Source: a virus
Strand: one strand, 5' to 3'
IMG/VR virus record: IMGVR_UViG_3300021962_011995
Coordinates: 1-23,051 of that record
Length of the DNA stretch: 23,051 nt
In this document: positions 1 through 23,051 of the stretch, piece after piece
How the letters are laid out: each line of letters opens with the position of its first letter
Numbering within the stretch: position 1 is the first letter of the stretch
Made by a program: the position numbers and the translations under genes
Notes under the pieces: generated by a model
What the model was told of the DNA's origin: nothing
Database searches by the model: none
What the model saw: only the letters and a program-made list of their open reading frames with translations

Positions 1-467
1 ACCAAATCGCGCATGGAATGCGAGATCGATATCGACTCCTCTTCTGGGAAATGCCTGCCCTCCTGATGAAACTTGTAGGACTTGTTGATCGGGCAGAAGA
101 AGTTGATGGGCTGGAACCTTTGGTCGAAAAGCTGCACCAAGGGCCTTAAAGACTCCCAGAAGACCGGGTTCTGGTTTCGGGAGTACCAGCAGTTGAGCAG
201 AAGCGGCGAGTCGGTGATGACGAAGTCAACCTTCTCCCTGCTGAGCAGACTGTCCTCCCTTGTCATCTGTGATGCAAACAGATATATCTGATCCATGCTC
301 TGTATGCCACGATTGATATATGCCCACTCGCGAGCGAGTTCCAGAACGATCTCGCAGTTCATACCCGCCTTCTTGAAGTAGGTCAGGGCCTCGTGGGCCA
401 AGACGCTCTTACCAGTGCCCGGGGCACCGAAAAACTGCACTCTCCTCACTGCCTTGATTCTTTCCAT
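1..467 (-). CDS. P-loop NTPase (AAA_28/NadR-like), 3' end cut off
   Basis: This is a partial gene: it begins at ATG 467 and runs off the left edge, leaving about 155 codons. The start is fixed by a strong Shine-Dalgarno (AAGGAGGTGC, 480-471). Residues 14-21 read GAPGTGKS, a Walker A motif. Residues 83-91 (VITDSPLLL) follow a hydrophobic strand and look like the Walker B / DxxP segment of small nucleoside- or NadR-type kinases. A conserved-looking ELAREW stretch lies at 43-48. The family is known for ATP-dependent phosphorylation of small molecules or nucleotides. The substrate cannot be told from this fragment. It is divergent from the plus-strand block that begins at 892. I am confident of the P-loop fold and unsure of the function. 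Confidence 0.75.
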   Translation of the reverse strand, partial: MERIKAVRRVQFFGAPGTGKSVLAHEALTYFKKAGMNCEIVLELAREWAYINRGIQSMDQIYLFASQMTREDSLLSREKVDFVITDSPLLLNCWYSRNQNPVFWESLRPLVQLFDQRFQPINFFCPINKSYKFHQEGRHFPEEESISISHSMRDL

Positions 468-606
468 CGCGCACCTCCTTGCATTCAACATTCGTCCGAA
501 TACAATCCCGGGTCAAGCATAAAAAGCTTAAATTTGCGCTTTTGGGTGAAAAACTTGATTCTTTGACTGGGGCTCTGGTATTCATTTTTGTTTTAGGAGG
601 GCGATC
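468..606. promoter_or_regulatory. Divergent leader with a short dyad, no clear promoter
   Basis: This non-coding stretch lies between the minus-strand NTPase gene and the first plus-strand reading frame. It contains a 5-2-5 dyad (ATTCG-TC-CGAAT, 490-501) that could be a small operator for the minus gene. It also has an AT-rich segment near 520-545 with weak AAAAGC/GCTTTT pairing. A poor plus-strand promoter can be drawn (TTGATT, 18 nt, TATTCA) ahead of the ribosome site at 594-600. None of these is convincing alone. I see no tRNA or other RNA gene here. Confidence 0.25.
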
Positions 607-830
607 ATGTTTGTGGTCTTTAAGGAATCAAGGGACAGGAAAGGGGCGCCTGTTTGGCTGAAGACGAATATGTCCAGCAGCATGGGTATGTGCGCGAGAA
701 GCGCGCTCAGGTCGCAAAGCAGGGCCGTGCTTTGCGTCGAGAAGGCTGGACTGCGGTTTGTGCTGATCGACACGCAACCTTGCCAATCAAAGCCAAAAAG
801 TCTTCCTCCTTGGTGCGTTCCATGGTATAG
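607..830 (+). pseudogene. Possible small gene interrupted by a -1 frameshift
   Basis: A strong ribosome binding site (TAGGAGG, 594-600) precedes ATG 607. The first dozen codons (MFVVFKESRDRK) look like real protein. The same frame then turns Cys/Ser/Pro-rich and runs on into the next gene, as an out-of-register frame would. The -1 frame, open from about 622 to a TAG at 828-830, gives a charged, protein-like sequence ending VRSMV. The crossover would lie near the AAAGGGG run at 640-646. Read together, the product would be about 74 residues. It could be a sequencing error, a decayed gene, a programmed shift, or a separate TTG-started ORF at 654-830. No homologue is recognised. Confidence 0.3.
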
Positions 831-891
831 AGCAAGAGTTCCTCGTCAATTTTCGCGCCTGAACACGGCGCACAATCCAAGGAGATGGATC

Positions 892-1395
892 ATGAAGACG
901 GCAGTTTTCACGCTTGCGGCCATACTTGCATGCTCAGTCGGAGCCAACGGATATCTGGCCTACGTCGCCACCAAGTCGAACTACATGGCGGAGATCGAGA
1001 CGAAGCGCAGCCGGATCAACAACGACATGGTCAACGAGATGATGTGGACAAGGTTCAACTCATACGACCAGAACCAGATGGAGCTGGCGAGGATGCAGGG
1101 CTACAACGAGGGCATCAACGCAGTTGTGCAGAAGGTAGACCCTCAGCAGTCCCAGATAAGCGCGATATGGCATGCCGGATACCAGAGGGGCCTTGAGCAG
1201 AGCAACTTCATGGAGGAGATGGGCTTTGAGAAGGGCTACGGACAAGGCGTGGCGAAGGGCCGTGAGGAATACATGAAGGCGATCAACAACATACTGTCGG
1301 GCCAGGAGGACGTGAAGACGGCCATCAAGGAGTTTGCGAACGCCATGAGCAAGAAAGACAGCGATGCCCCACAGCAGAAGCCGGAGGGCAAGTGA
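892..1395 (+). CDS. Membrane-anchored or secreted protein with GY-x-x-G repeats
   Basis: The product has 167 residues. I chose ATG 892 because it follows AAGGAGATGGATC and opens a typical N-terminus: MKTAV, then a hydrophobic stretch of about 20 residues, which could be an uncleaved anchor or signal peptide. The frame is open back to 607, but the extra 95 codons look non-coding. The rest is helical and charged, with glycine-aromatic repeats (GYNEG near 66, GYQRG near 96, GFEKGYGQG near 110). Such GYxxG repeats occur in several helical surface or stalk-like proteins, but I recognise no family. The next gene starts in the GTGA overlap at its stop, so the two are probably co-translated. Confidence 0.7.
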   Translation: MKTAVFTLAAILACSVGANGYLAYVATKSNYMAEIETKRSRINNDMVNEMMWTRFNSYDQNQMELARMQGYNEGINAVVQKVDPQQSQISAIWHAGYQRGLEQSNFMEEMGFEKGYGQGVAKGREEYMKAINNILSGQEDVKTAIKEFANAMSKKDSDAPQQKPEGK

Positions 1396-2024
1396 ACAGT
1401 AATGACATAAGGTCAATTTTTGATGCCGCATCAGCCAAGCATGACGAGTCATGGAGGGCGAGCCTTTACCTGGATGAGGAGCAGCAGTACGCAAGCTTCT
1501 CAATTATTTCGGGAATGGTTCACCCCCACACATCAGTTCTCGACATAGGCTGCGGACATGGCGACCTTGGCGCAACGCTTAAGATGCGCATGGGCGGCCT
1601 CGCCTACACAGGCGTGGACCTGAGTGGCGAGGCGATATCCAAGGCGATCAAGAAGGACTCGGCCAGGAGGCTCCCAGAGCCTAGGCCAAGATTCCTTATC
1701 GGGGACTTCTTTGAGCTTGACTTGGAACAGGCCGACGTTGTGACTGCTCTCGGCACCTTCAACTTGAGGGCGGACCTAGAGAGTTCTGCATCACAGTATG
1801 ACTACTTGCAGAAGGCATTAAAGAGATGCTTCGAACTCTGCAAGAGACGAGTTGGAGTCACCCTGACAGTCCAACAGGCGGATATAAGGTTCGACAATAG
1901 CATGGTCTTCTACTACGACCCACTGAGAGTCCACGAGATAGTTTCCAAGATTACCCCTTACTACTCTATCAACACCATGGCCCTCGCAGTAGAGGCTGTA
2001 GTCGTACTTTCAAGGGCATCTTGA
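1392..2024 (+). CDS. Class I SAM-dependent methyltransferase
   Basis: The product has 210 residues and starts at GTG 1392, overlapping the preceding stop by 4 nt (GTGA), with GGAGGG just upstream. Residues 49-58 (VLDIGCGHGD) form the glycine-rich SAM-binding motif I of Rossmann-fold methyltransferases. An acidic strand end follows at about 75 (YTGVDLSGEAI, motif II). The FLIGDFFEL segment is the usual motif III region. The C-terminal half is helix-strand and shows no target-binding domain that I recognise. The fold is known to methylate small molecules, nucleic acids or glycans. The substrate is unknown. Its place between a membrane-anchored protein and a putative Cys-His-Asp hydrolase does not settle the role. 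Confidence 0.85.
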   Translation: MNSNDIRSIFDAASAKHDESWRASLYLDEEQQYASFSIISGMVHPHTSVLDIGCGHGDLGATLKMRMGGLAYTGVDLSGEAISKAIKKDSARRLPEPRPRFLIGDFFELDLEQADVVTALGTFNLRADLESSASQYDYLQKALKRCFELCKRRVGVTLTVQQADIRFDNSMVFYYDPLRVHEIVSKITPYYSINTMALAVEAVVVLSRAS

Positions 2025-2629
2025 TGGAAGACCTATGGGAAATAATGTCCAAGTCCCCACGTAAGCGCGAGGAGCGACCAGGTCGCGATGGATATGAGTT
2101 CGACGAAATGGGATACGCGCTGCCCAAAACCGATGACCAGGATGCGCTAGAGGCGATCAGGCTGGTGACCGACGGGCAGATTGAGTTCGCTCAAGTCATC
2201 CCGCTTGGAGCACCCAAGTCTAGATCGCACCAGAACTGCGCCGACCTTGCATCGCACTTCGGCGGCCAATCGGTTCGTGGATTCAAGGTGGAGGTCACGG
2301 CCAACGGCGTGCTGGAGATGACCGACCATTCAGTCATAAGGGCCTCGGACAGGCTCATAGACGTTACGCCATTTTATAACAAGGAGCGATCCTGCTTCGT
2401 GACCTCGACGATGGAGCTTAAAGAGGTTGAGGAACCCGTTCTAAATCCCCTTCGTCCGGACTACGGACAATTGGCGAGCGCCAAGCCTAGCTTTTTCATG
2501 CCGCTTTCGGAGCAGGCCCAGCGCGTGATGATCCAGCGCATGGAGATGGTAGGCAAGAAGGTCCGCCAAAGGGACGTCAGGGACCCATCCAAGCTCAACA
2601 GGCACAACATTCTCGTGATTAGGTATTAA
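2024..2629 (+). CDS. Putative Cys-His-Asp (papain/transglutaminase-like) phage protein
   Basis: The product has 201 residues. ATG 2024 overlaps the preceding stop (TGATG); an in-frame TTG lies one codon earlier. The first 35 residues are charged and probably disordered. The core has, in order, NCADLA (Cys72), a GGQ turn with GFKVEV, DHSV (His102) and LIDVTP (Asp113). This order and spacing recall a transglutaminase-like family in which Cys, His and Asp act as a catalytic triad. I infer the match from pattern only. The C-terminus is basic. It converges with the minus-strand glycosyltransferase, their stops overlapping by 4 nt. Confidence 0.6.
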   Translation: MEDLWEIMSKSPRKREERPGRDGYEFDEMGYALPKTDDQDALEAIRLVTDGQIEFAQVIPLGAPKSRSHQNCADLASHFGGQSVRGFKVEVTANGVLEMTDHSVIRASDRLIDVTPFYNKERSCFVTSTMELKEVEEPVLNPLRPDYGQLASAKPSFFMPLSEQAQRVMIQRMEMVGKKVRQRDVRDPSKLNRHNILVIRY

Positions 2630-3780
2630 GAGGTCATGGCGACGGCCTCGGCATAAAGCTTGGAGGGTTGGTCGCTGGAGTCGTAGTAGCAGTTAGTGTC
2701 GAGAAAGACAACAAACCTGGGGAATGGGTTTCGCCTCTCCGGGGACATCACCAGAACCATCCGGTCCCTGAAAAGTTCGGCCTGCGCTTTAGATTGCAGG
2801 GCGTTATCGGATGCGAGCCTCAAGCTTCTGGACCTGTATATCATAGCCGCAGCGACATGGTGCTCGTTCCTCTCCGGGCAGAAGGGGTCTGCCTGGAGAT
2901 AGCACCTGAGCGCGCTTTCCTCGTCCTTCAGGGCCTCGTAAAGCTCTCCACAGAACATCATCACCATGTAGCAGTTTTCATCGATGTGAGTCGGCTTGCT
3001 TTCTGGGTAACCATGATGGATTTGCATCAGCCTCTCAAAAAGGAAGAGGCCCCGACGGGCCGCCTCCATCCTGTATGGGTCGCCAAGGGGGAACTTGCTC
3101 CTCCAATCGCAGCAGTAGTCACGGTAGCTTTTCGCCGTGTACATCAGGTGGTAGCGGTCTAGGTGGAGCTGGTCCTTGATCAGGAGATCGCGTTCCAGCT
3201 CAAGGGCATCGATCATGAACTTGTAGGGGTCAGACCAAGTCTTTCCGTCGCCGTAGACCACGTGGCGGTAGGACTCATTCAGCGACCTGCGCTCGAATTC
3301 CTCGCCCAAGTCCTCAAGGTATATGCACTCATGACGCTTGTCGTGCTTGAAGTGCCATGGAAGCTTGGCGTTCCATATCCAAGTCCGGTAGTACTTGCAG
3401 TTGCCTTGCTGCGCAAGAACGTTAAAGCTCATAGCGTTAAGATCGTCGAAGACAGACCAGTCGAAGGCAGAGTCAACCTGTATGGTTTCATCGGAGTCGA
3501 CGCGAAGAATCCAGTCGCACCCATGGTCGATACCCCTGCATGTCTGGAGGGCGTGATCACGGTTCTTGCCGGGGATGCCGCTCCACTCTATCTCATACAG
3601 CTGGCCAGGTATCTTGCGCTCTGCGAAGAAGCTGCGGATCATGTCCTGGGTTCCGTCCGTAGATCCGTTGTCTTGGATAACCCAGTAGTCGATATAGGGG
3701 GCGACCGAGGAAAGCATCCTGATAATGCAATGGCTCTCGTTTTTGACCATCGTGTTCAGAACAAACTTAGCGCGACGCAT
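2626..3780 (-). CDS. Family 2 glycosyltransferase with helical C-terminal region
   Basis: The product has 384 residues from ATG 3780 (MRRAKFVLN); an upstream ATG at 3798 is an alternative inside the overlap with the preceding gene. The N-terminus has the GT-A layout of GT2 enzymes: a first strand FVLNTMVKNES, then VIQDNGSTDGT, and the metal-binding DxD-type WILRVDSDE. GT2 enzymes move a sugar from a nucleotide donor to an acceptor such as a glycan, protein or lipid. The last third is helical with aromatic and alanine pairs and could be TPR-like. It is the last gene of a minus-strand block. The acceptor is unknown. Confidence 0.85.
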   Translation of the reverse strand: MRRAKFVLNTMVKNESHCIIRMLSSVAPYIDYWVIQDNGSTDGTQDMIRSFFAERKIPGQLYEIEWSGIPGKNRDHALQTCRGIDHGCDWILRVDSDETIQVDSAFDWSVFDDLNAMSFNVLAQQGNCKYYRTWIWNAKLPWHFKHDKRHECIYLEDLGEEFERRSLNESYRHVVYGDGKTWSDPYKFMIDALELERDLLIKDQLHLDRYHLMYTAKSYRDYCCDWRSKFPLGDPYRMEAARRGLFLFERLMQIHHGYPESKPTHIDENCYMVMMFCGELYEALKDEESALRCYLQADPFCPERNEHHVAAAMIYRSRSLRLASDNALQSKAQAELFRDRMVLVMSPERRNPFPRFVVFLDTNCYYDSSDQPSKLYAEAVAMTS

Positions 3781-3787
3781 GCTGGCA

Positions 3788-4195
3788 TCACTCCTCATGC
3801 TCTTCTGGATCATCGCCCTCGTCCTCTTCCTGCTCCACAAGAAGGTCCGAGTCCAGGTCTGGCACTTTCATCCCCCTGGACTCCATCTCCCTGTGAATTA
3901 TGGTCGAGGCCAACTTCAGCATGACAAGTCCGTCATATGCCGATATGTTGTTGAGCTCTATCTTGAGGCCCTGCTCTTCTTTATTGTCTATGGGCGTAAG
4001 TATGACATACACATTTTCTGGCCTACCTCGAAACTCCTTGAGCAGTTGATCAGTCGTGGCGAGCTCAAGATCCTCCATGATCGCACGGCTTTGCACGAGA
4101 CTTAGCTCGTTCCGCACGCCCATGTGACGAATGACCCAGAAGATACTTGCCAGGAACGCGCCGGCAAGGAGCAGCAGGGCGCCCTCAACAATCAT
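3788..4195 (-). CDS. Small single-pass membrane protein, unknown
   Basis: The product has 135 residues. It begins with a hydrophobic helix (about residues 3-23), so it is probably anchored in the membrane by its N-terminus. A mixed soluble region follows, containing a strand-like VYVILTPID. The end is strongly acidic (Glu/Asp-rich last 20 residues). ATG 4195 sits in the ATGA overlap with the cyclotransferase stop, so translation is probably coupled. No family is recognised. Confidence 0.65.
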   Translation of the reverse strand: MIVEGALLLLAGAFLASIFWVIRHMGVRNELSLVQSRAIMEDLELATTDQLLKEFRGRPENVYVILTPIDNKEEQGLKIELNNISAYDGLVMLKLASTIIHREMESRGMKVPDLDSDLLVEQEEDEGDDPEEHEE

Positions 4196-4599
4196 CTGGC
4201 GCCCCAGAACGAACCGCAGTTTGCCGCTCCCTGAACAGGCTTCTTGAAGAAGTAAGCGTCGACTTTAAGCGATGCGATAGAATCGTATGAGGACTGAGCG
4301 ACTGGCAACTTGGTCAAATTTACCTGGGCAAGTTCAATCTCCTTGCGCTCGAACAGGCCCACGTCCACGCCTTCAAGCTTATCAAGCCTAACGAGCGATG
4401 AGTCGCCAACCTCGTAAAGCTCACCATGAATCCCCGTAGGCTGTTCGCCACCGATCAAAAGGGCGGGATAGCTGCCATAGCGGTACATCTCGTACTTTGG
4501 GGATGTGAGAGCTACGCCCAGGTATCTTTCAGACGAAATGTGTGGGTGATTTGGAAAACCCTGCTTTAGGGTTCCGTACACGAAGAGGACTTTGCTCAT
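4192..4599 (-). CDS. Gamma-glutamylcyclotransferase-like (AIG2/GGCT) protein
   Basis: The product has 135 residues, the normal size for a one-domain GGCT fold. Residues 7-13 (VYGTLKQ) are the family's YGTL substrate-binding loop. YPAL lies at 44-47, and GELYEV leads to LDKLEGV (72-78), where Glu76 matches the catalytic acid. Family members cyclise gamma-glutamyl amino acids or amines to release 5-oxoproline. Phage and bacterial relatives are poorly characterised and may act on other gamma-glutamylamines. The ribosome site is weak (AAAGG, 9 nt before ATG 4599). It lies 24 nt after the upstream gene in the same minus-strand block. Confidence 0.85.
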   Translation of the reverse strand: MSKVLFVYGTLKQGFPNHPHISSERYLGVALTSPKYEMYRYGSYPALLIGGEQPTGIHGELYEVGDSSLVRLDKLEGVDVGLFERKEIELAQVNLTKLPVAQSSYDSIASLKVDAYFFKKPVQGAANCGSFWGAR

Positions 4600-4623
4600 T
4601 GTTGGTGGCCTTTGGTTTCTTGG

Positions 4624-5226
4624 TCAGCCCTCTTTGTAGGGGGCAACCTCAATTGAGAATGAGTTGGCAAATGCTATGAAAAAGTTCAACACGAGATCCT
4701 CGCAAGGCAGCAACTGATCTATGTACTCCTTGCTCCCGAGGTAAGAGTGGCAGCCCGAGAATCCAACCCAAAACTCGCGACTGCCGAGAATGTACTCCGT
4801 GCTGAGTACGCCCCCATACGTATGGACGACCCTGTCCTCAATTGATGCGGCCATGGCGACCCTGTCATATAGGTTGATGACAGATTGGCATAGATCATCC
4901 ACGCTGGCCTTGGATGTTCCGACCAACACATCCATGTTTGTTTGTAGCCCTGCATGCGGTTTGGCGTTTGGCCTCGTCCACAGGCAGAATTCGCCCTTCT
5001 CAAGCTTGACGGCGAATGACTGGAAGACATCGGCGCGCATCCTCGGCTGCATAGGGAGGCCGATGTACTCAAAACCCATCTCTGTGACGGATCGCGAAGC
5101 ATCCTCTGACAGGCCTAGGCCAACCAAAAACCCTTTGAGTCCTGCGAATTTTGCATGACGCAACCAAGACGGGCCGTGCGCCTGCCAGGTATCATCGGAA
5201 AAGCAGGTTGCTACTTTGTAATTCAC
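4624..5226 (-). CDS. Putative GT-A glycosyltransferase (GT64-like C-terminus)
   Basis: The product has 200 residues. The start is GTG 5226, preceded by AAGGGG at 5 nt; the ATG two bases upstream is immediately out of frame. The C-terminus carries CEDLVLNFF (about residues 175-183) followed by the SIEVAPYKEG tail, which recalls the CEDIAMNF segment of exostosin-type GT64 enzymes. A central TNMDVLVG strand could be the usual donor-metal region, although a classic DxD is not obvious. I infer a glycosyltransferase fold from these patterns only. Two GT2 genes elsewhere in the window make this plausible. It could also be an unrelated phage protein. Confidence 0.5.
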   Translation of the reverse strand: MNYKVATCFSDDTWQAHGPSWLRHAKFAGLKGFLVGLGLSEDASRSVTEMGFEYIGLPMQPRMRADVFQSFAVKLEKGEFCLWTRPNAKPHAGLQTNMDVLVGTSKASVDDLCQSVINLYDRVAMAASIEDRVVHTYGGVLSTEYILGSREFWVGFSGCHSYLGSKEYIDQLLPCEDLVLNFFIAFANSFSIEVAPYKEG

Positions 5227-5250
5227 ATCAGCCCCTTAAGACCTTCTGTC

Positions 5251-5871
5251 CTACTTCAGATCGAAAGACTCAAGCTCGTCCAGACACATGAATTCAGTAC
5301 CCAACAGCTTGCAACGCCAAGAGTTGTGGAAGTGCCCGAAAAACCAAAGCTTTGGCGAGTGCAACTCCATCATAGAGTCCAAAAGCCTTGATGTATCGCT
5401 GGGCTCTATCGGCGAGCCATTCCAGCTGCTAATCCTGCTGACATGGCCGATGATTGAGGCAGGGCACTCGTGCGTTACCACTATGTCCGGCTTGACTCTG
5501 CTATACTCTAGTAAAGCCTCATGCCTTTTATCTGCCGACAGCTCCTCTTCGGGCCACCAATCGACCATAGGAGTTCTTTGATCCCTGTCGATGCTCCTGC
5601 CGCCCCTTACGAAAAATATGTCGCCGATGCCGGGAAAGTTGTGTGTGCCGAAGTCGCCCAAGAAATGAGCCGTTTGCATGAAAAACCTACCGTCCTCGAC
5701 GGAGTAGTTGTCATGGTTGCCAGCCACCACCTTATGGCTGGCCACAGGCAAGTCATGAAGCATTTTGTAATTAAAGCCGAGGTCGCCCACCTGGAGGGAC
5801 ATATCGGACTCCCTAGCCAGCGCTAGATATTTGCCGATCTTCCCGTGGACATCGCCTATGATGCGAAGCAT
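5251..5871 (-). CDS. Calcineurin-like metallophosphoesterase
   Basis: The product has 206 residues and all metal-binding signatures of the family in order: GDVHG (6-10), GDLG (29-32), GNHD (51-54), THECP in the second half and GHFH near 180. The family uses two metal ions to hydrolyse phosphoesters such as Ap4A, cyclic nucleotides, phosphoproteins or nucleic acid ends. Phage lambda phosphatase is a known example. The start ATG 5871 follows AGGGGCAATAA, a good ribosome site. It lies 9 nt after the ClpX stop, so the two are probably one transcript. The substrate is not evident from sequence. Confidence 0.9.
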   Translation of the reverse strand: MLRIIGDVHGKIGKYLALARESDMSLQVGDLGFNYKMLHDLPVASHKVVAGNHDNYSVEDGRFFMQTAHFLGDFGTHNFPGIGDIFFVRGGRSIDRDQRTPMVDWWPEEELSADKRHEALLEYSRVKPDIVVTHECPASIIGHVSRISSWNGSPIEPSDTSRLLDSMMELHSPKLWFFGHFHNSWRCKLLGTEFMCLDELESFDLK

Positions 5872-5880
5872 TTATTGCCC

Positions 5881-7113
5881 CTATGCGATGAACCTTGCCG
5901 GTTCGCCATGAACTATTGCCTCATCGACAACTATTGAGCTCCCCGCTTTATCGGGGCACTCGAATAAGATGTCGGTCATGAAGCCCTCCATGATGCTGCG
6001 GAGGCTCCTAGCCCCCATCTTAGTCTCTTTGGCCTTCTTGGCAATGAGCCTCAGCGCGCCTTCGGTGAAGTCCAGTATCACGCCATCCATCATGCAAATC
6101 TTCTTGTACTGCTTGACTATTGAGCTTGTTGGCTCCGTCAGAATGGACACGAGGGCGCTCTCGTCCAAGTCTTTGAGGGTGGCGTGCACAGGAAGGCGAC
6201 CTACGAATTCGGGGATGAAGCCAAACTCTATAAGGTCCTCCGATGTGACCATCTCTATGCTGATCTCCGAGGGAGAGGAGTCGTTCCTGAATCCCATGCG
6301 CGAAGCCCCGAGCCTCCTCTGAACAATTTCTTCGAGGCCCACGAACGCTCCTCCGCAGACAAATAGTATGTCGGTGGTGTCGATCTGGATGTATTGCTGC
6401 TCCGGGTGCTTCCTGCCGCCCTGGGGAGGCACATTGCAATTTGTGCCTTCGAGAATCTTCAGCAAAGCCTGCTGAACGCCCTCGCCCGAAACGTCGCGCG
6501 TGAGGCTAACTCCCTGGGTCTTCTTGGCTATCTTGTCTATCTCGTCCACGAAGATGATGCCCGTCTGCGCCTTGGCGACGTTCATGTCGGCGGCCCTGAG
6601 CAGCTTGAGCACGAGGTTCTCCACGTCCTCGCCCACGTAGCCGGCCTCCGTGATAGTGGTCGCATCACCGATTGAGAATGGCACCTGCATGATCTCGGCA
6701 AGGCTCCTGGCGAGGCAGGTCTTGCCGCACCCAGTAGGGCCGATCATCAGTATGTTGGACTTCTCGATCCTAACTTCCCTGTATGGGTCGGCAAGACCTT
6801 TGGATTTGCTGTGCAACCTCTTGTAGTGGCTGCTCACAGCAACGGCAAGTATCCTCTTGGCCCTCTCCTGCCCTATGACCGATCTGTCGAGGTGCTCGAC
6901 GATCATACGGGGGGATACCACCATAGTCGGCAAGAGGACGTGCTCCGACTCCTTGTCCTCCAAGACCATCTGGCACAAGGCCACGCAGCCGGCGCAAATG
7001 TAGCTTCTTGAGGTCGCAGACTTGCCCTTGTGGGCAGGACCTTCTATGAGTGTGCCCACCAAGCTTGCGCCTCTGGAGCAGAAATCACAGACTGGCGTTT
7101 TTTTTCTAGCCAA
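5881..7113 (-). CDS. clpX: ClpX-like AAA+ unfoldase
   Basis: The product has 410 residues and all ClpX landmarks. A zinc-binding domain has Cys9, Cys12, Cys40 and Cys43. Walker A GPTGCGKT lies at 125-132, the pore loop GYVG at 158-161 and Walker B IIFVDEID at 186-193. An RKHPEQQ segment, an MGF tripeptide at the ClpP-contacting IGF loop position, and sensor-2 GARSLRSI complete the set. ClpX unfolds tagged proteins and feeds ClpP. No clpP is seen here, so it may use host ClpP or act alone. I chose TTG 7113, preceded by GAGGTGGATA: the longer reading frame would begin inside the upstream terminator, and this start gives a normal ClpX N-terminus. The insert between the zinc pairs is longer than in E. 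coli. Confidence 0.93.
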
Positions 7114-7168
7114 TATCCACCTCGCAAAAGGCCCTCTGGTAAGCCAGAAGTATAAAAGATAGCGAGGA

Positions 7169-7202
7169 TAAAAAAAAGAAGAGGCGCCACTGGGGCGCCT
7201 CT
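7169..7202 (-). terminator. Rho-independent terminator upstream of clpX
   Basis: Read on the minus strand, a perfect 9-bp stem (AGAGGCGCC at 7202-7194 and its complement at 7188-7180) with a 5-nt loop is followed by TCTTTTTTTAT. It lies 23 nt past the stop of the HTH-like gene and ends that small operon before clpX. Confidence 0.9.
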
Positions 7203-7224
7203 CTCGTTTCAAACTAACTTTGGG

Positions 7225-7548
7225 TCAGTTGGTGGCTATCGCCTCGTAGACCTCTATGGCGCTCTTGACGGAGCTGAGGCTGCCAAGCTGCTTCACCACG
7301 CTCTTGATGGCAAGCACCTGCTGAACAGTTACAGGCGCGTTTATGACCCCAGCCTGCTTTTTAGCCTTCTTGCCGCCATTCAGCAGCAGGCTCCGTTGCT
7401 GGTAGATGGTCACGATATGGGCTTTAATGCCCTCTTTCTTCAGGGTCGCCTCGACCTTCTGCCTCCAGTCGGATGGAGGGTTTTGCCTGTCTGCGCCGAT
7501 CTCTTTGATGATCGACCTGATCCTTGATGCCTTGGTTGTTATAGCCAT
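7225..7548 (-). CDS. Small HTH-like protein with a basic linker
   Basis: The product has 107 residues. The first half (SRIRSII, then EATLKKEGIKAHIVTIYQQ) has the spacing of a helix-turn-helix. A Lys-rich linker follows near 60-68, and then a helical C-terminus in which VLAIKSVVKQLG leads to a second helix with AIEVYEAIA. I recall this order (HTH, basic linker, LxxxKxxVxxLG helix) from abundant small proteins of Planctomycetota, but have not searched. It is probably DNA-binding. It follows the winged-helix-like gene by 18 nt, with AAAGGAG before ATG 7548, and ends at the strong terminator. Confidence 0.7.
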   Translation of the reverse strand: MAITTKASRIRSIIKEIGADRQNPPSDWRQKVEATLKKEGIKAHIVTIYQQRSLLLNGGKKAKKQAGVINAPVTVQQVLAIKSVVKQLGSLSSVKSAIEVYEAIATN

Positions 7549-7566
7549 ATCTAGAACTCCTTTCCC

Positions 7567-7989
7567 TTACTGGGACTTACGACCAACGTACCGATACAAC
7601 CTTGTATCGGGATCCTTCACGAAAGAGCCACGCTTCGTGAGCTTCTGAAGAGCCTGGTAGATCATGTTGTTGAAGTTCTCGCTCTCGCTGGCGTAGCCTG
7701 CGGCCTTGACCAGGACCGCCAACTCCTCGTAGCGGAAGCTCCTCTTGTGCTGCGCGCCGATTCGCTCAAGCAACTCGGGCAGGCTGACTTCCTTGCCTCG
7801 GTAGTTGCTGGCGGCAGGCTTTTCCTTTGCCTTGGCGGGCTTTTTTGGCCTAGCTGCCTTGGGGGCTTTTCGTGGCGAAGCATCCGTCGACTCTACATCG
7901 CCATGCTCTTCTTCCAGAGCGATGAGCTCCTTAAGCAAAGAAACCTTCTTTTCCCATACTGCCAGCTTCTCTTTCCACTCTGTGGTCAT
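7567..7989 (-). CDS. Coiled-coil plus winged-helix-like protein
   Basis: The product has 140 residues in three parts: a short acidic coiled coil (about 1-32), an Ala/Lys/Pro-rich linker (about 36-60) resembling histone-like tails, and a C-terminal domain. That domain opens LPELLERIG, then FRYEELAVLVKAAGY, then NNMIYQALQKL, and ends with RLYRYVG. The last part has the helix-helix-helix-strand order of a winged helix. With its 3' neighbour it forms a two-gene operon of likely nucleic-acid-binding proteins. A good candidate promoter lies at 8062-8090. The start is ATG 7989 after AGAGGGTGAC. The architecture recalls Planctomycetota proteins. Confidence 0.7.
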   Translation of the reverse strand: MTTEWKEKLAVWEKKVSLLKELIALEEEHGDVESTDASPRKAPKAARPKKPAKAKEKPAASNYRGKEVSLPELLERIGAQHKRSFRYEELAVLVKAAGYASESENFNNMIYQALQKLTKRGSFVKDPDTRLYRYVGRKSQ

Positions 7990-8006
7990 GTCACCCTCTT
8001 GGTTGC

Positions 8007-8019
8007 GGGGCTCAGCCCC
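8007..8019 (-). promoter_or_regulatory. Small leader hairpin before the coiled-coil gene
   Basis: On the minus strand GGGGC-TGA-GCCCC forms a tight 5-bp hairpin about 17 nt upstream of ATG 7989 and just before the ribosome site. It could modulate initiation or protect the transcript end. There is no U-tract after it, so it is not a terminator. Confidence 0.35.
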
Positions 8020-8061
8020 TAATCCTCGGCCTGCGTGGCCAAAACTCGCTGGTATGAAGTG

Positions 8062-8090
8062 ATATTACGACGGGGGATCGTAGTTGTAAA
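8062..8090 (-). promoter_or_regulatory. Candidate sigma70-type promoter for the 7989-7225 operon
   Basis: Reading the minus strand, TTTACA (8090-8085) is separated by exactly 17 nt from TAATAT (8067-8062). This would give a leader of about 65 nt before ATG 7989. A very similar arrangement precedes the ligase-like gene at 11878-11849. Confidence 0.5.
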
Positions 8091-8188
8091 GCCACAAACA
8101 CAAATTTCAATACCCCTACAAAATTTTGCCCATCGACTGCTTTAATATTGAGGAATGACCTTTGGGTCGCTTAAGTGTCTGTGATTTG

Positions 8189-8211
8189 ACGCAAGGATAA
8201 TACAAGGAGAC
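8189..8211 (+). promoter_or_regulatory. Two GGA sites over the csrA ribosome binding site (CsrA-type)
   Basis: Positions 8200-8211 (ATACAAGGAGAC) match nine of twelve places of the CsrA consensus RUACARGGAUGU and include the Shine-Dalgarno of the gene starting at 8216. A second GGA (8195-8197, in GCAAGGATA) lies 11 nt upstream. CsrA is known to repress its own and other messages by covering such sites. The consensus is known; binding here is inferred. Confidence 0.55.
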
Positions 8212-8215
8212 AGTT

Positions 8216-8431
8216 ATGTTGGTTTTGAGCCGAAAAAAAGACCAGACTATCATCTTGAGGCAGCCCGGCATGGAGGATATCACGATTACCGTCGTGAGGA
8301 TCGACAACCGGAACAAGGTCAGGATCGGAATCGAGGCCGACAAAAAAGTTACTGTTCTTCGTTCGGAGCTAACGGGAGAGGCGCTCGACAGCCGTGCTCC
8401 CATCGGCCAAATATCCGCCGAAACTGCTTAG
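8216..8431 (+). CDS. csrA: CsrA/RsmA-family RNA-binding regulator, copy 1
   Basis: The product has 71 residues and starts MLVLSRKK, the canonical CsrA N-terminus. The core VRIGIEAD (35-42) and Arg49, in place of the essential C-terminal Arg44, are present. A short insertion (around PGMED, 17-21) lengthens the first loop. The usual His before the Arg is Leu48, so this copy is more divergent than copy 2 at 12943-13176. CsrA dimers bind GGA motifs near ribosome sites and block or stabilise mRNAs. The gene is alone on the plus strand, with its own GGA-rich leader. Its stop overlaps the convergent minus gene by 4 nt. Confidence 0.9.
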   Translation: MLVLSRKKDQTIILRQPGMEDITITVVRIDNRNKVRIGIEADKKVTVLRSELTGEALDSRAPIGQISAETA

Positions 8432-8838
8432 CACTGGAAGTAGCGAAAATCCTTCTTCACTTGCCCATCATATCCACGGAGCCTCACCTCCAGCTGTGGA
8501 TCTGATGGCCCGTTGCCTGCCGTCATCCAAAACTTGTTCTTCGACGCGTTATTCGCAAAGTACGCTCGCATAGCCAAGCAAAGCCTGACGTAGTCATCGT
8601 CGCACTTCATTGAGGTCATGATGGACACGCCCATGTCTGTCGGAACTGGCCTTGAAAGCATGAATGCCTGGGCGCCATCTGGCATGTAGTAGACCACCCA
8701 CAACTCATCGGGGGCGGACTTGACCCTCTCGGCCAAAGCAGACTCCACCTCCTCGAAGGATGTTATGAACACCTTTTTGTCGTAGTTGTATGGTGGCCCG
8801 AAGACCCACCTTACCGAGAGCATCTCGCCGAGCTTCAC
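8428..8838 (-). CDS. Hypothetical protein
   Basis: The product has 136 residues and a mixed strand/helix composition (for example DELWVVYYMPDG around 44-55). No motif, membrane segment or family is recognised. The start is GTG 8838 in the GTGA overlap with the stop of the Zn-ribbon gene, which argues for coupled translation; ATG at codon 6 is an alternative. The two form a minus-strand pair. Confidence 0.65.
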   Translation of the reverse strand: MKLGEMLSVRWVFGPPYNYDKKVFITSFEEVESALAERVKSAPDELWVVYYMPDGAQAFMLSRPVPTDMGVSIMTSMKCDDDYVRLCLAMRAYFANNASKNKFWMTAGNGPSDPQLEVRLRGYDGQVKKDFRYFQC

Positions 8839-9152
8839 GACCTCACCCCGCCATAGTTCACATAGGACTTGTTTGCCACGCCCAGGCGCTTGAGAAGCCT
8901 GCTGAACTCCTCGTGCGAATATGAGTTTTCAGCGACGAAAGTGTAAACCAGAATCGCAAAGTCGTCATCGAGTCTGGCATTTGCCTTGAGCTGCTCCAGG
9001 GACCAGTGGCTCTTGCGAACCTGCCATGCCGCAGAAAGCAGTTTGTTCAGATCACTGCTGTCGATTATGTGATTGCAATGCGAGCAATGCGTCAAACCAT
9101 CCTTGAGTTGCTCGGTTAGTTCATGGCCGCAGGTGGGACAAACTTGAATCAT
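8835..9152 (-). CDS. Zinc-ribbon protein
   Basis: The product has 105 residues from ATG 9152; a TTG at 9170 would add six residues. Neither start has a visible Shine-Dalgarno. Near the N-terminus CPTCGH and CSHCNH form a two-CxxC zinc ribbon with 17 residues between the pairs. A helical segment with LLSAAWQVRKSHWS and a C-terminal helix ending in RLLKRLG follow. Zinc ribbons of this kind often bind nucleic acid or protein partners. I have an impression of similar proteins in T4-like phages but cannot name one. It is divergent from the kinase-like gene, with only about 35 nt between starts. Confidence 0.7.
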   Translation of the reverse strand: MIQVCPTCGHELTEQLKDGLTHCSHCNHIIDSSDLNKLLSAAWQVRKSHWSLEQLKANARLDDDFAILVYTFVAENSYSHEEFSRLLKRLGVANKSYVNYGGVRS

Positions 9153-9187
9153 CGAAGTATTTATGTGCAACAGGGTAAATAACAGTG

Positions 9188-9907
9188 ATGGATTTCAGAA
9201 GTTGGATAAAATTCGGCGAGCTTTTAAGACATGAGCTGTTACACGGCCTTGTCAATGAAGCTGCGTTTCCTGAAGAGTGGGCGACAGAGGCAATTTCCAA
9301 GCCAGAGTTCAATTCGTGGCTCCACTCCCTTGGCATCAACGAGCCTTTGCGCGACCCCAAGGCGGGCGGAGTAGGAAGGGCTTACTTTGCTGGCGACCAC
9401 GTGGTCAAGTTCACGACAGACAAGAAAGAGGCCGATGCGGCCGCCGTGGTCAAGGGCTACGACTCGCCCAACCTGTCAAAGGTCATAGACGTGAAGATGG
9501 TATCCGTGAACCTAGACCAATATGGGAGAAATAGGCCCCTGTATGCCATCGTCCAGCAGAAAGTTAGCACGGACGTGACCAAGAGGCACAGGGTTGCCGG
9601 CCAAGCGATTTACGACTACCTAGACAGGAACCCAGGGTTGTTGAGGTCGAACGCGTCTTCGCTGCTGCCGTTGGTGGCTTCGTTTCTGCCCAAGAAATAC
9701 AAGGACGACGAGCCTACCATCAATCTTGTCCAGAAGCTTCTGGAGAAGATCAAGAAGATACAAGACGACACGGGGTTCCTCACGCAGGACACGCATGGGG
9801 CGAACATAGGAATGAAGGGCAGAGAGCCTGCGTTCTTCGACCTAGGCAGGTCGACCTTGGACTTGGACCACCCCGCAACTGCCGGGGCGAGGGTGACCAG
9901 GCTGTAG
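9188..9907 (+). CDS. Protein-kinase-fold protein
   Basis: The product has 239 residues. After a 58-residue N-terminal extension, GGVGRAYFAGDHVVKF (60-75) resembles a glycine loop leading to the ATP-anchoring Lys74. Near the C-terminus DTHGAN gives Asp200 and Asn205 at the exact spacing of the kinase HRDxxxxN loop. FFDLG supplies Asp217 in place of DFG. All catalytic positions are therefore present, which argues for a working phosphotransferase of the APH/RIO/Ser-Thr kinase superfamily rather than a pseudokinase. The substrate is unknown. The start is ATG 9188; a GTG sits one codon earlier. The ribosome site is weak. Confidence 0.7.
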   Translation: MDFRSWIKFGELLRHELLHGLVNEAAFPEEWATEAISKPEFNSWLHSLGINEPLRDPKAGGVGRAYFAGDHVVKFTTDKKEADAAAVVKGYDSPNLSKVIDVKMVSVNLDQYGRNRPLYAIVQQKVSTDVTKRHRVAGQAIYDYLDRNPGLLRSNASSLLPLVASFLPKKYKDDEPTINLVQKLLEKIKKIQDDTGFLTQDTHGANIGMKGREPAFFDLGRSTLDLDHPATAGARVTRL

Positions 9908-9921
9908 GCCGAGTGTCGGCC
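9907..9921. terminator. Possible bidirectional hairpin between convergent genes
   Basis: GGCCGA-GTG-TCGGCC forms a 6-bp GC-rich stem with a 3-nt loop, starting at the last base of the kinase-like gene and facing the stop of the ParB-like gene. No T-tract follows on either strand, so its strength as a terminator is doubtful. Confidence 0.4.
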
Positions 9922-9938
9922 CACAGCCCGACCAGAAG

Positions 9939-11159
9939 TTAAGCCGAATAATGCCTGCGTAGCGTGGCAGAGAAGTCGGACTCGTTGTCGAGTATGTTCT
10001 CCTCCAGTATCCGCATGGCGAGCTTAAGTGCGTCGACATGGGCCTGGAAGGTTCCGTCGGGGCACCGGCCGTTTCTGCGAATTATGTCCGCCAAGTAGGC
10101 CTTGCCCTCGCGAATGCACTCCTCGCTGAGCCTCTTGTTGCTCCTTCTGCCCTCAACTCTGGCCTGCGCCTCACGGACATTGCGGGAATTGATCACGGGC
10201 CTAGAGCGATCCCTCTCCCTCCTTGCGGCTTCCACCTCGGCGCGAGCCGAATCGGCCTCCTGCTCTGCCTCCAGCCTCTCGTCATCGTCCTCGGTGAGGG
10301 CGCGCTGGCCCTCCGCAAGCTCCTCCCTCTCGATGGCCTGGACGATGCGGTTGTTTATGGAGGAGAGCCTCCTGCGATGCGCGTGCTCTGCGCTCTCTGT
10401 GGCGAGGTCCCGCACCTGCGACCTTACTGACAGGTCATCGATAGTGGCCAGTCGCTCTGCCGAGTCGCGATCCAGCCTACCCTCCATAAGGTCGGCCAAG
10501 GTCATGGCGTCCAGCGAGGCTATAAGCCTGTCTGTAGACGCCAGCCACCGACCGTCCCTCTGCAAGACAGACATGATCTGTGCATCGGTAGCATCGCTGT
10601 CCCTGAGCTTGATGACCTCGGCTACCTCATGTCCATCTGTCAGGTTGATGCGCGACTTGTTCTCTGCCCATGAAAGGGCGAGAGCCTCCAAATCGTCGTT
10701 TACTGCGAAAACCTGGCAAGCAACGAACTCGTAGGCCTTGTCGGCAGGGGCCGTAGAGAAATTGCAAAATCCATCCTCGTTGGCTAGAGCGCGTGGGTCT
10801 GCCACCTCCTCCTTCTTGCGGATCAGGTATTCCAGACACCTGTAGCGCCTGTCCCCGCCGATGACCATGGGCACCGACTCGTCGCCCTGCTTGACCCACC
10901 TACAGACGAGGGGGTTGAGCAGCGTGTTTTTCTTGATGCTCTGCCTGAGCTCCTCACTAAGCTTCTTGTCGAGAAGATCAGCCTGGCCCCTCTCCGTGTT
11001 CATGCGGGGATTCTTAAAGACATAAGCTCGCCCACCGGACTCATCGGGATCGGGAGTCTTGATCGACGCAAACGGAATGATGTACAGGTTGCCATACAGG
11101 TGCTTGGTGCCGGCGGGGAGCTTTCTTGCCCTGCGAGTGCCTTCTTGTGTCCTTGACAT
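9939..11159 (-). CDS. ParB-like (ParB/Srx N-terminal domain) protein
   Basis: The product has 406 residues from ATG 11159, chosen because GGAGG precedes it. Residues 70-90 read like ParB box I (LRQSIKKNTLLNPLV). GGDRRYRCLEYL (101-112) corresponds to the conserved GERRYR box II that binds CTP in ParB proteins. A helical region at about 170-260 may hold the helix-turn-helix. About 265-335 is a highly charged coiled coil, and the C-terminus is helical. ParB proteins segregate plasmids, chromosomes and some phages; phage relatives may instead regulate transcription or act as nucleases. No parA lies nearby, which makes a simple partition role less likely. It follows the ligase-like gene by 29 nt. 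Confidence 0.8.
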   Translation of the reverse strand: MSRTQEGTRRARKLPAGTKHLYGNLYIIPFASIKTPDPDESGGRAYVFKNPRMNTERGQADLLDKKLSEELRQSIKKNTLLNPLVCRWVKQGDESVPMVIGGDRRYRCLEYLIRKKEEVADPRALANEDGFCNFSTAPADKAYEFVACQVFAVNDDLEALALSWAENKSRINLTDGHEVAEVIKLRDSDATDAQIMSVLQRDGRWLASTDRLIASLDAMTLADLMEGRLDRDSAERLATIDDLSVRSQVRDLATESAEHAHRRRLSSINNRIVQAIEREELAEGQRALTEDDDERLEAEQEADSARAEVEAARRERDRSRPVINSRNVREAQARVEGRRSNKRLSEECIREGKAYLADIIRRNGRCPDGTFQAHVDALKLAMRILEENILDNESDFSATLRRHYSA

Positions 11160-11188
11160 GCTTAACCTCCATGAAGATATGCCTATGG

Positions 11189-11827
11189 TCAAAACCTATA
11201 GCCCTTGTCCTGAGCAAAGGGCTTTCTGCAACGGATGAGATTGTTGGTTTCGTACTCCTTGTCGCCGAATCCGTCTAGGCTGGCGGACTTCTTGCGCAGC
11301 ACGAGGCCCTCGAGCTGGTCAACATCTACTGCCTCCTTGAACCTTGCCTCAAAATCATGGTCAAACGTCTGGGCCATCCAGAGCTTCGGGGCAACCTCAA
11401 GCGCCAGCCCGGATCGGCAGAGCTTGGTGGGCGCACCGCAGATCTCACGGAGGATTTCAAGGCGGCGCATCTGGTCGGGAAAGCCGAAAAGGTATCGGCC
11501 AGCTTGAAGCACGTCGAAAAGCACGACCTCGTTGGTCGCATCGACGTCCTTGTTCATAAGCTCGCCGTCTAGCCAGTAGGCCTTGCCGGATTCAAGGTGC
11601 AAGGAACCAAGAATCTGCTCTTTCATCTCCTCCGTGAGCGTGAACCTGGAAAACTGCTTGCCATGCCTGCTACCAATGGTGACGGAGCGGTCCTTGTCGA
11701 TGTAGATCACACAGCGGCTGCCACGGAACTTCCTCTGCGCCACCCACTCTCCGGTGGACTCGTAGTATGGAAGCTCGCTGGGGAGCATTCTGCTCTTGGG
11801 CCTGGGCGGGAAGATGATTCTTGCCAC
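11189..11827 (-). CDS. ATP-dependent ligase-type nucleotidyltransferase, no OB-fold
   Basis: The product has 212 residues and the covalent nucleotidyltransferase motifs in order. KFRG (33-36, Lys33 the adenylation site) is motif I. A GSRHGK segment is near 52-57 (motif Ia/II region). LDGEL (86-90) is motif III. EGLVLRKK (173-180) is motif IV. LIRCRKP (197-203) is motif V. These occur in ATP-dependent DNA/RNA ligases and capping enzymes. The protein stops soon after motif V, so the OB-fold found in most DNA ligases is missing. It may be a minimal DNA ligase or an RNA-repair enzyme. The start GTG 11827 has AAGGAG at 6 nt, within an ACAAGGA core. Confidence 0.82.
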   Translation of the reverse strand: MARIIFPPRPKSRMLPSELPYYESTGEWVAQRKFRGSRCVIYIDKDRSVTIGSRHGKQFSRFTLTEEMKEQILGSLHLESGKAYWLDGELMNKDVDATNEVVLFDVLQAGRYLFGFPDQMRRLEILREICGAPTKLCRSGLALEVAPKLWMAQTFDHDFEARFKEAVDVDQLEGLVLRKKSASLDGFGDKEYETNNLIRCRKPFAQDKGYRF

Positions 11828-11848
11828 GGCTGACTCCTTGTCGTTCAG

Positions 11849-11878
11849 ATACTACTCACGGCGTTAGTCCCGTGTAAA
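11849..11878 (-). promoter_or_regulatory. Candidate promoter for the ligase-like/ParB-like operon
   Basis: On the minus strand TTTACA (11878-11873) is followed after 18 nt by TAGTAT (11854-11849). Transcription would start about 15-20 nt before GTG 11827. The hexamers resemble those at 8090-8062. Confidence 0.45.
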
Positions 11879-11932
11879 CCAGTTCGTCGCGACCGGAGAA
11901 AAATTTTACTCTCTTTCTGGCATGGAGGGGGC

Positions 11933-12310
11933 ATGTCGGAGGATAGGGAAAACAAGGCGTTCTTGGACAAAGAGGCGGTTTGGAAACAAATTGACGACTA
12001 CAAGAAGTTCGCGTTTGGTCAGAACATGTTCGCCATGGCCCTGACCCTGATCCTCGCTCAGGTAGTCCAGAAATTCGTCGCCACGCTCTCCGACTCTCTG
12101 CTGATGCCATTCATCAACTACCTTGTTTCCGCCACGGGAGGCGACTGGAGAAACCTCCTGTTCGTGCCTGCTCAAGGTTTGGAAATAGAGATCGGAAAGT
12201 TGATCGGCGGTTTTCTGGAGTTTACGGTCACGACAGTTTTCATCTACACGGTATACGTGCATGTAGTGAAGAGGATCGACCCGAAAAGCAAGATAGGAGT
12301 CAGGAACTAG
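11933..12310 (+). CDS. MscL-like mechanosensitive channel
   Basis: The product has 125 residues, close to bacterial MscL (about 136). A short N-terminal helix is followed by FAFGQNMFAMALTLILAQVV (first membrane helix, about 27-46), then a SDSLLMPFINYL turn that matches the SLV-DIIMP region of MscL. A periplasmic-type loop containing GGDWRNLLF follows, then a second membrane helix (about 87-112, opening IGKLIGGFLEF) and a basic tail. MscL opens under membrane tension. In a phage it could serve in osmotic protection or lysis timing. The start is ATG 11933 after GGAGGGGGC. Its 3' end overlaps the convergent SprT-like gene by 11 nt. Confidence 0.75.
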   Translation: MSEDRENKAFLDKEAVWKQIDDYKKFAFGQNMFAMALTLILAQVVQKFVATLSDSLLMPFINYLVSATGGDWRNLLFVPAQGLEIEIGKLIGGFLEFTVTTVFIYTVYVHVVKRIDPKSKIGVRN

Positions 12311-12950
12311 AACAGCGGAAGCATCCGCCGCAACGATTGCAAGTGATATCTGGAGCTTGCGGACTGCCTGGCCGCCTGCCGCACCGGATGCTGTTGTGGG
12401 GAGGTGGGCAGTCACACACATACTTGAGAAGAAACTTCTTGGACGGCATCTGCTGCCTTATTGCCGAGCCGACCTCCGAAGCGCAAGCTTGCCAAGACTG
12501 ACCCATAGGAGAAGTCTGTAACACAAGAGCAAGCCTCTCCCTCGCGCCGTCGCTGGGCCGTATAAACCTCTCCTGCGTTTTTGGTAACTCAAGAGTCGTC
12601 AAGGACCAACCGTGAGTCGGATGCCTCTGGACGAAAAGGCCAGCTGAGCAGGCCTCATTAGCGAAGAACCTGTCATGGTAGTGGCCCGACACAACCCCGT
12701 CGCGCTGGAATCGCAGCAGGTGGACCAACTCATGTAGGTAGTCGACATGGAAGTCGACACAGGAGAGCACTGCAGCAGCCCCGGCGACTATCGAGCCACT
12801 GGCCGCCTGCCACCTGCAAGTGAAACCCTTGGAAGGGTCTAGGTACAGGGAGCTTGGGCGGCCTATGGCGCCTCCAAAAATATTGGAGTTGAAGTGATTG
12901 AACAGCGCCCCCATGCAGTCACGGAAAGCGCCGTGTGAGCGATCAGTCAT
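12300..12950 (-). CDS. SprT-like zinc metalloprotease
   Basis: The product has 216 residues. LFNHFNSNIFGGAI (16-29) resembles the opening of SprT-like domains. HELVH (73-77) is the zinc-binding HExxH, and GHYHDRFF (89-96) supplies the third histidine. A cysteine-rich tail (CDC, CGRR, CNRCGGCFRC) looks like the zinc ribbon often fused to SprT. SPRTN/SprT-type proteases are known to digest proteins crosslinked to DNA. ATG 12950 lies inside the end of csrA copy 2 (ATGACTGA), so the two are translationally coupled. This is the last gene of the methyltransferase operon. Confidence 0.8.
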   Translation of the reverse strand: MTDRSHGAFRDCMGALFNHFNSNIFGGAIGRPSSLYLDPSKGFTCRWQAASGSIVAGAAAVLSCVDFHVDYLHELVHLLRFQRDGVVSGHYHDRFFANEACSAGLFVQRHPTHGWSLTTLELPKTQERFIRPSDGARERLALVLQTSPMGQSWQACASEVGSAIRQQMPSKKFLLKYVCDCPPPHNSIRCGRRPGSPQAPDITCNRCGGCFRCSSS

Positions 12951-13176
12951 AGCGATCGATCACCTTGCTTATTTTTTCGCGATCAAGGGCGTCAGACTTG
13001 GGGTCGTAGTTGCCCACCTTCTTGATTTGGTCGTACACTTCCTGCCGATGGACTGGTACGGAGCGATCGGCCTTGATGCCGATCCTGACCTTCCCGTTCG
13101 TGACCTCAAGCACCACGATCTGAACGTCATCTCCGATCATAATGGATTCGTTGATTTTCCTTTGGACAACCAGCAT
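12943..13176 (-). CDS. csrA: CsrA/RsmA-family RNA-binding regulator, copy 2
   Basis: The product has 77 residues from ATG 13176 (AAGGGAG upstream). It is close to bacterial CsrA: MLVVQRKINESIMIGDDV, then KVRIGIKAD (29-37) and VHRQEVY with Arg44 in the canonical place. The last 25 residues extend beyond the usual 60 or so and are charged. The longer reading frame to 13254 lies inside the methyltransferase ORF and has no ribosome site. CsrA represses or activates mRNAs through GGA motifs. Here it is embedded between DNA-methyltransferase ORFs and a SprT-like protease, with an 8-nt overlap to the latter. It is distinct in sequence from copy 1 at 8216-8431. Confidence 0.93.
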   Translation of the reverse strand: MLVVQRKINESIMIGDDVQIVVLEVTNGKVRIGIKADRSVPVHRQEVYDQIKKVGNYDPKSDALDREKISKVIDRYD

Positions 13177-13193
13177 GAGAACTCCCTTCTCTG

Positions 13194-13847
13194 TTATGCC
13201 GTGCGGGAAGAATCCTCCACGGCTTGAATGCGCATGCCCAGCCAGGCCATGCAATTGACAGCCATCGAATTCCCTAGCGACTGATACCTGGGCTTGTCAG
13301 AGGCGACCTTGCCCCTGAAAGGCACATTCGTGTGTCCGTCTGGGAAACCCTGAAGCCGCTCGCATTCTAACGGAGTCACCCTACGAACTGCCATACAACC
13401 TTCTGCATCTTTGCAAATAATCACCGGCTCATGACCGTGCATCTCGCGACGGAGAGTGCCGGTGGTTCCGTCCATGTTGACATTGATGACGCTGCCACCC
13501 TGATCCATGAGTACCAAGTCGCTGGATTCCACGCGCGCCTCCACCTCGCGAATTCGCTCGCCCAACCAGGCCATTGAGTTTACTGCCATGCTGTTACCTA
13601 GCGCCTTGTAACGAAGCTGGTCGCTTGGCGCGCCTCCCTTGTAGGGGATCATGGTGTAGCCGTCGGGAAAGCCTTGTAGTCTCTCGCACTCCAGGGGCGT
13701 GAACCTGCGAAGGATGTGGCCGTCCCTCACGCCGATCTGGAGGTTGCTGCTGTCGCTTGGCTGCTGGGCAGTAAGCGTCGGCGCAAAGCAACGCTCCCAG
13801 GCGTAGCTATTCGCCTGGGAGCTGCAAGTGAACGCCACGGGCTCCAT
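13194..13847 (-). CDS. C5-methyltransferase third ORF: two motif IX-X modules
   Basis: The product has 217 residues and no catalytic domain. It carries two copies of the C-terminal part of C5-cytosine methyltransferases. The first is at 46-103 (ECERLQGFPDGYT, then ALGNSMAVN). The second is at 154-211 (ECERLQGFPDGHT, then SLGNSMAVN). Each is preceded by a short degenerate repeat with a TL core (APTLTAQ near 22-28; TTGTLRR near 128-134), as in the 798-residue neighbour. Motif X normally completes the SAM-binding fold and motif IX positions the target-recognition domain. This may be an alternative specificity subunit, or a remnant of duplication. It starts 2 nt after the stop of the preceding ORF, in a different frame. 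Confidence 0.8.
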   Translation of the reverse strand: MEPVAFTCSSQANSYAWERCFAPTLTAQQPSDSSNLQIGVRDGHILRRFTPLECERLQGFPDGYTMIPYKGGAPSDQLRYKALGNSMAVNSMAWLGERIREVEARVESSDLVLMDQGGSVINVNMDGTTGTLRREMHGHEPVIICKDAEGCMAVRRVTPLECERLQGFPDGHTNVPFRGKVASDKPRYQSLGNSMAVNCMAWLGMRIQAVEDSSRTA

Positions 13848-13849
13848 GT

Positions 13850-16246
13850 TTAATTGGCCCTTGGCTTCTTCTCTACTTTGGCTACGGGGGTGAGATGGTC
13901 AGCCTCGTTATAGGGCGCCCAGCCGCTTGATCCCTGCATCTTGGCCGTGATGGTCGGGCTGACCTCCCTGCAAGCGACTGGCACTTCAGTAAGGTTGCCT
14001 GAGGCGCCGGGAGAGCTCCCAATCGCGTTTTCCACGCTCTGTATCCGCTCGCCCAGCCACTGCATGCAATTTACCGCCATCGAGTTGCCCAAGGACTTAT
14101 ATCTTGGGCCATCTGCGGCTGGCTTGCCTCTATACTCAACATCGGTGTAATTATCTGGGAATCCCTGAAGCCTCTCGCACTCCATCGGCGTGAGCCTCCT
14201 CACGACCATTCCATAAGAAACTGAATGCGGCTGGGTTGCGTCCATAGTGGGTGCTATCTCCTCGTTGAAGTTAAATCCAGGATCGCGAAGCCTCACTCTG
14301 CCCTCGGCGTCCGGGCTGGGGGTCTTGGCCTTGCCATCCCTGTTCGCGTCGCTTCGCAGCGTGTAAGCCACTGACTCGGCACTTTGCATGGCCACGGCAG
14401 GGGGGTTGCCTCCCCCATGGCCGCCAAGCTTTAAAGTCGGGCTGACGCCTTCTGTGCAGCAGTCGGGGACGCTCATGTTAGAGCTGAACACTATGGGGTG
14501 CTGCTCCTCCACCTTGTACACGACCATCTGGTGGTCGGCTTGGGGCTTGACCGGCCTTGTGACCTTGGTGTCCTCGTCGAATCCGAGAGTGCCTCGACCG
14601 TCCATGCTGTTCTGCTGAAAGCTGCCGATGGGCCCGTCTATCTGGGGGGCGATCACGAAAATCCCAGAGTTCTCGCGCCTCCTGAGCGTGTTGGATACGT
14701 CGTCCTCAATCCACTTTACGAAGCCCGTCTCGCGAACGGTGATTGGGGCGATCTCCATCACCGTCGGGCCAGAGGCATTCGGGCTGGATCCAGTCGCCGT
14801 CATCGTGCAGGCCACATCGCCGGTTATCGCGCCGTTGTAGACGTCGGTTCCCAGCGAAAGCTGTCGCATCACAACCTCCATTACCGTGGGGCCAGAGGAG
14901 CTCGGGTTCGACCCATGCGCAGTCATGGTGCAGGCCACATCGCCGGTTATCGACCCATTGTACATGTCGGTGCCAATCATCATTTTCTGGATGACGGTAG
15001 GCTGGTTGACGGCCGGGTTACCCTGGCCGGCCTTTAGCGTCATGGCCACATCGCCCGTGAGGGAGCAGTTGTAGCAGTCGGCGCCCACGGATATGACCGA
15101 AGCTCCCGCCCCGCAGGGCACTTCGTAGGCCACGGCAACGGTGGCGTAGCCTCCTGTGGTTCCCGTGCCCATCGTGTGGGTTGAGCCATCGGTTGAAGAT
15201 ATAGGGTCTTGGGTGGGGTGGAAGGCAACTACGTTCCTCATCGGTGGTACGGCGACGTAGTTCTGCTGCTTCATCCCAGGCTCTGCCATGAGGGCGCCTG
15301 CTATCTGGCCGTCGCCGTTTACCAGCCTCACCTCGTCGCGAGTGTTTTGCTGGAAGCACACGGGGTACACGACCGCATGGACGTCGTGGCCGTGCATTGC
15401 GGCGAGCGTGTAGGAGGGGCCGTCCTCCTGAGCGACTGCGTTGCTCTTGGAACCCTGCATGTTGATCATGCCGATGGGTCGGTGCGACGGATTTGGGGGC
15501 TGTATTGCTATAGCCACGCCCTGTGTTGCTGCGGCGTCGAGAGTGTAGCTGACGCCGTCCTCGCTGTAGCCCTTGCCGTTCTGCTTCTTGTCGCGACCAG
15601 TCACATCCTGTATTGCGATCGCTACGGCCTGGCTCCTGTCCGACATGGGGTTGGCGGGGAGACAGAAGGCGGTGTCTGGAGAAACGGAAACGCCAGGGGA
15701 GTCACGGTCGCCGTTGAGCTGGAAGGCGATCGCCTCTGTCTGGACGACCATGTGCTTGGGGGGATTGTGCCTCTCATCCCAGGTGTTCATGGTGTAGGCG
15801 ACCTCCGTCTCGGTGAAGGTCGGCGCTTCCTGGTTGTTTCTGGGGGAGACAGACTTGACGAACACAACGGGTATCACGTGGCCCGCATCAACTGCTTGGT
15901 TGCAGGCGAAGTTGCCCGCATCGTTTCCGTTCGGGCCTGTGTTGCATGCCAGTGGGCCTACGACGTCCGAAACAGGGCAACTGACGACGGCCATCTGGTT
16001 GTCGCCCGGGCAGGCCCTGAGGGTGCCGCTGACTTCCTCCCAGTAATGACCGCCCTTCCTGCGCATGATGCCAGGCTCAAAGGCATAGGACACGCAGGGA
16101 ACTAGGGAGCCGCCCCTCTGCCCGAAGACCTCCTGGTTGCTCATGCCTATGCCGCCGCTGCCCCTGGCGCACCCACATAGGGTCGGATGGGCAAACTCCT
16201 CACCGTCCCAATGGCTCTTGTTCTGGCGGCTGTTGGGTTCGGTCAT
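13850..16246 (-). CDS. Giant repeat-type target-recognition subunit of a split C5-methyltransferase
   Basis: The product has 798 residues. Residues 1 to about 680 are built from roughly fifteen degenerate repeats of 30-45 residues. Each has an acidic (E/D)xVSxT(L/M) core, a small-residue turn and a hydrophobic VV or VA end (for example EVSGTLRA, GVSYTLDA, DVACTMTA, DVSNTLRR, GVSPTLKL). Residues 682-742 (nt 14021-14203) are motifs IX-X (ECERLQGFPD, SLGNSMAVN). A 56-residue tail with another repeat (EVSPTITA) follows. The catalytic motifs are in the upstream ORF, whose stop is 1 nt before this ATG. Two-subunit C5-methyltransferases such as M.AquI are known; a recognition part this long and repetitive is unusual. 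Confidence 0.85.
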   Translation of the reverse strand: MTEPNSRQNKSHWDGEEFAHPTLCGCARGSGGIGMSNQEVFGQRGGSLVPCVSYAFEPGIMRRKGGHYWEEVSGTLRACPGDNQMAVVSCPVSDVVGPLACNTGPNGNDAGNFACNQAVDAGHVIPVVFVKSVSPRNNQEAPTFTETEVAYTMNTWDERHNPPKHMVVQTEAIAFQLNGDRDSPGVSVSPDTAFCLPANPMSDRSQAVAIAIQDVTGRDKKQNGKGYSEDGVSYTLDAAATQGVAIAIQPPNPSHRPIGMINMQGSKSNAVAQEDGPSYTLAAMHGHDVHAVVYPVCFQQNTRDEVRLVNGDGQIAGALMAEPGMKQQNYVAVPPMRNVVAFHPTQDPISSTDGSTHTMGTGTTGGYATVAVAYEVPCGAGASVISVGADCYNCSLTGDVAMTLKAGQGNPAVNQPTVIQKMMIGTDMYNGSITGDVACTMTAHGSNPSSSGPTVMEVVMRQLSLGTDVYNGAITGDVACTMTATGSSPNASGPTVMEIAPITVRETGFVKWIEDDVSNTLRRRENSGIFVIAPQIDGPIGSFQQNSMDGRGTLGFDEDTKVTRPVKPQADHQMVVYKVEEQHPIVFSSNMSVPDCCTEGVSPTLKLGGHGGGNPPAVAMQSAESVAYTLRSDANRDGKAKTPSPDAEGRVRLRDPGFNFNEEIAPTMDATQPHSVSYGMVVRRLTPMECERLQGFPDNYTDVEYRGKPAADGPRYKSLGNSMAVNCMQWLGERIQSVENAIGSSPGASGNLTEVPVACREVSPTITAKMQGSSGWAPYNEADHLTPVAKVEKKPRAN
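14770..15090 (-). repeat. Three near-identical tandem repeat units in the recognition ORF
   Basis: Three successive units encode GxDxYNxxxTGDVAxT(L/M) followed by a turn and PTV. The marker GCCACATCGC (plus strand) falls at 14811-14820, 14934-14943 and 15045-15054, a spacing of 123 and 111 nt (41 and 37 codons). The first two share a long exact stretch around it, so they look like recent duplications within the longer, older repeat array. Confidence 0.8.
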
Positions 16247-16247
16247 T

Positions 16248-17084
16248 TCATTTTCGCTGGTACATGGTCAGGGGGACGTTGCCGCCCCCTGTCCCCATTC
16301 TGGCCTTGAGGGTTGGCGTGATCTCCTCGGGCTCCCTATCCTCTTTCCCGTTGCCCGAGACTGCGTGGGCGAACATCAGTCCTCCGCCGGGGTCTGGCTC
16401 TGCTGATCCGACTCCTCCGCAGTCTCCCCCTGGCCCGCCTCCAGATTGCCTGCCACAGCCGACAGCGCCTGTTGCAGCATTGGGGGCAAGGTTTTTTGTC
16501 GAGCAGCGGCGCGCCGTAGGATCCCTGCGCAAGCTCTCGCCGTTAAATAGTACCTCTGCGGCACGGTTGTCACTTCCAAGATATCCGACAACGAACACAC
16601 GACGTCTTCGTTGGGGGACGGCACCGGGAAACTGTTGTGTTCGGACCCACTGAGCGTCCAGCACCCTGTATCCGTACTGATACCCCAGGTTTGCCAGCGA
16701 CCCGAGGAGGGTGCCAAAATCCCTTCCTCCGTTGCTTGTGAGAACTCCGGGGACGTTTTCCCAAAGCACCCATCGAGGTTTGTAACGTTGAGCGATGTTA
16801 ACAAAGTCAAGCATAAGTCCTCCTCGGGCGTCCTCGAGCCCCTTCCGGAGCCCGGCGACCGAGAAGCTTTGGCAGGGCGTCCCGCCGACGAGGAGGTCGA
16901 TTTCTGCATCTGGCCATTCTCTCCACTTGGTCATGTCCCCCCAGTTGGGGACGTTTGGATAGTGATGTTGGAGGACTGCACAGGGGAACGGCTCGATTTC
17001 CGAGAAAGCCACGGGAGTCCAGCCTAGGCTGTGCCAAGCCACTGTGGCGCATTCAATACCTGAGCAAACACTGAGGTAACGCAT
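16248..17084 (-). CDS. C5-cytosine DNA methyltransferase catalytic subunit (motifs I-VIII)
   Basis: The product has 278 residues from ATG 17084 (AGAAGG upstream). Motif I is SVCSGIECATVAW (5-17), a known variant of FxGxG. Motif IV is GGTPCQSFS (67-75) with the catalytic Cys71. Motif VI is ENVPG (109-113). Motif VIII is QRRRRVFVVG (158-167). After residue 180 the sequence becomes Gly/Arg-rich, and it ends with one repeat unit (EEITPTLKARMG), so the recognition array begins here. Motifs IX-X are absent and are supplied by the next two ORFs. The enzyme would transfer methyl from SAM to cytosine C5. The specificity is unknown. Confidence 0.92.
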   Translation of the reverse strand: MRYLSVCSGIECATVAWHSLGWTPVAFSEIEPFPCAVLQHHYPNVPNWGDMTKWREWPDAEIDLLVGGTPCQSFSVAGLRKGLEDARGGLMLDFVNIAQRYKPRWVLWENVPGVLTSNGGRDFGTLLGSLANLGYQYGYRVLDAQWVRTQQFPGAVPQRRRRVFVVGYLGSDNRAAEVLFNGESLRRDPTARRCSTKNLAPNAATGAVGCGRQSGGGPGGDCGGVGSAEPDPGGGLMFAHAVSGNGKEDREPEEITPTLKARMGTGGGNVPLTMYQRK

Positions 17085-17114
17085 GTGGGACCTTCTAACA
17101 TCAACCATGTTCCG

Positions 17115-17154
17115 ATGTCAAGACATTGTAAAAGAAGAGGGGTCTGCAGTTCAA
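17115..17154 (-). promoter_or_regulatory. Candidate promoter and operator of the methyltransferase operon
   Basis: On the minus strand TTGAAC (17154-17149), which lies in the loop of the upstream terminator, is separated by 18 nt from TACAAT (17130-17125). A 5-2-5 dyad (ATGTC-AA-GACAT, 17115-17126) covers the edge of the -10 and the predicted start point, the usual place for a repressor. The leader would be about 34 nt. A perfect TTGACA also occurs here (17124-17119), but any -10 it could use would overlap the ribosome site. Confidence 0.45.
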
Positions 17155-17168
17155 CCGCAGACCCCTCT
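17129..17168 (-). terminator. Rho-independent terminator of the 17353-17192 gene
   Basis: A perfect 12-bp stem (17168-17157 with 17147-17136) and 9-nt loop are followed on the minus strand by TTCTTTT. It lies 24 nt after the stop of the 53-residue gene and separates the glycosyltransferase block from the methyltransferase operon. Confidence 0.9.
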
Positions 17169-17191
17169 GGAATATCAATTTTCAGAATCGA

Positions 17192-17353
17192 TTAGAAAAG
17201 GCGAAGATTGCAGACGGTGATGGCAGGCACCCATGCGCCGCTCACGCCGGAGCAAATGCCCAAAGACTGCTGAATCCTTGTGCACTTGGCGGTGTAGAAC
17301 TTCCAAGTGGTGGTTGTAAAACTGCCGTCGTCTTTCTGGCATCGGAATCCCAT
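17192..17353 (-). CDS. Small cysteine-containing protein, unknown
   Basis: The product has 53 residues from ATG 17353, preceded by ATGGAGACACC (GGAG, 7-8 nt away). It has four cysteines, many Thr residues, and a hydrophobic end (WVPAITVCNL) that could insert in or contact a membrane. The longer frame up to 17506 overlaps the glycosyltransferase and has no better start. It lies between that gene and a strong terminator, so it is probably the last gene of the transcript. No family is recognised. Confidence 0.55.
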   Translation of the reverse strand: MGFRCQKDDGSFTTTTWKFYTAKCTRIQQSLGICSGVSGAWVPAITVCNLRLF

Positions 17354-17387
17354 GGTGGTGTCTCCATAGTTAGAGATAGGTTCTATC

Positions 17388-18170
17388 CTATATATTTTCT
17401 TCGACAACCTTTTCGGCCGCACCAAGAACGCCATCTTGGTTTTTTCGCAAGATTTGCTGGGCCTTTTTGTCGTTATCGTACAAACGCAAAGTCCCTCTTC
17501 CCTCATGAGACACCCAACTGGCAGGGCATAAGCCCTGTTTGTAGCCTTTTTCAGCCATCCTTTTTGCGTAGTCCTCAGCCTCGCCTCCAGCGTATGGATT
17601 CTCCTTGAGAGGGCCGACGGCGGCGAACAACTGCCTGTGGGCCATGAACGAATACATCGGCAAGTAGCCCGTGGCCAACTCTTTGGGGGGGGACTCCGAG
17701 GGGCCTTCGGCCATCAGCTCGGCTATATCGCTCAAAGGATTGTTGGTTGTGGGGGAAACCATTTTTACCCCGGCATCCTTGAGGGTTATCAAGGAGGTGC
17801 CGAGGTTGAACAGCCAAGTTGTGTCCTTGAGGCGCACATCGGATTGCAGCACGCAGACGAAAGGCACCTTGCGCGTCGGCGGGTTCTTGAGGGCCAAATT
17901 TACGGCAGCCCCGAAACCCTTGTGCTCGTCGCTGCGGAAAGTGCGGACGCCGGCCACCTTCTTGTTCTTGATGTCGTTTATAAAGTGGGGGTTTTTCGAT
18001 GCGTCGTCTACTAGAGTCAGAACGAAGCGGTTCGTCCTCACGGTGGCAAAGACATCGGTGTACAGCTTGGCGACCATGCTGTGCTGGTTGTGGAAAGGGA
18101 TGATGATCTCCACAAGGCTTTGGTAGAAGGGGTTGGTCTGGAAGTTGCTTTTCAGCGTTTTGTCTGACAT
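17388..18170 (-). CDS. Family 2 glycosyltransferase
   Basis: The product has 260 residues. VEIIIPFHNQ (20-29) is the first GT-A strand. LVDDASKN (about 53-60) is the nucleotide-binding segment. KGFGAAVNLAL fits the helix after it. VCVLQSDV sits where the metal-binding acidic motif is expected. GGEAEDYAKRM carries the likely catalytic-base region, and WVSHEGRGT is the usual C-terminal His/Gly motif. It would transfer a sugar from a nucleotide donor; the acceptor is unknown. The start ATG 18170 follows AGAGAGG and lies within the 3' end of the VWA-like gene (19-nt overlap), so the two are one operon. Confidence 0.87.
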   Translation of the reverse strand: MSDKTLKSNFQTNPFYQSLVEIIIPFHNQHSMVAKLYTDVFATVRTNRFVLTLVDDASKNPHFINDIKNKKVAGVRTFRSDEHKGFGAAVNLALKNPPTRKVPFVCVLQSDVRLKDTTWLFNLGTSLITLKDAGVKMVSPTTNNPLSDIAELMAEGPSESPPKELATGYLPMYSFMAHRQLFAAVGPLKENPYAGGEAEDYAKRMAEKGYKQGLCPASWVSHEGRGTLRLYDNDKKAQQILRKNQDGVLGAAEKVVEENI

Positions 18171-18688
18171 GAAAACCTCTCTAGGTACTTGCCGAAGCCA
18201 GCGGAGTCCCTGACTTGGGAAAAACTACTCTCGGGATTTAGAAAACTTTGCAAGTTTGCATGGCAGTATGGACCCACGGTCAAGACGTGCACGCAACAGT
18301 CAATCATCATGGACTCCCTGACCTGGCTGGCGACGTCGTACTGGTCGCCACCTCTGCCTCCATACCTGTCTGTCACAAGCATCACGTGCCTGTCACAGTC
18401 CTCAAGATACTTGCATATCAACCAAGCGGTCTGCCTGAGCGCCGAGCCCACGTTGAACTCATCAGGCCTTGAATCGGTGATTCTTGATATGCAATGACCA
18501 GGAGTATCTGGAATCCTATCAATCTGCGAACCATGTAGAAAAACTCTGATATACTCCTGCTCCCTCTGTATAAGTCTGATCAGCTCGCGACGCAGCAGAA
18601 AGTGCAAGCTCTCCTTGCCCTCCTTACGCTTGGAAACGTCCATGACCACCCCGAGGGCGATCATTTTCCCGAAATCAAACTGTTCCAT
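18152..18688 (-). CDS. VWA-like (von Willebrand factor A fold) protein
   Basis: The product has 178 residues. MIALGVVMDVS (9-19) ends in a DxS that begins a MIDAS metal site; the second Ser of the classic DxSxS is replaced by Arg21. NVGSALRQT (about 79-87) and VTDRYGG (about 104-110) fit the second and third MIDAS segments. The alternating helix-strand order agrees with a Rossmann-like VWA fold. Such domains usually mediate metal-dependent protein contacts. Loss of one Ser may weaken metal binding. It is divergent from the methyltransferase gene at 18720 and overlaps the glycosyltransferase downstream. Confidence 0.65.
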   Translation of the reverse strand: MEQFDFGKMIALGVVMDVSKRKEGKESLHFLLRRELIRLIQREQEYIRVFLHGSQIDRIPDTPGHCISRITDSRPDEFNVGSALRQTAWLICKYLEDCDRHVMLVTDRYGGRGGDQYDVASQVRESMMIDCCVHVLTVGPYCHANLQSFLNPESSFSQVRDSAGFGKYLERFSCQTKR

Positions 18689-18719
18689 ACTTCAATAAGT
18701 GAGTGCAAAGGCGGCAGCA

Positions 18720-19634
18720 ATGGAACACCAGAAAATAAGACGGTATATCGAGCAGCTAGAGGAGATTGCAGGCTACCTGCATGGAATTCTCAAGTACGAG
18801 TCGGACTCAAAGCCCCTGATACTCAGCGAGGAGGACAGCGTAAGGGAGTTCACGGAGCTAAGGCTTCTGATGAAAAGCGACTCATGGCCCTTGGCCGTGG
18901 ACGACAGCATGGCGAAGTGCGAATCAAAACAAGACAGACTCAAGCGCGCGTCCCTAATACTTAACTCGCTCATCGCCGCAGATCTAGAAAACAAAAGCTT
19001 TCTGGATTACGGGTGCGGGGACGGATGCGCAGCCTCGCTTGTGGCAAGCGTCTACGGGCCGAAAATAGCAGTCGGGTACGACCTTCGATCCAAAAACTGG
19101 CTTCACCTCGATCCCAGTTCAAAGCTGCACCTGACCACAGAGTGGGATGACGCATCGTCCCGTGGCCCCTTCGACGTCATCATGCTCAACGACGTGCTGG
19201 ACCACGACCAGACACTCGAGGACTCACTGAAAAAGATAAAGTCCGTAATGTCTGACGCATGCAGAGTTTACATCAAGTGCCACCCTTGGACTTCCAGACA
19301 TGGCGCGCACGCGCACGAGAGCGCCAACAAGGCTTTCGTCCACCTAGTCTTCTCCGAGGAGGAGCTGGCAAAGATGGGCATAAAGACCGAAACCACGCAC
19401 AAGCTGCTCAACCCCCTGGAGTCATACAGGCGGCTTTTCAAGGAGCAGGGGTTCAGCGTCGTTCGCGAAGAAGTAGTGTCGTCGGATGTTGAGCGGATAT
19501 TCTCTATAGACGAAAGACTCAGGCGAAGAATACTGACCAAGTGGAAGCAAAGCAACCAACCAGAATACGCCTCTGGAGAGCAGTTCCCGCACGAACACAT
19601 GTCAGTTGAGTTCGTCCTCTTTACCCTGCTCTGA
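18720..19634 (+). CDS. Class I SAM-dependent methyltransferase with helical N-terminus
   Basis: The product has 304 residues from ATG 18720, preceded by AAAGGCGG; an in-frame GTG at 18699 has no ribosome site. Residues 1-90 are helical and charged. FLDYGCGDG (94-102) is the SAM-binding motif I, VGYDL (about 117-121) motif II, and DVIMLNDVLDH the motif IV region, so this is a typical small-molecule or glycan-type methyltransferase layout. A His-rich stretch (HPWTSRHGAHAHE) follows and could bind metal. The substrate is unknown. Its end overlaps the convergent ABC-type membrane gene by 33 nt. Confidence 0.82.
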   Translation: MEHQKIRRYIEQLEEIAGYLHGILKYESDSKPLILSEEDSVREFTELRLLMKSDSWPLAVDDSMAKCESKQDRLKRASLILNSLIAADLENKSFLDYGCGDGCAASLVASVYGPKIAVGYDLRSKNWLHLDPSSKLHLTTEWDDASSRGPFDVIMLNDVLDHDQTLEDSLKKIKSVMSDACRVYIKCHPWTSRHGAHAHESANKAFVHLVFSEEELAKMGIKTETTHKLLNPLESYRRLFKEQGFSVVREEVVSSDVERIFSIDERLRRRILTKWKQSNQPEYASGEQFPHEHMSVEFVLFTLL

Positions 19635-20453
19635 TGGAAGCAAAAGGTCATCTGTCATCTGCATGAGCTTCATCATATGGAAAAAACTATATGCGAGTTG
19701 CGACTTGGCCATGCAGCTGGAAAGGTAAAGGAGAACAGAAGCGATCTCGCCGGGAGTAAGGCCAGTCTTCGTGACTATGAGCAGGCAGCCAAGCTCAACC
19801 ACTATGCTGATCAGGTCTGCGAATGACCAACCAGCTGATTCTAGGTCCGACTTCTTGATCAAAGTCACCATCTGATTATCCAAAAGCGAACCGCACTCCT
19901 TTCCGTCGGCCAAAGCGTGGCTTATATCCTCACGGCTGTGTTGAAGTTCGTATTCGCGCTTTTGCGTCAAGGCGGCAGTTAGGGAATGGAAGTACAAATG
20001 ACAGCCAATCCCAGGTAACACGAAGACGCAAAGCCACGGCTGAAGGTAGGCGATCATTCCCACCGACACGACCATTCCTACGGCCACGTTCATGATGGAT
20101 GGCAGTTGGTACTCAAAGAAGTCGCTGTAGATTCCCACCAACCCGTACCTGGATATGATTCTCTTCTGATCAAGCCCGCTCTGGCGCAGAGCATCGATTA
20201 TCGCCTTGGCCCTTTTTGTGTAGATTCTACCGAAAACCCTTGTGTCATATAGGCGCCTTGCGCCGCCAATAACCAAAGACAGAAGCAGTATGAACCCGTA
20301 AAGGTAGAGCGTCCCCATTCTGCCGGCGATAAGCTCATCTATCGCAAGCCCCGTCATGTAAGGGACGGAGGCGAAAAGCGCAAACTCAACGAGTATTATC
20401 GCATAGATGAACGTCAGCTTGCCGAAGTTCTCGCGCAAGATTTCCTTGAGCAT
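19602..20453 (-). CDS. ABC-exporter-type six-helix membrane domain, no ATPase
   Basis: The product has 283 residues. The order of hydrophobic segments fits six transmembrane helices: about 12-36, 48-66, two between 118 and 160, then about 222-240 and 247-265. Charged loops between them (RIYTKRAKAIIDALRQ; QKREYELQHSREDIS) match the cytoplasmic extensions of type-I ABC exporters. The nucleotide-binding half is absent, and no ATPase gene lies next to it. It may pair with an ATPase elsewhere, or serve another purpose. It starts 3 nt after the HNH gene's stop. Confidence 0.72.
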   Translation of the reverse strand: MLKEILRENFGKLTFIYAIILVEFALFASVPYMTGLAIDELIAGRMGTLYLYGFILLLSLVIGGARRLYDTRVFGRIYTKRAKAIIDALRQSGLDQKRIISRYGLVGIYSDFFEYQLPSIMNVAVGMVVSVGMIAYLQPWLCVFVLPGIGCHLYFHSLTAALTQKREYELQHSREDISHALADGKECGSLLDNQMVTLIKKSDLESAGWSFADLISIVVELGCLLIVTKTGLTPGEIASVLLYLSSCMAKSQLAYSFFHMMKLMQMTDDLLLPSEQGKEDELN

Positions 20454-20456
20454 GCG

Positions 20457-21068
20457 TCAGCCCATGTCGTTCTCAAGCTCTGTCAGCCAATAGGCCTGGC
20501 CGAGGAATGCCTGCCAAGAGTCTACACGAATATCCTCGCATAGGAAGTTGTGTTTTGGCTTGTACGGCTGGCGCTTCAGCTTCATGCCTGCCTGTTCGGG
20601 CGTTCGCCCGGCTTTCTTGGAGTTGCATGAGGTGCAGGCGACGACGATATTTGTCCAATTTGTCAGCCCGCCTTGGCAGCGTGGAACGACGTGATCGAGG
20701 CTGAGCTCCGATGAGTTCTTTTTCTTGCCGCAATACTGGCAGCAGAAGCCGTCGCGCCGGTAGATGGTTCTTCTGTTGTAGTGGACCTTGTTCTGCGGGA
20801 TCCTGTCGTATCGCGTAAACTGGATAACCTCTGGGATGCGGAATATTGCATCCACCGTGCGGATTCCTTCCTCGCCCTCCTTGGGCCTCATCTTTGACCA
20901 GTCTTCCCAGCTGAACATCGCAAAGTCATGAACCGGATCTATGATTCTGGCTTTCGGGGTGCCGTCTGCGTATGAGGCGAAGACCTTGTGCAAAGCCTTC
21001 TCAAGGGAAACGATCCCTATGGCGCGCCAGGATTTGTTCAGGACCAGCACCTTCCTTTGAGCAAGCAT
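20457..21068 (-). CDS. HNH endonuclease
   Basis: The product has 203 residues from ATG 21068, preceded by AGGGGG. The N-terminal part (KVLVLNKSWRAIGIVSLEKAL) and the FRIPEVIQFTRYDRIP segment are typical of a widespread HNH subfamily. The nuclease core has CQYCG, then SLDHVVPRCQGG with the metal-binding DH, NIVVACTSCN and KKAGRTPEQAGM. Two CxxC pairs bind zinc. Such proteins cut DNA as homing, restriction or packaging nucleases; I recall this subfamily as common in Planctomycetota. The longer frame to 21143 lies in the non-coding gap. A hairpin overlaps its ribosome site. Confidence 0.88.
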   Translation of the reverse strand: MLAQRKVLVLNKSWRAIGIVSLEKALHKVFASYADGTPKARIIDPVHDFAMFSWEDWSKMRPKEGEEGIRTVDAIFRIPEVIQFTRYDRIPQNKVHYNRRTIYRRDGFCCQYCGKKKNSSELSLDHVVPRCQGGLTNWTNIVVACTSCNSKKAGRTPEQAGMKLKRQPYKPKHNFLCEDIRVDSWQAFLGQAYWLTELENDMG

Positions 21069-21075
21069 GAATCCC

Positions 21076-21091
21076 CCTACAACTATGTAGG
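21076..21091 (-). promoter_or_regulatory. Hairpin over the HNH ribosome binding site
   Basis: On the minus strand CCTAC-ATAGTT-GTAGG forms a 5-bp stem whose right arm runs into the AGGGGG Shine-Dalgarno, 4 nt before ATG 21068. It could lower translation of the nuclease until melted or bound. Confidence 0.4.
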
Positions 21092-21129
21092 ATTTCCAGT
21101 TAAAATTGCGGGGATCCAGGAGTTGCCCC

Positions 21130-21222
21130 GTGAAAAAGTACATTTATGCGGCGGAGATTTTCCTCTTGGGATTCATCGCCGGAATCATGGCCTGCTGCCT
21201 CATCACCTCTTTAAGGCTCTAG
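21130..21222 (+). CDS. Possible 30-residue membrane peptide
   Basis: A GTG at 21130 is preceded by AGGAG (21118-21122) at 7 nt and opens a frame for a basic start (MKKYIY), a single hydrophobic helix of about 20 residues (IFLLGFIAGIMACCLI) and a short tail. It fills an otherwise unexplained 150-nt gap between two minus-strand genes. Its stop overlaps the PTH2 stop by 4 nt. The ribosome site lies in the loop of a hairpin (CGGGG 21109-21113, CCCCG 21126-21130). A minus-strand 19-residue frame (21144-21203) is a weaker alternative. Confidence 0.4.
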   Translation: MKKYIYAAEIFLLGFIAGIMACCLITSLRL

Positions 21223-21623
21223 AGAAGCTTTAGCTTGCCCAAAGGCCCCTTTTCGCCGCAAAGCTCATCTATGAGCCTGTCCTCTTCGGGGCCGATAGAG
21301 AGGCAGGTGGTAGTTGGCCTGTCCCACTCGGTCAACCCATCATCGACTATCAGCGTGCAGGGTAGACCCAACTCCTTGGCTCGCTGGTGGAGCAGTAGGA
21401 GGTCGGCTTCAGAGTCGACGCGCAAAACGATCTTCTTCTGGCTGCCGAGATACCACTCAAACTGCGCTGGCGTCATCCTGAAGTGTGCGTTGCCGTCGGC
21501 GTCAACGAAGCCATCCATGCTCCTGAAGAAGGTCGCACAGGCCGCATGGCCTGCCTGGGCCATCTTTTTGCCGAGACGGCAGTTGAGGTCGTGCCTCCAG
21601 ATGATTGCTTGCTTTACTGGCAT
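21219..21623 (-). CDS. Peptidyl-tRNA hydrolase, PTH2 type
   Basis: The product has 134 residues, the usual length for PTH2. LGKKMAQAGHA (17-27) is the catalytic-Lys/Gln/His segment. A mid-chain KIVLRVDSEADLL strand-helix and IVDDGLTE followed by PTTTCLSIGP match the family's DAGxT...T..GIGP region. GPLGKLKLL is the typical end. PTH2 releases peptides from peptidyl-tRNA and is best known in archaea and eukaryotes, with bacterial and phage members. ATG 21623 overlaps the stop of the preceding gene (TGATG). Confidence 0.9.
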   Translation of the reverse strand: MPVKQAIIWRHDLNCRLGKKMAQAGHAACATFFRSMDGFVDADGNAHFRMTPAQFEWYLGSQKKIVLRVDSEADLLLLHQRAKELGLPCTLIVDDGLTEWDRPTTTCLSIGPEEDRLIDELCGEKGPLGKLKLL

Positions 21624-21838
21624 CACTCTTCCATGTCATCAACGTCAGGACCCAACTCCTTGAAAGCATTTCCGAACATGATTCTCTGCATATCCTTAAC
21701 GAGCGCAAGTGATTCCTCGGGACGGAACCCTGCGTTGCAGAGGTCTTTGTGGTAGGAGAATAGAAAAGCAGAGAACACGTTGAGGAATGCCCCCGCCTGC
21801 TCAAATGCGGCTACCAACCTTAAGTGCTTGTCGTTCAT
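21623..21838 (-). CDS. Small helical protein, unknown
   Basis: The product has 71 residues and appears fully helical, with an aromatic-rich middle (FLNVFSAFLFSYHKDLC) and an acidic end. No family is recognised. The start ATG 21838 is preceded by ACAAGGAGACGCC, nearly the same ribosome-site sequence as csrA copy 1. It is coupled to PTH2 by a 1-nt overlap. A TATAAT also lies here (21859-21854), but it codes for the last residues of the upstream protein and has no -35 partner. Confidence 0.6.
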   Translation of the reverse strand: MNDKHLRLVAAFEQAGAFLNVFSAFLFSYHKDLCNAGFRPEESLALVKDMQRIMFGNAFKELGPDVDDMEE

Positions 21839-21850
21839 GGCGTCTCCTTG

Positions 21851-23051
21851 TCAATTATACGAGCGACGCCACATCAGAAAGCTGCCGAAGCCAAAAGCTC
21901 TACCGCTGGTTTCAATTTGCGGCATTCGCGACTCCGTCGTTGGAGCAAGAAGCCTCACGTTGACGCTGATCCTTCCTCCCGTGGGGGTTTCGGGTGTCGT
22001 CATCAAGTCTATGTTGGCGTAGTAGTTGTTGTTCGAGGCGCGCCAACTGAATATTCTGCCACGCTTGCCCGCATGGGGTCCCGACTGGACCGTTACAACG
22101 TCGCCTATGTTTCGCCCACCCGTTAATTCGCCCGATATGAGCCCAGCCCGGTATTGCGCCCTCCGCTCTGCCCTTTCCCTTCGGACACGGCTCCTTTCGG
22201 ACTCCTCTGCCTTGATCAACCCGATAGGTACGTTTTGCTCTATCGTCGATCTCTTGACCTTGATGTAGGCCATGATCCTCATGTCAAAATTCCGCATGGA
22301 CAGGTCGATGACCAGGCCTTTCCTGCCAAGGATTGGTCTGACGGAGTAATCGATGAGGTTGCTCACGCCAGCAGCGTCGGCCTCCTCCTGCGTCATGATC
22401 TCGACTTCGTCGCCAGGCTTGACCCCATACGCGTTGCGGGGGTCACGCATGAGCTGCTGGACAACTGACTTCTGGAGGTTGGCCTGTATCATGTCGGCGA
22501 GCTCGCGCTCGCGCTGGGCCACCCTTTGAATTCTCGGAGGCCTGCCGGCCTCTTGGGGCCTCTCCGCCGATACAGCGGCTGCTGGGGCCGCTGGGCTCTC
22601 TGGTTGCGGAGATGTGGCCTGCGAGGGCGCAGGCTGGGAAGAGCGCCTCTCGTATTCCTCCTTGGCTTGGGGGCTGAACTTCTTGAGTTGGATACTCCTG
22701 GTCCCCTTGAGGTCCCAGTCCAGCGAGCTGTAGAAGCGGGCGTACCTCCTTGCGTGGGCGGAGAGGCTCTTATCGGCGTCGAACTCCACCGTGGCGACGA
22801 GTTTGTTGGAAACGGGTCGGATTCTACGCACCGTTCCCACGGCTCCGTCTGGGCTCATGTCGGGCGGTGTCGAACCATCCACCAGCACGAACAAGACCTC
22901 CTCGCCCACCTTGATTCCCTGTGGGTTTTTGGCGGGGTCGCTGTTGATCTGATCGACCCGCCTCGCCGCAAGCTCCTGGCGCTGCGCCCTCAGTTGTTCC
23001 GTGTCTTTCGTGAGCTCCGACATGGGAATCTCAAATTCAAAGTCGTACTCG
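21851..23051 (-). CDS. Long protein with KOW/SH3-like segments, probably 5'-truncated
   Basis: The visible part is about 400 residues. ATG 23023 lacks a ribosome site, and the frame stays open to the window edge (reading EYDFEFEIP before the Met), so the true start is probably outside. Three segments look like small beta-barrels: KVGEEVLFVLVDG through TVEFD (about 38-80 from that Met), VKPGDEVEIM through AYIKV (about 200-255), and IGDVVTVQSGPHAGKRGRI (about 305-323), a good KOW motif. They are joined by an Ala/Pro/Gln-rich linker (about 128-160) and an Arg/Glu-rich helix (about 270-290). KOW domains bind RNA, ribosomes or RNA polymerase in NusG/Spt5-like proteins. The role here is unknown. 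Confidence 0.7.
   Translation of the reverse strand, partial: EYDFEFEIPMSELTKDTEQLRAQRQELAARRVDQINSDPAKNPQGIKVGEEVLFVLVDGSTPPDMSPDGAVGTVRRIRPVSNKLVATVEFDADKSLSAHARRYARFYSSLDWDLKGTRSIQLKKFSPQAKEEYERRSSQPAPSQATSPQPESPAAPAAAVSAERPQEAGRPPRIQRVAQRERELADMIQANLQKSVVQQLMRDPRNAYGVKPGDEVEIMTQEEADAAGVSNLIDYSVRPILGRKGLVIDLSMRNFDMRIMAYIKVKRSTIEQNVPIGLIKAEESERSRVRRERAERRAQYRAGLISGELTGGRNIGDVVTVQSGPHAGKRGRIFSWRASNNNYYANIDLMTTPETPTGGRISVNVRLLAPTTESRMPQIETSGRAFGFGSFLMWRRSYN

What the first reader, a model, noticed from the sequence alone, without database searches (positions are those of the whole stretch)
13194..17084. C5-methyltransferase split over three ORFs with a giant repetitive recognition subunit
Motifs I-VIII sit in a 278-residue ORF. 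The next ORF (798 residues) is almost entirely about fifteen degenerate repeats ending in motifs IX-X. A third ORF adds two more motif IX-X modules. The ORFs are 1-2 nt apart and in different frames. Two-subunit C5-methyltransferases are known (for example M.AquI). One catalytic part with three IX-X modules and so large a repeat array suggests interchangeable or multi-site recognition, or a recognition scaffold that evolves by repeat gain and loss.
Basis: partly seen in the sequence, partly recalled or inferred. Interest (0 to 1): 0.8.

Follow-up and report, generated by a model that had tools for sequence, protein, structure and literature searches.

The report
Split methyltransferase with nineteen recognition modules
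A virus of bacteria carries a DNA-marking enzyme made as three proteins with about nineteen small modules that look like DNA-reading parts, most of which also occur in shuffled order in other viruses' enzymes, probably so that one enzyme can shield viral DNA from many host restriction systems.

Summary
Three adjacent minus-strand ORFs (278, 798, 217 aa) encode one C5-cytosine methyltransferase: ORF1 has the catalytic block, ORF2 a ~670-residue array plus motifs IX-X, ORF3 two more IX-X modules. The same split in a diverged relative, with a different stop codon and dN/dS near 0.1, argues against assembly error and decay. The "repeats" look like target-recognition domains (TRDs) of the TL type: a profile trained on other viruses finds 1+16+2 cores (shuffles 0.86), and 2 in M.SPbetaI and 3 in M.SPRI, known multispecific phage enzymes. 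18 of 20 hand-cut modules recur outside the lineage; in single-ORF enzymes every hit lies between catalytic block and IX-X. Their order is as often reversed as kept, and their similarity does not follow that of the catalytic block. Best reading: a hyper-multispecific C5-methyltransferase on two or three subunits, assembled from a circulating pool of TRD cassettes, protecting phage DNA from many restriction enzymes. Weak points: AlphaFold2 did not fold the modules (nor the proven TRDs of M.SPRI), two modules have no relatives, and no activity or specificity was measured. A new variant of a known kind: Bacillus-phage multispecific enzymes crossed with an M.AquI-like split, with more cores than any other enzyme held here.

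The parts
16248..17084 (-). ORF1, catalytic subunit of a C5-cytosine methyltransferase, 278 aa
   Evidence: Pfam DNA_methylase 1-166/324, E 4.6e-39; matches M.HhaI in the PDB, 2.2e-17; AGAAGG before the ATG; dN/dS 0.109 against L003
16251..16379 (-). module M00 (TL-type TRD) at the C-terminus of ORF1
   Evidence: strict core; relatives in 4 loci at E<=1e-3, best hit 43%
16246..16250 (-). junction ORF1/ORF2: TGA, 1 nt, ATG (in relative L003: TAA, 1 nt, ATG)
13850..16246 (-). ORF2, specificity subunit: TRD-like array, IX-X, one trailing module, 798 aa
   Evidence: dN/dS 0.077
14213..16216 (-). array of modules M01-M16 (hand-cut)
   Evidence: 15 strict cores; M09 and M14 have none, M16 has two; relatives of M01-M12, M15 and M16 elsewhere
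14033..14203 (-). motif IX-X module 1 (ORF2)
   Evidence: Pfam 270-323/324 at residues 677-736; HMM
13877..13993 (-). module M17, after the IX-X of ORF2
   Evidence: strict core; relatives in 2 loci, L103 and L220
13194..13847 (-). ORF3, second specificity subunit: two [TRD + IX-X] cassettes, 217 aa
   Evidence: dN/dS 0.083
13728..13841 (-). module M18
   Evidence: relatives in 6 loci, best hit 73%; directly before IX-X in L324, L325 and L329
13542..13709 (-). motif IX-X module 2
13407..13526 (-). module M19
   Evidence: relatives in 32 loci, best hit 82%; directly before IX-X in 5 distinct enzymes
13218..13388 (-). motif IX-X module 3

Best explanation
A phage C5-cytosine methyltransferase in pieces. 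ORF1 binds AdoMet and does the chemistry (shown by homology). ORF2 supplies motifs IX-X and about sixteen TRDs in tandem; ORF3 supplies two more [TRD + IX-X] cassettes; one TRD sits at the end of ORF1. The split is a real, conserved gene arrangement (shown) that is probably translated by coupling (inferred). ORF2, and possibly each half of ORF3, docks on ORF1 to complete the enzyme (inferred from M.AquI and fragment complementation). One TRD at a time enters the DNA cleft while the others loop out (inferred), so one catalytic centre methylates as many different sites as there are working TRDs, as in the multispecific enzymes of Bacillus phages. The virus thereby protects its DNA against many host restriction enzymes (inferred). 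The array is built by recombination from a pool of TRD cassettes shared among viruses (pattern shown, mechanism inferred).
For: Split kept in L003 with TAA in place of TGA; dN/dS 0.109/0.077/0.083; each of ten 80-codon slices of ORF2 <=0.22. Cores 1+16+2 against 0.225+0.5+0.135 in shuffles; the same profile, trained without the window's kin and without the loci found with M.SPbetaI, finds 2 in M.SPbetaI and 3 in M.SPRI, which a reference title calls triple-specific. The TL motif is a published hallmark of C5 TRDs (PMC2413257 passages). 361 of 361 module hits in single-ORF enzymes lie between catalytic block and IX-X. 18 of 20 modules recur at E<=1e-3, 0 of 200 shuffled queries do. Order: 38 pair occurrences as in the window, 48 reversed, 8 of 37 pairs in both orders. 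Module identity does not follow catalytic identity (Spearman -0.07, 0.08, 0.00). M06 resembles the last TRD of M.SPRI and M.SPbetaI. PF00145 finds one catalytic domain and three C-terminal matches in the 120.5-kb relative. Tight stop/start junctions in other viruses: 4 of 13 examined, L106 and L107 (same sequence), L164 and L224.
Against: AF2 did not fold the modules (control equally poor). M13 and M14 have no relative outside the lineage at E<=1e-3. M14 has no core in the strict or looser profile and M09 only in the looser one. M03, M05 and M08 lack the T of the TL pair (sequence). The calibration of cores against specificities rests on two related enzymes; L298 and L300, of unknown specificity, show 4 each. 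The M06 match to M.SPRI and M.SPbetaI is from a two-sequence search (9.3e-6, 3.6e-5) and would not stand out in a large database. M17 follows IX-X, a place not seen in single-ORF relatives. No direct evidence for complex formation, methylation or any recognition site. L002 and L003 print the same proteins and count once.
Confidence: 0.74

Rival explanations
1. Only one or a few modules recognise DNA; the rest are inert spacers or a generic DNA-holding scaffold left by past recombination.
For: AF2 gives no fold for modules of a relative; three modules lack the T of TL; M13 and M14 have no relatives outside the lineage; M14 has no core.
Against: Purifying selection along the array: each of ten 80-codon slices has dN/dS <=0.22. 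For 16 of the 18 recurring modules the best hit outside the lineage is 58-91% identical (M00 43%, M10 41%). In M.SPRI and M.SPbetaI the core count equals the number of specificities: 3 from a reference title, 2 from recall.
Confidence: 0.2
2. ORF3 is a passenger: [TRD + IX-X] remnants of recombination at the conserved IX-X segment, not a working subunit.
For: Extra IX-X units look rare: going by eye through the listings, only L164 has complete extra [TRD + IX-X] ORFs, and no other ORF has two complete IX-X domains. Flanks of 2.5-5 kb limit this.
Against: ORF3 dN/dS 0.083, open and identically placed in L003; both cassettes carry modules found directly before IX-X elsewhere; L164 is a parallel, its first extra ORF joined by an ATGA overlap.
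Confidence: 0.3
3. Programmed frameshifting at the junctions makes one long polypeptide; the split is only apparent.
For: Gaps of 1 and 2 nt; the open frames of ORF2 and ORF3 reach 7 and 17 codons upstream of their ATGs.
Against: Each downstream ORF has an ATG at the junction; no slippery heptamer seen by eye; the first junction differs in L003 while stop and start are kept. Similar TGA-N-ATG or ATGA junctions in L106/L107, L164 and L224 fit translational coupling.
Confidence: 0.08
4. Assembly or sequencing errors, or a decaying pseudogene of an ordinary methyltransferase.
For: Most sampled relatives are unsplit: 204 distinct single-ORF enzymes.
Against: Same breaks in a separate, diverged contig with a different stop codon; dN/dS near 0.1 in all three ORFs.
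Confidence: 0.02

Closest known systems
Multispecific C5-methyltransferases of Bacillus phages (M.SPRI, M.SPbetaI/phi3T)
   Same: Several TL-type TRDs in tandem between catalytic block and IX-X of a phage C5-methyltransferase; M06 resembles their shared last TRD.
   Different: 2-3 TRD cores in one chain there; 19 cores on three chains and three IX-X modules here.
M.AquI (two-subunit C5-methyltransferase)
   Different: M.AquI is described with one site (CYCGRG) and two polypeptides; here an array, a third ORF and three IX-X modules.
Other phage DNA methyltransferases, PHROG family phrog_116
   Same: Same catalytic block (phrog_116 E 6.3e-65; best phage record Pseudanabaena phage Pan4, 73% over 71% of ORF1) and, in the viral relatives, the same style of modules.
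   Different: Sampled viral relatives are mostly single ORFs with one IX-X, median 5 cores and maximum 14 in 193 regions.
Type I HsdM/HsdS
   Same: Works-like only: catalytic subunit followed by a coupled specificity subunit (EcoKI, start of the abstract of PMC3510504); TRD movement as in H. pylori S genes (PMC3077401 abstract).
   Different: No Type I family came up in the Pfam or PHROG scans; C5 chemistry.

Membership tests
C5-cytosine DNA methyltransferase | Catalytic motifs (PC, ENV, QRR) and motifs IX-X | tested here: met
   PF00145 in all three ORFs; P70 C71, E109 N110 V111, Q158-R162 among the nearly invariant columns of an alignment that includes the window
C5-cytosine DNA methyltransferase | Catalytic activity, 5mC in DNA | not testable with these tools
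   no methylation data
Multispecific (Bacillus-phage type) C5-methyltransferase | Several TRDs with a TL-type core in tandem between motif VIII and IX | tested here: met
   16 cores up to the IX-X of ORF2 (1 in ORF1, 15 in ORF2), 19 in all; TL hallmark from PMC2413257 passages
Multispecific (Bacillus-phage type) C5-methyltransferase | Sequence homology of modules to proven TRDs | tested here: inconclusive
   M06 family HMM hits M.SPRI 349-368 (9.3e-6) and M.SPbetaI 353-372 (3.6e-5), M07 hits M.SPRI (0.0012), all in a two-sequence search; the other modules at best 0.012
Multispecific (Bacillus-phage type) C5-methyltransferase | Each TRD gives an independent recognition sequence | not testable with these tools
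   needs expression and methylome
Multispecific (Bacillus-phage type) C5-methyltransferase | Single polypeptide with one IX-X | tested here: not met
   three ORFs, three IX-X modules; hence filed as a variant
M.AquI-type two-subunit C5-methyltransferase | Split in the variable region between VIII and IX, adjacent genes | tested here: met
   M.AquI described (adjacency of its genes recalled)
M.AquI-type two-subunit C5-methyltransferase | Subunits associate into an active enzyme | not testable with these tools
Folded TRD domain | Confident fold, docking in the cleft | tested here: inconclusive
   modules of relative L194 pLDDT <50; control L295, 437/439 identical to M.SPRI, TRD segment also <50

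The most novel reading that the evidence does not exclude
Viruses of bacteria share a pool of exchangeable ~40-residue TRD cassettes, and this virus has taken it to an extreme: one C5 catalytic subunit with about nineteen working TRDs, eighteen of them on two specificity subunits, and three alternative IX-X halves - a modular M/S-style 'skeleton key' that masks a dozen or more restriction sites at once.
Probability: 0.38. Interest if true: 0.82.

Novelty: new variant of a known kind. Interest (0 to 1): 0.64.

Why it matters
Arrays of two or three TRDs have long been known from Bacillus phages. Here the same principle appears in about two hundred distinct module-bearing frames from viral contigs and bacterial genomes (210), with freely shuffled modules and up to 19 cores in one gene cluster. 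If each module is one specificity, genomes could be read for which restriction systems a phage evades, motifs could be assigned module by module, and the array would be a source of swappable recognition parts for one catalytic subunit.

Tried and rejected
Assembly error and pseudogene: rejected by the conserved split with a different stop codon and by dN/dS. Repeat gain or loss between window and nearest kin: looked for, not found (one 1-aa indel). In-place divergence of one repeat: rejected except for M10-M12 (HMMs grown from each retrieve 147 domains in 107 loci). An alignment with isolated fragments misplaced the IX pieces and several modules and was dropped. L117, with the longest VIII-IX region (767 aa), was left out of the core counts by a length filter (203 of 204 regions kept); it has 8 cores. 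Rfam (gathering threshold) and tRNA searches of the window: no hits. hhalign scores of M06 against the SPbeta TRD family are inflated because the alignments share members; I rely. Paper searches: among the titles and abstract starts listed, nothing describes such arrays beyond the Bacillus phages; several lists were capped (25 of 182, 15 of 373, 15 of 234, 8 of 8, 15 of 38, 30 of 35, 22 of 22), the library holds openly licensed papers only, two key EMBO papers are not held, and REBASE was not at hand. Passages of PMC4190342 and PMC4081073 were seen and not used.

Full report
1. What is there. The window is a 23,051-base virus record. On the minus strand three ORFs follow each other: ORF1 17084-16248 (278 aa; AGAAGG just upstream of its ATG), ORF2 16246-13850 (798 aa) and ORF3 13847-13194 (217 aa). 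The junctions read TGA-A-ATG and TAA-AC-ATG. Pfam DNA_methylase is divided among them: positions 1-166 of 324 in ORF1, 270-323 in ORF2 at residues 677-736, and two C-terminal stretches in ORF3. So there is one catalytic block and three IX-X modules.

2. The split is real. Contigs 3300020172_005639 (L003/L006) and 3300020205_005590 (L002/L007) carry the same three ORFs with the same gaps, 278/799/217 aa. Their printed proteins are the same, so they count as one comparison. Against L003, protein identity is 266/278, 722/799 and 206/217; dN/dS is 0.109, 0.077 and 0.083; each of ten 80-codon slices of ORF2 lies at or below 0.22; the only indel is one residue in ORF2. ORF1 ends in TGA in the window and in TAA in L003, yet stop, one base and ATG are kept. 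This argues against assembly error and against decay. No module was gained or lost at this distance.

3. What the repeats are. I trained a 22-residue profile on the stretch between catalytic block and IX-X of other viruses' enzymes. Of 204 distinct single-ORF enzymes a length filter kept 203; the strict version used 193, without the loci found with M.SPbetaI; the window's kin were never in. It finds 1 core in ORF1, 16 in ORF2 and 2 in ORF3; shuffled frames give 0.225, 0.5 and 0.135. The looser version finds 17 in ORF2, 2 in ORF3 and 2 in ORF1, one of the latter inside the catalytic block. In the 193 regions the strict median is 5 and the maximum 14 (1,023 cores by adding up the printed distribution, 33 in shuffles); outside these regions it finds 18 in 54,418 residues. 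Over 455 frames with catalytic block or IX-X in all held loci outside the lineage (overlaps not removed) the maximum is again 14. Against my hand-cut modules, M09 and M14 have no strict core and M16 has two; M14 has none in the looser profile either. A published hallmark of C5 TRDs is the TL motif, 10-50 residues from motif IX (PMC2413257 passages). The same strict profile finds 2 cores in M.SPbetaI and 3 in M.SPRI; the related L298 and L300, of unknown specificity, have 4 each. M.SPRI is triple-specific according to a reference title seen; two specificities for phi3T, whose enzyme matches M.SPbetaI at 99.8%, is recalled. A review says that Bacillus temperate phages array multiple TRDs in one polypeptide (PMC12707154 passage).

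4. The modules circulate. I cut 20 modules by hand: M00 in ORF1, M01-M17 in ORF2 (M17 lies after IX-X), M18 and M19 in ORF3. Scans of viral contigs with ORF1, ORF2, ORF3, M08, M12-type, M19 and M.SPbetaI, three of them capped at the best 80, and of bacterial genomes with M08 gave the comparison set. At E<=1e-3, 18 of 20 modules have relatives outside the lineage (all but M13 and M14), against 0 of 200 shuffled queries. For 16 of these 18 the best hit is 58-91% identical; M00 and M10 are at 43% and 41%. M03, M05 and M16 rest on one locus each. Of 307 frames with such a hit (overlapping loci counted), 303 also hold the catalytic block or IX-X. In enzymes with both in one ORF, 361 of 361 hits (E<=1e-2, overlaps not removed, tolerance 30 and 10 residues) lie between the two. 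Of 210 distinct module-bearing frames, 48 have two or more kinds; their pairs occur 38 times in window order and 48 times reversed, and 8 of 37 pairs are seen in both orders (11 of 38 at E<=1e-2). For M08, M12 and M19 (59, 37 and 26 enzymes) identity of the module to the window does not follow identity of the catalytic block (Spearman -0.07, 0.08, 0.00). The set was chosen partly by module matches, so frequencies are biased and the range of module identities is cut at the low end. Between window and L003, four-fold sites differ at 0.405 from ORF2 codon 21 to ORF3 codon 93 against 0.161 outside (0 of 2000 permutations reach this), which would fit an array exchanged separately from ORF1; other causes are not excluded. 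M08 matches 60 loci of bacterial genomes from many phyla.

5. A link to a proven TRD. An HMM grown from M06 without the loci hits M.SPRI 349-368 (9.3e-6) and M.SPbetaI 353-372 (3.6e-5), the last TRD shared by the two. These E-values are for a two-sequence search and would not be significant in a large database. M07 hits M.SPRI at 0.0012; the other modules reach 0.012 at best. MtbP of SPbeta is reported to methylate GGCC (PMC8270828 passage), so M06 may read GGCC; this is inference.

6. Structure. AF2 on L194, a single-ORF relative with M12 directly before IX-X, gave high confidence for the catalytic part and IX-X but below 50 for residues 196-302, the modules. Its best PDB matches are M.HhaI structures, with M.HaeIII at rank 10. 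As a control, L295, 437/439 identical to M.SPRI, behaved the same way: residues 254-369, where its TRD cores lie, stayed below 50. With such shallow alignments low confidence says nothing for or against. Docking of the three IX-X modules was not tested.

7. How it most likely works. Shown by homology: one catalytic subunit. Shown by comparison: conserved split, TRD-like array, modules shared and shuffled between enzymes. [quoted passage not shown] Also inferred: TRDs take turns in the cleft, and ORF3 offers two further C-terminal halves. In the 120.5-kb relative PF00145 finds only this one catalytic domain and the three C-terminal matches, so ORF3 has no other visible partner in that record, which may be incomplete. 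Of 13 junctions examined in other split loci, 4 have an ATG within 4 nt of the stop: L106 and L107 (the same sequence, TGA-T-ATG, in mid-array), L224 (ATGA) and the first of two in L164 (ATGA, between a complete enzyme and a stand-alone [TRD + IX-X] ORF); the other 9 are looser and some may be frame errors. No other ORF in the set holds two complete IX-X domains. Coupled translation of M and S is described for EcoKI (start of the abstract of PMC3510504). The biological aim, protection from restriction, follows from the Bacillus precedents and is not shown here.

8. What speaks against. No activity, specificity or complex was measured; M03, M05 and M08 lack the T of the TL pair; M13 and M14 are unique to the lineage; the calibration of cores against specificities rests on two related enzymes; ORF3 could be a conserved passenger.

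9. Novelty. Multispecific and split C5-methyltransferases are both known. Their combination, the size of the array (19 cores against at most 14 in any other held frame), the three IX-X modules and the evidence for a shared, shuffled pool of cassettes are what looks new. The titles and abstract starts listed by the paper searches describe nothing like it, within an open-licence library and partly capped lists.

Noticed in passing
window 8216-8431 (+) and 12943-13254 (-): Two CsrA-like proteins (Pfam CsrA, E 4.8e-16 and 1.7e-22) in one viral fragment. The second lies directly downstream of ORF3; its frame overlaps ORF3 only by the mechanical TTG start, the CsrA match begins at residue 27.
   Followed up: no
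window 5881-7212 (-): ClpX-like AAA+ protein with a ClpX zinc finger encoded by the virus.
   Followed up: no
window 13194-16246 against L003: Four-fold sites differ about 2.5 times more often in the array segment than in ORF1 and three neighbouring genes, possibly a sign of separate exchange.
   Followed up: partly
L164 1165-5393: Two complete multi-TRD methyltransferases in a row followed by two small [TRD + IX-X] ORFs, the first of them through an ATGA overlap.
   Followed up: partly
L374, L378, L381, L384, L393 (Zavarzinella formosa): One planctomycete genome carries the M08 module at five separate loci.
   Followed up: no
L227 2801-6544: A 1248-aa frame with catalytic block, M01 and M12 runs past its IX-X module, which lies in another frame; possible frameshift.
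   Followed up: no
L117 2102-5092: The 767-aa VIII-IX region has only 8 strict cores and long stretches that do not look like modules, perhaps an insertion in the TRD region.
   Followed up: no
PHROG family phrog_864: A family named DNA primase matches the catalytic part of ORF1 and the IX-X of ORF2 and ORF3; its name may hide a methyltransferase fusion.
   Followed up: no
L411, L416, L422, L293: Four frames with a module match (M08 or M19) hold neither catalytic block nor IX-X in the same frame; broken genes, other frames or stand-alone modules.
   Followed up: no
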